From Solitalea longa (GTDB taxonomy: Bacteria; Bacteroidota; Bacteroidia; Sphingobacteriales; Sphingobacteriaceae): a stretch of DNA of 64,000 bases. The stretch lies in assembly GCF_002920915.1 (NCBI RefSeq), contig NZ_PQVF01000003.1, positions 310,001 to 374,000 of the forward strand, written 5' to 3'. The translations under genes and the position numbers were made by a program. Below are positions 1 to 64,000 of this stretch, in pieces. Each line of letters opens with the position of its first letter. Within the stretch, counting starts at the first letter, position 1. The notes beneath the pieces were generated by a model. That model had not been told where the DNA came from. It made no database searches and saw only the letters and a list, made by a program, of their open reading frames with translations.

Positions 1-1931
1 ATATGTTCAATGGATTATATATCAATCCGGCGTATGCGGGCTATAAGCAAAACCTGAACATTAATACCTTTTACCGTACGCAGTGGACGGGTTTTCAGGG
101 ATCTCCCCGAACCATGACACTTTCGGTGGATGCGCCCATGTATGATAATGCAATGGGTTTAGGTTTTCAGGTAGCAAGTGACAAAATAGGATATTCTGAC
201 GAGCTATCGGCTTATGGTATTTATTCTTACAGATTACAGCTCGATGATGAAGAATCGCGATTAGCTTTTGGCTTAGGCGTTGGCTTTTATCGTTATGCCT
301 TTAAAGGATCCAACAGTATTGTGGATGACCCGAGTGATCCATTGTATTCTGACAATAATTCAAGTACCATCCATCCAGAAATCAAATTCGGATTGTTTTT
401 TAATTCGGATCGGTTTTATGCAGGGCTTTCGGCAAACAATTTATTATCACCTTATCTTAAGTACGAACCCGATGCAAGTACATTGGCACCTAAAAAATCG
501 ACGCAGGTATATTTAACTGCAGGTGCTGCCTTACCGCTGAGTGATTATGTGGTGATGAAGCCATCATTTTTAATCAAGCAAGATGTTAAGGGATATTCAA
601 CCATCGATATCAATACCTTTTTCTTATTGTATGACAAAGTTTGGGTAGGAGGATCTTTCCGTAATAGTTTCAGATTCATCAATAAACTACCTAATCAACC
701 TGTATATAATACTAATGCTGCTGTTTTAATGACTGAGCTATTCCTTAGCGAGAAGTTCAGATTAGGATATGCCTATGATATGTCATTGAGTGCGGTAAAA
801 GACCTTAATGCCAGTTCACACGAAATTTCTTTGAGCTACAGTTTAGATGTTGAGGATCTTTTCCCTCCAAGATCGCCTAGTGCGGGTAATGTAAGAGGGA
901 TTACCGAACGTGCGGATAAGGCTGAACGGGAAGCAAAACAAAAAGAAAAACCGAAAGAACCGGTAAAAGAACAACCTAAAGCTCCGGCACCGGAAAAACC
1001 GAAGCCAGAACCTAAAAAAGAAGAGCCTAAAGCTGTTGATAATAGCTTGCAGGAAAAAGCAGCGAAAGAAGCCAAAATTAAAGCAGAGGCCGAGGAGAAA
1101 CAAAAACGCGAGGCGGAAGCGAAACAGGCCGAAGAGCAAAAAGCTGCTAAAGCACAGGCCGAAGCAGAGGCGAAGAGGAAACGTGAGGCAGAAGCTAAAC
1201 AAGCTGAAGAGATGAAAGCTGCTGAAGCTCAAAAAGCGAAAGATGAAGCGAAAGCTAAAGCACAAGCCGAAGCCGAAGCGAAGAAAAAACGTGAAGCGGA
1301 AGCTAAGCAAGCGGAAGAACAGAAGGCTGCTGAAACTCAGAAAGCAAATGATGAAGCGAAAGCTAAGGCACAAGCAGAAACTGAAGCGAAGAAAAAACGC
1401 GAAACGGAAGCTAAGCAAGCTGAAGAACAGAAGGCTGCCGAAACTCAGAAAGCAAATGATGAAGCGAAAGCTAAGGCACAGGCAGAAACTGAAGCGAAGA
1501 AAAAACGTGAAGCTGAAGCTAAACAGGCTGAAGAACAAAAGGCTGCTGAAGAGCAAAAAGCGAAGGATGAAGCTAAAGCTAAAGCCATGTCAGAGGCGGA
1601 AGTGCAGAAAAAACGTGAACAGGAAGAAAAAGATAGAGTTAAACAGGAAGAGCGTGCAATAGCTGAACAGAAGAAACGTGAAGCTGATGAAAAACGTGAA
1701 ACGGAACGTAAAGTTCGTGAGGCTGAAAAAGAAAGAAAACTAGCAGAGCAACGTGAACGTGATGCCGAAAAAGAGAAAGAACGCCTGGCGAAAGAGAAAG
1801 AAGAGCAAATGAAGGCGAATGAAACTCCATTCGAACGTGAGGAAAGACGTAAAGCTGAAAAAGAAGAAGAAAAACGAATTAAGAAATTAAAACGAATGAA
1901 AGGGGCAATGGCCTCACCAAGGTATTTCTAG
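1..1931 (+). CDS. PorP/SprF-type membrane protein with coiled-coil tail (5' partial)
   Basis: The gene runs in from the left edge: the first visible residues (MFNGLYINPAYAG) match what normally follows the signal peptide and a Gln-rich stretch in PorP/SprF proteins, so the ATG at position 3 is probably internal and the true start is off-window. Visible residues 1-285 look like an outer-membrane beta-barrel (alternating aromatic strands), as in PorP/SprF type IX secretion or gliding accessory proteins. From about residue 300 to 630 the protein turns into a charged Lys/Glu/Ala coiled coil: a KPEPKKEEPK-type linker, then AEAKKKREAEAKQAEEQKAAE-like repeats. Most PorP/SprF proteins lack such a tail. 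The end (KLKRMKGAMASPRYF) shows no recognisable domain. The PorE-like OmpA gene follows 186 bp downstream, a common pairing. Family assignment is good; the role of the tail is unknown. Confidence 0.85.
   Translation, partial: MFNGLYINPAYAGYKQNLNINTFYRTQWTGFQGSPRTMTLSVDAPMYDNAMGLGFQVASDKIGYSDELSAYGIYSYRLQLDDEESRLAFGLGVGFYRYAFKGSNSIVDDPSDPLYSDNNSSTIHPEIKFGLFFNSDRFYAGLSANNLLSPYLKYEPDASTLAPKKSTQVYLTAGAALPLSDYVVMKPSFLIKQDVKGYSTIDINTFFLLYDKVWVGGSFRNSFRFINKLPNQPVYNTNAAVLMTELFLSEKFRLGYAYDMSLSAVKDLNASSHEISLSYSLDVEDLFPPRSPSAGNVRGITERADKAEREAKQKEKPKEPVKEQPKAPAPEKPKPEPKKEEPKAVDNSLQEKAAKEAKIKAEAEEKQKREAEAKQAEEQKAAKAQAEAEAKRKREAEAKQAEEMKAAEAQKAKDEAKAKAQAEAEAKKKREAEAKQAEEQKAAETQKANDEAKAKAQAETEAKKKRETEAKQAEEQKAAETQKANDEAKAKAQAETEAKKKREAEAKQAEEQKAAEEQKAKDEAKAKAMSEAEVQKKREQEEKDRVKQEERAIAEQKKREADEKRETERKVREAEKERKLAEQRERDAEKEKERLAKEKEEQMKANETPFEREERRKAEKEEEKRIKKLKRMKGAMASPRYF
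1152..1592 (+). repeat. 108-bp tandem repeats encoding the coiled-coil tail
   Basis: Units begin at 1248, 1356, 1464 and 1572, an exact 108-bp (36-residue) spacing. A shorter, degenerate 96-bp unit precedes them from about 1152. Each unit encodes an AKAKAQAEAEAKKKREAEAK segment followed by a QAEEQKAAE...QKA.DE segment. The two central copies are nearly identical at the DNA level, which suggests recent expansion; the last unit decays into related but irregular K/E/R-rich sequence. The repeats are in frame and inside the PorP-like gene. Confidence 0.9.
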
Positions 1932-2117
1932 GTGTTAGCAGGTCAAGATTTTTATTAACATGTTATTAACAAAAAAAAGGGGATAACTTTTATTAAAATC
2001 TTGACAGCCAACATTTTTGAATTCCTTATAGTTATATTATATAATTTTTATCTAATCAAAAGATTTGTAAAAAAGAATTATATACATATTTTGGCAATTA
2101 AATAAACTTAGGGTCAT

Positions 2118-4094
2118 ATGAAACGTTTTTTAGGAATGTTAACATTAGTAGGTTTTATCTGCAGCGCAGAGGTAACCTACGCACAGGTGGAGAAGGCTGA
2201 TCAAGAGTTTGAACAATTAAGCTATTCTACAGCTTTAGAGCTTTACAAAAAAGCTTTTGAACAAACCAAAACAGTACCAATCCTCCAAAAAATTGTTGAG
2301 TGTAACAAGCGCATGAATCGCTACAAAGATTGGGAAGCATGGGCAGCAAAATTGATAGCAGCGGATAACAAAAATCCGGATAACTACCTTACCTATGGTG
2401 AGGCGTTAGTGAGAAACGGTAAGTATACCGATGCTAAGCAATCATTCTACTTATTTGGTCGTTACTCAAGTGGTAAATTGTACGAGTCACAGTTTTTACA
2501 AGCTTCTTGTGACAGTGCATTGTACCAAATGAATAACCCTCAAACACAGGCAACTGTTAAATCATTAGATATTTTAAGTACTCCTTACTCTGATTGGGGT
2601 TTGGTTAAATATCGTAATGGTTTCGTATTCAGTTCTGACCGTCCTTGGGAGCAAAAAACCATTGACAAAAACTCTAAAAAGCTATACGGTTGGACTGGTC
2701 GTCCCTTCCTGAAGATTTTTTATGTTGAAAGTGATCCGGAGAAAAACTCTTGGGGAACTCCAACGTTATTCTCCGACTTCTTTAATGGTGAATACCATAC
2801 TGCAGGTGCTGCATTTAACGAGCGTCAAAACACAGTATTCTTTACTCGTACCCGCTTTGTAAATACCCCTGAAACCGGTACAAAACCAGTTTTACGTTTA
2901 GAGATCTTTATGTCGGAAGCATGGAAAGAAGCCAGAGCTTTTAAACATAACTCAATCCTTAAATACTCTGTTGGTGATCCGGCAGTAACAAATGACGGTA
3001 CTCGTTTATACTTTGTATCTGATATGCAAGGTGGTTACGGTGGTACTGATATTTATTATTGCGATATGGGAGCTGACGGTGAGTGGGGACCATTTAAAAA
3101 TGCTGGACCACACCTTAACAGTAAAGGTGATGAGCGTTTCCCTACTTTGATGAACGATAACGTAATGTTCTTCTCATCAAATGGTCGTATTGGTATGGGT
3201 GGTTTGGATATTTATCGTGCAACCCGCGAAAAAGAGGAGTGGAAAAATATTATCCGCTTAGATTATCCAATTAACTCGCCACAGGATGATTTCAGTTTAA
3301 TTGTAACTAAAATCTCTGGCGTTCCGGAAAATGCTGATAAGATCAAATTAGAAGGTTTCTTCTCATCTGACCGTTTCGATTCAAAAGGTGCGGATGACAT
3401 TTACCAGTTTACCTGTGTAATGCCTCAGTTCCAGAAAGAATACTATTACAAAGGTCGTACGATCAACAACGAAACAGGTTTACCAATTACAAATGTTACC
3501 ATTACTGTAATTGACCAGGCTAGCAAAGTTTCTAATACGTATAAGTCGAACGAAAAAGGTGATTACGAAGTTCCTTTGAAACCTAATCGTCAGTACGAGA
3601 TCATCATGAAGAAAAATAACTATTTTGCTTCAAAACAAATCTTCAATACTGGAGACAAACTTCGTCCGGACATGTTGCAATCAGACTTGAAATTCGATCC
3701 TATTGTATTGGATCGTGCAATTCGTTTGAACAACATTTACTACGATTTCAATAAGTCAACTATTACAGCAGAGTCTCAAGCTGATTTGGATAATCTTGTA
3801 GGTGTGATGAAAGAAAATCCTGAGATCATTATTGAGTTAGGTTCACATACCGATTCAAGAGGTGATGCAACAGCAAACCTTGCTTTATCACAAAAACGTG
3901 CTCAAACAGTTGTTGATTACGTAGTGGCTAAAGGTGTTCCTGCAGCGCGCATTATCGCAAAAGGTTATGGAAAAACTAAACCACTAGTAATGTGTGATAA
4001 CACTTCAGATTGTTCTGAAGCTGAGCATGCTTTAAATCGCCGTACAGAGTTTAAAGTAACTCGTTTAAAAACTGATATGTCGGCCAGCAAATAG
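2118..4094 (+). CDS. PorE-like OmpA family protein (TPR, PD40 propeller, CarboxypepD-like, OmpA_C)
   Basis: 658 residues. A signal peptide (about residues 1-22, ending TYA/Q) leads into a helical TPR-like region (25-140). Next is a run of WD40/PD40-like blades with the recurring F-SSD / GG-DIY pattern (for example FFSSNGRIGMGGLDIYRA) to about residue 430. A carboxypeptidase-regulatory-like beta sandwich follows (YYKGRTINNETGLPITNV, about 440-520). Last comes an OmpA C-terminal peptidoglycan-binding domain from about 540, with the hallmark HTDSRGDATANLALSQKRA and NRRTEF motifs. This domain order is that of PorE, which tethers the type IX secretion machinery to peptidoglycan. It lies 186 bp after the PorP/SprF-like gene and ends at a strong bidirectional terminator. 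I infer a role in T9SS/gliding or surface-adhesin anchoring; several paralogues usually exist per genome, so it may not be the canonical porE. Confidence 0.88.
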   Translation: MKRFLGMLTLVGFICSAEVTYAQVEKADQEFEQLSYSTALELYKKAFEQTKTVPILQKIVECNKRMNRYKDWEAWAAKLIAADNKNPDNYLTYGEALVRNGKYTDAKQSFYLFGRYSSGKLYESQFLQASCDSALYQMNNPQTQATVKSLDILSTPYSDWGLVKYRNGFVFSSDRPWEQKTIDKNSKKLYGWTGRPFLKIFYVESDPEKNSWGTPTLFSDFFNGEYHTAGAAFNERQNTVFFTRTRFVNTPETGTKPVLRLEIFMSEAWKEARAFKHNSILKYSVGDPAVTNDGTRLYFVSDMQGGYGGTDIYYCDMGADGEWGPFKNAGPHLNSKGDERFPTLMNDNVMFFSSNGRIGMGGLDIYRATREKEEWKNIIRLDYPINSPQDDFSLIVTKISGVPENADKIKLEGFFSSDRFDSKGADDIYQFTCVMPQFQKEYYYKGRTINNETGLPITNVTITVIDQASKVSNTYKSNEKGDYEVPLKPNRQYEIIMKKNNYFASKQIFNTGDKLRPDMLQSDLKFDPIVLDRAIRLNNIYYDFNKSTITAESQADLDNLVGVMKENPEIIIELGSHTDSRGDATANLALSQKRAQTVVDYVVAKGVPAARIIAKGYGKTKPLVMCDNTSDCSEAEHALNRRTEFKVTRLKTDMSASK

Positions 4095-4120
4095 AGAGTA
4101 ATTAATCAATTTAGATAATA

Positions 4121-4152
4121 AAAAAAGATCCGGTGAAAACCGGATCTTTTTT
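4121..4152. terminator. bidirectional rho-independent terminator
   Basis: Arms AAAAAAGATCCGG (4121-4133) and CCGGATCTTTTTT (4140-4152) pair perfectly around a TGAAAA loop. It sits between the convergent PorE-like gene and the glycogen synthase gene and has U-tracts on both strands. Confidence 0.9.
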
Positions 4153-4165
4153 TATTATGGGATTT

Positions 4166-5980
4166 TTAGTTTGAAGGTTGAGGAGTATCCTCGTCCATCA
4201 GCAATAAATAGGCGTCTTTGTAATATTTTGCGAGGTATTTCCAGTCGAAATTCTCCGAAGAGCTTTCAACCATGTTACGTTGTGAAATCCGCTCACGACG
4301 GTTAAGCTGCACAAAAGAAAACAACAGATTGGCCAATGATTCAGCAGATTTGTTGTAATCATTATGTCTTCTTCTAACAATATAAATTCCATGCGATTCT
4401 TCGCTTGGTAAATTACTGAGTACATAATCACCAAACCCCGAAAGATCGCTGGTAACAGTAGGAATGCCACTGGCTATACATTCAAGTGGAGTATACCCCC
4501 AAGGTTCGTAATAACTTGGAAATACACCTAAATGACAGCCACGGATAAACTGATGATATTCTAAACCAAATAGCGGATTTGTTGGCGATATAAAATCTGG
4601 ATGATAAACTATTTTAACTTTGTCATTTTTGGCATTTACCAGTTTTATTCTGCGTAGATGATTAACGATCTGATCATTATTATTGTCTACCAAATCATGC
4701 GTAACAATATATGGTAATTCATCATTCTTCCAGGTAAGCAAGGTTCTTCTCAGTCTTAATTTCCAATAATCATCAACAAAGTCGTTTAAAGAAGGCATTT
4801 TTTGCTCCGGATTATAGGCCGATGCAACGAAGAGCTTATCGCCAATTTGCTTTCGGATAGCCGTACACGTATCTCTGACCTCTTCCATCAATGCTCTTGA
4901 ATGCAATACTTTTGAGTTTATGGAATAGAATTCCTGCTTGGTAATTATAAATACAACCACAGTAACATCCACTCCCGCTTTTTGCATTTTCTTATTCAAT
5001 CTGTCAATTGCGTCAATTGTCAGGTCAAAGCCTTTATTTACATATTCAAATCGGCCTGAAGTAAAGAAATAAAGGGTATTGTCAAGATCAAAGGAATAAC
5101 TATGAAAGAAATGCCCCATGATAAACTGATTGATCTTTTGTTTATACTCAAGATGGAGATTCTGAAATTCGTGTAAAGCCACAAATCGCTCAATATTAAT
5201 TCCATTAGGGGTAATAACATCCGGTTTTCTGCCAACCAGAATTTCACATTCATAACCTGTAATTTCACTTACAGTAGTAAATACATCAGCAGAATGGGCA
5301 GCATTACGTTCCAACAGAACTTTCGATAAGCAATTGAAACGAACAGCTTCGCGGTGCCAGTCCACTCCTGGTAATATATCATAAAAGCGGGGAGTAGTGG
5401 TGGCAAGGTAACGTCCTAACTGTGTTGCATGTGTAGTAAACACCGTTTTTATCGGTAGTTTCTTTTTCTTGATCTGTGGCAGGGCAGAGGCAACCATCCA
5501 CTCATGAAAATGAGCATAGATTTTTTTGGTGGTTGTACCAGGCTGCGATAAAAAATCAAGGAAGGTAATTACCGTTTCTCCAAAAGCCAGTGTTTGATCC
5601 ACGAGCTCATCATAAGTGGCAGTGTCTATTTTATGGTGTTCCCATAAAAAATATTTCACCTCATGCAGACGGGTATACACTGATGCAAAATTGATAAGAA
5701 TAACCTTTGGCTTTCCTGAAACCAGCCAGGTTCCGTAATGAATATCAAAACCGGCTTTTTGCATTTTGAGTACTGCACGGCCAAAAGCATCATCAAATTT
5801 ATCGGTAGGTTCAAACTCGGCCGGCATACGGCCCGGAAACATAGGGCCAATTAAACAATAATTATTACCCCACATCTCCACCATAGCCGGTGCTTTTGAT
5901 CGGATAACCGTATAAATTCCCCCCACCTGATTACACACTTCCCAGGCAATTTCAACTAAAAGTTTTTTGTGTAGCTGCAT
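4166..5980 (-). CDS. GT3 family glycogen synthase
   Basis: 604 residues. It transfers glucose from a nucleotide sugar to the growing alpha-1,4-glucan. The sequence resembles animal/yeast glycogen synthase (GT3), not bacterial GlgA (GT5): N-terminal EIAWEVCNQVGGIYTVIRSK, then AHFHEWM, FTTHATQLGRYL, VTPNGINIERF, HEFQNLH, RGCHLGVFPSYYEPWGYTP and WKYLAKYYKDA. The catalytic E-x7-E pair is visible as Glu492 and Glu500 in YYEPWGYTPLEC. Near the C-terminus, NRRERISQRN (560-569) matches the start of the arginine cluster that binds glucose-6-phosphate in eukaryotic enzymes. The protein ends soon after, so the phosphorylated C-terminal tail of animal enzymes is absent. It is a single gene, convergent with the PorE-like gene, with no other glg genes nearby. 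Confidence 0.93.
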   Translation of the reverse strand: MQLHKKLLVEIAWEVCNQVGGIYTVIRSKAPAMVEMWGNNYCLIGPMFPGRMPAEFEPTDKFDDAFGRAVLKMQKAGFDIHYGTWLVSGKPKVILINFASVYTRLHEVKYFLWEHHKIDTATYDELVDQTLAFGETVITFLDFLSQPGTTTKKIYAHFHEWMVASALPQIKKKKLPIKTVFTTHATQLGRYLATTTPRFYDILPGVDWHREAVRFNCLSKVLLERNAAHSADVFTTVSEITGYECEILVGRKPDVITPNGINIERFVALHEFQNLHLEYKQKINQFIMGHFFHSYSFDLDNTLYFFTSGRFEYVNKGFDLTIDAIDRLNKKMQKAGVDVTVVVFIITKQEFYSINSKVLHSRALMEEVRDTCTAIRKQIGDKLFVASAYNPEQKMPSLNDFVDDYWKLRLRRTLLTWKNDELPYIVTHDLVDNNNDQIVNHLRRIKLVNAKNDKVKIVYHPDFISPTNPLFGLEYHQFIRGCHLGVFPSYYEPWGYTPLECIASGIPTVTSDLSGFGDYVLSNLPSEESHGIYIVRRRHNDYNKSAESLANLLFSFVQLNRRERISQRNMVESSSENFDWKYLAKYYKDAYLLLMDEDTPQPSN

Positions 5981-6303
5981 TTTCTAATGGACTGATGTAG
6001 TTAAAGAAATAGTTTAAACCGCTATATATAATGCAAAGAAATTTTATGTCAATTTACTTAAATGCAGTTTTATTCTTAGGCATATGAAAAATAGAACATA
6101 ATAGCTGTATATCAAAATCAATCTTTAAATTTCAGTAGTAAGTAATGCCTTTGGGTTGTATTAAATAGCCCTTGCTTAACCTTTTCCTTAGATTTTAATT
6201 AAGTTTTTTAAATCCGACTTCTTTTGGGCTTAGTATTATAAATACAAGTTTTAGTTTGATTCTCAAATCAATTTTATGAATTTAGAGGATTAAACAACGA
6301 TGC
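5981..6303. other. divergent intergenic region, glycogen synthase / CBS
   Basis: This is 323 bp of AT-rich sequence between two divergent starts, with no ORF or RNA gene that I can support. A weak Bacteroidota-type promoter candidate for the rightward gene is TTTG at 6223-6226 and TTAGTTTG at 6251-6258; the 24-bp spacer is slightly long. Confidence 0.5.
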
Positions 6304-7659
6304 ATGAAGTATTACAATAATATTTTGGAAACCATAGGAAATACCCCAATGGTTAAATTAAATAAGTTGGTTGCTGAGATTCCGGCGACGGTTTTAGCCA
6401 AGGTCGAAACTTTTAATCCGGGAAATTCAATTAAAGACCGTATGGCCTTAAAAATGATTGAGGATGCCGAAAAGGAAGGAAAGCTTAAACCAGGTTATAC
6501 AATTATTGAAGGTACATCTGGTAATACAGGGATGGGTTTAGCCATTGCCGCTATTATTAAAGGATACAAATGCATTTTTACAACTACTGATAAACAATCA
6601 AAAGAAAAGGTTGATGCCTTGAAAGCTTTTGGAGCAGAGGTAATCGTTTGTCCTACTAATGTTGATCCTGAAGATCCTCGTTCATATTATTCAGTTTCAT
6701 CACGATTAGTAAATGAAACTCCAAACTCATGGAAAGCCAATCAGTATGATAATCTTTCTAATTCAAAAGCGCATTATGAACAAACCGGTCCTGAAATTTG
6801 GGAGCAAACAGAAGGTAAAATAACACATTTGGTAGTAGGTGTTGGAACAGGGGGAACCATTTGCGGAACCGGGAAGTATTTAAAGGAGAAAAATCCGAAT
6901 ATTAAAATCTGGGGTATCGATACCTATGGATCGGTATTTAAGAAGTATAAAGAAACCGGTATTTTCGATAAAAACGAGATCTATCCATATATAACCGAGG
7001 GTATTGGTGAAGACTTTTTGCCAGAGAATGTGGATATGAGCATTATTGATCTGTTTGAAAAAGTAACAGATAAAGATGCGGCCTTAATGACCCGTGAAAT
7101 TGTTAAAAAAGAAGGGATTTTCGTTGGAAACTCTGCAGGGGCGGCAATTGCAGGTCTAAAACAATTAAAAGATAAATTAACGAAAGATGATGTGGTTGTG
7201 GTTATCTTCCATGATCATGGAACCCGTTATTTAGGGAAAATGTTTAATGACGATTGGATGCGTGAAAGAGGATTTTTGCAGGAAGAATTTATTACCGCAA
7301 AAGATCTGGTAAAAGATCATCCTGCTGCGCTTGTTACTATTGGTTCGGGAGAGCCGGTTTCAAATGCCATTGAAAAAATGAAAAAATATGGTATTTCTCA
7401 AATACCGGTTAAACGTGATGGGGAATTTGCCGGTATGCTGGATGAAGGTCATTTATTCAGATTGATGATCGGTGATAATTTAACCTCAAATAAATTGATT
7501 GAAGATGTAATGCTACCGGCCTTGCCCGAGGTTAGTGGCGATGATTCGATCAAAAAGGTAACTAAATTCCTCAACCACGGTAATAAAGCTGTTTTAGTTA
7601 AGTTAGAGGATGGTTCTTATCATATAATAACTCAGCAAGATATTATAACTCATATCTAA
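6304..7659 (+). CDS. cbs: cystathionine beta-synthase-type PLP enzyme with CBS domain pair
   Basis: 451 residues. Residues 1-320 are a fold-type II PLP enzyme of the cysteine synthase/cystathionine beta-synthase family. The PLP lysine is Lys44 in NPGNSIKDR, the substrate loop is GTSGNTG (70-76), and the phosphate loop is GVGTGGTICGTG. Residues about 325-451 form two CBS domains (VTIGSGEPVSNAIEKMKKYG ... HLFRLMIGD ... VLVKLEDGSYHIIT), the C-terminal architecture of cystathionine beta-synthase. The N-terminal haem segment of the vertebrate enzyme is absent. The predicted reaction is homocysteine plus serine giving cystathionine, or a cysteine synthase-like reaction; sequence alone does not separate them. 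The start at 6304 gives the family-typical KYYNNILETIGNTP N-terminus. A terminator follows immediately. Confidence 0.88.
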   Translation: MKYYNNILETIGNTPMVKLNKLVAEIPATVLAKVETFNPGNSIKDRMALKMIEDAEKEGKLKPGYTIIEGTSGNTGMGLAIAAIIKGYKCIFTTTDKQSKEKVDALKAFGAEVIVCPTNVDPEDPRSYYSVSSRLVNETPNSWKANQYDNLSNSKAHYEQTGPEIWEQTEGKITHLVVGVGTGGTICGTGKYLKEKNPNIKIWGIDTYGSVFKKYKETGIFDKNEIYPYITEGIGEDFLPENVDMSIIDLFEKVTDKDAALMTREIVKKEGIFVGNSAGAAIAGLKQLKDKLTKDDVVVVIFHDHGTRYLGKMFNDDWMRERGFLQEEFITAKDLVKDHPAALVTIGSGEPVSNAIEKMKKYGISQIPVKRDGEFAGMLDEGHLFRLMIGDNLTSNKLIEDVMLPALPEVSGDDSIKKVTKFLNHGNKAVLVKLEDGSYHIITQQDIITHI

Positions 7660-7701
7660 AAAGTAAAAGGTCCGAAGCTAAACTTCGGACCTTTTACTTT
7701 T
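7659..7701. terminator. bidirectional rho-independent terminator
   Basis: A perfect 19-bp stem, AAAAGTAAAAGGTCCGAAG (7659-7677) with its complement at 7683-7701 around CTAAA, separates the convergent cbs and ackA genes. A- and T-rich arm ends provide U-tracts on both strands. Confidence 0.92.
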
Positions 7702-7702
7702 G

Positions 7703-8899
7703 TTAGTTTAAAAGTTTATAACATTGCCGTGCTATCTCCAGTTCTTCGTTGGTAGGAACTACCAGGATCTTAACTCTCGAATCGGCTTTGTTAATTTCAT
7801 GGATGCCTTTTTCTCTCTGCTTATTTTTTTCTTCATCTAATGAAATACCTAAATATTCCAGATGCTGAGTAGCAAGTCTTCTGGTTAAGGCATCATTTTC
7901 ACCAACACCGGCGGTAAATACAATTGCATCCAAACCGTTAAGCACAGCTGTATACATACCAATGTATTTTCGTATGCGATAGGCATATAACTCATAGGCC
8001 AGTTTTGCATTTTTACTGCCTTTGTCCAATTCGGCTGTAATATCGCGCATGTCGCTAAATCCGGTTAGTCCAACCATGCCACTCTTTTTGTTGAGTACAT
8101 TGTTCACCTGATCGAGGTCATAACCAAGTTGAGTTACAAGGTGGAAAATTACCGATTGATCAATATCCCCGCATCGTGTTCCCATAATCAAACCATTCAT
8201 TGGCCCCAGTCCCATGCTGGTGTCTACGCATTTGCCATTTTCAATAGCAGCCATACTGCAGCCATTACCCAAATGGATAGTAATGATTTTTGATGACTTA
8301 TTATTTAAATATTCAGCAGCTTGTTCAGAAACGTATTTATGGCTTGTTCCATGAAAGCCGTAAGCACGTATTCCGTGGGTGTAATAAAAGTCAGAAGGAA
8401 TAGCGTAACGAAAAGCTACCTCAGGCATCGTTTGATGGAAAGCTGTATCAAACACTGCAACCTGCTTTGCTTTTGTGAAGATATTTTCGGCAACATCGAT
8501 TCCCAGGTAATTGGCCGGGTTGTGCAGGGGAGCCAGCGGAAACAGCTTTTTGATCTGCTCTTTCACTGCATGTGAAATTACGGTAGTAACGGCAAATTGT
8601 TCGCCGCCGTGTACCACACGGTGTCCTACCACCTCAATTTCGTCCGTATCCTTTATCACACCTATTTTGGCATCGGAAAGTAAGGCGTTGACCTCTCTCA
8701 GCCCTTCAGCATGATCATTTATCTCGAGATTCTTTTTAATTACTTCGTCTTTACCGTCGGTAAAAACTTTATGCGTAATAATGGATTCCTCCAAACCAAT
8801 ACGCTCAACCAGCCCGCTGCAAATAGTTTTTGCAGAAGGCATTTCAAACAACTGATATTTTATGGAACTACTTCCGGAGTTTATAACAAATACTTTCAT
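7703..8899 (-). CDS. ackA: acetate kinase
   Basis: 398 residues, the usual length. It interconverts acetyl phosphate plus ADP with acetate plus ATP in the cytosol. Family motifs are visible: NSGSSSIKYQLF at the N-terminus, HRVVHGGE, FDTAFHQTMP, YGFHGTSHKYV, HLGNGCSMAAI, MGLGPMNGLIMGTRCGDID, TGFSDMRDI and FTAGVGEND. It lies 57 bp downstream of pta on the same strand, so the two probably form an operon for acetate overflow and substrate-level ATP formation. The gene ends at the terminator shared with cbs. Confidence 0.97.
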   Translation of the reverse strand: MKVFVINSGSSSIKYQLFEMPSAKTICSGLVERIGLEESIITHKVFTDGKDEVIKKNLEINDHAEGLREVNALLSDAKIGVIKDTDEIEVVGHRVVHGGEQFAVTTVISHAVKEQIKKLFPLAPLHNPANYLGIDVAENIFTKAKQVAVFDTAFHQTMPEVAFRYAIPSDFYYTHGIRAYGFHGTSHKYVSEQAAEYLNNKSSKIITIHLGNGCSMAAIENGKCVDTSMGLGPMNGLIMGTRCGDIDQSVIFHLVTQLGYDLDQVNNVLNKKSGMVGLTGFSDMRDITAELDKGSKNAKLAYELYAYRIRKYIGMYTAVLNGLDAIVFTAGVGENDALTRRLATQHLEYLGISLDEEKNKQREKGIHEINKADSRVKILVVPTNEELEIARQCYKLLN

Positions 8900-8956
8900 T
8901 TTTTTGATTACTGATTGTTGATTGAAGATTACATTCTTTCTTAAATCCTTTTCTCT

Positions 8957-11050
8957 TTATACCTGTGCCTGAATAGCTGTAATTACTACAGTGTTAAAAA
9001 TATCATCCACAGTACATCCACGGCTCAAGTCATTTACCGGTTTATTTAAGCCCTGAAGCATTGGGCCAATCGCCAGGGCTCCCGTTTCGCGTTGTACGGC
9101 TTTATAAGTGTTATTTCCGGTATTTAAATCAGGGAATATCAATACGGTTGCCTGGCCGGCAACTTTAGAATCAGGCATTTTTTGCTTACCTACTGTTGGG
9201 TCAACGGCAGCATCGTACTGAATCGGTCCTTCGATCTTTAAATCAGGACGTTTAGCTTTGGCGATCTCAGTTGCTTTACGCACTTTTTCTACGTCCTCAC
9301 CTTGTCCTGAAGTACCCGAAGAATAAGAAAGCATAGCTATTTTAGGTTCAATACCAAACATTAGACTGCTTTCAGCAGAAGAAATAGCAATTTCAGCCAA
9401 TTGCTCAGCTGTAGGATTGGGATTAACTGCACAGTCGCCAAATACAGAAACGCGATCAGGCAAGCACATGAAAAATACCGATGAAACTACCGAAACACCC
9501 GGTTTAGTTTTAACAAACTGTAGGGCTGGTCGGATAGTATGCTGGGTGGTATGCACAGCCCCCGAAACCATTCCATCTGCCAGTCCTTTAAATACCATCA
9601 TGGTGCCGAAATACGATACATCATTCATCATATCCTTAGCCATGTCTAAATTAACGCCCTTATCTTTTCTCAACTCATAAAAGGTTTGAACAAAATCCTG
9701 GAAATGAGGTGAGTCTGACGGTTTGGTAACATTGAATTTGTTGATATCCACACTCAGGCCCAAACGTTTAAAGGCGGCTTGAACTTCAGACTTATCTCCA
9801 ATGATTGTTAAGTCAACCACTTCTTGATTGATCAATCGGGTAGCAGCAATTAAAATACGATCATCATTACCTTCAGGTAATACAATGTGTTTTTTAACTG
9901 TTTTAGCTCTTTTTACCAATTGATATTGGAACATTCTTGGCGTAATTCCTTCGGCTTCAAAGGTTACAATGCGCTGGTCAAGTTCCTGGGTATCCATATA
10001 CCTTTCGAACGTATTTATGGCCAGTTCAATTTTGGCTGTATTATCCGCATAAATCCTTGATCGGATTGCTCCAATTTTGTTAGTGGTTTCAAAAGTGCCT
10101 CTTTCGGTTGCTAAAATCGGAACCTTTGAATCAAGACCCTCAATTAGGTTTAATACGGGTTCACCTGGTAAAAGTCCTCCAGTTAAAATCAAGCCCGAAA
10201 CAGCTGGATAATTTTTCGAAATATTAGCCTGTAATGCACCAATAACGAGATCTGACCGATCGCCGGGTGTTACCACCAAAGTATTTTCAGTTAGGCGGGT
10301 GAGGAAGTTTTGCAGCATCATCGCACCTACAATCGCATTGTCAACCTGATTGGTAAGTTTGTTTTCGCCAAAAAGTATCTTTGCTTTTAAGGTTTCATTT
10401 ATCTCCTGCATGGTTGGATTGCTTAATTCCTTCAATTCAGGGATAACTGATCGGATAATACGTGCGGGCAGGTTTTCTTTTAATAAGGTGGTTAATTCGA
10501 ATGCGTGAGCAGAGTTTATTTTATTAGCGACTACAGCCAACACCTGCACTTCTTTATCGTCGAAGTTATTTCGAGCTGTTCGAATGGCTGCTGCAATTTC
10601 CTGAGGTGTTCGATTCTGTCCCGAGTGAACAATTACCACCGGCACTCCCAAATTTTTTGCTATTGAAACGTTTAAATCGAATTCAAAAGCAGTTCCTTCT
10701 CCAATAAAATCCGAACCTTCAACTAATACAAAATCATAGCTTTCTTCTAGTACTTTGTATTTTCGAATAATCGAATCGATGATTTCTGCTTCCTTGTTGA
10801 AGTTGATCATGTGAAAGATCTCACTTCTGGTAAAAGCATAGGTGTCATTATAAGTCTGGTTAAGATCGAAGTATTTAAGAATGCTTTCAATAGTGGCATC
10901 TTTTTTACCCTTTTGAGGGTCATCGTCCACTATAGGTTTGAAAAAAGCTATTTTTTTGGCTTTACTTAATAGCATATTCATTAACCCTAGAGCTACTACT
11001 GATTTGCCGGTATACGGCTCAGAAGTAGCAATGTATATTGCATTTGTCAT
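8957..11050 (-). CDS. pta: phosphate acetyltransferase, long form
   Basis: 697 residues, the long three-domain Pta. An N-terminal P-loop domain (ATSEPYTGKSVVALGLMN) resembles dethiobiotin synthetase, a DRTGG-type regulatory domain lies at about 215-330, and the catalytic PTA/PTB domain runs from about 370 to 690 (HIVLPEGNDDRILIAA; SYSSGTSGQGEDVEKV; IEGPIQYDAA; ALAIGPMLQGLNKPVNDLSRG). It interconverts acetyl-CoA plus phosphate with acetyl phosphate plus CoA, feeding ackA downstream. The domain layout matches enterobacterial Pta, whose N-terminal part mediates allosteric control. Confidence 0.96.
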   Translation of the reverse strand: MTNAIYIATSEPYTGKSVVALGLMNMLLSKAKKIAFFKPIVDDDPQKGKKDATIESILKYFDLNQTYNDTYAFTRSEIFHMINFNKEAEIIDSIIRKYKVLEESYDFVLVEGSDFIGEGTAFEFDLNVSIAKNLGVPVVIVHSGQNRTPQEIAAAIRTARNNFDDKEVQVLAVVANKINSAHAFELTTLLKENLPARIIRSVIPELKELSNPTMQEINETLKAKILFGENKLTNQVDNAIVGAMMLQNFLTRLTENTLVVTPGDRSDLVIGALQANISKNYPAVSGLILTGGLLPGEPVLNLIEGLDSKVPILATERGTFETTNKIGAIRSRIYADNTAKIELAINTFERYMDTQELDQRIVTFEAEGITPRMFQYQLVKRAKTVKKHIVLPEGNDDRILIAATRLINQEVVDLTIIGDKSEVQAAFKRLGLSVDINKFNVTKPSDSPHFQDFVQTFYELRKDKGVNLDMAKDMMNDVSYFGTMMVFKGLADGMVSGAVHTTQHTIRPALQFVKTKPGVSVVSSVFFMCLPDRVSVFGDCAVNPNPTAEQLAEIAISSAESSLMFGIEPKIAMLSYSSGTSGQGEDVEKVRKATEIAKAKRPDLKIEGPIQYDAAVDPTVGKQKMPDSKVAGQATVLIFPDLNTGNNTYKAVQRETGALAIGPMLQGLNKPVNDLSRGCTVDDIFNTVVITAIQAQV

Positions 11051-11373
11051 ACAGATTTATATTATTGATGTTAAAAAGAGTTCGGTCATGAAAAGATAGC
11101 GAAAAATCGGGAAATATAGATGTACACCCAATGACATTGGTCATGTTGATAAAAACAAAAGCCCAGCTAATGCCGGGCTTTGTTTTTACCTATTTTCTTA
11201 TAGTAATTGACTTCGGGATCCATAAACTGTCTTGTCCTTTCATTGGTTTACTGTCTATTTAAACTTCAGGACGAGTCAAGTGAAAATCAGGATATATAAA
11301 ACTTTACAAAACCCCGACAAAAGCTTGTAACTTTTACGAATAAAGGCCGTAATAGATTGAAAACTGGTGGGTT
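11051..11373. other. intergenic region upstream of pta with orphan hairpin
   Basis: 323 bp with no convincing ORF. It holds the pta upstream region and a terminator-like hairpin at 11151-11188 (listed separately). The remainder is AT-rich without recognisable RNA or regulatory structure. Confidence 0.5.
11151..11188 (-). terminator. terminator-like hairpin, no obvious client gene
   Basis: Read on the minus strand, GCCCGGC-ATTA-GCTGGGC forms a 7-bp stem (one G-U pair) followed by TTTTGTTTTTAT. No minus-strand gene lies directly to its right; the next two ORFs are on the plus strand. It closely resembles the hairpin at 12524-12566. Confidence 0.6.
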
Positions 11374-11601
11374 ATGACGCTTTCAAGAAAAGTAACAACT
11401 ATTGCTAAATTATCTTTTGTCTCAGGTTTAGGCTGTTTGTTGATGTTTAGTATGAAGTATCGTTTAGATATCGACTTTCGTAAAGAAGTGGTTAATCATC
11501 AGTTATGGCAATTAAGCAGTCTGATTATGCTAGTAACGACTTTGGCAATTGTTAGCTCTTGGTTGATTTTCTCTCTCAAAATTGCACTGAAAAAGAAGTA
11601 G
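11374..11601 (+). CDS. small predicted membrane protein
   Basis: 75 residues with two hydrophobic segments (about 11-27 and 47-68) separated by a polar, charged stretch (YRLDIDFRKEVVNHQLW), and a basic C-terminus (KIALKKK). I do not recognise a family. It sits alone between the orphan hairpin and the lipoprotein gene, 125 bp upstream of the latter. The hydrophobic pattern and positive-inside ends make it plausible, but it could be chance in AT-rich DNA. Confidence 0.45.
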   Translation: MTLSRKVTTIAKLSFVSGLGCLLMFSMKYRLDIDFRKEVVNHQLWQLSSLIMLVTTLAIVSSWLIFSLKIALKKK

Positions 11602-11726
11602 ATTTTTGAGATAACTATTTAAATTACAGCACTAAGAGAATAAAGGTGGACTGTCTATAGTGAACATACTGCGCTAAGACTTAGGATAACGAGTTTAAAT
11701 CCCAATCATTGATCATCTATTATTTT

Positions 11727-12428
11727 ATGAAAAAACACAATCTTTTTATTTTTTGCTTTATAATTATTTGTTTAATGTCATGTTCAAGAGGAAATTATAA
11801 AACAATTAATATGTCAAACAAAAAGAACACTGATAATTATATTCCAAGAACTGTGCTTGTTTACAAAACAGTTAACACTGACTTGATTAAGGAAAATGGA
11901 GAGGAATTATTATTTGCGGATGAGGCAGGATTCTTAATTGCTAAATTTGGTCGACCAGTTTTATTATTTGCTCCACCAGATGCGAAATTGTCTGATTTTC
12001 CCCAGGAATTTCAAGAGGTCATAATTAATTTAGAGTCGATTTCATTAAAAGAATTTGAAATACTAAATACAGAGGTAAAAAAGGAAGTTGAATTTAATAC
12101 TATTCCTAATTGGCTCCCCCAAAATAAAAGCATTAGGCAACTCGAATTAGCCAATTTTAAGATAGAAAATTTAAAATTTCTTAAGGAAACTGCAATTGAA
12201 ACATTACTACTTAGCAATAATCTATATGAGAATAGAGAGGAAGTAATTAATAATATTAAGGACTTAAAAAACTTAAAGATTTTAATTAACAATAATCAAT
12301 TTACAAAAGAGGAGATTGACAAGATAAAAGACTCAAATCCTAAATTAATTGTAAGGCTTACAAGTGAAGATGGTTACGATTGGCTTGGACGTAGATCTGT
12401 GATTTCACCAAAAGTAGATGAAAAATAG
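11727..12428 (+). CDS. orphan lipoprotein with leucine-rich-repeat-like segment
   Basis: 233 residues from the ATG at 11727, chosen because MKKHNLFIFCFIIIC directly begins a lipoprotein signal; an upstream in-frame ATG at 11709 adds only six residues. The lipobox is LMSC with Cys19. The mature part begins polar. Its C-terminal half has LRR-like spacing (SIRQLELANFKIENLKFL ... AIETLLLSNNLYENRE ... LKNLKILINNNQFTKEEI). There are no catalytic motifs. The segment is visibly more AT-rich, with heavy AAT/ATT/AAA codon use, than flanking genes, which may indicate acquisition. The function is unknown; a surface or periplasmic binding role is only inference. Confidence 0.65.
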   Translation: MKKHNLFIFCFIIICLMSCSRGNYKTINMSNKKNTDNYIPRTVLVYKTVNTDLIKENGEELLFADEAGFLIAKFGRPVLLFAPPDAKLSDFPQEFQEVIINLESISLKEFEILNTEVKKEVEFNTIPNWLPQNKSIRQLELANFKIENLKFLKETAIETLLLSNNLYENREEVINNIKDLKNLKILINNNQFTKEEIDKIKDSNPKLIVRLTSEDGYDWLGRRSVISPKVDEK

Positions 12429-12523
12429 CTTTAGGATCTACAAAAACGAAGAACTTAGTGGCTTGAATAGAAAGCAATAGCCGATTCGATGTGCATCAAT
12501 AAGGTAGAAGTCTGAGAAACTAT

Positions 12524-12566
12524 AAAACAAAAGCCCGGCAATTGCCAGGCTCTCTTTGTTTTTACT
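12524..12566. terminator. terminator of the C1 peptidase gene
   Basis: On the minus strand GCCTGGC-AATT-GCCGGGC is followed by TTTTGTTTTAT, ending the peptidase transcript 21 bp after its stop. On the plus strand it could also end the orphan lipoprotein transcript (TTTGTTTTT after the stem). There is one mismatch in the stem. Confidence 0.75.
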
Positions 12567-12586
12567 GTAGTTGTAACAGTATCTGC

Positions 12587-13771
12587 TTACAATCCTAATT
12601 TCTTTTTCATATCAGCAGGGATACCATCTTTGTGCAATAAAAACGCAGTGGTTTTATATTTTACAAAGTTTTTGGATACATACAAATAACCTTTATAGTC
12701 ATTGCTTTCTCCCCACGAATTTTTAACGATATAGTATTCTTTACCGTTTTGATCTTTGGCAATACCGGTAATTTGCATGCCATGATCATCGGTTGTAGTA
12801 TAGTTATCAAATGCCTGCTGACGGATTTCCTGTGTAATGGTCATTTCTGATTTAGGGCCATCAAACATGGTTGCTTTTTCTTCCGCAGTCATTTCTTCAT
12901 ATTTCTTTTCAGGAACATAAGCAACACCGTTTTTCCAGCTAAAGCTTTTTTCACTTACATCAGTTGCCCAGGCAACAGTAAATCCTTTTTTTACGGCATT
13001 ATCAATAATGCTGGTAATATCATCCATCTGAACGTTGTAAACCTGATCCAATGACCAGTTATCAGGCACCATTAAGGTCATTTTCTCGTAATATGGATTG
13101 GTGTTGAATGATGATATTTCAACATAATCTTTTGCATTAATTCCCACTCTTTCTTTAGCGAAAGTTTGAGGAGTATAAGATTTACCTTCGAATGTAAATG
13201 TTTCAGGTACTGTACCTAAATACGAATCGATTACAGCGGTATAGGCTTTTTTCCAGTTTGTAGTTAATTCACCATTAGGGTTTTTTACTACCGCTTGCAA
13301 AATAGCTTCGGTCAAGCCAGCCATTTCCGAGAACTTATTCTTTTTAGTTCCATAGTTTAAGCCTGTATAAACTTCCTGTGGTAGTGCACCGTATTTAGCA
13401 TACATGTTCACCACATCATGGCAAGCACCACCATCGCCTAAACTGATAGCTCCATGCATACGTACATAGTTTACACCTTTTTCAATATAAGCATTACGCG
13501 CAGTAAAAATTTCGGCTAAGTCTACAGGTTTTTTACCTAAACGAATCATTTCCGACTCAAGGAAAGAGTTAGTTGAATAGCTCCAGCAAGTACCTGAACT
13601 TCCCTGATCTTTTACCGAAGTTGCCTCTGCACTTACAACGGTAGTAAAGTTGAAAGCATTTTTGCTATTGTTGCTCTGATTGCTTTTTAAGCTGTTCACG
13701 AGATTATCCTGGGCATTGGCACCTATTGCAAGGGCAATAAAAGGAATGGCTAATAAATTCTTAACGTTCAT
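12587..13771 (-). CDS. secreted C1 (papain-like/bleomycin hydrolase) peptidase
   Basis: 394 residues from the ATG at 13771, chosen because it opens a clean signal peptide (MNVKNLLAIPFIALAIGANA/Q); a longer reading to 13816 would bury it. The family is C1B, aminopeptidase C/bleomycin hydrolase. The oxyanion Gln and nucleophile are in KDQGSSGTCWSYS (Cys62), the catalytic His in DDHGMQI (His330) and Asn in VKNSWGE (Asn351). Classical bleomycin hydrolases are cytoplasmic hexamers, so the signal peptide means this one is periplasmic or secreted. The typical C-terminal inhibitory arm is short here (ends KDGIPADMKKKLGL). It is a single gene with its own terminator; a 12-bp palindrome lies upstream at 13842-13869. 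Confidence 0.9.
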   Translation of the reverse strand: MNVKNLLAIPFIALAIGANAQDNLVNSLKSNQSNNSKNAFNFTTVVSAEATSVKDQGSSGTCWSYSTNSFLESEMIRLGKKPVDLAEIFTARNAYIEKGVNYVRMHGAISLGDGGACHDVVNMYAKYGALPQEVYTGLNYGTKKNKFSEMAGLTEAILQAVVKNPNGELTTNWKKAYTAVIDSYLGTVPETFTFEGKSYTPQTFAKERVGINAKDYVEISSFNTNPYYEKMTLMVPDNWSLDQVYNVQMDDITSIIDNAVKKGFTVAWATDVSEKSFSWKNGVAYVPEKKYEEMTAEEKATMFDGPKSEMTITQEIRQQAFDNYTTTDDHGMQITGIAKDQNGKEYYIVKNSWGESNDYKGYLYVSKNFVKYKTTAFLLHKDGIPADMKKKLGL

Positions 13772-13841
13772 AAAGTTGATTGATATTTTCAAGCGATGCC
13801 AAAGATAGTAATTCACTTAAGCGCGCAAATAGCAATACCGA

Positions 13842-13869
13842 TTTGTAACTGAATTATTTCAGTTACAAA
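13842..13869. promoter_or_regulatory. perfect palindrome upstream of the C1 peptidase
   Basis: TTTGTAACTGAA (13842-13853) and TTCAGTTACAAA (13858-13869) are perfect inverted repeats around TTAT, 71 bp upstream of the peptidase start. There is no U-tract on either side, so a protein-binding operator is more likely than a terminator. Confidence 0.45.
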
Positions 13870-13911
13870 GAAGAGTTTAATAATGAGGAGTTTGAACTTG
13901 TAGTATTGTTG

Positions 13912-14154
13912 TTATAGTTCGATGGTGTTATTGGAGGGAAGGCTTTCTGATTCCTCTTTATTACGGGTAATATTGTATAAGAAAATCGAAATGATTACAA
14001 ATTCGATAACAAGGAGAGCAAAATAAAGCATTGGTGTAAAATTTAGATAAGCGAAACTAATGGTTTTTACAGAAGAAAGGATAGGTGTGTGTAAGTTGTT
14101 GAAAAATTGATAGTTAAGTGTTTTATTTGGTGCTAAGCTATTTACACAAGGCAA
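13912..14154 (-). CDS. possible small single-span membrane protein
   Basis: Up to 80 residues. A hydrophobic segment (MLYFALLVIEFVIISIFLYN) is followed by a charged tail (ITRNKEESESLPSNNTIEL). The listed start overlaps the end of the flavin reductase gene by 17 bp, compatible with translational coupling; an internal ATG near 14031 would give a 39-residue single-pass protein. I recognise no family and the first 40 residues are unconvincing. It may be real only in the shorter form, or not at all. Confidence 0.3.
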   Translation of the reverse strand: MPCVNSLAPNKTLNYQFFNNLHTPILSSVKTISFAYLNFTPMLYFALLVIEFVIISIFLYNITRNKEESESLPSNNTIEL

Positions 14155-14650
14155 TCAGTGAATTCAAAACCTCTTTAATCTCGATTAATAAAGCCTGATC
14201 TTTCAATTCCCCTTTATTATTGAGTTTTGCACGGATAAAAGAGATCAGTAAGGTTGTTTCAGGCGGGGTTTGAGTAGATAAAGCGTTTAATACATTTAAC
14301 ATAGCTGCATGTCCTTTTTCACCCTGAGAAGATGCAGTGATCAATGCAACAGGCTTTTCAACCAATTCTCCGGAGGAAACGGTCCAGTCAATGGCATTTT
14401 TTAGTGCTCCCGGAATACCAAAGGCATATTCTGGGGTACAAATTAAAACGGCATCAGCTTCTTTAATCAAATTTTTAAAATGTAAAACGCTTTCCGGTAC
14501 TATTTCACTATCATCAAAAGCAGGAATATTCTTTAGTCCTTCATAAATAATAAATTCAATAGAGGAAGGTAGGAATGATGCAATTTGATGTAATACCTGA
14601 TTTGATGATGAATTAGCCCTTAAGCTTCCGGGGATGGCTAAGATTCTCAT
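14138..14650 (-). CDS. NADPH-dependent FMN reductase family protein
   Basis: 170 residues with a flavodoxin-like fold. The FMN phosphate loop is GSLRANSSSNQVL near the N-terminus, and the flavin contact motif is CTPEYAFGIPGALKNAIDW. It is predicted to reduce FMN or quinone/azo-type substrates with NAD(P)H in the cytosol. It is the last clear member of the minus-strand run uvrD-DUF4290-murA-lysE, 24 bp after the LysE gene. The specific substrate cannot be read from sequence. Confidence 0.9.
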   Translation of the reverse strand: MRILAIPGSLRANSSSNQVLHQIASFLPSSIEFIIYEGLKNIPAFDDSEIVPESVLHFKNLIKEADAVLICTPEYAFGIPGALKNAIDWTVSSGELVEKPVALITASSQGEKGHAAMLNVLNALSTQTPPETTLLISFIRAKLNNKGELKDQALLIEIKEVLNSLIALCK

Positions 14651-14674
14651 AGAGTAGCAATAAAAGAACAGGGT

Positions 14675-15322
14675 TTAAATCATATGCTTGTATCGGAGTC
14701 CCACTACCACAAGTTGTACTAAACCCAAAATAACAAATACCCATCCAATGGCTTTATTGATATTGCCATTTACCATTTTATTGATCCGTTCCTTTTTCCA
14801 GTGGGCAATACCTGCGAAAAGCAATAACAAGCCTAAGGCACCAACTGCAGCTCCAATAACGAATAAGCATTTGTCCATTTTATTGTCGAGCGAGAAAACA
14901 TTGATACTTGTATTATAGATTAATACAGTACTCCAAAATGGCAACAACAATGGATTTACAATAGACAAGGTAAATCCTTTCATGAAATCACCGAATAGGG
15001 TAGAGGGATATTCCTGGGGTTTAGTGTTTTCCGGTTCTTTATATTTGATGATTTTAAAGATGCCCAGTCCTAAAAGTAGTGGTACCATAAAAAAACCGGC
15101 ATAGAAAAAGAATGAACTTTTAGGATCGATAAGGCTGGTTCCGGCAACAGCAATAGCTGCGTATAAAATTTCAGGTAAACAACCTCCAATTGAAACCCAG
15201 AAAGCTGCGCGGAAGTCCTTATTTACAGAAGTTTGTATAACAGTAAGATTTACCGGCCCCAATTGCAAGGAGCCGATAAAACTTGCTACAAAAGCAATAA
15301 TAAATATATAGAGTTGCTCCAT
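14675..15322 (-). CDS. LysE family translocator
   Basis: 215 residues with about six hydrophobic segments. The start MEQLYIFIIAFVASFIGSLQ and the following LGPVNLTVIQTS correspond to the LysE/RhtB N-terminal helix and its glycine/proline motif. Family members export amino acids such as lysine, threonine or homoserine across the inner membrane; the substrate here is unknown. It begins 7 bp after the murA stop and is almost certainly co-transcribed with it. Confidence 0.87.
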   Translation of the reverse strand: MEQLYIFIIAFVASFIGSLQLGPVNLTVIQTSVNKDFRAAFWVSIGGCLPEILYAAIAVAGTSLIDPKSSFFFYAGFFMVPLLLGLGIFKIIKYKEPENTKPQEYPSTLFGDFMKGFTLSIVNPLLLPFWSTVLIYNTSINVFSLDNKMDKCLFVIGAAVGALGLLLLFAGIAHWKKERINKMVNGNINKAIGWVFVILGLVQLVVVGLRYKHMI

Positions 15323-15329
15323 TAAGGTT

Positions 15330-16646
15330 TTATTCGTTTACGGCAACTCGTTTAATATCTGCACCAATAGCTCTCAGGCGTTCTTCAATATCCTGGTAGC
15401 CGCGGTCAATTTGGTCAATGTTATAAATGGTACTCTTACCTTCTGCTGAAAGAGCAGCGATCAGCAATGACACTCCCGCGCGAATATCAGGAGAGGTCAT
15501 TGATATGCCTCTTAGCTGATTACGACGTCCTAAACCAATTACGTTAGCTCTGTGTGGGTCGCAAAGAATGATCTGAGCGCCCATGTCAATCAGCTTGTCA
15601 ACGAAGAATAAGCGGCTTTCAAACATTTTCTGATGGATCAACACACTGCCTTTAGCTTGCGTTGCCACTACTAAAACGATGCTTAGCAGGTCAGGAGTGA
15701 ACCCTGGCCAGGGAGCATCAGCAATTGTAAGAATCGAACCGTCAATGAAGGTGTCGATCTCATAACTTTCTTGCGAAGGAATATAAATATCATCACCACG
15801 TCGTTCCAGCTTAATACCTAAACGTTTGAATACTTCAGGGATAACACCGAGTTCGTCGTAGGCAACATTTTTAATGGTAATTTCCGATTGTGTCATTGCT
15901 GCTAAACCGATGAAACTACCAATTTCAATCATATCAGGAAGCATGCGGTGTTCTGTACCACCCAATTTTTCAACCCCTTCAATGATAAGCAAATTGGAGC
16001 CGATTCCCGAGATTTTAGCACCCATGCGGTTAAGCATTTTACAAAGCTGTTGCAAATAAGGCTCGCAGGCAGCGTTGTAAATAGTTGTTGTGCCTTTAGC
16101 TAGTACGGCAGCCATTACTACATTGGCAGTTCCTGTTACCGAAGCCTCATCCAAAAGCATGTAGGTGCCTTTTAATTCGCTGGCATCAACACTAAAGAAG
16201 TTATCAACTGAATTATAATGAAACTTTGCACCCAGTTTTTCGAAACCTAAAAAATGAGTGTCTAAACGACGGCGACCAATTTTATCGCCTCCTGGCTTTG
16301 GAATATAAGCCTTACCAAAGCGAGCTAAAAGAGGGCCTACAATCATTACTGAGCCACGCAAAGCACCGCCTTTTTTCTTAAACTTATCAGAATTTAAGTA
16401 TTCAAGGTCGATGTTTTTAGCTTCAAATGTATAAGTGTCTTTTGAAAGGCGCTCAATAGTTACGCCCAAATCCTTTAAAAGGTCAATCAGTTTATTTACG
16501 TCAACAATATCTGGAATATTGGAGATGGTTATTTTTTCTTCAGTTAATAAAACTGCGGAAACAATTTGCAGGGCCTCGTTTTTAGCACCTTGAGGAGTAA
16601 TTTCTCCCTTTAATTTTTTACCTCCAATAATTTCAAAAGCACTCAT
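15330..16646 (-). CDS. murA: UDP-N-acetylglucosamine 1-carboxyvinyltransferase, Cys-to-Asp form
   Basis: 438 residues, full length. It transfers enolpyruvate from PEP to UDP-GlcNAc, the first committed peptidoglycan step. Landmarks are the GAKNEALQ lysine (Lys22), the RGSVMIVGPLLARFG loop, the WPGFTPDL aspartate and the DIRAG arginine. The residue matching E. coli Cys115 is Asp121 (PKPGGDKIGRRR; codon at 16284-16286), as in naturally fosfomycin-resistant MurA proteins. It follows the DUF4290 gene by 50 bp, a pairing common in Bacteroidota, and precedes lysE by 7 bp. Confidence 0.97.
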   Translation of the reverse strand: MSAFEIIGGKKLKGEITPQGAKNEALQIVSAVLLTEEKITISNIPDIVDVNKLIDLLKDLGVTIERLSKDTYTFEAKNIDLEYLNSDKFKKKGGALRGSVMIVGPLLARFGKAYIPKPGGDKIGRRRLDTHFLGFEKLGAKFHYNSVDNFFSVDASELKGTYMLLDEASVTGTANVVMAAVLAKGTTTIYNAACEPYLQQLCKMLNRMGAKISGIGSNLLIIEGVEKLGGTEHRMLPDMIEIGSFIGLAAMTQSEITIKNVAYDELGVIPEVFKRLGIKLERRGDDIYIPSQESYEIDTFIDGSILTIADAPWPGFTPDLLSIVLVVATQAKGSVLIHQKMFESRLFFVDKLIDMGAQIILCDPHRANVIGLGRRNQLRGISMTSPDIRAGVSLLIAALSAEGKSTIYNIDQIDRGYQDIEERLRAIGADIKRVAVNE

Positions 16647-16696
16647 CTATTTTGTTGTGTATCGGTTTTTAATTGTTAATATTAAAACGGTTATTG

Positions 16697-17518
16697 TTAT
16701 CTGTCCGGACGTTTATTGTAAGGTTTTTGATAACCGCGATTATCTCCTCCTCTGTCTCGTCCTCCTCTGTTATCCCGGTCGCCTCCTCTGCTATCTCTGT
16801 CACCTCTGTTGTCCCGGTCTTTTCCATAATTAGAGCTACTGCGTTTATAATCCCTTTGCTCTCTGTGGTCTTTATTATCGCCTCTACCCGACATTTTTTC
16901 ACGGGCTTCACGGGTATCACGGTTGCTGGTTTGGCGGGCAATAGCTCGGAAATCAATTTTTCCTAATGCCTGTGCTGCTGCATCACCGTCTAGTTCACTA
17001 TTTGAAAGCTCATTTAAATCGTTAACAATTGTTTCATCACTAACGGTGTCTTTGTTCCAGCCTATGTACGACATTTTCATAAAGGCAGCCAGCGAATTCA
17101 CAAATTGTGTTTTACGCTCACAATCCGGCAGAGTACGGGCTTTTTCAAGCATGTATTCCAATGTTTTGCCGTAGTGTTTATATTTTATATGATTTGAAGG
17201 GTATTTTAAACGATGTGGTTTTGCATAAATCGATTCTTTTGAAGGTACCGGAAACGGTGAATCAACTTCCAAAGCAAAATCAGAAATAATGAATAAATGA
17301 TCCCATAACTTATGCTTAAAGTCGGTAACATCCCTCAAGTGCGGGTTTAATTGTCCCATCAGTTCAATTACGGCCTGCGCATATCTGTTTCGTTCTTCTT
17401 TATCTTCTAAAGTGAGAACGTGGTTGATCATGTTTTGAACATTTCGCCCATACTCTGCCATTAACAAGCGTGGTCGGGTGGTGTTATAGTCGAATGGCTT
17501 TGGCTCTTCTTTAGACAT
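16697..17518 (-). CDS. DUF4290 protein with RGG/RD-rich tail
   Basis: 273 residues. Residues 1-195 match the Bacteroidota-specific DUF4290 family (FDYNTTRPRLLMAEYGRN, MINHVLTLEDKEERNRYAQA, LRDVTDFKHKLWDHLF, YIGWNKDTV). From about residue 200 the protein becomes low complexity and highly charged, with RGDRDSRGG, DRDNRGGRDRGG and NRGYQKPYNKRP repeats. RGG-type tails commonly bind RNA, but no function is established for this family. It lies between uvrD/pcrA (52 bp) and murA (50 bp) on the same strand, in a probable operon. Confidence 0.88.
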   Translation of the reverse strand: MSKEEPKPFDYNTTRPRLLMAEYGRNVQNMINHVLTLEDKEERNRYAQAVIELMGQLNPHLRDVTDFKHKLWDHLFIISDFALEVDSPFPVPSKESIYAKPHRLKYPSNHIKYKHYGKTLEYMLEKARTLPDCERKTQFVNSLAAFMKMSYIGWNKDTVSDETIVNDLNELSNSELDGDAAAQALGKIDFRAIARQTSNRDTREAREKMSGRGDNKDHREQRDYKRSSSNYGKDRDNRGDRDSRGGDRDNRGGRDRGGDNRGYQKPYNKRPDR

Positions 17519-17570
17519 TATCGTATGGTTAAACAGATGAAATTCAAATATAGGTTAATGATTGTTGTTT

Positions 17571-19841
17571 TTACACTATCCTCAACTTGGCAAATTTAAG
17601 CAAAAGCTGCTTTTGTCCAAGTTCCTTAAAGAATATAGTTGCTTTTATATCCGGTTTCTTCCCTTCCAGATTAATAACTTTTCCAAAACCAAAGCGTTCA
17701 TGCTCCACTTCCATGCCAACTTGCAGATCGGAAGTGTCGCTCGGAGCAAAACCATCAGTTGGCACATGCGCTTTTGCCAGTAACTGTGTGGTTTTTGGTT
17801 TGCTCGCAATCTTAGGCTTGGCGGCAAATTCAGTAAAGCCTTTTCGCTCGTCTCCAAAGTCGATATAAGGATTTGCTTCTTTTTGTTGTTTAGCCGGATT
17901 AAAGTCGAGATCAAGGAATTTAGGATCTACCTCATCCAGGAAACGGCTAGGCTCCGAATTTTGCAAGGTGCCAAACTTAAAACGGCTTGTAGCATAGGTA
18001 AGCGTAAGTTTCTTTTCGGCACGTGTGGTGGCAACATAAAACAAACGACGTTCTTCCTCCAAATCAGCACGTGAATTCAACGACATTTGTGATGGGAAAA
18101 GATTTTCTTCCAAGCCAACGATAAACACGTGCGGGAACTCCAAACCTTTCGACGAGTGGATCGTCATTAACGAAACAGTATTTTTGTCTTCTTCTTCCTT
18201 TTTTTCGTCGCCGGTAAGCAATGCCACGTCCATTAAAAACTGGTTAATGCTTCGGTCTTCGATATCCTCCCGCTCACTAAATTCTTTGATACCATTCAGC
18301 AATTCCTGGATGTTTTCGTATCGGCTTAAACCTTCAATGGATTTATCTGAATGCAGTTCACGCATTATACCCGATTGTTTGGCAATATGCTCGGCAACTT
18401 CGTAAGCATTTTTGCCTTTAGCCAAAGCCTGGAAACTGCGGATCATAGTGGCAAAGTTCATGATGTTCTCCACACCACGTCCGCTTACATACAGATGAAT
18501 ATTTGAAACGATCTCCCATAAAGGCAAATTCTTTTCATCTGCCAGAACAATGATCTTATCCATACTGGTCTTTCCAATTCCACGCACCGGATAATTAATC
18601 ACTCTTTTCAATGCCTCTTCGTCATTGGGATTAATTGTCATTCTGAAATAGGCGATAAGATCTTTGATCTCTTTACGCTGGTAGAACGACATTCCGCCAT
18701 AAATTTTATACGGAAGGTTTAGTTTGCGTAAGGCTTCCTCCAATGAACGCGATTGAGCGTTGGTACGATATAAAATGGCAAAATCCTGGTAGTTGAGCCC
18801 TTTCAGCGTTCGTTCCTGCATAATGGATTCAGCAACGATTTTGCCTTCTTCATTATCGCTGAATGCACGTATTACCTTGATCTTTTCTCCAGTTTCATTT
18901 TCAGAGAAAACATTCTTTTCGAGCTGATTTTTATTGTTTTTGATGATGCTGTTGGCAATACTAACAATGTTTTGGGTTGAACGATAATTCTGTTCAAGCT
19001 TAAAAATATTCAGCTCAGGATAATCCTTTTCAAAATTTAAAATGTTCTCAATATTAGCTCCACGGAAAGCATAGATACTCTGTGCATCATCACCCACTAC
19101 ACAAATATTACGATTAACAGCAGCCAGTTTTTTTACAATAATGTATTGTGAAAAGTTGGTATCCTGGTACTCATCCACCATAATGTATTTAAACTTATGC
19201 TGGTATTTGTTGAGTACATCAGGGTATTGTTTTAATAGGATATTGGTTTTGAACAAAAGATCGTCGAAATCCATTGCACCTGCCTTGTAGCAACGTTGCG
19301 CATAAATTTCATAGAGTTCAGCCATCTTGCCCCTGCCCGAAGAAAAATCATCAGCCTGAATACTTTCATTCTTTTTGTATTCGGCAACTGATATAAGGTT
19401 ATTTTTTGCAGATGAAATTCTGTTTAAAACGAAGTTTACATTGTAGAGTTTATCATCGAGCTGTTGTTCTTTGATAATGGCACGAAGTAGACTTTTGCTA
19501 TCATCGGTGTCGTAAATGGTGAAATTGCTTGGGTAGCCCAATTTATCAGCTTCTACGCGCAAAATACGTGCAAAAATAGAGTGGAAAGTTCCCATCCAGA
19601 TATTGCGCGCATCAGGACCAATAATAGCCGAAATACGCTCACGCATTTCACGGGCGGCCTTATTAGTAAAGGTTAACGCAAGAATATTGAATGGATCAAC
19701 CTTTTTGTTTATCAGGTGGGCAATACGATAAGTGATAACGCGGGTTTTGCCTGAACCGGCACCGGCAATAATCATTAAAGGACCTTCTGTACATTCAACC
19801 GCACTTCGCTGTGTTGGGTTTAGCTTATCTAAATAACTCAA
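17571..19841 (-). CDS. pcrA: UvrD/PcrA-type superfamily 1 DNA helicase
   Basis: 756 residues. An ATP-dependent 3'-5' DNA helicase for repair and replication-fork maintenance. Motifs visible are Walker A AGAGSGKT (26-33), TFTNKAAREMRERI (Ia), YIMVDEYQDTN (Walker B), VVGDDAQSIYAFRGA (III), LEQNYRSTQNI (IV), LMTIHSSKGLEFPHVFIVG (V) and RRLFYVATTRAEKKL (VI). The C-terminal LQVGMEVEHERFGFGKVI segment is the tudor-like domain of PcrA/UvrD, which in other bacteria contacts RNA polymerase. It is upstream of DUF4290-murA on the same strand. PcrA versus UvrD naming is a matter of lineage. Confidence 0.95.
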   Translation of the reverse strand: MSYLDKLNPTQRSAVECTEGPLMIIAGAGSGKTRVITYRIAHLINKKVDPFNILALTFTNKAAREMRERISAIIGPDARNIWMGTFHSIFARILRVEADKLGYPSNFTIYDTDDSKSLLRAIIKEQQLDDKLYNVNFVLNRISSAKNNLISVAEYKKNESIQADDFSSGRGKMAELYEIYAQRCYKAGAMDFDDLLFKTNILLKQYPDVLNKYQHKFKYIMVDEYQDTNFSQYIIVKKLAAVNRNICVVGDDAQSIYAFRGANIENILNFEKDYPELNIFKLEQNYRSTQNIVSIANSIIKNNKNQLEKNVFSENETGEKIKVIRAFSDNEEGKIVAESIMQERTLKGLNYQDFAILYRTNAQSRSLEEALRKLNLPYKIYGGMSFYQRKEIKDLIAYFRMTINPNDEEALKRVINYPVRGIGKTSMDKIIVLADEKNLPLWEIVSNIHLYVSGRGVENIMNFATMIRSFQALAKGKNAYEVAEHIAKQSGIMRELHSDKSIEGLSRYENIQELLNGIKEFSEREDIEDRSINQFLMDVALLTGDEKKEEEDKNTVSLMTIHSSKGLEFPHVFIVGLEENLFPSQMSLNSRADLEEERRLFYVATTRAEKKLTLTYATSRFKFGTLQNSEPSRFLDEVDPKFLDLDFNPAKQQKEANPYIDFGDERKGFTEFAAKPKIASKPKTTQLLAKAHVPTDGFAPSDTSDLQVGMEVEHERFGFGKVINLEGKKPDIKATIFFKELGQKQLLLKFAKLRIV

Positions 19842-19979
19842 TTTAACTCCCGAATTTAAAAGCCTGCTAAGTTAAATAAACTTATTGAACAAGGGGGTAG
19901 GAAATGTATAATCAGTAATTAGCAAATGGTGTTCAGTACTTAATTTTCTGTTCGCAGTCCTCAGGATTTGCCCGCGGAT

Positions 19980-20573
19980 CTACTGTGTTTTGGCAACGGC
20001 TTCTTCTTTAAGAGCATGATCGGAAGTGATCCAAACCAATACTCTTCTGTTTTTGGCGCGACCATTTTCTGTTGTATTCGAAGCCACAGGTTGTGTGTCG
20101 CCAACGCCATAGGCATTTATACGATCGGCCCCAATACCATTGTTTACCAGGTAATGTTTCACCTCTTCGGCACGTTTAAACGAAAGAGAAAAATTATATG
20201 CTTCATCACCGCTATTATCCGTATGTCCCTGAACTACATTATAGGTTTTGGCATATTTCTTAATAATGCCTACCAGTTTATTTACGGTTGGAACAGCGGT
20301 ATCTTTAATGGTATACTGATCAACATCAAAGAACACTTCATTTACAAAAGTTACTTTAATAGAGTCACCAATACGTTCAACTTTACAATCCTTTACCGTG
20401 CGTTGAATTTCAAAAGCCTCTTTATCCATGTATTTTTTTATATAGGCTTTTGATGCATTGTTTTTAGATGCCTTAGTTGCCGAGCACGATGTAAAACAAA
20501 AAGCAATTATACCCAACAGGTAAAAAAAGATCAATTTGAATTGATAATAACGCTTTGGTAAGCCTTTTGACAT
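19980..20573 (-). CDS. OmpA family lipoprotein
   Basis: 197 residues. A lipoprotein signal ends at FTSC (Cys30). A polar spacer follows, then an OmpA C-terminal domain (about 75-190) with VFFDVDQYTIKD, QGHTDNSGDEAYNFSLSFKR and GRAKNRRVLVWI, the last two carrying the Asp and Arg expected to hold diaminopimelate. It should anchor the outer membrane non-covalently to peptidoglycan (Pal-like). It is the start of a minus-strand gene run, 138 bp before uvrD/pcrA, and is unrelated in domain layout to the large PorE-like protein. Confidence 0.9.
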   Translation of the reverse strand: MSKGLPKRYYQFKLIFFYLLGIIAFCFTSCSATKASKNNASKAYIKKYMDKEAFEIQRTVKDCKVERIGDSIKVTFVNEVFFDVDQYTIKDTAVPTVNKLVGIIKKYAKTYNVVQGHTDNSGDEAYNFSLSFKRAEEVKHYLVNNGIGADRINAYGVGDTQPVASNTTENGRAKNRRVLVWITSDHALKEEAVAKTQ

Positions 20574-20863
20574 AAAGTATTAATTAATAGGTCTTTCAGT
20601 AACAAACCTACATGATTTAAGCTGAAATACAAGAATTTAAGTAAAAATTTTGTTATTGATAATAGAACATATTTTTAATTACTAATATTTCTTAAAATTT
20701 AATTTTGAGAAATCATTAATGTAAAAAATGAATTGTAGGTCCGCCTATAATTGCTGCTCATTTAACCGCTTTTTATAGATACTTTTCCGCTAGCTAAAAA
20801 AATGTGGTTAGTCATTCCATATTTATTTATTTCTTTCTTCCTTTGTCTCCAAATTCTAATTTC

Positions 20864-22252
20864 ATGGAAACCATCAAGAACTATATTGAAGCTAACAAAC
20901 AACGTTTCCTCGACGAATTGTTTGATATTTTACGCTTCCCTTCAGTAAGTGCTGATCCGCAGTTTAAAGAATCTGTATTAAAAACTGCCGATTATATTAA
21001 AGATCGTTTAATTGATGCTGGTGCTGACAAGGTAGAAGTTTGTCCTACAGCCGGCTATCCGATTGTTTATGGTGAGAAAATCATCGACCCATCATTGCCA
21101 ACTGTAGTAGTTTACGGGCATTATGATGTGCAGCCTGCTGATCCGCTTGAATTGTGGCACACACCTCCGTTTGAGCCTACGGTGAAAATTACAGAAGAGC
21201 ATCCGGAAGGTGCTATTTATGCACGTGGCGCTTGTGATGATAAAGGTCAGATGTACATGCATGTGAAAGCGTTTGAGCTGATGATGAAAACCAACTCCTT
21301 GCCTTGTAACGTTAAGTTTATGATTGAAGGCGAAGAAGAAGTTGGTTCATCCAATCTTGCCACTTTCGTAAAAGCAAATAAAGAACGCTTAAAAGGTGAT
21401 GTAGTATTGATCTCTGATACTTCAATGATCGCTAATGATGTTCCTTCAATTGAGTGTGGTTTACGTGGTTTAGCGTACATGGAAGTTGAAGTAATTGGCC
21501 CTAATCGTGATCTGCACTCAGGTGTTTATGGTGGAGCAGTTGCTAATCCGGCTACCATTTTAGCTAAAATGATCGCTTCATTACATGATGAAAACAACCA
21601 TGTTACTATTCCTGGTTTTTATGATAAAGTAATCGAACTTACCGAGGCCGAGCGTGCTGAAATGGCTAAACAACCATTTAGCGAAGCTGCCTATAAGAAG
21701 GATTTGAATATTGATGAGGTTTGGGGTGAAAAAGGCTATTCAACTATTGAGCGTACTTCAATTCGTCCAACCTTAGAGGTTAACGGTATTTGGAGCGGTT
21801 ATATTGGCGAAGGTGCTAAAACTGTTTTACCTTCAAAGGCAAACGCTAAAATTTCAATGCGTTTAGTACCTGGCCAAAATTCTGAAGAGATTTCAAATTT
21901 ATTCGCAGCTCATTTCGAGAAAATTGCGCCTAAATATGTGAAGGTAAAAGTAAGTGCTCATCATGGTGGAGAACCAGTTGTAACACCTACTGATTCTGTT
22001 CCGTTTAAAGCGGCTAGTAAAGCAATGGAAGAGAGCTTTGGTAAAACTCCAATTCCAACCCGCGGCGGAGGAAGTATTCCAATTGTAGCCCTGTTTGAAA
22101 AAGAGCTTGGTTTGAAATCAGTATTAATGGGCTTTGGTTTAGATTCAGATGCATTGCACTCGCCAAATGAGAAATACGGCTTATTCAATTACTATAAAGG
22201 TATTGAAACCATTCCTTTGTTCTTCAAGCATTTTGCTGCAATGAGCAAATAG
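20864..22252 (+). CDS. M20 family dipeptidase
   Basis: 462 residues from the ATG at 20864 (METIKNYIEANKQRFLDEL); an in-frame GTG at 20804 would add a spurious 20-residue hydrophobic leader. It is a di-zinc metallopeptidase: metal ligands appear in VVYGHYDVQPADP (His), ARGACDDKGQM (bridging Asp), EGEEEVGSSN (Glu pair), LISDTSM (Asp) and DALHSPNEKYG (His). The dimerisation (lid) domain is the central 200-390 region. It is predicted to hydrolyse dipeptides in the cytosol. It is a single-gene unit with 230 bp upstream and a terminator downstream. Confidence 0.93.
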   Translation: METIKNYIEANKQRFLDELFDILRFPSVSADPQFKESVLKTADYIKDRLIDAGADKVEVCPTAGYPIVYGEKIIDPSLPTVVVYGHYDVQPADPLELWHTPPFEPTVKITEEHPEGAIYARGACDDKGQMYMHVKAFELMMKTNSLPCNVKFMIEGEEEVGSSNLATFVKANKERLKGDVVLISDTSMIANDVPSIECGLRGLAYMEVEVIGPNRDLHSGVYGGAVANPATILAKMIASLHDENNHVTIPGFYDKVIELTEAERAEMAKQPFSEAAYKKDLNIDEVWGEKGYSTIERTSIRPTLEVNGIWSGYIGEGAKTVLPSKANAKISMRLVPGQNSEEISNLFAAHFEKIAPKYVKVKVSAHHGGEPVVTPTDSVPFKAASKAMEESFGKTPIPTRGGGSIPIVALFEKELGLKSVLMGFGLDSDALHSPNEKYGLFNYYKGIETIPLFFKHFAAMSK

Positions 22253-22279
22253 AATTTCAATTTTATTATTTTTTTGGGG

Positions 22280-22310
22280 AAGGCAGCTGTGGAAGCTGCC
22301 TTTTCTGTTT
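22280..22310 (+). terminator. rho-independent terminator after M20 dipeptidase
   Basis: AAGGCAGCT (22280-22288) and AGCTGCCTT (22294-22302) pair around GTGGA, followed by TTCTGTTT. Confidence 0.85.
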
Positions 22311-22436
22311 CCCATTGTTGTTAAAATTGTAAATGTTTTCACCTGGTTATTAAAGTGAAACTATAGTTAATATCAGAAAGTATAAATTACTAATCAGCGT
22401 TAATCAACCAAACCAAGCCCTAGCGCTGATTCCAAT

Positions 22437-23243
22437 ATGTTAGTTCGATTAAATGTCCAATGGATAAGAGGTCGTGTGCGTATATTTCTGGGACTCCTTA
22501 TCCTTCTCTTTTTAATTCCAAAGAAATCTGACCCCTATTCAAACAAGAAAATCGTTTACCTCACACCCCGGATCATTAAGCTCGTTCAATACCGTAAAAC
22601 AGACGCTTTTGGGATTCATATACCAACTATGTATAATGTACATGGCATTGATATATCGCGCTATCAGCAAAAAATAAATTGGAAAAAGTTAAAAGCAGTT
22701 GATGAAGAAGGTGTAGCCATTTCTTTCGTTTATATAAAAGCAACGGAAGGTGTAGATGCACTCGATCCGATGTTTTCAACCAATTGGAATGAGTGTAAAA
22801 ATGCCGGTTTATTAAGAGGGGCTTACCATTATTTTAAACCCAAAAAATCAGGGAAAGAGCAGGCGAAGTTCTTTTTAAACAAGGTTGCTCATCTTGCTGG
22901 CGATCTTCCACCGGTAATTGATGTAGAAGAAAGAGGAAAGATGTCTTTGGGGCTGTTTCATCGTAATTTAAAAAGCATGATCGATGAAATTGAAGCTGAA
23001 GTAGGAGTGAAACCGGTAATTTATACCAGTTTACGTTTCTACCAAGATTTTATTAAGACAAAGTTTGCTGATTATCCCTGCTGGATCGCTAATTATCATC
23101 ATCCTAAATTATTGTTTACCAAAGAAAAATGGGCCATTTGGCAACATTCAGATAAAGGGAAAGTTAGCGGAATTATGGGACGTGTGGATTTTAACACTTT
23201 TAATGGTTCAATGGATGAACTTAAAAAGCTTTGTGTGAAATAA
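22437..23243 (+). CDS. membrane-anchored GH25 lysozyme-like protein (copy 1)
   Basis: 268 residues. An N-terminal hydrophobic segment (IFLGLLILLFLI) forms a signal anchor, then a GH25 (Chalaropsis-type muramidase) domain spans about 65-265. Family motifs are HGIDISRYQ (catalytic-site Asp), FVYIKATEG, RGAYHYFKPKKSG, LPPVIDVEE (Asp-x-Glu pair) and WAIWQHSDKGKVSGI, then VDFN. It is predicted to cleave beta-1,4 links between MurNAc and GlcNAc. A close paralogue lies 1.4 kb downstream, with a GH18-like lipoprotein between. There is no obvious terminator after it, so readthrough into the next gene is possible. Confidence 0.92.
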   Translation: MLVRLNVQWIRGRVRIFLGLLILLFLIPKKSDPYSNKKIVYLTPRIIKLVQYRKTDAFGIHIPTMYNVHGIDISRYQQKINWKKLKAVDEEGVAISFVYIKATEGVDALDPMFSTNWNECKNAGLLRGAYHYFKPKKSGKEQAKFFLNKVAHLAGDLPPVIDVEERGKMSLGLFHRNLKSMIDEIEAEVGVKPVIYTSLRFYQDFIKTKFADYPCWIANYHHPKLLFTKEKWAIWQHSDKGKVSGIMGRVDFNTFNGSMDELKKLCVK

Positions 23244-23368
23244 CTGCTACAATAGAGTTAGTAAAAGCAAATCGCACAAAATAACTATTAATTTATTTTT
23301 TTAAATAGTCGTTTGTTTAATAACATGTTTTTCATAAATTAATGATTATCAATCAAATATATTTAAAA

Positions 23369-24523
23369 ATGAAAAACAAGAAACTTCTATTTGGAATGTC
23401 GCTAGCATTAACGGCATTAGCTTTAGTGTACTGCTCAAAAAAGAGTGATAGTGCAACTGAAAATCTAACAACTGAGCAAAAATCAACTGCGAGTGATCGA
23501 AGCACTGAAGCAGTTGCCTCTTCTAATATTAGTATTTATGGAGCCTGGCATGCGGGTAGTGAATATTGTTCATGGGCTACTGTACGTACTATTCCTGAAT
23601 TTGATAGTAAAAATCATTGGTTAATTGATAGAGGAGACGGACAACCATCCGTTAATCTTATTGTTTTGAGTTTTGTCAATCCTTTAAAATTACTCAACAA
23701 GACAAATGATGCCCAAACGGTAAACGGTATTCCCAAGGGGATGACTCAGGATATTGTTAACTACTTTAAAAGTAAGAATATACGTGTTATGCTTTCAATT
23801 GGAGGAATAACGTATACGGATGATTGGAACCAGGCATTGTCTACAAATGCAACTCAATTAGGCTTAAATGCCGCAGCGGTTGCTCAACAGATGGGAGTAG
23901 GTATTGAAATAGACTATGAAGAAAGTTCTAACCCTAATTTAACTGGTCTTCAGGCATTTATTACGTCCTATAGATCTGTATTGCAATATGATGCCAGTGG
24001 TAATAATCATGCTGCACGTTTAACAATTGATTTGGCAGCAGGAGATAGATGGTTAATTGATATCTGTAGAAAAGCCACTACCGATTGGCTAAAAACTACA
24101 AATCCTGTATTGGATTATGCCAATGCAATGGTGCCGTCTCGTCAACCTTCTAATGCTTCTGCTGCTCAAACAGATTGGCAGGAACATATTAATGGTAAAT
24201 CAAACTTTAATCCCGTTATTCCTCCTTTAGCTCCTTGTAAGTTTACGGGTGGATTATATATTGTTACTAGTCGTAATGCGGCACCTGAATGTATTAATTT
24301 TAATAGTTCATTAATTAAAAGCACCGGAAACTATGTTCAAACGGTAGCTCCCAATGGAGCTGGAACTACTTCGGGTATGCTTGGTTACATGTTTTGGGCA
24401 GCAGAATGTCCATCTACTCGACGTGTTTGTACAACACCACCGAATAGTTGTGAAAATGGCGTAGGAATAGGAGCTCAAACCTACGGGATCCCAATTCCAA
24501 TGCAGCCACTTCGTCAGCAATAG
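23369..24523 (+). CDS. GH18-like lipoprotein
   Basis: 384 residues from the ATG at 23369, which opens the lipoprotein signal (lipobox LVYC, Cys22); an upstream ATG at 23342 adds nine residues. After a Ser/Thr-rich spacer comes a TIM-barrel-like domain with GH18 traits: the strand-3 motif VMLSIGGITYTDDW and the strand-4 motif GIEIDYEE. The classical DxxDxDxE motif is reduced: only the last Asp (Asp182) and catalytic Glu (Glu184) remain, with Val and Glu at the first two positions. It could be a chitinase/endo-N-acetylglucosaminidase-type enzyme or a glycan-binding relative. It is flanked on both sides by GH25 paralogues. Confidence 0.75.
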   Translation: MKNKKLLFGMSLALTALALVYCSKKSDSATENLTTEQKSTASDRSTEAVASSNISIYGAWHAGSEYCSWATVRTIPEFDSKNHWLIDRGDGQPSVNLIVLSFVNPLKLLNKTNDAQTVNGIPKGMTQDIVNYFKSKNIRVMLSIGGITYTDDWNQALSTNATQLGLNAAAVAQQMGVGIEIDYEESSNPNLTGLQAFITSYRSVLQYDASGNNHAARLTIDLAAGDRWLIDICRKATTDWLKTTNPVLDYANAMVPSRQPSNASAAQTDWQEHINGKSNFNPVIPPLAPCKFTGGLYIVTSRNAAPECINFNSSLIKSTGNYVQTVAPNGAGTTSGMLGYMFWAAECPSTRRVCTTPPNSCENGVGIGAQTYGIPIPMQPLRQQ

Positions 24524-24530
24524 TTAAGCA

Positions 24531-24584
24531 AATTATAAAGGAAAAAAGGGTTGAATTAGTTCAACCTTTTTTTCCTTTATAATT
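24531..24584. terminator. long bidirectional-type terminator hairpin
   Basis: A 25-bp stem (one G-U pair): the left arm 24531-24555 ends in AAAAAAGGGTTGAA, the loop is TTAG, and the right arm is 24560-24584 beginning TTCAACCTTTTTTTCC. It ends the GH18-like gene. Confidence 0.88.
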
Positions 24585-24623
24585 AATTAGGCCATTTCTG
24601 TTTCGTCAAATTAATTTTGCTTA

Positions 24624-24631
24624 TATCTTTG
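24624..24631 (+). promoter_or_regulatory. candidate -7 element before GH25 copy 2
   Basis: TATCTTTG matches the Bacteroidota -7 consensus TAnnTTTG, 16 bp before the start codon at 24648, implying a very short leader. No clear -33 TTG was found at the expected distance. Confidence 0.35.
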
Positions 24632-24647
24632 TCGCTGAAATCTCCGT

Positions 24648-25508
24648 ATGGCCAAACGTAACAGCAGCGCAACAAAATCAACCTCAAAAAAAGTAAAACG
24701 ACCTCAAGGTATCCCTATTCGTTATTTCTGGTGGAAAGTAAGCGGATTTTTGCTGCTTATGTGTTTCGTTGTTTTTTATGCTCCGATTGTAAAAACAGTT
24801 TTATCGATAAAGGAAAGTGTAAGCGACGGCATGTCGGACTTTCGCTATGTACATATTGAATCTTACGGCATTAAAATTCCCAAGAAGTTTAAGGTTCATG
24901 GCATTGATGTTTCCAAATACCAATCACGTATAGATTGGGAAAAGGTGAAGAAGATGGAAGATGATGGGGTAAAGATCAACTTTGTGTTTATCAAGGCAAC
25001 CGAAGGTCAGTTCAATATTGATCCTTACTTTCAGCGAAACTGGAAACAGTCTAAAAATGCGGGATTGATGCGAGGTGCTTATCATTACTTTAAGCCGCGT
25101 AAATCGGGTAAATGGCAGGCCGCTTTATTTCTCCAAACTGTTAACTATGAGTCGGGTGATCTTCCTCCAGTAATTGATATTGAAGAAACAGGCCGTTTAT
25201 CTCCCGAAGAACTTAGGGAAAACCTGAAAGAATGGCTCGAAACAGTGGAGAGGAAAGTAGGAGAGAAACCTATCATCTACACCGGCTATAAATTTTACGA
25301 AGATTATTTGAAGGGCTATTTTGATGATTATCCGTATTGGATAGCACATTATTATCAGTCGAAATTAAAGATTGAAGACAACACACAATGGAGTTTTTGG
25401 CAGCACTCCGATATTGGTAAGGTAAATGGCATCAGGCAACGCGTTGATTTCAATGTTTTTAATGGAAACCTGGAAGATTTGAAAGACCTGTGTTTGGAGT
25501 TAGATTAG
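24648..25508 (+). CDS. membrane-anchored GH25 lysozyme-like protein (copy 2)
   Basis: 286 residues, clearly paralogous to the GH25 protein encoded at 22437-23243. It has a longer basic N-terminus (KSTSKKVKRPQG), one transmembrane segment (VSGFLLLMCFVVFYAPIV), and a GH25 domain with HGIDVSKYQ, FVFIKATEG, RGAYHYFKPRKSG, LPPVIDIEE, YIIYTGYKF-like and FWQHSDIGKVNGI motifs. The catalytic Asp and Asp-x-Glu residues are intact. The topology suggests a muramidase domain on the periplasmic face of the inner membrane. It has its own candidate promoter after a strong terminator, so it is likely regulated separately from copy 1. Confidence 0.92.
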   Translation: MAKRNSSATKSTSKKVKRPQGIPIRYFWWKVSGFLLLMCFVVFYAPIVKTVLSIKESVSDGMSDFRYVHIESYGIKIPKKFKVHGIDVSKYQSRIDWEKVKKMEDDGVKINFVFIKATEGQFNIDPYFQRNWKQSKNAGLMRGAYHYFKPRKSGKWQAALFLQTVNYESGDLPPVIDIEETGRLSPEELRENLKEWLETVERKVGEKPIIYTGYKFYEDYLKGYFDDYPYWIAHYYQSKLKIEDNTQWSFWQHSDIGKVNGIRQRVDFNVFNGNLEDLKDLCLELD

Positions 25509-25615
25509 CGTCAAAATAAATGGTTGGTGCTCATTAAAACCGCTGCGGGGAGTTTCATCCTATTCAAAATATAGACTATATTTAGCGCAACAACACAGCT
25601 AAATTAAGAACATAC

Positions 25616-26500
25616 ATGAAAAAAGTCTATCTAAGCGATTCGGGGCCGAAAGTATCAGCAGCAATTTATGGTTTTTGGAGATGGGGAAGTGAAGGAATGG
25701 TGAGTTCTTCTCAAATGGAAGAAATTGTTGACCATTGTTTGAGTTTAGGTATCAACACTTTTGACCATGCCGATATTTATGGCAATAATGCTTGCGAAGA
25801 ACTTTTCGGGAAGGTAGTTAAACAAAAATCGATTAAACGTGATGAAATTGTATTGTTTACCAAATGCGGGCTTATTAAAAAAGGCAGCAATGGTGCACAA
25901 ATCGATCATATCAACTCTTCAGCCAGGCATATTCGTCAATGTGTTGAGCAATCTTTGAAAAATCTTCAAACCGACTATATTGATATTTTCTTATTAGATC
26001 ACCTTGATCATATTTCGTTTTTGGAGGAAACAGCCGGAACCATCTTGCAGCTAATAGAATCGGGTAAAATCAAACATTTTGGAGTTGCCAACCTAACAGC
26101 TTCACAGCATCAGTTGATCTCATCGTATTTGCGCGTGCCGGTTGTTACCAGCCACATCGAACTAAACTTACTTAATACAACCGCTATTGATGACGGACGT
26201 TTCGATTTTATGCGTCAGAAATACAGCAAGCCACTGGCCTGGTCGCCTTTGGCAGGCGGACGTATTTTAAATGGTAGTGATGCGCAGGCTTTACGGGTGC
26301 GTAAGAAATTAGAAGAAGTGGCTCATAAATATAACGCCAATGTTGAAGAAACAGCAGTAGCCTGGTTAATTAAACTGGGTGCTTTGCCCATTATAGGCGC
26401 TTTACATAAAGAACGCATTTCAAATGCTGCCAGAGCTTTTGAAATTGATATGGAGCACGAAGACTGGTATGCCTTATACCAAGCGGCCATTAACAGTTAA
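25616..26500 (+). CDS. aldo/keto reductase
   Basis: 294 residues with a TIM-barrel NAD(P)H-dependent oxidoreductase fold. Tetrad positions are visible in FDHADIYGNNACEELFG (Asp and Tyr), LFTKCG (Lys) and LLDHLDH (His). The C-terminal cofactor segment includes PIIGALHKERI. It most resembles the YdhF-like subgroup. It is probably followed co-directionally by the lipid kinase 20 bp downstream. The physiological carbonyl substrate is unknown. Confidence 0.92.
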   Translation: MKKVYLSDSGPKVSAAIYGFWRWGSEGMVSSSQMEEIVDHCLSLGINTFDHADIYGNNACEELFGKVVKQKSIKRDEIVLFTKCGLIKKGSNGAQIDHINSSARHIRQCVEQSLKNLQTDYIDIFLLDHLDHISFLEETAGTILQLIESGKIKHFGVANLTASQHQLISSYLRVPVVTSHIELNLLNTTAIDDGRFDFMRQKYSKPLAWSPLAGGRILNGSDAQALRVRKKLEEVAHKYNANVEETAVAWLIKLGALPIIGALHKERISNAARAFEIDMEHEDWYALYQAAINS

Positions 26501-26520
26501 ATTTTATATTCCTCCTGATT

Positions 26521-27399
26521 ATGAAAAGAGTTTTATTCATTGTAAACCCATTCTCAGGAGGAATTGATAAAACAATCTTGCTGGATTCAATCGAATCATT
26601 CGTTAAAAACCACCATTATTCTCATTTGATTTATAAGACCTCCGGATCAGAAGATTTGGAACAGGTTAAAAAACTGATCGTAGAATTTCAGCCAGCAATA
26701 CTAGCAGTAGCAGGAGGCGACGGTACTGTTCTTACAGCTGTGAATGCTGTTTTAGATACTTCCATTCCTATTGCAATAATTCCTGTGGGTTCGGCTAATG
26801 GTATGGCTAAAGAGTTAAATATTCCTACAGATATTTTTAAGGCCTTAACGCTAATTGAGTCGGGGATTGACCTGAAGATTGATTTATTAGATATTAACGG
26901 ACAGGTTTGTGTGCATTTGGCCGATGTTGGTTTAAATGCCAAGGTGGTAAAGCGCTTTGAACAAGACCCTAACCGGGGGTTATGGGTGTATGGAAAATAT
27001 GTGTTCAGAGAACTTTTTCAGCTTCGGATCAACCGATTTATTATACAGTTGCCAGAAAAAAAAATTAAACGGTTTGCTGTATCAATGATCTTTGCCAATG
27101 CCTCAAAGTACGGTACAGGAGCGGTAATTAATCCGGTTGGAAGTTTAACTGATGGAAAGTTCGAGCTATGTATCATTAAGCAATTTCCTTTTTGGCAATT
27201 TTTTATACTGGCACTGAAAGCTTTCTTTGGCAAAATTTCCAATTCGGCCTATGTGGAAATTATCAGCACTTCCGAGGCCATTATTAAGGCTTCTCGCAAA
27301 ACGCTTTTGCAGGCCGATGGTGAAATATTGGGTAAGGTAAAAAGGATTGTGATTAAGGTATTGCCCCAAGCCGTAACTTTTAGGGTTTCATCAGTTTAA
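26521..27399 (+). CDS. diacylglycerol kinase-family lipid kinase
   Basis: 292 residues. DAGK catalytic-domain motifs are FIVNPFSGG at the N-terminus, AVAGGDGTVLTAVNAV (nucleotide-binding GGDGT) and PVGSANGMAKELN. The C-terminal half (about 135-290) is the beta-sandwich typical of YegS/DgkB-type enzymes, ending LLQADGEILGK. It phosphorylates diacylglycerol or a related lipid at the membrane face; the exact lipid is not readable. It starts 20 bp after the aldo/keto reductase. Its 3' end overlaps the convergent metallophosphoesterase gene by 9 bp, with no terminator between. Confidence 0.92.
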   Translation: MKRVLFIVNPFSGGIDKTILLDSIESFVKNHHYSHLIYKTSGSEDLEQVKKLIVEFQPAILAVAGGDGTVLTAVNAVLDTSIPIAIIPVGSANGMAKELNIPTDIFKALTLIESGIDLKIDLLDINGQVCVHLADVGLNAKVVKRFEQDPNRGLWVYGKYVFRELFQLRINRFIIQLPEKKIKRFAVSMIFANASKYGTGAVINPVGSLTDGKFELCIIKQFPFWQFFILALKAFFGKISNSAYVEIISTSEAIIKASRKTLLQADGEILGKVKRIVIKVLPQAVTFRVSSV

Positions 27400-28440
27400 T
27401 TCGACGCTATAAATACACTCTCCAGGTAAATACTTTGACCTAAACGCGAAACATTCACAAACAACTTTTTCCTCAAAGAAAGTTAATTTAAAGAACCCTT
27501 TTTTATCCACCCCAAAATTGAGGTGTTTCCCGCTTGTAACCACATATTTTACCTTGCTTCCTGATCCGCTTACAATAAAATGGTTGCCGTTTTTAGTTAT
27601 ATGCTGCAAATTATGTTCGTGTCCACAGGCATAAATTAGGCCCGGGTATCTTTCGAAAATGAGCTTTAGTTTGGCTCTTAACCTCCGATACCTTGGATGC
27701 GTGATGTCTTCTTTTGCCCCGTAAAGCCGACGATAAAGTGGCAGCAAAGAGCCTATTATTGGTAATGGAAGCCATGCGTTTTTACGGTAAACAGTCAGAG
27801 GGAAAAGATGATGACGGAATTTGTATCGACCACCATGCATTGAATAGCTATAAATGGGTGTATGGCCCACCACAATAATTTTTTTATGGCGATGAGTAAA
27901 AAGCATTTTATTGAGCTGAGCAAAGAACTCCTGTTCATTGCTTACCGAACAGTTATAGTGCTTGCCTGCTGGTTTAAATCCTTCTTGAAGCCACCACTGT
28001 GTATTAATGGCAATAATGGCAATATGTTCAGTGCTGCTTATTAATGCTGGCCCGGGACAACCTCCACTGGGCTGGTAAATGGTTTTATCGTTAAAAAGTT
28101 TGGTTAAATAATCTTCCTGCCGCAAAACATATTCGTAACCATTGGATTTACCTTTGTTCCAATCATGATTTCCGGAGATGAAGATTTTCTTTCCTTTAAA
28201 ATCACTCAGATACGAATGGTAAAAGTTAAGCACATTTTCTGCATGTCTCCGGAACGAATGATTCTCCGGAGGCAAACCATTGGGGTAAATCAGGTCGCCC
28301 AAAAAAATGATCATACTGTTTGGAGAGGAGGGAAACTGTTTTTTCAATAAGTTAAAAACAACGTCCCTGCCGTCGGTTTTTAGTTCGCCGGTATCTCCGA
28401 TTAAGATTAGTTCAAAAGGCTGATTAGTCTCCGCTTTCAT
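27391..28440 (-). CDS. metallophosphoesterase
   Basis: 349 residues from the ATG at 28440; a start at 28458 is possible but extends further into the upstream gene. Calcineurin-like dinuclear metal motifs occur in order: LIGDTGE, FLGDLIYPNG, FISGNHDW, VVGHTPIYS and CGHEHNLQH. The Ser/Pro-rich early part lacks a signal peptide, so it is probably cytosolic. It overlaps the DUF2490 gene by 17 bp upstream (likely co-translation) and the lipid kinase by 9 bp at the tail. The substrate is unknown. Confidence 0.9.
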   Translation of the reverse strand: MKAETNQPFELILIGDTGELKTDGRDVVFNLLKKQFPSSPNSMIIFLGDLIYPNGLPPENHSFRRHAENVLNFYHSYLSDFKGKKIFISGNHDWNKGKSNGYEYVLRQEDYLTKLFNDKTIYQPSGGCPGPALISSTEHIAIIAINTQWWLQEGFKPAGKHYNCSVSNEQEFFAQLNKMLFTHRHKKIIVVGHTPIYSYSMHGGRYKFRHHLFPLTVYRKNAWLPLPIIGSLLPLYRRLYGAKEDITHPRYRRLRAKLKLIFERYPGLIYACGHEHNLQHITKNGNHFIVSGSGSKVKYVVTSGKHLNFGVDKKGFFKLTFFEEKVVCECFAFRSKYLPGECIYSVELN

Positions 28441-29203
28441 GTGGTGGAGGCAGTACAACTGCTTTTCGTTTTAAATCAAGCGTATAGTAAAAGAACAAGC
28501 GCATGGTATTGTTGCTATCATACACATTTCCCGATGATTTTTGCTGGTATACATTCATATAGCCGAAATCGAAATTGAGTGATTTGGTAATGTTTTGTTT
28601 TATGCCGATAAATAAACGGTTCTGATCCATCGAATTATAAACCACTTCTTTACCAAAATTTAGCAAAATTTCATCCGATAGGCATAAGGCCGGAAGTTTA
28701 GCCGCCTTTTCTCCTTTAAATACCGGAATTGTCGCGCTCAGTAAGTAGCGAACACGGTTGGTAAACTTCATTCCCACCTTTACATCATTCGATAATTTTT
28801 CCTGCCAGCGTTGTTCAACTCGCAGGCGTTGAGTTAAACCCACCGTCCCTAGTTTTTGGTTTAACAAAAACTCGGTATAAAAACGGTTTTCGTCTTGCCA
28901 GTTAGATAAACCTTCGGCAGGTGTTAACCATAAATGAGCATAACCAGCAACTACCCGCATATTAGGCTTAATATAATAACCCCCACCAAACCGTACGAAC
29001 CAAAAATTAGTTTCGGCCATAAAATCTTGTCGCCGGTTGTGGAAATCGGCAACAGCGGCCCACTTATCACTAAATTTAACAACATTGTTAAGAGAGAACC
29101 ACGACATGGCATTATGATTTACCACTTTTTGGGTTTGAGCGCTGGCGCAACCGATTTGAAGAATGAAAACGATGAGTAAAATTGAACAACGACGCATAAG
29201 CAA
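28424..29203 (-). CDS. DUF2490 family outer-membrane-type protein
   Basis: 259 residues with a signal peptide (MLMRRCSILLIVFILQIGCASA/Q). The rest is a series of amphipathic beta-strands typical of DUF2490 (FSLNNVVKFSDKWAAVADFH, NFWFVRFGGGYYIKPNMRVV, RLRVEQRWQEKL, NRLFIGIKQNITKSLNFDFG), consistent with a small outer-membrane barrel. The C-terminal PPPHESGD tail is short and polar. It is the first gene of a minus-strand pair with the metallophosphoesterase. No function is established for this family. Confidence 0.88.
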   Translation of the reverse strand: MLMRRCSILLIVFILQIGCASAQTQKVVNHNAMSWFSLNNVVKFSDKWAAVADFHNRRQDFMAETNFWFVRFGGGYYIKPNMRVVAGYAHLWLTPAEGLSNWQDENRFYTEFLLNQKLGTVGLTQRLRVEQRWQEKLSNDVKVGMKFTNRVRYLLSATIPVFKGEKAAKLPALCLSDEILLNFGKEVVYNSMDQNRLFIGIKQNITKSLNFDFGYMNVYQQKSSGNVYDSNNTMRLFFYYTLDLKRKAVVLPPPHESGD

Positions 29204-29506
29204 AGAATTTAAGGAATGAGATGAACAGTTAATAGATGGGAGGTATTAACAGGGGCCAAATATAGAGTAAATGCGAGTTTTTCTAAAGAATTTAAAAATT
29301 AAACGATCCTTGAAATGGCATTTTTGGGCTACTCGTTAGTGGTTAATTTCAATGTTAAGCCGACATAAATTTTTAGTAAACGCTAAATTTCAAAATAACA
29401 TTTCAGGCTGGTTAAGTACCTCGAAATGATAATGGTTTCTTCATTTTTTATTAAAAAATGAAGATTTAAATAGACATTTTTGTCGCACCAAAATATAATC
29501 CAAGTT
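29204..29506. other. divergent intergenic region DUF2490 / ald
   Basis: 303 bp of AT-rich sequence with no ORF I can support. Its main feature is a perfect 27-bp palindrome at 29438-29464, listed separately. Confidence 0.5.
29438..29464. promoter_or_regulatory. perfect palindrome upstream of alanine dehydrogenase
   Basis: TCTTCATTTTTTA (29438-29450), a single T, then TAAAAAATGAAGA (29452-29464): 13-bp perfect arms, ending 42 bp before the ald start. It could be an operator (a Lrp/AsnC-type regulator would fit alanine metabolism) or a hairpin; the A/T core makes the latter weak. Confidence 0.45.
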
Positions 29507-30619
29507 ATGATCGTCGGACTTCCTAAAGAAATCAAAAACAACGAGAATCGTGTTGCTCTTACACCAGGTGGTGTTACCGAGTTGGTTAAAAACGGACATA
29601 CTGTTTACGTACAGGCTACGGCTGGAAACGGTAGCGGTTTTAGTGACGAAGAATATAAATCAGCAGGTGCAACTATACTTCCAACAATTGAAGAAGTTTA
29701 TGCAATTGCCGAAATGATCGTGAAAGTTAAAGAACCGATCGAATCAGAATATAAATTGATTAAGCCAAATCAATTAGTTTTCACATACTTCCACTTTGCT
29801 TCTCACGAGCCATTAACTAAAGCTATGGTTGCAAGCAATGCGGTTTGTTTAGCTTATGAAACTGTTGAGAAAAAAGACCGCTCATTACCATTGTTAGTAC
29901 CAATGAGTGAAGTTGCAGGTCGTATGGCAATTCAAAAAGGTGCCAACTACCTTGAAAAACCTTTAGGTGGCCGTGGTATTTTATTAGGTGGTGTTGCAGG
30001 TGTGGCTCCAGCTAAAGTATTGGTATTAGGCGGTGGTATTGTAGGAACCGAAGCTGCTAAAATGGCTGCCGGTTTAGGTGCCGATGTTACCATTATGGAT
30101 ATCAGCTTACCTCGCTTACGTTATTTATCAGACATTCTTCCGGCTAACGTTAAAACCGTTATGTCGAACTCATACAACATTGCTCAAGCTATTAAGTCTT
30201 CAAACTTAATCGTTGGTGCGGTATTAATTCCAGGTGCTAAAGCTCCTCACTTAATTACCCGTGCAATGTTAAAAGATATGCAACCAGGTACTGTTTTAGT
30301 TGACGTAGCTGTTGACCAAGGCGGTTGTATCGAAACTTGTAAACCTACCACTCACGAAAATCCAACTTTCGTAATTGATGGTGTTGTTCATTACTGTGTT
30401 GCCAACATGCCGGGTGCAGTTCCTTACACTTCAACATTGGCTTTAACCAATGCTACTTTACCTTACGTGTTGAAGTTAGCTAACCAAGGTTGGTTAACGG
30501 CTTGCCAAAAAGATGAAGAGTTGCGCAAAGGTTTGAACGTGATCAATGGTAACATTGTTTACAAGCCTGTTGCAGATGCCTTTAACATGGCTTACTCTCC
30601 AGTAGAAAACTACTTGTAG
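29507..30619 (+). CDS. ald: alanine dehydrogenase
   Basis: 370 residues from the ATG at 29507 (MIVGLPKEIKNNENRVALTP), which is the family N-terminus; the upstream TTG at 29480 is not needed. It catalyses reversible NAD-dependent deamination of L-alanine to pyruvate and ammonia. Motifs include the substrate-site Lys in VKVKEPIESEY, His in FTYFHFASHEP, the Rossmann loop VLGGGIVGTEAAKMAAGLGA, VDVAVDQGGCIET and NMPGAVPYTSTLALTNATLP. Codon use in this gene looks strongly biased (AAC, TAC, GGT, GCT/GCA), as in highly expressed genes. It ends at a strong terminator. Confidence 0.96.
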   Translation: MIVGLPKEIKNNENRVALTPGGVTELVKNGHTVYVQATAGNGSGFSDEEYKSAGATILPTIEEVYAIAEMIVKVKEPIESEYKLIKPNQLVFTYFHFASHEPLTKAMVASNAVCLAYETVEKKDRSLPLLVPMSEVAGRMAIQKGANYLEKPLGGRGILLGGVAGVAPAKVLVLGGGIVGTEAAKMAAGLGADVTIMDISLPRLRYLSDILPANVKTVMSNSYNIAQAIKSSNLIVGAVLIPGAKAPHLITRAMLKDMQPGTVLVDVAVDQGGCIETCKPTTHENPTFVIDGVVHYCVANMPGAVPYTSTLALTNATLPYVLKLANQGWLTACQKDEELRKGLNVINGNIVYKPVADAFNMAYSPVENYL

Positions 30620-30659
30620 TATTTAGTTTTGTAAATTTTTCTTCATAGATAGTGGATTG

Positions 30660-30692
30660 AGCGACCCCAGGGATGGGGTCGCTTGTTTTTTA
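30660..30692 (+). terminator. rho-independent terminator of ald
   Basis: AGCGACCCC (30660-30668) pairs with GGGGTCGCT (30675-30683) around AGGGAT, followed by TGTTTTTTAT. Confidence 0.93.
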
Positions 30693-30863
30693 TAATTATT
30701 CCCTAAGGCAGTAAAATGGCTTGAAAACCTTACTTATGTTGTCAAGGTTTAGAAGAAGAATATAGTCTAAATAGCATTCTTCTTCTATCAAATTATTATA
30801 TTTAAGTTAGGTTAGGGATTGTTTCATTAATTGAAATAATCTTAACTGTCTAAATATACGCTC

Positions 30864-31412
30864 ATGTTACAATCGCTTATAAGAAACTGGTGGGTTATTT
30901 TATTGCGCGGTATGGCGGCAATTGGCTTTGGAATTATCGCATTTATCTGGCCGGGCATCACACTTATTACACTTCTCTATTTTTTTGGATTATACCTTAT
31001 TGTCGATGGTTTTATTGCCCTTTTTACGGTTATTTCCAGCTGGGGAAGGAGAGAAGACAAGTGGTTATTGGTAATTGACGGAATTTTAAGTTTAGCCGTT
31101 GGGGTAGTGGCTGTGCAATCGCCGCTGGATGCCAATGTAGCCATAGTTTTTATAGTTGGTTTTTGGGCAATTATGGGGGGAATCATAAAGGTTGCCTTCG
31201 CCATTCATGTTCGAAACGAGATAAAAGGCGAAGGCTGGATTGCTTTTAGTGGTGTGGTCACCATGCTGTTTGGTTTCGTTTTAATTGCCGACCCTTTACA
31301 AGGTGCTATTAGCTTAATCTGGCTCATAGGAGCTTTATCAATTGCTTTAGGCTTTATGTGGGTCATTACTGCATTCAGAATACGTTCATTCAGCAGCCGA
31401 CTGAGGTATTAA
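30864..31412 (+). CDS. HdeD-like (DUF308) membrane protein
   Basis: 182 residues with six predicted transmembrane segments in three DUF308-type pairs (MAAIGFGIIAFIWPGITL, LLVIDGILSLAVGVVAV, WIAFSGVVTMLFGFVLIADP). It resembles HdeD acid-resistance-type proteins, whose biochemical role is poorly known. The N-terminus LIRNWWVILLRGMAA is typical. Its stop codon (31410-31412) overlaps the stop of the convergent response regulator. A 244-bp upstream region after the ald terminator supports its own transcription. Confidence 0.88.
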   Translation: MLQSLIRNWWVILLRGMAAIGFGIIAFIWPGITLITLLYFFGLYLIVDGFIALFTVISSWGRREDKWLLVIDGILSLAVGVVAVQSPLDANVAIVFIVGFWAIMGGIIKVAFAIHVRNEIKGEGWIAFSGVVTMLFGFVLIADPLQGAISLIWLIGALSIALGFMWVITAFRIRSFSSRLRY

Positions 31413-32152
31413 ATATTCAGGGCTTCTTTTAGCTTGGCATATCCGCTTTTACTTACCGGTACCTGAATGCCTGATTTAAGCACTGCCAAATGTGATTCCT
31501 TATCATAAATATCAATCCGGACAATTTGATTCATGTTGATCAGGTAAGAGCGGTGAACCCTGATAAACTGTTGCTCATCGAGTGTTTTTTCAAAAAAACT
31601 CATTGTTTTGTTCTTCAAAAAGCCACCTTCGGAGGTCTGAATCTTTACATAATCATCAGCCGCTTCCAAATAATGGATGTCCAAGGTTGGAATAATCTTG
31701 ATCTTTCCTTCCACTTTTACTACAACGCGATTGCTTTGTGCCGGTGTTGCGGCAATATGTTCAATAACCTGTTTAGTTGCTGTTGAAGCTTCCCCGATGT
31801 TGCGGTTAGCCACCCATTTTTGCATGGCCTTGTCGAAACGCTCTTTAGAAAAAGGTTTCAGCAGGTAATCAACGGCATTGGCCTCAAAAGCTTTAATGGC
31901 ATATTCATCAAAAGCTGTGGTAAAAATGATAGACGGTGGGCAATCGAGTAATTCAAGCATTTCAAAGCCAGTGATTTTAGGCATTTGTATATCTAAAAAA
32001 ACCAGATCGGGTTTATGCGTACTGATGGCTTTAACACCTTCAAATCCATCTGCGCATTCTTGTATGATCTCAACTTCGGGATAGGCTTTTAAGTATTCTT
32101 TAACAATGGCTCTCGCCAAAGGTTCATCATCTATAAGTATTGTTTTAATCAT
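31409..32152 (-). CDS. LytTR-family response regulator
   Basis: 247 residues. An N-terminal receiver domain has the acidic pair Asp8/Asp9, the phosphoacceptor Asp54 (PDLVFLDIQMPKITG) and the KPFSKERF lysine. The C-terminal LytTR DNA-binding domain (about 145-245) has IHYLEAADDYVKIQTSEGGF and FIRVHRSYLINMNQIVRID. It pairs with the histidine kinase gene immediately upstream, which it overlaps by 8 bp, so the two are translationally coupled. I infer an envelope-stress response from the LiaF-like gene in the same run. Confidence 0.95.
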   Translation of the reverse strand: MIKTILIDDEPLARAIVKEYLKAYPEVEIIQECADGFEGVKAISTHKPDLVFLDIQMPKITGFEMLELLDCPPSIIFTTAFDEYAIKAFEANAVDYLLKPFSKERFDKAMQKWVANRNIGEASTATKQVIEHIAATPAQSNRVVVKVEGKIKIIPTLDIHYLEAADDYVKIQTSEGGFLKNKTMSFFEKTLDEQQFIRVHRSYLINMNQIVRIDIYDKESHLAVLKSGIQVPVSKSGYAKLKEALNI

Positions 32153-33185
32153 TGGTCTGTGGAATTCTAAGCGTGGTATTAAATATATTTCCGTTTGTTG
32201 ATGTTTCTAAAAGGTCGTTGCGTGCAAAAAGTAAATACAGTCGGCGGCTGATGGAACTTAAGCCGAAACCTGTTCCCTGTGGAACATTGGTCTGTTTGTC
32301 GAAAGGGTTTTTTACATGAATAGTTAATTCATTGTTTGCGTTTTTTAAAACCTGTATACTGATAGCAACCTGCTCGGTGGTGTCGTAAAGGCCAAATTTA
32401 ATGGCGTTTTCAACTATGGGTTGCAACAGCATTGGAGGAAGTTTAAAGTTTCTGGTTGCTTCATCCATTTCAATTAAGGTTTCAAGACGGTGACTAAAGC
32501 GCACTTTTTCAATATCTAAATAAAGCTTTAAATGCTGAATTTCTTCATCGGCAGTAACCCATTGGTTTTCCTCTTTTTTTAAGGTGCCCCTTAAAAAGTC
32601 CGACAATTGCTGGATCATGGTTCGAGCCTCCTCCGGTTGTACAACTATTAATGCACTAATGGAGTTTAGGCTGTTAAATAAAAAGTGTGGTTGTAACTGT
32701 TGACGTAGTTTGAACAGCTCTGCCTCACGCGCAAGTTTCTCAGTTGATTCATGGAGGCGCATATGCTCTTCCTGCTCCTCGCTACTGTACCAAAACAGGC
32801 TTAGTACTGCCACCCATCCAATGATCAGGCAGCCTATTAAAAAACGGATCAATAACGATTTCTTAAGAAATACTGCATAACCCGCTGAATGCACAATATT
32901 GGAAAGTGAAACATTGCTTATTATCAACCATAAAATGGTGATAGCCAGTATTTCAATAATGGTAAACAGGTAGTTTCCTTCGGGCCGATAAAAGATAAAG
33001 ATATAGCTGATAAGTGCGCATGAACAAGCCAAAAATATGTTAGACACCAGACTATCGGTTACAGCTGTATAAATGTCGAATCCAAATGAATAATAAAGAA
33101 CAACGGTATGAATAACTCCCCATATTATCCACAGGATAATAAATGCACATAAAAAAGCTTTATTCTTTAAAGGGTATGTAGCCAT
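32145..33185 (-). CDS. LytS-type sensor histidine kinase
   Basis: 346 residues. About four transmembrane segments lie within residues 9-131, then a coiled linker (SSEEQEEHMRLHESTEKL), the His_kinase phosphoacceptor motif LQPHFLFNSLNSISALI (His167), and an HATPase domain with the N-box MLLQPIVENAIKFGL and the G-box GTGFGLSSISRRL. There is no periplasmic sensing domain of any size, so the membrane part or a partner probably senses the signal. It is preceded by the DUF4288 and LiaF-like genes and overlaps the response regulator gene by 8 bp. Confidence 0.95.
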   Translation of the reverse strand: MATYPLKNKAFLCAFIILWIIWGVIHTVVLYYSFGFDIYTAVTDSLVSNIFLACSCALISYIFIFYRPEGNYLFTIIEILAITILWLIISNVSLSNIVHSAGYAVFLKKSLLIRFLIGCLIIGWVAVLSLFWYSSEEQEEHMRLHESTEKLAREAELFKLRQQLQPHFLFNSLNSISALIVVQPEEARTMIQQLSDFLRGTLKKEENQWVTADEEIQHLKLYLDIEKVRFSHRLETLIEMDEATRNFKLPPMLLQPIVENAIKFGLYDTTEQVAISIQVLKNANNELTIHVKNPFDKQTNVPQGTGFGLSSISRRLYLLFARNDLLETSTNGNIFNTTLRIPQTND

Positions 33186-33207
33186 AGTTGAGTGTTATGT
33201 TAAAAGC

Positions 33208-33259
33208 TTTAAGTTCTAAGCTGTAAGTCGATTCATCAACCTAAAACTTAGAACTTAAA
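33208..33259. repeat. 13-bp inverted repeat inside the envelope-stress gene run
   Basis: TTTAAGTTCTAAG (33208-33220) and CTTAGAACTTAAA (33247-33259) are perfect inverted repeats with a 26-bp spacer, filling most of the 83-bp gap between DUF4288 and the kinase gene. There is no U-tract, so it is not a standard terminator. It may be a dispersed intergenic repeat or an RNA-processing site. Confidence 0.5.
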
Positions 33260-33268
33260 AACTCAAAA

Positions 33269-33625
33269 CTATATATAATGTTCCACCTGAATTAACTGTC
33301 GGCGAACTTTGCGTGCTTTAATTTTTAAATCGCTTAGATATTCATTAGCGCTGTCGGCTTCAACAATTTCAGAGTAAACTTCTGATTTATCTGATACCGA
33401 ATTAACTTTATCTAAAGCCACAATGTCAACAAATTTCCAGCTTACCAATTCTTTGTTAATGTTAAAGAAAGTTGATTGTTGGTCGATTCCTACTTCTTTT
33501 GCTTTAGAGAGCGCAGATGAAAAGTCGTCTGCTTGAATGAGCCTCAGCTGTTCGTCGAACTGTGGCCGATGGTTACCTTCTCCCGATTGGATCTGATAAA
33601 CCAGCTTTGCAATAAACCATTCCAT
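33269..33625 (-). CDS. DUF4288 family protein
   Basis: 118 residues. It begins MEWFIAKLVYQIQSGEGNHR and continues PQFDEQLRLIQADDFSSALS, KAKEVGIDQQSTFFN and WKFVDIVALDKV, matching the small cytosolic DUF4288 family (alpha/beta, no catalytic motif known). It lies 49 bp after the LiaF-like gene and 83 bp before the kinase gene, in the same orientation. The function is unknown; its position suggests participation in, or co-regulation with, the envelope-stress group. Confidence 0.85.
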   Translation of the reverse strand: MEWFIAKLVYQIQSGEGNHRPQFDEQLRLIQADDFSSALSKAKEVGIDQQSTFFNINKELVSWKFVDIVALDKVNSVSDKSEVYSEIVEADSANEYLSDLKIKARKVRRQLIQVEHYI

Positions 33626-33674
33626 ATGAGTATTTGTTTAAGATCTTTGTTTTTAAGAGCCTGGGGCTTATATT

Positions 33675-34424
33675 TTAATAACTTTTGATATCAATTCCAC
33701 CGAAGATATTTGATCCTTTCAATATCAATTTTTTAGTAGGCCCATCGGTACTTGGCATAATCGGGCGCTTATCATCTACTCCGCCAAAAATGCTGGTGGT
33801 TTCAATTTTTACTTCCCAGTTTGCCGGAACGATCAGCTTGGTTCCACCGAAAACATTGTCGATATCGATAGTAACTGTTCCTTCAAAATCAGCCTGTGAA
33901 AGGTTAAGGTCAACCCCTCCAAAAACCGAGTTTACTCTGCCGCCTTTAAAGTTTTTTGATAATACGGTTCTTTTGGTTCCGCCAAATGCGTTGGTAATGT
34001 CGATTGAATCCTCATCTGAAACATCTTCTTTTACACAATCATAATGTCGGCGGTGCTTTGGACGTAACATGATCACTATTCCTAAGAAAATAATGCCTGC
34101 TGGAATAAAGTATCTGCGCAGTGAAAGATCCCAGGCATAATATTGGTTCATCATAAAATAAGAACCTATCAATATCAGCACAGCCCAGCCAATTCCTCTG
34201 AAATTATGCTTTGCACCTACAAACACTCCCATGCCAATTAATAGTGCCTGCCAGCTGAAAAGATAATCCGGCACGCCCAAATCCATTTGGCGCAATAAAT
34301 AAATCACTCCAATAATGATAATCACCAACCCTCCTAAGAAATTGTTAGGCTGGCCGTAACGCATATGTCTTCTTTTTCTAAAGTCTGTTATTCTATCGTC
34401 TGAATATCTTGATTCTTGTTCCAT
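33675..34424 (-). CDS. LiaF-like membrane protein
   Basis: 249 residues from the ATG at 34424 (MEQESRYSDDRITDFRKRRH); an earlier ATG at 34487 adds an unlikely leader. About four transmembrane segments lie in residues 27-120 (NFLGGLVIIIIGVIYLLRQM and following). The C-terminal half is a beta-repeat domain with five FGG motifs (NAFGGTKRTVL, SVFGGVDLNLSQA, NVFGGTKLIVPANWEVKI, SIFGGVDDKRP, NIFGGIDIKSY), the LiaF/cell-wall-active antibiotic response domain. In Firmicutes LiaF holds the LiaRS two-component system off; here the partner would be the LytS/LytTR pair downstream. Confidence 0.88.
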   Translation of the reverse strand: MEQESRYSDDRITDFRKRRHMRYGQPNNFLGGLVIIIIGVIYLLRQMDLGVPDYLFSWQALLIGMGVFVGAKHNFRGIGWAVLILIGSYFMMNQYYAWDLSLRRYFIPAGIIFLGIVIMLRPKHRRHYDCVKEDVSDEDSIDITNAFGGTKRTVLSKNFKGGRVNSVFGGVDLNLSQADFEGTVTIDIDNVFGGTKLIVPANWEVKIETTSIFGGVDDKRPIMPSTDGPTKKLILKGSNIFGGIDIKSY

Positions 34425-34616
34425 GTTTTTAAATTCTTGACTGTTTATGATCCAAAAGTAATAGCGATCACTAAAGTTCAAAACCACAATCCGATTATCC
34501 GACCTAATATCTCGGCGAACGGTAGCTTTTAGTCGGTGAATTATTTAAACTTTTTAAAATCCAGCTTCAAAATCCTAAAATCTCTTTTGCTTTGGTATCT
34601 TTAACATTCAACTCTG

Positions 34617-36650
34617 ATGAAACTCATGCATAAACACACTAATCAACTTATTAACGAAACTTCACCTTATCTTTTACAACATGCCCACAATCCGGTGAAT
34701 TGGTATCCCTGGGGTGAAGATGCATTGAAAAAGGCAAGGGAGGAGAATAAACTTATTTTAGTCAGTGTTGGGTATTCAGCCTGCCATTGGTGCCATGTGA
34801 TGGAGCATGAATCATTTGAGGATGAGGAGGTGGCAAGCCTGATGAACGAGCATTTTGTTTGTGTAAAAGTAGATAGGGAAGAGCGTCCGGACATAGATCA
34901 AATTTATATGAATGCGGTTCAGCTTATGACTGGTGGTGGTGGCTGGCCATTGAATTGTTTTTGTTTACCCGATCAGCGCCCGTTTTATGGAGGGACGTAC
35001 TTCAAGAAAAATGATTGGAAACAATTACTGAACGACCTAAATGCCTTCTATCATAATAAACCTGATGAAGCTGAAGAATACGCCCGTCGTTTGCACGAAG
35101 GGATTAACCAATCAGACTTGGTAAGCTTTGTTAACGAGAAGAAAGAATACACAAACGAATCGTTAAAAGCCATTGTTGATCCCTGGATCCGTTATTTTGA
35201 TTTTACTGACGGAGGACACAATCGTGCGCCTAAGTTTCCCTTACCCAATAACTTCTTATTTTTACTCCGATATGCCCATTTAATGAAAGATCAAGCGTCG
35301 AATGTGATCACTCGCATAACGCTTGATAAAATGGCTTATGGAGGGATTTATGATCAGTTGGGAGGAGGCTTTGCCCGCTACTCAGTCGATTCGGTTTGGC
35401 TGGTGCCACATTTTGAAAAGATGTTATATGATAACGCCCAATTGGTTAGTCTTTATGCCGAAGCTTACCAATACAGCCATTCAGAGATCTATAAAAAGGT
35501 AGTAGAGGAAACGCTTGAATTTGTAAAGCGTGAGTTGACATCGCCTGAAGGAGGGTTTTATTCAGCTTTAGATGCCGATAGCGAAGGGGTGGAAGGTAAG
35601 TTTTATTGCTGGACGAAAGATGAATTACAAGGCCTCTTAGGTGATGATGAAGAGCTTTTCAGTATTTATTACAACGTAACAGAACAGGGTAATTGGGAAG
35701 AAACCAATATTCTGCATCGCAAACAAGATGATGATGTACTGGCAGAAGCTTTAGGTATTACGGTTGAAAAGCTGCTCGAAATTATAGAACGTTGCAAAGC
35801 AAAGTTGATGAAAGTGAGGGCGGCCAGAATTCGTCCAGGACTGGATGATAAAATTTTAACTTCCTGGAACGCGATGATGTTAAAAGGTTATGTAGATGCT
35901 TATCGAGTTTTTAATAATGCAGAATACCTCCATGCAGCAATTGAAAATGCACACTTTATTTTGGGCAACTTAAAAGCTTCTAATGGATCGCTTAAGCGCA
36001 ATTACAAGAACGGTAAAGCAACCATCAATGGTTTTTTAGATGATTATGCTTTTACCATAGATGCCTTCATTGAGCTTTATCAGGCCACGTTTGATGAGCA
36101 ATGGCTTAATGAGGCAAAACTATTGGTTGATTATTGCAATGATCACTTCGCCGACACGGATTCGGGAATGTACTTTTATACCGCAGATATCGATGAGCAA
36201 CTGATAGCCCGTAAAATGGAAGTGATGGATACGGTTATTCCTGCCTCAAATTCAGTTATGGCAAGGGCCTTACTAAAGCTGGGTACCTATTTTCAAAACG
36301 AAGAGTATCTGCAAAAGTCAAAGCAAATGCTGGCCAATGTGAGTGAACAGATAAAAAAATACGCTTCAGCCTATTCAAACTGGGCGTTGTTAAAGCTGGA
36401 GAATGTATTTCCTTTTTATGAGGTGGCTATTACCGGCAAAGGAGCCGTTAGCAGATTGGTTGAACTCGATCAGTATTATATTCCAAATAAACTGGTAATG
36501 GGAGGAGAAATTGGATCATTACCATTGCTGGAGGGAAAAATCAACGAAAAGTCGAAAGTATATGTATGCGTGAGCAGAACCTGCCTAATGCCAGTTTCGC
36601 AGGTGGTTGAAGCCGTTCAGCAAATGAAACATGACTTTCCAATTGTATAA
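34617..36650 (+). CDS. DUF255 thioredoxin-domain protein (YyaL/SPATA20-like)
   Basis: 677 residues. The N-terminal DUF255 thioredoxin-like domain is highly recognisable: [60 protein letters not shown] and [20 protein letters not shown]. Residues about 200-600 form an alpha/alpha-toroid resembling glycoside hydrolases or epimerases ([57 protein letters not shown]). The exact biochemical role is unresolved in this family. A second in-frame ATG three codons in (34626) is an equally good start. An HD-domain gene follows 9 bp later. Confidence 0.93.
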
Positions 36651-36659
36651 TTTAATTCG

Positions 36660-37271
36660 ATGCAAAATATGCCTTCGCTTGACCTTGGAAGACAAACTTT
36701 CGGAGATATAACTAACGTAAATAATGTATTAAGCCGAGAAGAGGTGGCTCAATTATTGGCCGATTGGGTGAAAAATGAACGGCTGCTTTTGCACATGAAA
36801 CAGGTAAGTTACCTGATGAAACAGTGGGCATTGGAGCGTGAGGAGCTTTCATCTGATGAAGCATGGAAATGGGAGATGGCCGGGGTACTGCATGATGCCG
36901 ATTGGGATCAATGGCCCGAGCAGCATTGCAAATTAATTATTGAAGAGCTGGAACGAAGAAACGTTGATCCGGAAATTATTCATGCCATTGCATCTCATGG
37001 TCCTTTCTATTTTGGTGTTGAGCCCATAACTAAAATGGATAAAATGTTGTATGCCTTGGATGAGCTTTCGGGATTGATCCATGCTTACTCCTTAATGCGT
37101 CCGGAAGGTTATACTGGGATGGAATTAAAGGGAGTAAAGAAACGGCTAAAGGAGAAAACCTTTGCCGCCAATGTTTCCCGTAGCGATATTCAGGATGCCT
37201 GTGATCGGGCAAATCTCCATCTCGATGATTTGATTCAGTTTATCATTAACCATCAAGGTAATGTAAGCTGA
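36660..37271 (+). CDS. HD-domain hydrolase
   Basis: 203 residues with an HD-superfamily metal phosphohydrolase fold: an early His in NERLLLHMKQVSYLM, the HD pair in AGVLHDADWDQWPEQHC, later HAIASHGPF, and Asp in MLYALDELSGLIHAY. It is the HDIG-type small cytosolic protein found across Bacteroidota; substrate unknown. It begins 9 bp after the DUF255 gene, so co-transcription is likely. Confidence 0.9.
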   Translation: MQNMPSLDLGRQTFGDITNVNNVLSREEVAQLLADWVKNERLLLHMKQVSYLMKQWALEREELSSDEAWKWEMAGVLHDADWDQWPEQHCKLIIEELERRNVDPEIIHAIASHGPFYFGVEPITKMDKMLYALDELSGLIHAYSLMRPEGYTGMELKGVKKRLKEKTFAANVSRSDIQDACDRANLHLDDLIQFIINHQGNVS

Positions 37272-37315
37272 AAGGTTAGGGGGAAGAAGATTAGTTTTTA
37301 TGTAATTAGTTAAAC

Positions 37316-37729
37316 ATGGATGCAATTAAGTTTTATTGTGAAAAGTTTCAAGGAGCTTTGGTTATTCTGATAGCGATGACAATGTTGCTGGCACCGAATG
37401 GATCCCAAGCTCAAAACAAAACAACTTACATGCGAATTGCTAAAATTACTGTTGATGGCACTGCGTTAGAGGGCTATAAAATTGCTTTAAAGGAACAAAT
37501 GCAAGCAGCCCTTAGGCTTGAAAAAGGTGTTTTGGCTTACTCGGCTGTTCAGGATAAAAATAATCCGGTACAGATCACAATTTTAGAAACCTATGCCAGC
37601 GTTGAGGCTTATCAAGCGCATATTCAAACAGCACATTTCAAAAAGTATAAAGCAACAGTAGCTAATTGGGTCAAGCATCTTGAGTTAACCGATGTGCTTC
37701 CCATTGCTACACTTGTTAAGCAGGAATAA
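37316..37729 (+). CDS. exported ABM-domain (quinol monooxygenase-like) protein
   Basis: 137 residues. A hydrophobic leader (GALVILIAMTMLLAPNGSQA/Q) is preceded by an unusually long polar N-terminus (MDAIKFYCEKFQ). The antibiotic biosynthesis monooxygenase-type ferredoxin-like fold follows (RIAKITVDGTALEGYKIALK, EKGVLAYSAVQDKNNPVQIT, ETYASVEAYQAHIQTAHFKK). Such proteins act as small dimeric quinol monooxygenases or related enzymes. It is probably periplasmic. It is a lone gene convergent with the PepSY gene. Confidence 0.82.
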   Translation: MDAIKFYCEKFQGALVILIAMTMLLAPNGSQAQNKTTYMRIAKITVDGTALEGYKIALKEQMQAALRLEKGVLAYSAVQDKNNPVQITILETYASVEAYQAHIQTAHFKKYKATVANWVKHLELTDVLPIATLVKQE

Positions 37730-37741
37730 TTGATTTTTGAA

Positions 37742-38833
37742 TTAGCTTATTACAGGAATGCTCTTCAAGCTTGCTTTTCTTCTTTTAATGAAGTACATCA
37801 TAAAGCCGGTTATGGAAAGCAAGGGAACACTTAATCCCGTAAGGCAATAGATAATTTTCACTATAAAACCTCCATATTCTCCAAAGTGGAGCGGTTTGAT
37901 AATGGCATTGAATTTTTCTCCAAAACTTTTCTGCGCAATTAGTTCAAGTTTGCCTTTCACTTTTCCAGAGGCTAGTTCTACCTTAATCTGATTGGAAAAA
38001 GGGAAGTAAAGAAAAAAGTCATCTGGTACACTGCCGCCAACCTGTATGGTTTCGCTTCCTGCCGGAATTCGGATATAGTTAGGTTGAAAATCAGTATACT
38101 GAGATCTAATGCTTGTTAAAACACTATCAATATTGCAGTTGATCACAGTCTGTTTCAAATGATCGGCTTTATGCTCTTTCTTTTTTAAACCGGTACTTAC
38201 AATAGTAAAACTGATGATTACACCTGTAACTGCTAAAATAAAATTCAGGAACAAGCTCCACACGCCCACTATTCGGTGTAATGATGAGGATAATGTTTGG
38301 CTGTTTTTGTTATTAACCTTCGCATTAAAACTCAACACTTTTCCAATTGACTTTCGGTAGATGATAAAGCCGGAAATGATTGATAAAACGAACAACACGC
38401 CCGTTATCAATACAATAACTTTACCTATTTGTCCGGAGTGTAAATTATAATGAAGGTTCAGCATCCATACCACCAGCGTGGAATTAGTGTCAAACGTTTT
38501 TAAAATCGCAGCGGTTTCCGGATGGGTAAACACGGTTAATCGCTTACTTTCTTTTCTAATACTGAATTGAAGGCTCTCGTTTTCCTTCGGTGTAACATTC
38601 GTTAGTCTTATTTCTGCTCCCGGGTAGTTATCCGCTAGTTTTTTAATCGATTTATCAATATTGATGTTAGAAGGACTAAACTTAACTAGTGGGGGCTGCA
38701 ATTGAGCATGGTCAATTTCTTCTCTGAAAACCAAAACCGAACCACTAACGGCAATAACCAGAAGTACAAGGCCTGAAATCAGCCCCAGCCATTTATGGAT
38801 CTTATAGGTTTTACGGAGAAGAGAGTTTAACAT
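37742..38833 (-). CDS. PepSY-associated transmembrane protein
   Basis: 363 residues. It starts with the PepSY_TM signature (TYKIHKWLGLISGLVLLVIA, SGSVLVFREEID) and has about four transmembrane helices with a periplasmic PepSY-like domain between the first and second (PLVKFSPSNINIDKSIKKLA, AEIRLTNVTPKENESLQF). Conserved His in HKWLG, WMLNLHYNLHSG, SSSLHRIVGVWSLF and IKPLHFGEYGG could coordinate haem. Such proteins, next to TonB receptors, are thought to reduce ferric siderophores. It lies downstream of the TonB-dependent receptor on the same strand, with a hairpin between. Confidence 0.88.
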   Translation of the reverse strand: MLNSLLRKTYKIHKWLGLISGLVLLVIAVSGSVLVFREEIDHAQLQPPLVKFSPSNINIDKSIKKLADNYPGAEIRLTNVTPKENESLQFSIRKESKRLTVFTHPETAAILKTFDTNSTLVVWMLNLHYNLHSGQIGKVIVLITGVLFVLSIISGFIIYRKSIGKVLSFNAKVNNKNSQTLSSSLHRIVGVWSLFLNFILAVTGVIISFTIVSTGLKKKEHKADHLKQTVINCNIDSVLTSIRSQYTDFQPNYIRIPAGSETIQVGGSVPDDFFLYFPFSNQIKVELASGKVKGKLELIAQKSFGEKFNAIIKPLHFGEYGGFIVKIIYCLTGLSVPLLSITGFMMYFIKRRKASLKSIPVIS

Positions 38834-38847
38834 ACTTTATAAATAAA

Positions 38848-38879
38848 ACCAGCAAGTAGGAGCATCCTTTCTTGCTGGT
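38848..38879 (-). terminator. hairpin between the TonB receptor and PepSY genes
   Basis: ACCAGCAAG (38848-38856) and CTTGCTGGT (38871-38879) are perfect arms with a 14-nt loop. On the minus strand the stem is followed by TTTTATTTAT. It probably terminates or attenuates receptor transcription before the PepSY gene. Confidence 0.7.
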
Positions 38880-38896
38880 CTTTTATTCTGAACTAA

Positions 38897-41083
38897 TTAA
38901 AATGAATAACCTAAAGCTACATTATAGCGTGCACCGTTTGATTGTGTGTAATAATCAGCACGGCCATAAAACTGAGCATAAGGAGTATAATAGTTGGTGT
39001 TTAACAGGTTTTCAACGCCTAGCGTAACCTTAAAGTTTTTAGGCAATTGGTAGGCAGCATTAAGGTTGAAAATATTGAATGAATTAACCCTTCCTTCGCC
39101 TAATTTATATTCACCTTTTGAATTGGGTTCAAAATGATCACGACTTCCAGAGCGGATCCAATATAAACCAACATCAAGTTTATTAACCGGCTTATAGTTT
39201 ACATAAGCTGTTAGTTTAGAAGGAGAAATGCGTAATCCTGATAAATAAACATCGCCTTCATCGTCAAAATCTTTATCGTTGTTGGCGTCAATTTTTCCTT
39301 CACTGTACGAGTAGGAAGCACCTGCTTTTAATTTACTCGAGATAAATACATCGGCAGCAACTTCAAATCCTTTTACTTTTTCAGGGGCGCGTTGAGGTAC
39401 CAGCCAGCCATCAACCTGAACTAAATTGGCTCCTAATTTTGATGTGCTGATATATCCAACCGCTTCGAAGTTAAAGATACCGATCCGGCTATTGAAACCG
39501 GCTTCATAGTTGTTGGCTATCACCGCTTTTGTGTTCAACTGTTGAACGGTGTTTTCAGTAGCGGCACGTAAAATTCTTCCCAAATCATAAATAGAAAATC
39601 CTTGAGAAAAACTTACATAAGGTGTAAACTGCTGGTATTTTGAAAAGCGAATACCGGCATTGTAAGTAAGTGGATTGTAAATAAGTTTCGCGCCTTTAAC
39701 GGCAATACTTCCCTTGTTGTTTGCTCCCGTAGCCAGGGTGTTGTAATCGTTGATTTTAACCGAAAGGTTTTCATAACGAATACCTGCTTTTACTACCAGG
39801 TATTCAAATAAATAAGATTTAAGTTGTAGATATGGGGCCAATGAAAACGCGTTCATGTCCGGAACCCATGAACGGCCGTCTCTTAAGCGTTGCGAGGTGA
39901 TATCGTTCAGCACATCACCACCATAAATAACATCACCTTTAAAGTTTTTAGAAACTGTATAAGGAGTAACAAAGTTTAAACGAAGTCCTTTTTTATCAGA
40001 ATTTAACTGCGATTGGCCACCTTTATAAAATGTTTCAGAGTAGCCAAAGTTAGTTTCGAACTTTTGCATATACATTGAGTAGCTAAAGTCCGTTCCACCA
40101 AATAGGTTTTTTTGAGTATACTGCAAAGCCACATTGTGATTGTATGGAGTTCCTTCGCCATCAGTTTTTCGCTCACCTGGTACACCAATAGTTGGAGTCT
40201 CGCCGTAAACGCCAACCTTAGCCACATAATCAGATCTTTGCTCACTTCTGAAAAAGTTATACATCAACTCAATACGGCTATCTTGATTAAGGTCGTAACC
40301 TAATTTGGCAAATCCATTATAAGTCTTCATCTCGCCTAAGCCAAAATCAGGACTGATCACATTACCGTCAGCATCTTTTAAAACGCCTGTTTTTTCATAG
40401 CTTCCGCTTACACTATAATCAAAAGCGTTTTGTTTGCCAGAAAATAATTGATTTATACGGAAGCCTCCAGTATTTCCTGCGTTTTTAACTTGTCCGCTAC
40501 CGCCTATGATTGTTTGGCCGGCGAATTTTTGGGTTTGTGGTTTCTTGGTAATATAGTTGATCAATCCACCATCAGCACCATTACCATAAATGGAAGTGGC
40601 TCCTTTTACGATTTCAATACGTTCAATAGCCGAAGGGTCAATGGTACGCATCTCTCTTGATGCTGCACGTAAAGGTGTTGATTGCGGAATACCATCAATC
40701 AATACCAGTGCATTACGGCCTCTTAGCGTTTGGCCAGTGTTGTATGAAGTATTTGAAGGCAGTGCTAAACCTGGTACAGTCCAACCGATAACGTTGGTCA
40801 TATTTGAGTTTACCGAAGCTTGCGCCGCAATTTCTTTTGCATTAATTACTGTAACAGTTACAGGAGTTTCACTTTTAGTTTCTTTAGTTCTTCCAGCTGA
40901 AACCACAACTTCATCCAGCTCTCTGTTATATTTTAAACTATCATTTGATGTTTTGTTTTGAGAAGATGAACGTTTGGTAGCAGGTTTGTTAGATGTTTGT
41001 TTTGTATTAACTGGGTTGACGGTTTGAGCGAGGGTAGAATATCCCAGGGAAAGAAAAATAAAGGAAAATATAAATCGATGCAT
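38897..41083 (-). CDS. TonB-dependent siderophore-type receptor
   Basis: 728 residues from the ATG at 41083, which opens the signal peptide MHRFIFSFIFLSLGYSTLA/Q (the ATG at 41110 adds nine residues). A short Thr/Ser/Lys linker precedes the plug domain (about 60-190: ELDEVVVSAGRTKETKSETP, RNALVLIDGIPQS, IERIEIVKGATSIYGNGADG, LINYITKKP). The 22-strand barrel ends in the aromatic C-terminus YNVALGYSF. There is no CarboxypepD-like extension, so it is of FecA/FhuA siderophore type rather than SusC type. The downstream PepSY gene supports a ferric-siderophore role. Confidence 0.93.
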   Translation of the reverse strand: MHRFIFSFIFLSLGYSTLAQTVNPVNTKQTSNKPATKRSSSQNKTSNDSLKYNRELDEVVVSAGRTKETKSETPVTVTVINAKEIAAQASVNSNMTNVIGWTVPGLALPSNTSYNTGQTLRGRNALVLIDGIPQSTPLRAASREMRTIDPSAIERIEIVKGATSIYGNGADGGLINYITKKPQTQKFAGQTIIGGSGQVKNAGNTGGFRINQLFSGKQNAFDYSVSGSYEKTGVLKDADGNVISPDFGLGEMKTYNGFAKLGYDLNQDSRIELMYNFFRSEQRSDYVAKVGVYGETPTIGVPGERKTDGEGTPYNHNVALQYTQKNLFGGTDFSYSMYMQKFETNFGYSETFYKGGQSQLNSDKKGLRLNFVTPYTVSKNFKGDVIYGGDVLNDITSQRLRDGRSWVPDMNAFSLAPYLQLKSYLFEYLVVKAGIRYENLSVKINDYNTLATGANNKGSIAVKGAKLIYNPLTYNAGIRFSKYQQFTPYVSFSQGFSIYDLGRILRAATENTVQQLNTKAVIANNYEAGFNSRIGIFNFEAVGYISTSKLGANLVQVDGWLVPQRAPEKVKGFEVAADVFISSKLKAGASYSYSEGKIDANNDKDFDDEGDVYLSGLRISPSKLTAYVNYKPVNKLDVGLYWIRSGSRDHFEPNSKGEYKLGEGRVNSFNIFNLNAAYQLPKNFKVTLGVENLLNTNYYTPYAQFYGRADYYTQSNGARYNVALGYSF

Positions 41084-41248
41084 GTATATGAAAGTTTTTT
41101 CTGGCCGCAAAAATAGAAATCCTTTCCTTTATTTAGAATAAATTTAAATAAATTTTATCCATTAAATGTTGAGTTTAATTTTGAGTTTAACGCCGTGTTT
41201 TTTAAATAGTAATGCTTATTTTTCGAATTCAATAATCAAATTTACCTT

Positions 41249-42886
41249 ATGCTTGATCAACAATTGGAGATTAGCCGCAACGAAGACATTAATAAACAAT
41301 TGCTTTATGAATTAAAGTCGCGCCGAAAGAAACTGCACTTAGGTGGAGGGGAAAAAGCCGCTGCGAAACAAAAGGAAAAAGGCAAACTGCTTGCAAGAGA
41401 GCGCATCGCATACCTGATAGATCCAACCACTGAGTTTACTGAATTTGGAACATTTGCCGCCTACGAGATGTATGCCGAAGCTGGAGGTTGTCCTGCAGCC
41501 GGGGTAATTACAGGTTTGGGTTATGTTTCGGGAAGACTTTGTGTGATTGTAGCTAACGATGCCACCGTAAAAGCTGGTGCATGGTTTCCAATGACGGCTA
41601 AAAAGAATCTTCGTGCCCAGGAGATAGCGATGGAAAATCATTTGCCGATTATTTATTTGGTCGATAGTGCCGGGGTTTACCTGCCTATGCAGGACGAAAT
41701 TTTTCCAGATAAGGAACACTTTGGTCGCATTTTCAGGAATAATGCTATCATGTCATCAAAAGGCATTGTACAAATTGCTGCAATAATGGGTTCATGTGTG
41801 GCTGGGGGGGCTTATCTGCCAATCATGAGTGATGAAGCATTGATTGTTGAAGGTACTGGTTCGGTTTTTCTGGCGGGTTCGTATTTGGTGAAATCAGCCA
41901 TAGGAGAAGATATTGATAATGAAACCTTGGGTGGAGCAACTACACATTCCGAAATATCAGGGGTAACCGATTATAAATGTGAGAATGACCAGGATTGCTT
42001 GGATAAGATCCGCTCGTTAGTTGATAAAATTGGTGATAATCTCAAAGCAGGCTTTAACAGGGTAGCAGCCAAAATGCCTTTATATGATCAAAAAGAAATT
42101 TATAAACTGCTACCTGATAGTCGGGATAAACAGTTTGAAATGCTTGATATTATCCATCGTTTGGTTGATAATTCTGAATTTGATGAATACAAAGAATTAT
42201 ATGGCAAATCGATCTTATGCGGATATGCGCGTATAAACGGCTGGGCAGTTGGTATTGTGGCCAATCAGCGTAAAGTAGTAAAGTCTAAAAAGGGGGAGAT
42301 GCAGTTTGGCGGAGTTATTTATTCTGATTCGGCGGACAAAGCCACCCGCTTTATCATGAATTGCAATCAGAAGAAAATTCCCCTGGTGTTTTTGCAGGAT
42401 GTTACTGGCTTTATGGTAGGTTCACGTTCTGAGCAGGGGGGAATTATTAAGGATGGGGCCAAAATGGTAAATGCTGTCGCTAATTCTGTAGTGCCGAAAT
42501 TTACCATAGTTATAGGTAACTCTTATGGTGCTGGCAATTATGCCATGTGCGGAAAAGCCTATGACCCCCGCTTTATTGCTGCTTGGCCTACTGCAAAAAT
42601 TGCTGTAATGGGTGGTTCTCAGGCAGCAAAAACCTTACTGCAAATCCAGGAAGCATCATTAAAAGCAAAAGGCGAAGAAATAACGGATGAAAAAGAACAA
42701 AAGCTTTTAAAAGAAATTACAGATAGATATAATAATCAAACTACGCCTTATTATGCCGCCGCCCGTTTATGGGTGGATGAGATAATCGATCCTTTAGATA
42801 CCCGAAAATGGATATCAATAGGTATTGAAGCTGCTAATCATGCACCGATAGAAAAGCCTTTTAGTGTTGGAGTTTTGCAGGTTTGA
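41249..42886 (+). CDS. acyl-CoA carboxylase carboxyltransferase (beta) subunit
   Basis: 545 residues with two crotonase-fold carboxyltransferase halves. Features such as GKLLARERIAYLIDP, VIVANDATVKAGAWFPMTAK, YLVDSAGVYLPMQDE and IFRNNAIMSSKGI-IAAIMGS-AGGAYLP most resemble methylcrotonyl-CoA carboxylase beta chains rather than propionyl-CoA ones. The second half has FLQDVTGFMVGSRSEQGG and VIGNSYGAGNYAMCGKAYDPR. It transfers carboxyl from biotin to an acyl-CoA. The alpha (biotin carboxylase/BCCP) subunit is not adjacent, so it must be encoded elsewhere. The exact acyl-CoA (methylcrotonyl, geranyl or other) is inference. Confidence 0.9.
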   Translation: MLDQQLEISRNEDINKQLLYELKSRRKKLHLGGGEKAAAKQKEKGKLLARERIAYLIDPTTEFTEFGTFAAYEMYAEAGGCPAAGVITGLGYVSGRLCVIVANDATVKAGAWFPMTAKKNLRAQEIAMENHLPIIYLVDSAGVYLPMQDEIFPDKEHFGRIFRNNAIMSSKGIVQIAAIMGSCVAGGAYLPIMSDEALIVEGTGSVFLAGSYLVKSAIGEDIDNETLGGATTHSEISGVTDYKCENDQDCLDKIRSLVDKIGDNLKAGFNRVAAKMPLYDQKEIYKLLPDSRDKQFEMLDIIHRLVDNSEFDEYKELYGKSILCGYARINGWAVGIVANQRKVVKSKKGEMQFGGVIYSDSADKATRFIMNCNQKKIPLVFLQDVTGFMVGSRSEQGGIIKDGAKMVNAVANSVVPKFTIVIGNSYGAGNYAMCGKAYDPRFIAAWPTAKIAVMGGSQAAKTLLQIQEASLKAKGEEITDEKEQKLLKEITDRYNNQTTPYYAAARLWVDEIIDPLDTRKWISIGIEAANHAPIEKPFSVGVLQV

Positions 42887-42907
42887 TAATTTAGAAACTT
42901 ACTAAAT

Positions 42908-42955
42908 AACGGTCGTAAATAATGAAAAACATCATTGTTCCGGCCGTTTGTTCAT
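42908..42955 (+). terminator. probable terminator after the carboxyltransferase gene
   Basis: AACGGTCG (42908-42915) pairs with CGGCCGTT (42941-42948) with one G-U pair. An inner AATGA/TCATT stem lies between, followed by TGTTCATTTTA. The U-tract is imperfect. Confidence 0.5.
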
Positions 42956-43004
42956 TTTATCAGATTGATTTGGAAATTTTACACACCCAAGCACTTGGTA
43001 TCTA

Positions 43005-43034
43005 TTGCAACTATTCAGCCTATAATTATATTTA
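43005..43034 (+). promoter_or_regulatory. candidate Bacteroidota promoter for the PAS-LuxR / pnuC pair
   Basis: TTG at 43005-43007 and TATATTTA at 43027-43034 with a 19-bp spacer fit the -33 TTG / -7 TAnnTTTG pattern except for the last base. The predicted transcription start would be near 43041, just before the ATG at 43050. Confidence 0.42.
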
Positions 43035-43049
43035 CGCAAATTTAAAGGC

Positions 43050-43736
43050 ATGGAGCAAAGTAACGAGATCGAGGTGCTTAAAAAAAGAATAGATGAGCTG
43101 GAAAAAGAGCTTGAATTTCTAAATGCTGTTATTCATAAATTACCGGCCAATATTTACGTTTCTGATCTTAACGAAAAAAAGATTGTTTGGTGCAATCAAA
43201 CTCATGAATTATCTACTGGTTACTTACTTAAAGAGGCAACAGCGATAGGGTATGAGTTTTTTAAAGAAACTATACATCCTAATGATTTAAATATTCCGGA
43301 AGATAGCATTCAGCATTATAGCGCCCCTATTGAAGATAACTTTGGGGGTATATTTCGTACCCGCAAAAAAGGAAGCGAAAACTGGAAATGGTATGCCGGT
43401 TGGGCTACTTCATTTAAAGAGGCCGAAGAAAAAGCGGTTGAAATCCTTTGTGTTGACGTGGAGCTGAGTGGGAGTATGCATACCATTGCTCAATCGGCAG
43501 AGGCTTTAAAAGAGGTTTTAACTTTCAGAAATCAATATCTGATTGAAAAGCTCACCAGCAGGGAAAAAGAGATCTTAAAACATGTTGGAATGGGCTTTTC
43601 AAATAAAAAAATAGCTGAAGAGCTAAATATAAGTTTGCTGACCGTGCAAACCCACCGAAGAAATATTCAGGAAAAAATGAACACTTCTAATACAGCTGAA
43701 ATGGTTGCCCTGGCAAAAGAATGTGGTATCTCTTAA
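43050..43736 (+). CDS. PAS-domain LuxR-type regulator
   Basis: 228 residues. A short coiled coil (EIEVLKKRIDELEKELEFLN) leads into a PAS domain (about 25-140: AVIHKLPANIYVSDLNEKKI, WCNQTHELSTGY, GGIFRTRKKGSENWKWYAGW). The C-terminus is a LuxR/GerE helix-turn-helix (about 165-225: LTSREKEILKHVGMGFSNKK, IAEELNISLLTVQTHRRNIQ). It has no receiver domain, so the PAS domain is the likely sensor. pnuC starts 9 bp downstream on the same strand, suggesting that it regulates, or is co-regulated with, nicotinamide nucleoside uptake; this is inferred. Confidence 0.92.
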   Translation: MEQSNEIEVLKKRIDELEKELEFLNAVIHKLPANIYVSDLNEKKIVWCNQTHELSTGYLLKEATAIGYEFFKETIHPNDLNIPEDSIQHYSAPIEDNFGGIFRTRKKGSENWKWYAGWATSFKEAEEKAVEILCVDVELSGSMHTIAQSAEALKEVLTFRNQYLIEKLTSREKEILKHVGMGFSNKKIAEELNISLLTVQTHRRNIQEKMNTSNTAEMVALAKECGIS

Positions 43737-43745
43737 GTTTTATTC

Positions 43746-44351
43746 ATGCTTGATTCTGTTTTAAAAGCACTTCAAAATTTGTCAGTTTTAGAGCTGTCGG
43801 TAGTTATAATCGGCTTTATAAATGTTTTTTTGCTGATCAAAGAGCATGTTTGGGTGTATCCCGGAACCATTGTAAGTTCGTTTCTGCATATTTTTCTTAT
43901 TTATTCGGCTAAGATTTACGCTGGAATAGTGATCGATGTTTATTTCATTGTAACCTCTGTTTATGGCTGGATCTATTGGAATGCAAAATCAGAATCACTT
44001 AACGATCAATTTATGCCCTCCTGGGCAAGCCTTAAAGAAAACGTTTTATATTTTATCACCTTTTTGGTTTTGTGGTTCGTTTTGCTGTTGGTATTTAAGT
44101 ATATCATCAAAAGTGATTATAGTGAACTCGATACCAGCATAACCTCTGCCGGCTTTGTGGCAACCTATCTGATGATCAAAAAGAAAATTGAAAATTGGAT
44201 CTATTGGCTCTATGGCGTTATTGTTACCCTTCCTATGTATTTTTATAAACAGTTGTATCTGCTGTGCATACTGTATCTCGCTATGATAATTCTCAATATT
44301 ATTGGCCTAAAACAATGGACCGCTAGATTGGTTAAACCTCAATATGCTTAA
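43746..44351 (+). CDS. pnuC: PnuC family nicotinamide nucleoside/mononucleotide transporter
   Basis: 201 residues with about seven transmembrane segments and PnuC features: WVYPGTIVSSFLHIFLIYSA, YFIVTSVYGWIYWN, TSAGFVATYLMIKKKIENWI, YWLYGVIVTLPMYFYKQLYL and a terminal LNIIGLKQW. It facilitates uptake of nicotinamide riboside or a related vitamin precursor of NAD. It begins 9 bp after the PAS-LuxR regulator. No NAD-linked or thiamine riboswitch structure was recognised upstream, so transcriptional control through the regulator is more likely. A thiamine-type substrate cannot be excluded for PnuC-like proteins. Confidence 0.9.
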   Translation: MLDSVLKALQNLSVLELSVVIIGFINVFLLIKEHVWVYPGTIVSSFLHIFLIYSAKIYAGIVIDVYFIVTSVYGWIYWNAKSESLNDQFMPSWASLKENVLYFITFLVLWFVLLLVFKYIIKSDYSELDTSITSAGFVATYLMIKKKIENWIYWLYGVIVTLPMYFYKQLYLLCILYLAMIILNIIGLKQWTARLVKPQYA

Positions 44352-44387
44352 TTTTGAAATAACTGTTTCAACTTTAAGTTTGAGGCG

Positions 44388-44978
44388 ATGGATACAAACT
44401 TAACAGCACTAACGTACACTGATCTTAATTTTCAGGAACTAACAGTGAATAACTGGTTTCAGTTTGAAAAGCTGATGGGAGATAAAGGTGGATGTGGCGG
44501 TTGCTGGTGCATGGCTTTTCGGTTAACTACCAATGAATTTAACGAGTATAAATACGAGGGCAACAGATTGAAAATGCACTCTTTGGTAAACGAAGGAAAG
44601 TCTGTTGGTTTATTGGCATTCATTGAAAAAGAGCCTATTGGTTGGATAGCATTGGCCCCACGTGAAGATTATCTTAAAATTGAAAAATCCAGATCATTAA
44701 AACGGATAGATGATAAGCCGGTTTGGTCTATTACTTGTTTTTTTATTGGGAAGGAGTTTCGTAGAGTCGGTTTATCAAAATTACTCATTAAAGGTGCAAT
44801 TGATTTCGCAAGATCTAAAGGAATAAAAACCTTGGAAGCTTACCCTTCGCTTCCTAACGATAACAAGGTTCCGCCAGCTTTCTTATGGGTTGGGATTTTG
44901 AGTGCCTTTCTATCAAATGGCTTTGAGGTTGTAAAGCAAAATGGGAAAAGCAGAGCTATTGTAAGACTAGATATTTAG
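44388..44978 (+). CDS. GNAT family N-acetyltransferase
   Basis: 196 residues. A GNAT fold with the acetyl-CoA loop in FFIGKEFRRVGLSKLLIKGA and an N-terminal cysteine-rich signature KGGCGGCWCMAF found in one Bacteroidota/Firmicutes subgroup. A conserved late region (LEAYPSLPNDNKVPPAFLWV, GILSAFLSNGFEVV) completes the domain. It transfers an acetyl group to an unknown amine acceptor. It starts 36 bp after pnuC; co-transcription is possible but unproven. Confidence 0.88.
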   Translation: MDTNLTALTYTDLNFQELTVNNWFQFEKLMGDKGGCGGCWCMAFRLTTNEFNEYKYEGNRLKMHSLVNEGKSVGLLAFIEKEPIGWIALAPREDYLKIEKSRSLKRIDDKPVWSITCFFIGKEFRRVGLSKLLIKGAIDFARSKGIKTLEAYPSLPNDNKVPPAFLWVGILSAFLSNGFEVVKQNGKSRAIVRLDI

Positions 44979-45039
44979 TGTTCCTAAAAAAATTAGCAAA
45001 AAATTCGTTAATTCGTACTCCTAATAAATCATAAGTACG

Positions 45040-46311
45040 ATGCAGCCATTAGCCGAGCGACTTCGCCCTAAAACATTGGATGATTACATCAGTCAAACTC
45101 ATTTAGTTGGAGAGGAGGGTGTATTGCGTAAAATGATCATGATGGATGCCTTTCCTTCTATGATTTTTTGGGGCCCGCCCGGAACCGGAAAAACTACTTT
45201 AGCATTAATTATAGCAAATACTGCAAAACGCCCGTTTTACCAATTAAGTGCAGTAAATGCCGGCGTTAAAGATGTTCGTGAAGTAATTGACAGTGCATCG
45301 GCAAATCGGGGAATGTTTGCACAACGTCCAATCCTTTTTATTGATGAGATCCACCGTTTCAGTAAGTCGCAGCAAGACTCCTTATTAGGCGCGGTTGAAA
45401 AAGGTTTGGTGACCTTAATTGGAGCCACAACCGAAAATCCCAGTTTTGAAGTGATCCCCGCATTGCTATCACGTTGCCAAGTTTATGTATTAAATCATTT
45501 TACTAAAGCCAACCTTGATTCATTACTGCATAAAGCCCTTGTTGCGGATGAAGTGTTAAACAAACGCAAAATTGAATTAAAAGAAACGGATGCTTTAATT
45601 CGGATTTCAGGTGGCGATGCCCGTAAGTTGCTCAATACGCTCGAACTTGTTGTTGCCGGTTCATCTCAAAATCCGTTAACCATTACCAATGATTTGGTAG
45701 CTTCAATGGCACAAAAGAATGGATCCTTTTATGATAAATCAGGAGAACAACACTACGATATTATCTCGGCCTTTATAAAATCTATAAGAGGAAGCGACCC
45801 GAATGGCGCGGTATATTGGTTGGCCCGAATGATTGAGGGAGGGGAAGATTTGAAGTTTATTGCCCGAAGAATGCTTATTGCTGCTTCTGAAGATATTGGG
45901 AATGCCAATCCTACCGCTTTAATTATGGCTAACAATACTTTTCAGGCCGTTCAAACTATCGGTTATCCCGAAAGCAGGATCATTCTTAGCCAATGTGCTG
46001 TTTATTTGGCCACCTCTCCCAAAAGTAATGCTTCTTATCTGGCAATTGGAAAGGCTCAGCAATTGGTTAAACAAACAGGGGATTTGCCCGTTCCTTTGCA
46101 TCTGCGTAATGCTCCTACAAAGCTGATGAAAGAGTTGAACTATGGTAAGGATTACCTTTATTCGCACGATTACACCGATAACTTTATTGAGCAGGAATTT
46201 CTGCCGGATGAATTGGCCGGTCAAAAAATATATGAGCCCGGTGATAATGCCAAAGAAGTTCAACTGCGCCAGTTTTTAAGGCAACGCTGGAAAAACAAGT
46301 ATGGCTATTGA
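45040..46311 (+). CDS. rarA: replication-associated recombination protein A (AAA+)
   Basis: 423 residues. An AAA+ ATPase of the RarA/MgsA/WRNIP1 family that acts at stalled replication forks. It begins PLAERLRPKTLDDYISQTHL, with Walker A GPPGTGKTT (45-53), Walker B ILFIDEIHRFSKSQQDSL, sensor 1 LIGATTENPSFEVIPALLSR and arginine-finger region SGGDARKLLNTLEL. The C-terminal tetramerisation domain has YDIISAFIKSIRGSDPNGAV, YWLARMIEGGEDLKFIARRM and HLRNAPTKLMKELNYGKDYL. It is a single gene, 61 bp after the GNAT gene. Confidence 0.96.
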   Translation: MQPLAERLRPKTLDDYISQTHLVGEEGVLRKMIMMDAFPSMIFWGPPGTGKTTLALIIANTAKRPFYQLSAVNAGVKDVREVIDSASANRGMFAQRPILFIDEIHRFSKSQQDSLLGAVEKGLVTLIGATTENPSFEVIPALLSRCQVYVLNHFTKANLDSLLHKALVADEVLNKRKIELKETDALIRISGGDARKLLNTLELVVAGSSQNPLTITNDLVASMAQKNGSFYDKSGEQHYDIISAFIKSIRGSDPNGAVYWLARMIEGGEDLKFIARRMLIAASEDIGNANPTALIMANNTFQAVQTIGYPESRIILSQCAVYLATSPKSNASYLAIGKAQQLVKQTGDLPVPLHLRNAPTKLMKELNYGKDYLYSHDYTDNFIEQEFLPDELAGQKIYEPGDNAKEVQLRQFLRQRWKNKYGY

Positions 46312-46573
46312 TTTACGAATTGATTGGGATTTTAGTTGTGGTTTCTTAAGCAAATAAGCCTTATAAACTTTTTCTAAAATAAATCTCTTTTATTGACTAA
46401 ATTTAAGAAAGCGTCTCAAACCAATAAGCTTTATGACAGGCGTACAATATCATCTCAATTAGATCAGACCGTATAAAAATCTCATCATCATTTAAGACAT
46501 TCTCTTTTTCGTTATAAAGTTTTCTAACAGGCGCGTTAATCAACTTTTGGGTTTAATCTTTAAGTTAGATCAG

Positions 46574-49351
46574 ATGAAAGCTAAGATTTACGCTCTTTTG
46601 TTGATCCTCTCCATTTCTTTCCAAGTCTTTGGACAAAATGGCTTAACGGGCTTCAACTACCAAACGATCATTCGTAATTCTTCGGGAACACCACTTGCCA
46701 ATCAAAAGGTGAATATGCGATTTAGCGTATTGAGTGGATCCGGTTCGGGTGCTATTGAATATGCTGAAACACAACAACTCAGCACTAATCAGTACGGCCT
46801 GATAAATCACACTATAGGCCGGGGAACCCCTGTTCAGGGGCGTTTTTCAGAGATAAAGTGGAGCAGTGCCAATCAATATGTGAAAATTGAAGCCGATTTA
46901 AAAGGGGGGACTAATTTCAGCCAGATAGGTGTTGTTGAACTGACAGCTGTACCTTATGCATTGTATTCGCTAGGTAGTTCTTCGCCCGGAAGCAAAGAAT
47001 TAGGGACTGTAAAACCTACCACTCAGGTAGTTAATACCGTTACACAGCCCAATCAAACAGCAAGTGATACTTGTTGTTGTCCTCAGGGAGCACAAGGACC
47101 TATGGGGCCACAAGGGGCACAGGGGTTACAAGGTGCCACAGGTGCTACAGGAGCGCAAGGGCCTAAAGGTGAAACCGGAATTCAGGGACCAGTGGGGGCT
47201 CAAGGGCTACAAGGAGAAAAAGGAAATGTTGGCGCCACTGGTGCACAAGGTCCGAAAGGGGATACCGGTTCTCAAGGTCCGAAAGGTGCACAAGGCCCAC
47301 AAGGAGTTGCCGGCCCTCCAGGTGATTGCAAAACAGTAGTAGGACCTGCCGGACCTGCCGGCCCGCAAGGTGCTACCGGTGCTACCGGTCCACAAGGACC
47401 TGCCGGTGCAACTGGTCCTGCCGGACCACAAGGCCCACAAGGTATACCTGGTCCTTCCGGATCTATTGAGGGTGCATCAGCTGGTGGCGACTTAAGCGGA
47501 ACGTATCCAAATCCATCAGTAATAAAAATCCAAAATTTCGCAGTATCATCTAACACGCCTTCTAATGGCCAGGTATTGCAATGGAACGGCAGCGCTTGGA
47601 CTCCAAGTACGTTTTCAGGTGGCAGCGGAGGGTTGACTTTGCCTTTTACGGGTAGTCTATATTATTCAGGTATTGTATTCGGATTGACCAGTACCGGAAC
47701 AGGCACCACTTTTTCGGCCACTAATAATGGTTTGGGCCCTACAGGTGTGTTTAGTATTGGGGCCGTAACAAATACAAATAATGCTATAAGTGCAACAACT
47801 ATCGGAACCGGAGCTGCTGTATTTGGTCAGGCTAATGGCTCTGGTTTGGGCGGTTCATTTAGTTCAACTTCAGGTAAGGCATTGGTAACACAGGGGAGTC
47901 TTCAATTTAAAGGGATCGGAGAAGGTTCAGGTAAAGTTTTAACCTCGGATGCAACGGGTAATGCCACATGGCAAACCATTAGCGGAACTGTTGGTCCTCC
48001 AGGACCTGCCGGTCCAGCCGGTCCAGCCGGACCTCAAGGAGCTAAAGGTGATACCGGTGCAACTGGAGCAACCGGTCCCGCCGGTCCAGCCGGATCTCAG
48101 GGCGCCAAAGGTGATATCGGAGCAACGGGCCCTGCCGGAGCAGCCGGACCTCAAGGCGCTAAAGGTGATACTGGAGCAACTGGTGCAACCGGCGCAACCG
48201 GTCCTGTCGGTCCTCAGGGTGCCAAAGGTAATACAGGGGCCACTGGAGCGACCGGAGCACAAGGTTTAACGGGCCCTATTGGTCCACAGGGCCCACAAGG
48301 ACCAGCTGGTCCACAAGGTCCTCAAGGTCCTGCCGGTCCTGCGGGTGGAGGAGGTGGTGGTGCAACAGGAGCTGCCGGAGGCGATCTGTCTGGAAATTAT
48401 CCTAACCCTACAGTTGTAAAGCTTCAAACACGGCCAATTGCAACCACTGCTCCTGATAGCGGACAAGTACTGAAATGGAATGGAAGCAGTTGGTCTCCGG
48501 CTATTGATGGAGGTGGATTAACGTTACCATTTGTAGGTAGTGTATTTACTACGGCAACAGCGTTTGGGCTAACAAGTACAGGTTCAGGTACTACATTTTC
48601 GGCAACTAACAACGGTTTAGGACCCGCAGCTGTAATTACTATAGGTTCGGCTACAAATACTAATCACGGTGTTAGAAGCACAACCATAGGTACGGGTAAT
48701 GCTATTAACGGTTCTACATCAAATACAGGTGCCGGTGTTGCCGGACAAGCTACAGGAAGTGGTATTGGCGGTAGTTTTACAGCCACAACAACTAACGGAA
48801 AAGCGTTGGTTACAGATGGTAAAGTTCAAATAAAAGGTCAGGGAGCCGGTGCCGGCAAAGTTCTTACATCCGACCAAGATGGCAATGCAACCTGGCAAAC
48901 TCCGTCGGGTGGAGGAGGTACAGTTAGTGCAGCTTTTGAAGCTGTTCCTCCAACTGATACCGCAAAAGCTGTTAATGTAACCGTGGGTACTGAGTTCGCT
49001 TTAAAATTTAATAAAGAAAATTTTGATCGGGGAAATGTTTATGATACTACTGGAGTATTTAAGGCTCCTTCGGCCGGCGGTTATCATTTTAACGTAGCCA
49101 TTACGGTTGATAGTGCTCCATATGCAGGTTTAACCACCTTGATTTTAAAAAAGAACGGTGCAAAATACCGTGTAGCGGTTAGCCCTGAAAATAATTCAGG
49201 AACCATTACCATGCAGCTTAACGTAGATATCTACCTTAATCAAAATGATACGGTTACGCTGGCTCTTCTGCTTAATAACACGAAGGGTAAAACAAAGAAG
49301 CTCTACTGGGGAAGTCAGTATTCTTATTTTAGCGGGTTTAAACTCTTTTAA
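46574..49351 (+). CDS. secreted collagen-repeat and C1q-domain protein
   Basis: 925 residues from the ATG at 46574, which opens the signal peptide [21 protein letters not shown]; an upstream TTG at 46547 is rejected. Order: an N-terminal Bacteroidota surface-protein domain ([20 protein letters not shown] ... [13 protein letters not shown], about 22-140); a Cys triplet (167-169); collagen block 1 (172-296, interrupted by DCKTVV); a [12 protein letters not shown] module ending in ATWQT; collagen block 2 (about 474-591); a second [12 protein letters not shown] module ending in ATWQT; and a C-terminal C1q-like domain (about 786-925: [47 protein letters not shown]). The two collagen-plus-module halves are an internal duplication. 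It should form collagen-type trimers with a C1q head. It has no T9SS sorting domain; a T9SS-sorted protein is encoded 2 bp downstream. Confidence 0.9.
47087..47461 (+). repeat. collagen-like Gly-X-Y block 1
   Basis: About 40 GXY triplets rich in GPQ, GAQ, GPK, GAT and GPA, with one interruption (DCKTVV, 47323-47340). A CCC cluster (47072-47080) precedes it and could link three chains by disulfides. The DNA shows 9-bp periodic GGT/GGA-CCT/GCC-CAA/GCA patterns. Confidence 0.95.
47993..48346 (+). repeat. collagen-like Gly-X-Y block 2
   Basis: About 39 uninterrupted GXY triplets with a recurrent [20 protein letters not shown] register, giving about 36-45 bp higher-order DNA repeats. It ends in a poly-Gly hinge (GPAGGGGGG). 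Confidence 0.95.
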
Positions 49352-49353
49352 CT

Positions 49354-49893
49354 ATGAAATCTGTATTGTGTTTATGCTTGGGCTTATTGTTTTTTAATGG
49401 ATTGAAGGCACAGGTTTCGGTACGTAATCCCGATGTTGTTAAACGACAAATAGCAGATATAAACCAATATGTATTTGCAAGTGGCGGTGGTTTTAGCCAA
49501 ACATCCGATGGTGTAAGTTTACAATATTGTATTGGTGAACCCATTATTCAAACGTTGGTGGTTAACAGCAATTCATTAACACAGGGATTTGAGCAGCCCC
49601 ATTTATTGAGTAATCGCTTTACAGAATTGTTGGAAGTTAAAGGATTCGATTTAGTGCTTTATCCTAACCCTACTAATTTTTTAACTAAAGTGAAGTTTGT
49701 ATTAGACGAACCAGCTAACGTGAGAGTAGAAGTTTTGGATCAATTAGGTAGAATTTTAAGTACATTTTCAAAAAAATATGAGAGGGGAAATGTTGAGATA
49801 CCAATTGACGTAAAGCACTTAGCAGTAGGTGGATATTATGTTGAGGTTTACATCAATAATAATAAATATGAAAGGGCATTGGCTATAGAATAG
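49354..49893 (+). CDS. small protein with T9SS type A sorting domain
   Basis: 179 residues. Signal peptide MKSVLCLCLGLLFFNGLKA/Q, a short middle region of the common Bacteroidota type (FASGGGFSQTSDGVSLQYCI, GEPIIQTLV, LTQGFEQPHL), then a C-terminal type A sorting domain (LVLYPNPTNFLTKVKFVLDE, VEVLDQLGRIL, AVGGYYVEVYIN). It should be exported by the type IX system and attached to, or released from, the surface. It starts 2 bp after the collagen/C1q gene stop, so the two are almost certainly co-translated. Confidence 0.9.
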   Translation: MKSVLCLCLGLLFFNGLKAQVSVRNPDVVKRQIADINQYVFASGGGFSQTSDGVSLQYCIGEPIIQTLVVNSNSLTQGFEQPHLLSNRFTELLEVKGFDLVLYPNPTNFLTKVKFVLDEPANVRVEVLDQLGRILSTFSKKYERGNVEIPIDVKHLAVGGYYVEVYINNNKYERALAIE

Positions 49894-50012
49894 TGGTCAC
49901 AGTTGTAAAATCGACCTTTTTGGCATAAAAATAGTGACAGCGGTTTAAAATTTCGGGCATCGATATTTCTAGTCAAATACTTTAAAGTCAATTTAATAGG
50001 AATGTATTTACC

Positions 50013-50039
50013 GGGGATTGGAAAACAATTCCCTTTTTT
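50013..50039 (+). terminator. terminator after the collagen/C1q - T9SS gene pair
   Basis: GGGGATTG (50013-50020) pairs with CAATTCCC (50026-50033) with one G-U pair around GAAAA, followed by TTTTTT. Confidence 0.82.
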
Positions 50040-50043
50040 ATTG

Positions 50044-50076
50044 TTTGTTCGTATTGTAAAAGATTTAGTTTATTTG
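50044..50076 (+). promoter_or_regulatory. candidate Bacteroidota promoter for topA
   Basis: TTTG (50044-50047) and TTTATTTG (50069-50076) with a 21-bp spacer approximate the -33/-7 consensus. The predicted start near 50083 gives a leader of about 10 nt before the ATG at 50094. Confidence 0.42.
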
Positions 50077-50093
50077 CGAAAAATTTGTTTTCT

Positions 50094-52487
50094 ATGGCTA
50101 AAAATTTATTGATCGTTGAGTCACCGGCTAAGGCTAAAACCATTGAAGGGTATTTGGGAAACGAATTCCTGGTAAAGTCAAGTTTTGGTCATATACGCGA
50201 CTTGGCTAAGGGCGATGATGCGATTGATGTTAAGAACAACTTTGCTCAGAAATATGAAGTGCCCGATGATAAACGTGCAGTCGTTTCTGAATTAAAGAAA
50301 TTAGCCAAGGAAGCCGAAACGGTATGGTTGGCGTCCGATGAGGACCGTGAAGGAGAAGCCATTTCATGGCACTTGTTGCAAACCTTAGGGTTGGATGAGT
50401 CGAAGACCAAGCGAATTGTGTTTCATGAAATTACCAAGCCTGCCATTTTAAAAGCCATTGATAATCCACGTAAAATTGATTACGGACTGGTACACGCGCA
50501 ACAGGCTCGCCGCGTGCTCGACCGTTTGGTAGGTTTTGAATTGTCGCCTATTCTTTGGAAAAAGGTTAAACCTTCGTTATCCGCGGGTCGTGTTCAATCA
50601 GTAGCGGTTCGTTTAATTGTTGAACGTGAACGTGAAATAAATCAATTTAAAGCAGAGGCTCAGTTTAAGATCACAGCCTTGTTTTCAACCGATGGTAAAA
50701 AAGTTAATTTAAAGGCAGAGTTACCTCATCGTTTTAAAACCGTTGAGGAAGGAGAGAAATTTCTGCAAGATAGTTTAGGTGCCAATTTCAAAGTAAATGG
50801 ATTGGAGGTTAAACCTGCAAAACGTACACCGGCACCACCATTTACCACCTCAACTTTGCAACAGGAAGCATCTCGCAAACTAGGGTATTCGGTAAGCCGT
50901 ACCATGCAAGTTGCACAACGTTTATACGAGGCTGGAAAAATTACCTATATGCGTACCGATTCAGTGAATCTCTCTGATACGGCTTTACAGGCCGCTGAAA
51001 AAGAGATCAATTCGGCTTACGGCAATCAATATCATCATCTTAGAAAATATAAAACCAAAACTTCAGGAGCCCAGGAGGCTCACGAAGCTATTCGTCCAAC
51101 TTATTTTAATGACCACTCAATTGATGGAGAAGCGGCTGAGCGTCGTTTGTATGAATTGATTTGGAAACGTGCCATTGCATCTCAAATGAGTGATGCCGCT
51201 TTCGAGCGCACAAATGTTAAAATTGGTGTTTCCACTCGTTCTGAAGAATTTCAAGCTCAGGGAGAAGTATTGAAATTTGATGGTTTTTTAAAGGTTTATA
51301 TGGAGTCTCATGATGATGAAGATCTGAATGATGATGAAAATACGTCCATTTTACCTCCATTGTCGCAAGGACAAGCATTAGAAATAAAAGAAATGACCGC
51401 CGCTGAGCGTTTTTCTCGTCCTTCGGCTCGTTATACAGAGGCTAGTTTGGTTAAAAAGCTGGAGGAACTTGGCATCGGTCGACCTTCTACTTATGCTCCA
51501 ACTATTTCAACTATACAAAAACGCGGGTATGTTGTTAAAGAGGATAGAGATGGTAAACAGCGTAACTATCAGGTTTTAACATTGAAAGATGGTAAAATTG
51601 ATAAAAAGGTAGAAAGCGAAACCTTCGGAAATGAAAAATCTAAATTGTTCCCAAGTGATATTGGTGCTTTGGTAAATGATTTCCTTGTTCAATATTTTGA
51701 TAAGGTGGTTGACTATAATTTTACAGCCACTGTAGAAAAAGAATTCGACGAAATTGCACAGGGTATGAAGGAATGGACAGAAATGATCCGCTCTTTCTAC
51801 AATCCCTTCCATGAGAATGTTGAAAATACCATAAAGACCGCTGACCGTGTGCGTGCCGATCGTGAACTGGGCTTCGACCCGGAGAGCGGTAAGCGTATTT
51901 CGGTGCATATTGGCCGTTATGGACCTTATGTTCAGATCGGTGAAAACGACGATGAGGATAAACCACGTTATGCCAGTTTAAAGGCCGGTCAGATGATTGA
52001 AACCATTACCTTTGAAGAGGCATTAGATTTGTTTAAACTTCCTAAAAAGGTAGGTGTTTTTGAAGATAAGGAAATGACAGTGGCAATAGGCCGTTTCGGT
52101 CCGTATATTCGTCATAACAATGCCTTTTATTCGTTAACTAAAGAAGATGATCCGTATACAATTGACGAAAATCGCTCAATTGAGCTCATTTTAATTAAGC
52201 GTGAAAAAGATGCCAATAAGCTGATCAAATCTTTTACTGAAGACGAAAATGTTAAAGTATTGAATGGTCGTTGGGGGCCTTACATTGCTTTTGGTAAACA
52301 AAATGTTAAAATACCAAAGGGAACTGATCCTGCTTCCTTAACTTATGAGATATGTAAGCAATTAGCCGATCAGGACACAGCGGCAGAGAAAGCCGGTACT
52401 AAGAAAAAGGTTCCTGCAAAGGCAACAGCTGCAAAAACAACAGCCAAAAAGGCTCCGGCAAAAAAACCGGCAGCAAAAAAGAAATAG
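50094..52487 (+). CDS. topA: DNA topoisomerase I
   Basis: 797 residues from the ATG at 50094 (MAKNLLIVESPAKAKTIEGY); a TTG at 50085 is unnecessary. A type IA topoisomerase that relaxes negative supercoils. The TOPRIM domain shows the VESPAKAKT glutamate and WLASDEDREGEAISWHL acidic motif. The active-site tyrosine is Tyr285 in ITYMRTDSVNLS. Three topoisomerase C-terminal repeats (HIGRYGPYVQIG, AIGRFGPYIRHN, NGRWGPYIAFG) replace zinc ribbons: the sequence has no CxxC pairs. The last 35 residues are a Lys/Ala/Pro-rich histone-like tail (KKAPAKKPAAKKK), which probably adds non-specific DNA contacts. Confidence 0.97.
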   Translation: MAKNLLIVESPAKAKTIEGYLGNEFLVKSSFGHIRDLAKGDDAIDVKNNFAQKYEVPDDKRAVVSELKKLAKEAETVWLASDEDREGEAISWHLLQTLGLDESKTKRIVFHEITKPAILKAIDNPRKIDYGLVHAQQARRVLDRLVGFELSPILWKKVKPSLSAGRVQSVAVRLIVEREREINQFKAEAQFKITALFSTDGKKVNLKAELPHRFKTVEEGEKFLQDSLGANFKVNGLEVKPAKRTPAPPFTTSTLQQEASRKLGYSVSRTMQVAQRLYEAGKITYMRTDSVNLSDTALQAAEKEINSAYGNQYHHLRKYKTKTSGAQEAHEAIRPTYFNDHSIDGEAAERRLYELIWKRAIASQMSDAAFERTNVKIGVSTRSEEFQAQGEVLKFDGFLKVYMESHDDEDLNDDENTSILPPLSQGQALEIKEMTAAERFSRPSARYTEASLVKKLEELGIGRPSTYAPTISTIQKRGYVVKEDRDGKQRNYQVLTLKDGKIDKKVESETFGNEKSKLFPSDIGALVNDFLVQYFDKVVDYNFTATVEKEFDEIAQGMKEWTEMIRSFYNPFHENVENTIKTADRVRADRELGFDPESGKRISVHIGRYGPYVQIGENDDEDKPRYASLKAGQMIETITFEEALDLFKLPKKVGVFEDKEMTVAIGRFGPYIRHNNAFYSLTKEDDPYTIDENRSIELILIKREKDANKLIKSFTEDENVKVLNGRWGPYIAFGKQNVKIPKGTDPASLTYEICKQLADQDTAAEKAGTKKKVPAKATAAKTTAKKAPAKKPAAKKK

Positions 52488-52500
52488 TTTTTTAATACAC

Positions 52501-52543
52501 AAAAGTCCATGGTCCATTGCCTATGGATCATGGACTTTTTTTT
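52501..52543 (+). terminator. rho-independent terminator of topA
   Basis: A 17-bp stem (one G-U pair): AAAAGTCCATGGTCCAT (52501-52517) with its complement at 52523-52539, loop TGCCT, then TTTT. It rules out the in-frame TTG/ATG codons inside it as starts of the next gene. Confidence 0.88.
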
Positions 52544-52555
52544 AAGAATAGTAAA

Positions 52556-52960
52556 GTGAAAAAAGATCTTCCCGAAAATATAGTTAAGGATGTAGCAATA
52601 GTAATTGCCCTCGAAAAAGAATCGGCGGAAAGCAGAGAGTGGAATGTTTACCTGTTGAACCTAAATAAAACCTCAATGGAAACAGTTTTGGTTAGTTCGC
52701 GGGGATTCGGGACGCATAATGGAAAAGAGGTTAAAACTTCGGTCTTAAGACATTCAATTGGTATTGTTAGTGGAAACGACTATGCAAAAGTGGAGGCTAT
52801 TGATGAGCAGGTGTTCGGACTTACAAACGAGTATTGGGTAAGTTTTTATAAAGACGGTGTTTTATACGATAAAAAGTATGTTTTTTTACCTGAAAGCGTG
52901 GTTGAAGATAATTTTATTAAACTCCCGTTAATTGATAAAGTGGGCGTAATGATTCAATAA
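52556..52960 (+). CDS. conserved small cytosolic protein of unknown function
   Basis: 134 residues from the GTG at 52556 (reads M-KKDLPENIVKDVAI); upstream TTG and ATG codons (52517-52525) lie inside the topA terminator. It is rich in beta-strands (WNVYLLNLNKTSMETVLVSS, TSVLRHSIGIVSGNDYAKVE, EYWVSFYKDGVLYDKKYVFL), with no signal peptide, membrane segment or catalytic motif. It resembles a conserved Bacteroidota hypothetical family I recall but cannot name. It sits between topA and the alpha-2-macroglobulin gene with its own terminator downstream. Confidence 0.75.
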   Translation: MKKDLPENIVKDVAIVIALEKESAESREWNVYLLNLNKTSMETVLVSSRGFGTHNGKEVKTSVLRHSIGIVSGNDYAKVEAIDEQVFGLTNEYWVSFYKDGVLYDKKYVFLPESVVEDNFIKLPLIDKVGVMIQ

Positions 52961-52980
52961 TAAAATCTGTTTAATAATAT

Positions 52981-53024
52981 AAAAAGAGGTCTTTTCAACA
53001 TGATTGAAAAGGCCTCTTTTTTTT
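52981..53024 (+). terminator. rho-independent terminator
   Basis: An 18-bp stem (one G-U pair): left arm 52981-52998 (AAAAAGAGGTCTTTTCAA), loop CATGA, right arm 53004-53021, then a T-tract to 53024. It ends the small conserved gene before the alpha-2-macroglobulin gene. Confidence 0.9.
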
Positions 53025-53080
53025 AGAATAATATTTAACTGATTATTTTTTTTAACACCTTTAAGGCACATTCTTATCAT

Positions 53081-56000
53081 ATGTTAGCTAGCCTTAAAAA
53101 TCATCTTACCAATCGAAAATTAGTATTAAGCTCCTTATTTGCTTTCATAATTGTAGCAATGGGGTCTTCGTATTATCTGATCTCATGTAAAAAGGGCTTA
53201 CAAGAGTCCAGTACTGCTTTTAATGAGTTTATCGAAGCTTACACTTCGGGGGTGGTCTCTAAACAAAGTAATGTACGGATCCAGTTGGCCGCTCAAACTG
53301 AAACAATACATGCTGCCGATGAGCCGCTTGAAGACGGCTTGTTCAGTATTAGTCCGGCTTTAAAAGGAAAAGCATTTTGGGTGGATGCCCGAACTGTTGA
53401 ATTCAGACCGGAGGAAGATATGAAAGCCGATCAAGCTTATAAAGTGGAGTTTAAGCTTGGCAAGGTGACTAAGGTCCCCGATCAATATGCAGATTTCGAA
53501 TTCGGTTTTTCAACGATCAAACCTTCATTGAGCATGGAATACAATGGTTTTAAATCATTGGATAATTCGATGGATCAAATGAGTTTTTCGGGTGTGGTTT
53601 ATACTGCTGATGCCGAAGATCCGGAAAAGGTAGAACAAACAGTTTCTGCGGGCTTTGGTAATAACAACAAAGTGGTAAAATGGACACATGAAAATGAATT
53701 GCGGACCCATCGTTTTACCATTGATAGTTTGCAAAAGAATACTACCACCCAGATTTTGGAAGTAAGAAGCAATGGAGCCGCCTTGGATATTGATAAAACA
53801 ACGAATTATACGGCCCCATTGCCAGCCTTAAATGATTTCAAGGTGTTGTCGATACGTGCGGTGAACGATGCTGAACAATATGTTTTAGTGCAGTTTTCCG
53901 TACCGGTAGCCATTAATCAGGATTTGGATGGCTTAATAACAATTTCAGAGGTTTCTGATCTGCGTTATACGATCTCGGGAAGTGAGGTGAAAGTTTTTGC
54001 TCCCGATAAATTGAATGAAAGTTATTCGGTTAGGGTTTCCAACGGAATAAAAAACATTGCAGACAAAGCAATGGCCTATCCAATGGAAGCCAATGTGTTT
54101 TTTGAGAATAGTTTCCCATCAGTTGAAATTCCGGGCAAGGGAGTAATTATTCCTTCAGGCGGAAAATTGGTGATGCCTTTTTATGCCTCCAACCTGAAGG
54201 CAGTGGATGTTACCATCATCAAAATATATGAAAACAATATTCCTCAATATCTGCAGCAAAATGACCTGAATGGTCAGTATGATTTGCGACGGGTGGCTAA
54301 ACCGGTGGTGCAGAAAACGATTTATTTAGATACCGACAAAGGACTTCGGCTAAATAAAAAGAATCGTTTTGCCCTTGATCTTGATAAGTTGATCAGGACT
54401 GAACCCGGGGCCATTTATCGGATTACAATTGGTTTTAGAAGGGAGTATTCATTAGTTAACTGTGAACAGGATACTACAGAAACAGAAGATGAAGAAAGGG
54501 AGTACTATGGAGAAAAGATTGATGAGGATGATGATTTTTGGAGGAGGTACGATTCCTATTACCCTTATGGCTACAGTTGGGATGAACGTAAGGATCCATG
54601 TAAATTATCCTACTACAACAAAGAACAATGGGCCGTTAGAAATGTAATGGCTTCCAATCTGGGTATCATTGCCAAGCGCGGTAATGATAATTCAATGCTT
54701 GTGGCTATTACAGAACTATTGACCACCAAGTCTATAGCTGGAGTAGAAGTGGAGCTGCTGGATTATCAGCGACAGGTTTTGGGTAAGGCTAAAACAGATG
54801 ATGAGGGGCTGGCAATGCTCAATTTACCTAAGCAACCGTTTTTACTGCTCGCTAAAAAGGGCGACCAAAGAGGTTATCTGAAGTTGGATGATGGCGGATC
54901 ATTGCCTATTAGTAAGTTTAATTTGGGTGGCGACGAAGTGCAAAAGGGGATTAAAGGGTTTATTTATGGCGAACGCGGGGTTTGGCGCCCGGGCGATTCA
55001 ATCTTTGTGAGCTTTATTTTAGAAGATAAAGAGAATAAACTTCCACAAGGGCATCCGGTAAGTTTCGAACTATACAACCCTAAAGGTCAACTCTATAAAA
55101 AGATAGTTCAAACTAAATCATTGAATGGATTTTATACATTCCCAACAGCAACCGATGTGAATTCACCAACCGGTAATTGGGTTGCAAAGGTAAAAGTGGG
55201 TGGGGCCGAATTTCAAAAAGTGCTTCGCATAGAAACCATTATGCCTAATCGTTTAAAGATCAATCTTGATTTTGGTAAAAAAGAGTTGGTTAAAGGTGAA
55301 AATCCAACGGCCACTTTAAATGCTAAATGGCTGTTTGGAGGAACTGCACATAGTTTAAAAGCCAAAGTCGACGTTTCCTTGTCTGCGGCTACTACTTCAT
55401 TTAAAGGACTTAACGATTATACGTTTCAAGATCCTGTTGCAGCGTTTTCAACGGAGAATAAAACTATTTTCGATGGACAACTTGATGATAACGGCAATGC
55501 GCCGGTTCAAGCCAATATTTCTGTTGAAAATACAGCCCCGGGGATGTTAAATGCCAACTTCCTGATCAAGGTTTTTGAGCCTGGTGGAAACTTTAGTATT
55601 GATAACTTCAGCCTATCTTATCATGTTTTTAACTCTTATGTAGGGATTAAAGCTCCGGAAGGGGATGAGTATACTGATATGTTGCCAACCGGAAAGAACA
55701 TTCCTATTGATATAGCTAATGTTAACACTTCCGGGGCATTAATTGGAGGGCAGCGCCAGGTTGAAGTTGAATTGTACAAAATCAGTTGGAAATGGTGGTG
55801 GGACGAAAGTGATGATGACTTTAGCAATTTCACTCAGGATGAATACAATAAATTTATAAAACAAGAAAAGGTTGTACTGCAAAACGGCAAAGGGCAGTGG
55901 AACCTTAAAGTAAGTGATGATGATTGGGGACGGTATTTGGTAAGAGTTCGCGATTTAAAGAGCGGGCACGTTACGGGTAAAGTGGTGTATTTAGATAATC

Positions 56001-58672
56001 CATATTGGAGTACACGCAGCGATGGGACAGGAAGTACCGCAGCAACCATGTTAACATTTACCAGTGATAAAGAAAAATATAATGTTGGTGATGAGGTTAA
56101 GCTTTCTATTCCATCTGCTCAGGGTGGCAGAGCGCTTATAAGCATCGAATCGGGAAGCAAAGTAGTGAAAACCTATTGGGTTGATGCCGCAAAAGGAGAA
56201 ACTCAGTTTAAGTTTAAGGCAGAAAGCAGCATGTCGCCCAATGTATTTGTTAATGTTAGCTTGTTACAGCCGCACTCGCAAACCGTAAACGATAAGCCCA
56301 TTCGAATGTATGGTGCCATTCCAATTACCGTAGAAGATAAAAACAATGTTTTAAAGCCTATTCTTAAAATTCCAACTAGCATCAGGCCCGAAAGTGAAGT
56401 GAACTTCTCTGTAGCTGAAGCATCGGGTAAAGAAATGACCTACACAGTTGCTTTAGTTGATGAAGGTTTACTGGATATCACCCGTTACAAAACCCCTAAT
56501 CCTTATGCCGCTTTTTATGCCCGTGAAGCACTGGGTGTAAAAACCTGGGATTTATATGATTATGTGTTAGGAGCATGGGGCGGTGATTTGGAGCGTATTT
56601 TAAGTATAGGTGGTGATCAAAGCGGGGGAAAAGCTGCAGCGGCAAATCGCGCTAATCGATTTAAACCGGTAGTTAAGTTTTTAGGGCCTTTTGCGTTAAA
56701 AGCTAATGGTTCAAACTCCCATAAAGTTAAGTTACCACCATATGTAGGTTCTGTAAAGGTAATGCTCATAGCCGGACAAAAAGGCGCTTATGGTTTTGCT
56801 GAGCAGGCCGTGGCCGTTAAAAAACCATTAATGCTATTGACCACATTGCCAAGAGTGTTAAGCCCGGGTGAAACCTTTAAGCTGCCGGTAAGTGTTTTTG
56901 CCATGGAGCGAAATATTCGTAATGCTTCCGTAACTGTTCAGGCAAATCCGTTTTTAGAGATAATAGGTGGAAGCACAAAAGCTGTAACATTTACCCAAAC
57001 AGGCGAGCAATTAGTTTATTTTGATGTTAGAGTTAAGCAAACGATAGGGGTAGCCAAAGTTAGGGTAACTGCTCAAAGTGGGGCTGAAAAGGCAGATGAT
57101 AATGTGGAAATTGAGGTTCGCAATCCGAATAATGTAATTACCAAGGTACAGCAGGCGACACTAATGCCGGACAAGTCATTGTCATTACCGGTTCAAATGA
57201 TCGGAATGTTAGCTACTGCAAAGGGTACGCTTGAAGTTTCGAGTATTCCACCAATTAACCTGGCCAAGAGGTTAACTTATTTGATTCAATACCCGCATGG
57301 TTGTGTGGAACAAACTACTTCATCGGTGTTTCCACAACTTGCATTAAACCAGCTGATGGACCTTTCAGACAGGCAAAAGGCTGAAGTTGACCGAAATGTT
57401 AAGGCAGCAATTAACCGACTGAAAGGCTTTCAAACAACTGATGGGGGCTTCGGTTATTGGCCCGGTGATTCTCAGCCTGATGAATGGGGGACTAATTATG
57501 CTGGTCATTTTATTCTTGAATCTCAAAAACGTGGATATAGCCTGCCTCCGGTAATGCTTCAGCAATGGAAAAAATATCAAAAGAACAAAGCCGTTTCATG
57601 GACTCCAACTACGGATAATTTCTACGGAGGCGACTTATCACAGGCATACCGCTTATACTTGCTTGCTTTGTGCAAAGCGCCGGAAATAGGAGCAATGAAC
57701 AGGCTTAAAGCGTTTAAGTATCTTTCTAATGAGGCTAAGTGGAGACTGGCTTCAGCCTACCAATTGGCAGGGCAAGAAGAGGTAGCTAAATCGATGATCA
57801 AGGGTCTGGCTACAACAGTTAAATCCTACAGGCAATTGGGAGGAACCTTTGGTTCTGATCTACGTGATCAGGCCATGATCCTCGAAACCTTATCCTTACT
57901 GGGTGAAAAACAAAAAGCTGCTGGGGTGATGCAAACTGTGGCATCAAAATTAGCTTTAGATGAATGGTATAGCACGCAAACCACCGCTTATTCGTTATTG
58001 GCCATTGCTCAGTATTGTGGTGAAAATTCAGGATCAAAAATGAGTTTTAGTTACCAAGCAAATGGAACCAGTGGTTCGGTGAACTCAAATTCGGTAGTTT
58101 CTCAGGTTAATATCAACAAAAACGGTAAAGCTGTTATTCAGAATAAGGGTACCAATATTTTATATGTTCGTTTAATATTAAGCGGAAGACCACAAGTTGG
58201 GGAAACTATTGAGGCCCATGGGAATGCCGACATCTTAAAAATGAATGTAGTTTACAAAGCTCTTGATGGCAGCATTGTTAATCCTACTCGTTTAGCGCAA
58301 GGAACTGATTTTGTTGCTGAAGTAACAGTTGCCAATCCTGGTAACCGTGGTCACTATGAACAAATGGCCTTAACGCAATTGTTCCCCTCAGGTTGGCAAA
58401 TTATCAATACCCGTTTAACCAGTGATGAAAATAGGTTTAATTCCTCTCCATCAACTTATAAAGATATAAGGGATGATCGGGTGAACACCTATTTTAACTT
58501 GAATGCAGGACGAACGGTTACCTATCATGTACTTTTAAATGCATCATATATCGGTAAGTTTTATCTGCCTACGACCAATTGTGAGGCAATGTACGATGCC
58601 ACTATAAGTGCAGGAACTGCAGGTCAATTGGTGGAAGTAGTGAAGGGTGATGCCGAAATGGCAAATAAATAG
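53081..58672 (+). CDS. alpha-2-macroglobulin family lipoprotein with thioester
   Basis: 1863 residues. An N-terminal hydrophobic segment ends in a lipobox (LISC, Cys36), so it is membrane-anchored in the periplasm. Many macroglobulin beta domains follow, including MG2 (GFIYGERGVWRPGDSIFVSF) and the core A2M region (FLGPFALKANGSNSHKVKLP, PYVGSVKVMLIAGQKGAYGF). The thioester motif is intact: YPHGCVEQTTS, with Cys1408 and Gln1411. The helical thioester domain continues (INRLKGFQTTDGGFGYWPGD). An acidic insert (TTETEDEEREYYGE...) lies near residues 465-510. The family traps proteases covalently. In many bacteria it pairs with PBP1C, as it does here after one inverted gene. Confidence 0.96.
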   Translation: MLASLKNHLTNRKLVLSSLFAFIIVAMGSSYYLISCKKGLQESSTAFNEFIEAYTSGVVSKQSNVRIQLAAQTETIHAADEPLEDGLFSISPALKGKAFWVDARTVEFRPEEDMKADQAYKVEFKLGKVTKVPDQYADFEFGFSTIKPSLSMEYNGFKSLDNSMDQMSFSGVVYTADAEDPEKVEQTVSAGFGNNNKVVKWTHENELRTHRFTIDSLQKNTTTQILEVRSNGAALDIDKTTNYTAPLPALNDFKVLSIRAVNDAEQYVLVQFSVPVAINQDLDGLITISEVSDLRYTISGSEVKVFAPDKLNESYSVRVSNGIKNIADKAMAYPMEANVFFENSFPSVEIPGKGVIIPSGGKLVMPFYASNLKAVDVTIIKIYENNIPQYLQQNDLNGQYDLRRVAKPVVQKTIYLDTDKGLRLNKKNRFALDLDKLIRTEPGAIYRITIGFRREYSLVNCEQDTTETEDEEREYYGEKIDEDDDFWRRYDSYYPYGYSWDERKDPCKLSYYNKEQWAVRNVMASNLGIIAKRGNDNSMLVAITELLTTKSIAGVEVELLDYQRQVLGKAKTDDEGLAMLNLPKQPFLLLAKKGDQRGYLKLDDGGSLPISKFNLGGDEVQKGIKGFIYGERGVWRPGDSIFVSFILEDKENKLPQGHPVSFELYNPKGQLYKKIVQTKSLNGFYTFPTATDVNSPTGNWVAKVKVGGAEFQKVLRIETIMPNRLKINLDFGKKELVKGENPTATLNAKWLFGGTAHSLKAKVDVSLSAATTSFKGLNDYTFQDPVAAFSTENKTIFDGQLDDNGNAPVQANISVENTAPGMLNANFLIKVFEPGGNFSIDNFSLSYHVFNSYVGIKAPEGDEYTDMLPTGKNIPIDIANVNTSGALIGGQRQVEVELYKISWKWWWDESDDDFSNFTQDEYNKFIKQEKVVLQNGKGQWNLKVSDDDWGRYLVRVRDLKSGHVTGKVVYLDNPYWSTRSDGTGSTAATMLTFTSDKEKYNVGDEVKLSIPSAQGGRALISIESGSKVVKTYWVDAAKGETQFKFKAESSMSPNVFVNVSLLQPHSQTVNDKPIRMYGAIPITVEDKNNVLKPILKIPTSIRPESEVNFSVAEASGKEMTYTVALVDEGLLDITRYKTPNPYAAFYAREALGVKTWDLYDYVLGAWGGDLERILSIGGDQSGGKAAAANRANRFKPVVKFLGPFALKANGSNSHKVKLPPYVGSVKVMLIAGQKGAYGFAEQAVAVKKPLMLLTTLPRVLSPGETFKLPVSVFAMERNIRNASVTVQANPFLEIIGGSTKAVTFTQTGEQLVYFDVRVKQTIGVAKVRVTAQSGAEKADDNVEIEVRNPNNVITKVQQATLMPDKSLSLPVQMIGMLATAKGTLEVSSIPPINLAKRLTYLIQYPHGCVEQTTSSVFPQLALNQLMDLSDRQKAEVDRNVKAAINRLKGFQTTDGGFGYWPGDSQPDEWGTNYAGHFILESQKRGYSLPPVMLQQWKKYQKNKAVSWTPTTDNFYGGDLSQAYRLYLLALCKAPEIGAMNRLKAFKYLSNEAKWRLASAYQLAGQEEVAKSMIKGLATTVKSYRQLGGTFGSDLRDQAMILETLSLLGEKQKAAGVMQTVASKLALDEWYSTQTTAYSLLAIAQYCGENSGSKMSFSYQANGTSGSVNSNSVVSQVNINKNGKAVIQNKGTNILYVRLILSGRPQVGETIEAHGNADILKMNVVYKALDGSIVNPTRLAQGTDFVAEVTVANPGNRGHYEQMALTQLFPSGWQIINTRLTSDENRFNSSPSTYKDIRDDRVNTYFNLNAGRTVTYHVLLNASYIGKFYLPTTNCEAMYDATISAGTAGQLVEVVKGDAEMANK

Positions 58673-58691
58673 TGTTTATTACTCCATATTT

Positions 58692-58735
58692 AAAAAAGCC
58701 GGATGTTCATTTAACCTGTCATCCGGCTTTTTCTT
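58692..58735. terminator. bidirectional terminator
   Basis: AAAAAAGCCGGATG (58692-58705) pairs with CATCCGGCTTTTT (58720-58732) around a 14-nt loop. It separates the convergent A2M and cytochrome c genes. Confidence 0.9.
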
Positions 58736-58761
58736 TCAAAAAAATTCGCTTTTACTGGGAT

Positions 58762-59379
58762 CTAATTAGATGTAACCATTTTGGCAACTTCCGGAGGTGC
58801 CACCGGTGCAGGCACTTGATTGTTGACAGCCGGAATTGATTTGAGATAAGCAAAAACAGCTTTCAAATCCTCATCATTCAATTTACCTATGAAAAACCAA
58901 GGCATTGGAGGCATAATAGGTCGGCCTGTATCCAAACCTAAATGTTTGCCCGTTCTCAAGGTTTTTATGAATACTTCTTCTGTCCAGGCTCCAAGACCGG
59001 TGGTTTCATCAGGTGTTAAATTAGCGGCATAAGATAATCCCCAGGGGCCGATAAAAGCAGTTGCATCTTGGCTCATATGTATCCAATCAGCCGGACTGGT
59101 GGATTTGGGGTCGATAGGAGGAAGCTTGCTTCCGGCTGGGTGACCTGATAATAATTTCGTGGAGTCAACTATTGGACCTTGCTCAGTAAAAATTTTCGGG
59201 GAATGACAATCATTACAACTGCCTGCAGTTACCAAATAGCGTCCTCTTTCTATTTGCTGCTCTTTTGTTGGTGTTTCTTCTTGTTGTTTGGGTTGACTTG
59301 AGCAATAGGTCATTAATTCCAGGCCGCCAATGCATACTAATATTAGTAGATAGCTGCGTTTTTTTAGATTGTTTTTCAT
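58762..59379 (-). CDS. monohaem cytochrome c lipoprotein
   Basis: 205 residues. The signal ends at TYCSS (Cys26, a slightly unusual lipobox). A single haem-binding motif is CNDCH (Cys55, Cys58, His59). The axial Met is probably in RPIMPPMPWFF, and the C-terminal helix is DEDLKAVFAYLKSIPAVNNQ. The Pro/Ala-rich tail (VPAPVAPPEVAKM) is typical of lipid-anchored periplasmic electron carriers. It is predicted to shuttle electrons in respiration. It is inserted in opposite orientation between the A2M and PBP1C genes. Confidence 0.92.
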   Translation of the reverse strand: MKNNLKKRSYLLILVCIGGLELMTYCSSQPKQQEETPTKEQQIERGRYLVTAGSCNDCHSPKIFTEQGPIVDSTKLLSGHPAGSKLPPIDPKSTSPADWIHMSQDATAFIGPWGLSYAANLTPDETTGLGAWTEEVFIKTLRTGKHLGLDTGRPIMPPMPWFFIGKLNDEDLKAVFAYLKSIPAVNNQVPAPVAPPEVAKMVTSN

Positions 59380-59606
59380 GTTAATAAGTTGATTATGAAC
59401 TATTAATCTACAAAATGTTTTGATGTTTTAACGAGTTAAACCGCTGTGTTTCAATCAAAAATATTTCTAAAGAAGGGAGTGAGCTTACGGATAAGTAATT
59501 TCTGATACTTTAGGATGAGAGAGATGATTATAAATAAAGCAGATCAAAAGCTCAAAATTTGTAATAGAAATCGTAGTTCAATTGATCTCATTTCTATATT
59601 TACATC

Positions 59607-61994
59607 ATGTTGCAAAAGCTGAAAGACCTATCAAAAACGAAAAAAATAACATATAGCCTTATTTTGATTGGACTTATTTGGTTCACCTTCTTTGCCCTGC
59701 CTCGCAAATTATTTAATACCCCCACCAGCTTTGTTATTGAAGATAGTAAAGGCGAGTTAATGGGAGCCTCTATTGCGTCAGATGGTCAATGGCGCTTTCC
59801 TCACAATGAACTTGTTTCCGAAAAGTTTGTCAAATGCATAACTTCTTTTGAAGACAAGCGTTTTTTTTACCATCCCGGCATTGATCCGATTGCCATGGGC
59901 CGGGCAATAAAGCAAGATATTAAAGCTAAAAGTGTAGTTAGCGGTGGAAGCACTTTAACGATGCAAGTCATTCGCCTGTCAAGAAATAAACCGCGTACTT
60001 TTTGGCAGAAAATTGTGGAAACGGTGCTAGCAGTTCGCTTAGAACTTTCTTATTCAAAGGATGAAATATTAGCACTCTATGCCTCTAATGCTCCTTTTGG
60101 AACAAATGTAGTTGGCCTGGATGCAGCTGCCTGGCGATATTTCGGCAGGTCTCCGGAAGACCTGAGCTGGGGTGAAATGGCAGCCCTGGCAGTTTTGCCA
60201 AATAGCCCGTCATTGGTGCACCCGGGTAAAAACAGGTTGTTATTACAGCAAAAACGTAATAAACTGCTCGATAACCTTGTAAGCAAACACATTATCGATA
60301 AAAGTACTTGCGATCTGGCCAAGCTCGAACCCATCCCGGATCGTCCGCTTTCTTTGCCAAAATTTGCTCCGCATTTGCTGAACAGATTTAAGATCGATTA
60401 TAAAGACAAACCGGAGTTATTTACTGAAACGCGAACGCGAACCACGCTGCAACTCGATTTACAACAGAAAGTGACGGATATCTTAAGTCGGCATTATGTA
60501 TATTTTAAAGCCAATGGGATTGAAAATGCAGCGGCATTGGTATTGGATGTTGAAACGGGAAATGCGTTGGCTTATGGGGGCAATGTAATTGGTGCCGGTA
60601 GTGAAAGCCAGGTTGATATTATTCCAGCCCCACGCAGTCCGGGGAGTACATTAAAGCCCTTGCTCTACGCATCCATGTTAACTGAAGGCGATATTCTTCC
60701 TAATACTCTTATTGCGGATATACCCACACAAATTGCCGGATACACTCCTGAGAACTATGATCTTGGTTATGACGGAGCCGTACCTGCGTCACGGGCGCTG
60801 GCGCGTTCATTAAATATTCCTGCTGTGAAAATGCTTCAGCAATATCGTTTTGAGCGTTTCTATGATAAACTGAAACAACTGGGAGTTTCTACTTTAAATA
60901 AACCTTCAGGGCATTATGGCTTATCATTGATCTTAGGTGGTGGCGAAAACTCGATGTGGGATTTAGCAGGGATCTATGCCGGTTTGGCGCGGATACTTAA
61001 TCATCAAAGTAGAGATAATGGAAAGTATGCCCCTGAAGATATTCATAAACCTATTTATTGCTTGAATCAAAATACAAAGGAACGTAATGACGGAAGCTTA
61101 CAAGATCATGGAGTATTAGATGCGGGAGCAATTTGGGCCACTTTTAATGCCATGGAAGAAGTAATGCGCCCGGGTGAAGAATTATTGTGGCAGCAGTTTA
61201 GTTCATCGCAACGCATTGCCTGGAAAACTGGAACCAGTTTCGGTTTTAGGGATGGCTGGGCCATAGGGCTTACGCCTAAATACGTGGTAGCTGTTTGGGT
61301 TGGAAATGCTGATGGTGAAGGCCGGCCTGGGTTGACAGGAATTTCTGCAGCAGCTCCGATTTTGTTTGATATATTTCGTTTGCTTCCTGCAGGAAACTGG
61401 TTTGATCCTCCATATGATAAACTCAGAAAACTAAATGTTTGTCGTTTAAGCGGCTATAAAGCAGGTCGATATTGCGAAATGACCGACTCTGTTTGGGTGC
61501 CTAAAGCAGGCATTAATACCAAAATATGTCCTTTTCATCAATTGATTCATTTAGACCGAACAGGGATGTACAGGGTTGATGCCGACTGTGAAATGCCTGA
61601 GCTTATGCAAAATAAATCGTGGTTTGTACTGCCTCCTTCAATGGAATGGTATTATAAATCGAAAAATCAATACTATAAGTCTTTACCTCCATTCAAACCC
61701 GACTGTACCGGAGCCGATGACCAGGGTGTGGCTATGGAAATTATCTATCCAAAAAATGGTTCGAAAATTTATGTGCCTGTTGAATTCGATGAAACAAAAG
61801 GTAAAACCATTTTCTCTGCGGCTCACCGCAATGCGCAGGCTAAAATATTTTGGCATATAGATGATCAATTTATAGAAACCACCAAAAGCTTCCATCAAAT
61901 AGCTGTTAATCCTAGGCCGGGTAAACATAAACTTACCTTGGTGGATGAAAATGGTGAACGACTTGAGTTAAGATTTGAAATTTTACAGAAATAA
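59607..61994 (+). CDS. pbpC: penicillin-binding protein 1C
   Basis: 795 residues. One N-terminal transmembrane helix (ITYSLILIGLIWFTFFALP) is followed by a GT51 glycosyltransferase domain (CITSFEDKRFFYHPGIDP, SGGSTLTMQVIRLSRNKPRT, RLELSYSKDEILALYASNAP). The transpeptidase domain has SxxK in PGSTLKPLLY (Ser347), SLN in ALARSLNIPAVKM and KTGTS from Lys540. The C-terminal BiPBP_C domain (about 705-795: AMEIIYPKNGSKIYVPVEFD) marks PBP1C. It is a bifunctional peptidoglycan polymerase at the inner membrane. Pairing with an A2M gene is the known yfhM-pbpC association, interrupted here only by the inverted cytochrome gene. Confidence 0.96.
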   Translation: MLQKLKDLSKTKKITYSLILIGLIWFTFFALPRKLFNTPTSFVIEDSKGELMGASIASDGQWRFPHNELVSEKFVKCITSFEDKRFFYHPGIDPIAMGRAIKQDIKAKSVVSGGSTLTMQVIRLSRNKPRTFWQKIVETVLAVRLELSYSKDEILALYASNAPFGTNVVGLDAAAWRYFGRSPEDLSWGEMAALAVLPNSPSLVHPGKNRLLLQQKRNKLLDNLVSKHIIDKSTCDLAKLEPIPDRPLSLPKFAPHLLNRFKIDYKDKPELFTETRTRTTLQLDLQQKVTDILSRHYVYFKANGIENAAALVLDVETGNALAYGGNVIGAGSESQVDIIPAPRSPGSTLKPLLYASMLTEGDILPNTLIADIPTQIAGYTPENYDLGYDGAVPASRALARSLNIPAVKMLQQYRFERFYDKLKQLGVSTLNKPSGHYGLSLILGGGENSMWDLAGIYAGLARILNHQSRDNGKYAPEDIHKPIYCLNQNTKERNDGSLQDHGVLDAGAIWATFNAMEEVMRPGEELLWQQFSSSQRIAWKTGTSFGFRDGWAIGLTPKYVVAVWVGNADGEGRPGLTGISAAAPILFDIFRLLPAGNWFDPPYDKLRKLNVCRLSGYKAGRYCEMTDSVWVPKAGINTKICPFHQLIHLDRTGMYRVDADCEMPELMQNKSWFVLPPSMEWYYKSKNQYYKSLPPFKPDCTGADDQGVAMEIIYPKNGSKIYVPVEFDETKGKTIFSAAHRNAQAKIFWHIDDQFIETTKSFHQIAVNPRPGKHKLTLVDENGERLELRFEILQK

Positions 61995-62003
61995 TCTCAA
62001 CCG

Positions 62004-62106
62004 ATTATACGAAAAATCTTTAGCTACCGGGGGCTTCAAGCAACTTTACGATCTTTGTTTTATCCCTTATTCAGCACTTTTTAGTTAACGGAACTAATCG
62101 TATAAT
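62004..62106. repeat. 9-bp inverted repeat after pbpC
   Basis: ATTATACGA (62004-62012) and TCGTATAAT (62098-62106) are perfect inverted repeats 85 bp apart in the pbpC-DUF5686 gap. There is no terminator structure and the meaning is unclear. Confidence 0.35.
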
Positions 62107-62247
62107 TCATAAAAGTTATAAAAATTGCCTCTTGGCATTTATTTTTTAAATTCTAATCATTTAATTGCAGCATAAATTACCCATCTTAAAAAAGGGTTAA
62201 TATTAGCTTACGCCTCGTTTTTCGCTAAATCTAAACCAACCAATTTG

Positions 62248-64000
62248 ATGAATTATAAGAGTTTCTCTTTAAAACTATTGCTGCTGTTCTTGTTTTGTTT
62301 GCCCTCATTGGCTAATGCACAATGGGTTTTAAAAGGGAAAGTTGTGGATGAACAATACGGTGATCCTTTACCTGGTGCCAGTATTTCATTATTAAAAGTA
62401 AAAGGTAAAGGGACAATTGCGGGTGCGGATGGAAGCTTTACAATTGTACTTCCACAATATATTTCGGATTCGTTGGAAGTGAATTTTGTTGGCTACAAGC
62501 GTAAAATAATAGAACTGCCTAAAAGTAATAAGGATACCCTTGTAATTAAAGTTGTCCCCGATGCCGTAATGCTTTCGGAGTATATTGTCTCCTCAAAACG
62601 GGAGGATCCGGCTTATGATATTATCAGGGAAGCATTGAGAAAAAGGAAGTTCAATAATTGCGATAAACTCAATGCCTATGAATATGAAAGCTATAGCAGG
62701 GTAGAAAGTTATATGAACAGTGCCGACAGCTCTTCCATTCAAAATATGCGCATTTTTAAAGAAATGAGGCAAAAGGCAAAAGAGTTGAATGTACCGAAAG
62801 ATAGTGCCGGTCATTCACTCATTCCAATTGTTGCTGCCGAAACCTACAGCAATGTTTATCAGCTAAACAACCCACATGCCACTCGTGAAGATGTGGTAGG
62901 TAAAAATATTAAAGGCATAGGTATCGATGATATTGACGCTGCCGGAGAACTGCTAACAGGTAAACTGAATAACTATAATTTCTATAGAAACTACATCCGG
63001 ATCTTGTCAAAGGATTTTTCATCACCCTTGGGTGATGGATGCATTTTCAATTACAAGTATAAATTAAAAGCCGATAGTGACCTGGTAGAGGGCTATTGGT
63101 GTTATCGTATCGACATAAAACCTCATAATCCTGCAGCACTGGCATTTACCGGTACAATATGGTTGTCGTTGGATGATCTTGCCCTCGTTAAAGCCGATTT
63201 GAGAACTAGTAAGAAAACAACGATCAATTTCATTGAAAACTTAAGGATCGACCAGATCTTAACTAAAACAAACGATACCTGGATGCCCCTTCGAACTTTG
63301 TCAAAGGCCGAAGTTGTAGACCCTCAGCATCTTTTGCCTCGATTGCATATCAGCTACCTGACATTAAATTCAAACTTTAGCGTAAATAATGCGCATGCAG
63401 CAGCATTTTACGAACAATCGTTAGGAGATTCGGTAGTTCCGGAAATTGATCTTGAGAGAAGAAAGTTTGTGGTTAACGCTAATGGTGTAAACTCGGCACC
63501 GACAGCAGTTTTTACTCAAATTGATGCCATGCGTAATTTAAGCGCAGTAAAGCAAAATGTGAAATTGGCAACGGTCATTAGTACCATGCACTATACTACC
63601 GGTAAAGTGGATATAGGCCCGGTTACTCGCTTAGCCATGTGGAATAATATTGAAGGTTTTAGGCCTGGCTTTGCAATGCGTACCAATCAATACTTTCATA
63701 AAAATTGGCAACTGTCAGGTTCTATTGCTTATGGTATTCAAGATGAGCAGATCAAATATTACTCAGAAGCTGTTTACCGGAACAGGGATAAGAACAATTC
63801 GATATGGGGAGCAAGTGTTAATTACGACATTTTGCCGCTCAATTTGGTTGGTGAAAATAACAGCGAATGGGTTAACGGAAATGCATTTATGCGCGAGATC
63901 TATTCAACAACCACTCGCTGGGGAAAGGTGTCTGATCGTTCGCCTTTTTACCAGCAGCAATATAAGTTTTGGTTCGAAACGGATTTGAACGAAAGTCTTC
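62248..64000 (+). CDS. DUF5686 / CarboxypepD_reg-like outer-membrane protein (3' partial)
   Basis: The first 584 residues are visible; the gene continues off the right edge. Signal peptide MNYKSFSLKLLLLFLFCLPS...NA/Q, then a carboxypeptidase-regulatory-like domain (about 27-110: LKGKVVDEQYGDPLPGASIS, GKGTIAGADGSFTI, VNFVGYKRKIIELP) and the DUF5686 region (SKREDPAYDIIREALRKRKF, NAYEYESYSRVE, NYKYKLKADSDLVEGYWCYR, LRTLSKAEVVDP). The later part shows beta-barrel-like strands (GFRPGFAMRTNQYFHKNWQL, SGSIAYGIQDEQIKYYSEAV). It is a Bacteroidota outer-membrane family, probably of TonB-receptor-like or carrier type, with no established function. It is 253 bp after pbpC. Confidence 0.88.
   Translation, partial: MNYKSFSLKLLLLFLFCLPSLANAQWVLKGKVVDEQYGDPLPGASISLLKVKGKGTIAGADGSFTIVLPQYISDSLEVNFVGYKRKIIELPKSNKDTLVIKVVPDAVMLSEYIVSSKREDPAYDIIREALRKRKFNNCDKLNAYEYESYSRVESYMNSADSSSIQNMRIFKEMRQKAKELNVPKDSAGHSLIPIVAAETYSNVYQLNNPHATREDVVGKNIKGIGIDDIDAAGELLTGKLNNYNFYRNYIRILSKDFSSPLGDGCIFNYKYKLKADSDLVEGYWCYRIDIKPHNPAALAFTGTIWLSLDDLALVKADLRTSKKTTINFIENLRIDQILTKTNDTWMPLRTLSKAEVVDPQHLLPRLHISYLTLNSNFSVNNAHAAAFYEQSLGDSVVPEIDLERRKFVVNANGVNSAPTAVFTQIDAMRNLSAVKQNVKLATVISTMHYTTGKVDIGPVTRLAMWNNIEGFRPGFAMRTNQYFHKNWQLSGSIAYGIQDEQIKYYSEAVYRNRDKNNSIWGASVNYDILPLNLVGENNSEWVNGNAFMREIYSTTTRWGKVSDRSPFYQQQYKFWFETDLNESL

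Follow-up and report, generated by a model that had tools for sequence, protein, structure and literature searches.

A collagen-stalked fibre with a C1q-type head in Solitalea longa and its small neighbour, a candidate sorting-tail adaptor

The window, i.e. the whole stretch of 64,000 nucleotides from Solitalea longa that was analysed, contains two consecutive genes on the forward strand, the first encoding a large fibre and the second a small partner protein. The following features were located in and around the pair, with positions numbered from the start of the window.

46574-49351, +, fibre gene, ORF with ATG start, 925 aa
46574-46633, +, signal peptide of 20 aa, ending in VFG and followed by Q (by-eye reading of the translation)
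46634-46981, +, N-terminal domain, relative of the MAT N-domain (NF053851 match)
47072-47080, +, CCC (Cys-Cys-Cys) ahead of the first collagen run (sequence scan)
47087-47467, +, collagen block 1, 27 + 14 Gly-X-Y triplets, briefly interrupted (Pfam, run count)
47474-47983, +, fibre module 1, [11 protein letters not shown] ... [16 protein letters not shown] (module comparison)
47984-48361, +, collagen block 2, 42 triplets (run count)
48371-48928, +, fibre module 2 (module comparison)
48929-49348, +, C1q head, with the Pfam match at 48995-49339 (Pfam, structure model, fold search)
49354-49893, +, partner gene, 179 aa (ORF)
49459-49605, +, candidate adaptor motif of the partner, SGGG...SLQYCIGEP...LTQGFEQP (alignment A8)
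49657-49875, +, type A T9SS sorting domain of the partner (TIGR04183, PF18962; fold of the tail of the L065 relative)
50013-50033, +, weak terminator-like stem 3' of the pair (3 such sites in the region against 4.2 expected by chance)

The features of the fibre and of its T9SS neighbour that had been described in the first-pass annotation were confirmed overall. The Cys triplet is found at 47072, and the partner ORF begins 2 bp after the fibre stop and carries the type A sorting domain described for it, with scores of 31.1 bits against TIGR04183 (cut-off 23) and 35 bits against PF18962 (cut-off 27). By this C-terminal domain the partner is classified as a T9SS type A substrate. The earlier reading of the fibre as a secreted, adhesin-like protein is supported. 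Its signal peptide is predicted by eye; a Q at the predicted cleavage place and a hydrophobic start are also seen in alignment A1. An A2M gene is located near the pair.

The two Gly-X-Y blocks claimed for the fibre are borne out by long runs of triplets and by a match to Pfam Collagen (PF01391, 98.4 bits). The runs cover residues 172-252 (27 triplets), 257-298 (14 triplets) and 471-596 (42 triplets, or 40 if Gly is barred from X and Y); the first block is broken by a KTVV that follows GDC. At 42 triplets, the longest run is about fivefold the maximum of 8 triplets obtained in 2000 residue shuffles. Each of the two modules has one GGDLSG, encoded at 47483 and 48377, and the proposed relationship between them is reflected in 60% identity over the 156 columns of the compared stretches. 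The duplication of stalk plus module had also been considered unusual. This was an over-reading, since the match to a PHROG tail-fibre family covers residues 459-803 and thereby both collagen block 2 and module 2. The module alone gave a weak match to PHROGs (19.6 bits over 30 residues).

The C-terminal end of the fibre had been interpreted as a C1q-like head, with a profile search as the proposed check. In this search Pfam C1q (PF00386) matched residues 808-922 of the whole fibre with 31.3 bits and the last 150 residues alone with 36.2 bits, both above the cut-off of 23.7. The AlphaFold2 model of the last 150 residues (pLDDT 80.5, pTM 0.79) is a jelly roll with strands and no helix. A C1q match and a jelly-roll model were hence obtained, and the pair was found in relatives (see below), the opposite of the observations that had been named beforehand as speaking against the reading. 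The first PDB match of the model with Foldseek was the human C1q globular head (E 1.9e-8). With VIA-align, the model was superposed on the C1q domain of Caprin-2 with Z 16.9 (127 aligned residues, 1.9 A, 26% identity) and on human C1q chain B with Z 15.8. Searching the PDB by sequence gave weak matches only, the best of C1q type being Cerebellin-4 (E 0.13). Judged by profile and model, the head has a genuine C1q fold. The trimer and the lectin-like function of the first-pass annotation are putative.

The animal C1q-family heads (C1q, Caprin-2, C1QL and cerebellin) share this fold with Z 15.5-16.9 and 16-27% identity among the matches listed, but the fibre here is without complement context and is a single polypeptide on a MAT-like base. 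The collagen-like proteins of Bacillus, of the BclA type, likewise combine a collagen stalk with a jelly-roll head (structures 3tyj and 3twi). The architecture of BclA is a collagen stalk with a C1q/TNF-like head, and proteins of this type differ from the fibre in N-terminus, context and partner. The head is 13% identical to the BclA structure 3tyj over 129 aligned residues. As the solved folds nearest to the head belong to the animal C1q family, imitation of animal C1q or of a C1q ligand in order to engage a eukaryotic host was considered, and a survey of eCIS fibres published in 2026 makes a case for transfer of C1q from animals (PMC12923769). Such mimicry is nevertheless very improbable: C1q-like heads, some of them alike, occur in 11 viral-contig loci, the fold of the window head also fits Bacillus BclA (Z 14.7) and a phage spike (Z 15.6), and nothing found here points to a host. 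One C1q domain was found in the genome of the window. A C1q scan of genome contigs in which the head from the window was the sole query gave 45 pattern matches, none of which was confirmed.

Directly after the signal peptide the fibre has a domain of about 116 residues, for which the Pfam scan gave no match. While the collagen and C1q parts of the earlier reading stand, this domain had been missed, and it appears to link the fibre to the mosaic adhesive trimer (MAT) superfamily of chimeric fibres, whose members have a conserved, beta-rich domain of about 130 residues immediately behind the signal peptide. The NCBIfam model of the Bdellovibrio MAT N-domain (NF053851) matches all 14 of the 14 aligned N-domain sequences, with a best E of 3.8e-13. 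The domain in the window scores 41.9 bits, under the curated cut-off of 60, and is on sequence grounds a relative of the MAT N-domain and not a certified member. The model of the N-domain of one relative (L065) is nearly all strand, with pLDDT 88-98 in blocks of ten. One N-domain of this fibre type was found in the genome of the window. The N-domain profile was positive in 28 of 60 genomes, a set comprising the own genome and 59 relatives, and in at least 80 of 296 genomes sampled across the phylum; some of the 60 genomes are also part of the phylum set.

A constant base with S74, TNF-like and other tips is among the traits described for MAT fibres (PMC10769870). Tips were counted in the 60-genome set from 82 N-domain ORFs, of which 12 that were cut at the 3' end and three that were short, N-containing or duplicate were removed; the remaining 67 C-terminal parts were taken at a length of at most 400 residues. 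Fourteen Pfam families altogether were found in these: collagen (18), Peptidase_S74 (9), Lcl_C (9), Fib_succ_major (3), YadA_head (3), C1q (2), End_tail_spike (2) and seven further families once each. Swappable tips of both S74 and non-S74 types are consequently present, and the fibre has the look of a MAT-like chimera, C1q being one tip among many that can be exchanged. The designation as a bacterial C1q molecule is correct with regard to the collagen stalk and the true C1q head, but with C1q at 2 of 67 tips it does not describe a natural class. The fibres of Bdellovibrio bacteriovorus share with the present one a signal peptide, a related N-domain, a modular shaft and swappable tips (S74, TNF/C1q-like). 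The collagen stalks, the adjacent putative sorting-tail adaptor and an N-domain score below the NF053851 cut-off in the window set the present fibre apart, and the word collagen is absent from the main text of the Bdellovibrio MAT paper (PMC10769870).

The partner contains, upstream of its sorting domain, a conserved motif of about 50 residues (54 positions in the model from alignment A8) with Gly, Gly and Gln as the invariant residues. Its distribution follows that of the fibre in one direction. Among the 60 genomes, 27 had both motif and N-domain, none had the motif only, one had the N-domain only and 32 had neither (Fisher 3e-16); for the own family alone the corresponding numbers were 11, 0, 1 and 25 (Fisher 1.4e-8), both Fisher values ignoring shared descent. 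In the 296 phylum genomes, among the matches listed, 34 had both, one had the motif only, 46 had the N-domain only and 215 had neither, so that 46 of 80 genomes with an N-domain were without the motif. Because the motif is rarely found without the N-domain while the N-domain is often found without the motif, the motif nearly always implies a fibre, and the converse does not hold. Many N-domain fibres seem to manage without the adaptor.

The two genes are also neighbours. The motif hits adjoined a fibre on the same strand in 42 of 53 cases in the 60 genomes (within 800 bp) and in at least 38 of 46 in the phylum sample, the latter being a lower bound as 14 candidates per genome were scored. Partners located around N-domain hits went into model A8 together with that of the window, and adjacency can be overstated for this reason. 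No such bias affects the search that had the window partner as its sole query: of 17 loci inspected because of its better hits, 13 had a fibre nearby, in either order, one of these with PorV between partner and fibre. Loci of set B, which was seeded from paired loci, were excluded from the adjacency rates. Within the 42 adjacent cases the partner came first in 27 and the fibre in 15. Of 43 motif ORFs, 36 were within 400 bp of an N-domain ORF on the same strand, and opposite-strand motif ORFs within 400 bp of a fibre were found in 0 of 43 and 0 of 60. Counted from the fibre, 38 of the 82 N-domain ORFs (70 loci, own genome excluded) had a same-strand motif ORF within 400 bp, and 39 of 84 N-domain hits in the 60 genomes were without an adjacent motif hit, some of these at contig ends. 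The genome survey that had been proposed for the pair thus found it in relatives, among them the culturable environmental species Taibaiella soli (L105) and Edaphocola flava (L112), and the earlier assignment of the T9SS-tailed neighbour to the fibre agrees with this recurrence.

One explanation of these data is that the partner acts on its own as a small surface protein of the T9SS, co-regulated with the fibre and without physical contact to it. This would fit the motif hits away from fibres (11 of 53 in the 60 genomes and, among the matches listed, 8 of 46 in the phylum) as well as the co-fold of partner and N-domain from L065, in which no interface was predicted. It is nonetheless improbable, as nearly all genomes with the motif have the N-domain, both gene orders occur and the motif is kept as the tail changes. 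The co-fold was made as a read-through chain with one copy of each protein and the fibre signal peptide between the two. The N-domain and the tail were confident and the motif was not (pLDDT 37-49, pTM 0.46 for the model). With no docking and this pTM, the co-fold was rejected as evidence for binding between motif and N-domain. A correlation of distance matrices over 78 pairs was no stronger for the motif than for the tail (partial r 0.354 and 0.355). In a fold search with the fused model, the best single-domain matches among those listed were between the sorting tail and DUF3244 Ig-like proteins (Z 11.2-11.7), followed by T9SS tails, i.e. mirolase (Z 10.3), PorZ (9.7), PorU (9.6) and NucA (9.6). 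Longer matches, among those listed, span both Ig-like domains.

The fibres themselves appear to be without a sorting tail. For the fibre in the window, Pfam at E up to 1 gave Collagen and C1q only and no sorting domain. The HMM for the type A tail gave no match in 181 fibre ORFs pooled from sets A and B, some of them duplicates and 159 of them complete at the 3' end, and no sorting tail was among the 14 Pfam families of the 67 C-terminal parts, the set in which type B was also sought. The partners, on the other hand, have tails of several kinds. The type A model was matched by 86 of 103 motif ORFs. All six non-type-A partners tested by Pfam (L165, L174, L179, L182, L187 and L193) had a type B/CHU_C tail; TIGR04131 confirmed the type B tail in four of these six, and L182 was confirmed too. 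Two partners of one genome (L082) had an IPTL-CTERM-like tail, with 22.7 and 17.6 bits against TIGR04174 (cut-off 20.5), and the tail of the L107 partner matched no family in either library. Across these sequences the motif is kept while the tail is swapped, and it is found joined to sorting tails of three kinds that are unrelated to one another: T9SS type A, T9SS type B and IPTL-CTERM. The L174 partner has a SprB repeat, and at L097 a C10 peptidase that ends in motif and tail adjoins a fibre.

Could the partner be a chaperone that is exported with the fibre and helps it to fold or trimerise? The conserved motif is short and was modelled with low confidence, and S74 chaperone ends are found on 9 of 67 sibling fibre parts. 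A chaperone, however, needs no tail for surface sorting, yet most of the partners examined have one, of type A in 86 of 103 and of other types besides, and this role is distinctly improbable.

The known machinery for these tails is found at some of the loci. Type A substrates are described as recognised by PorV, and type B substrates as often linked to PorP/SprF genes, with two shown to rely on those (PMC12618676); T9SS substrates have been proposed to leave SprA with the CTD first (PMC10994853). PorV directly adjoins a type A partner in L041 and L042 and was found at two places among all loci examined. PorP/SprF directly follows a type B partner in L180 and L182, and among 12 loci whose partners are not of type A, a pattern scan gave PorP-like genes in three. 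SprA, the only T9SS gene searched for in the genome of the window, was present there with 2503.8 bits. It was found in two pieces in the L082 genome, which also has a match to the XrtH family of exosortases (73 bits, under the cut-off of 86). Such a match was absent from the genomes of the window and of L065, and one under the cut-off was also found in 1 of 14 control genomes. The partner resembles the type A and type B substrates described together with PorV or PorP/SprF (PMC10994853, PMC12618676) in its type A CTD, and some relatives do so in a type B one, but here the tail is on a tiny separate protein and not on the adhesin.

The neighbour is probably a sorting-tail adaptor that exports the fibre in trans, anchors it, or both, and the pair would form a two-polypeptide adhesive fibre at the cell surface. 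Both proteins may reach the periplasm by Sec, as their signal peptides suggest. The fibre would trimerise through its collagen and C1q parts and would probably be arranged with the N-domain at the cell end, collagen and modules as the shaft and the C1q head distal. After Sec export the motif of the partner would bind the N-domain or base of the fibre, and the tail of the partner would engage PorV and SprA and carry the complex to the cell surface, fix it there, or both. The fibre would be left on the surface with the C1q head outward, where the head may bind a ligand. Export in trans would be the boldest of these steps. In favour of the explanation are the C1q head, the MAT-related N-domain, the fibres without a recognised sorting tail, the co-occurrence and adjacency of motif and N-domain, the change of tails and the shuttle genes at some loci. 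Against it are the co-fold, the distance-matrix result, the N-domain fibres without a motif, the motif hits away from fibres, the small number of loci with shuttle genes and the XrtH match under its cut-off.

The main rival to export in trans is that the partner is an anchor only, i.e. that the fibre reaches the outside along a different path through the outer membrane and that the partner, displayed by T9SS, then catches the fibre N-domain at the surface. Many N-domain fibres are without an adjacent motif, which this explanation would accommodate. The motif also occurs on the non-T9SS tail IPTL-CTERM in a genome that still has SprA, and for that reason the shared role of the tails may be anchoring. 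T9SS shuttle genes directly beside the partner, although in few loci, speak against anchoring alone, and it is considered rather unlikely.

A more general arrangement can be tentatively suggested, possible though short of likely, in which the motif recognises the MAT-like base and supplies in trans whichever sorting tail the genome can use, be it T9SS type A, T9SS type B or IPTL/exosortase, and so exports and anchors large trimeric adhesins that have themselves no signal for secretion across the outer membrane. The combination of collagen and C1q as in BclA, MAT fibres and T9SS tails are each already known. For the pairing of a tail-less fibre with an adaptor of motif and swappable tail, no description was found among the matches listed in a search of titles and abstract openings of the open-access literature. 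The surface element bound by the MAT N-domain is stated to await identification (PMC10769870). For the MAT-related fibres of this analysis, a concrete candidate emerges from the genomes in the small neighbouring protein, which combines a conserved motif with an exchangeable sorting tail, and if the general arrangement is true, the kind of surface element bound by MAT N-domains would be named. Should the tail indeed come in trans from the adaptor, T9SS would select its cargo from more than the CTD-bearing proteins, and cargo counts would overlook surface adhesins that have no CTD.

Tail proteins made up 15 of the best 25 of 36 PHROG matches of the fibre, many of these matches falling on collagen sequence. 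Descent of the locus from a phage was considered and is not supported: the pair sits between rarA and topA both in the window and in G002 of the same genus, and the interval between these genes is without the fibre in G001 and G003. The pair in G002 is at the same site and its fibre has the C1q head (L039). In G001 the interval gave no fibre match but retained a 32-residue match to the last residues of the partner (47% identity, E 1.3e-5), and in G003 rarA and topA are separated by 0.3 kb with neither gene. As far as these sequences go, the pattern within the genus would fit a loss of the pair at one site.

The T9SS tail on the partner motif is replaced in one genome by an IPTL-CTERM-like tail, in two copies (L082:7581-7994 and 14283-14717), and both of these partners adjoin a fibre with the MAT-like N-domain. 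At two other loci the partner gene is immediately adjoined by PorV, the T9SS shuttle for type A substrates (L041:6746-8370 and L042:1286-2964); the part of L041 that was read showed no fibre. Four consecutive N-domain fibres followed by a single partner with a type B tail were found at L193:2312-9585, and several fibres may be served by one adaptor.

Immediately 3' of the fibre gene at another locus lies a run of seven similar short ORFs with secreted-looking products (L055:2148-5034). One fibre and partner pair (L111) is located on a contig labelled as part of a Competibacteraceae MAG, in which it is perhaps mis-binned.

The MAT-like N-domain is also encoded on two contigs classed as viral (L059 and L060); the partner motif was not found within the stretches retrieved. 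C1q-like heads, some resembling one another, occur at 11 viral-contig loci (L209-L219), and phage-like sequence thus also has C1q tips. A further bacterial C1q architecture is the tandem pair of short, secreted-looking proteins, both with C1q ends, in the genome G059 (L043:11612-13338), which are absent from the N-domain matches.

Downstream of topA the window encodes a large bacterial alpha-2-macroglobulin (53081-58672) with MG2, bMG3/5/6/10, bait region, A2M and TED domains. The closeness of this C3-family relative to a C1q-like gene is probably a coincidence. In the congeneric genome G002 (L039), a long ORF has a position resembling that of the alpha-2-macroglobulin gene in the window.
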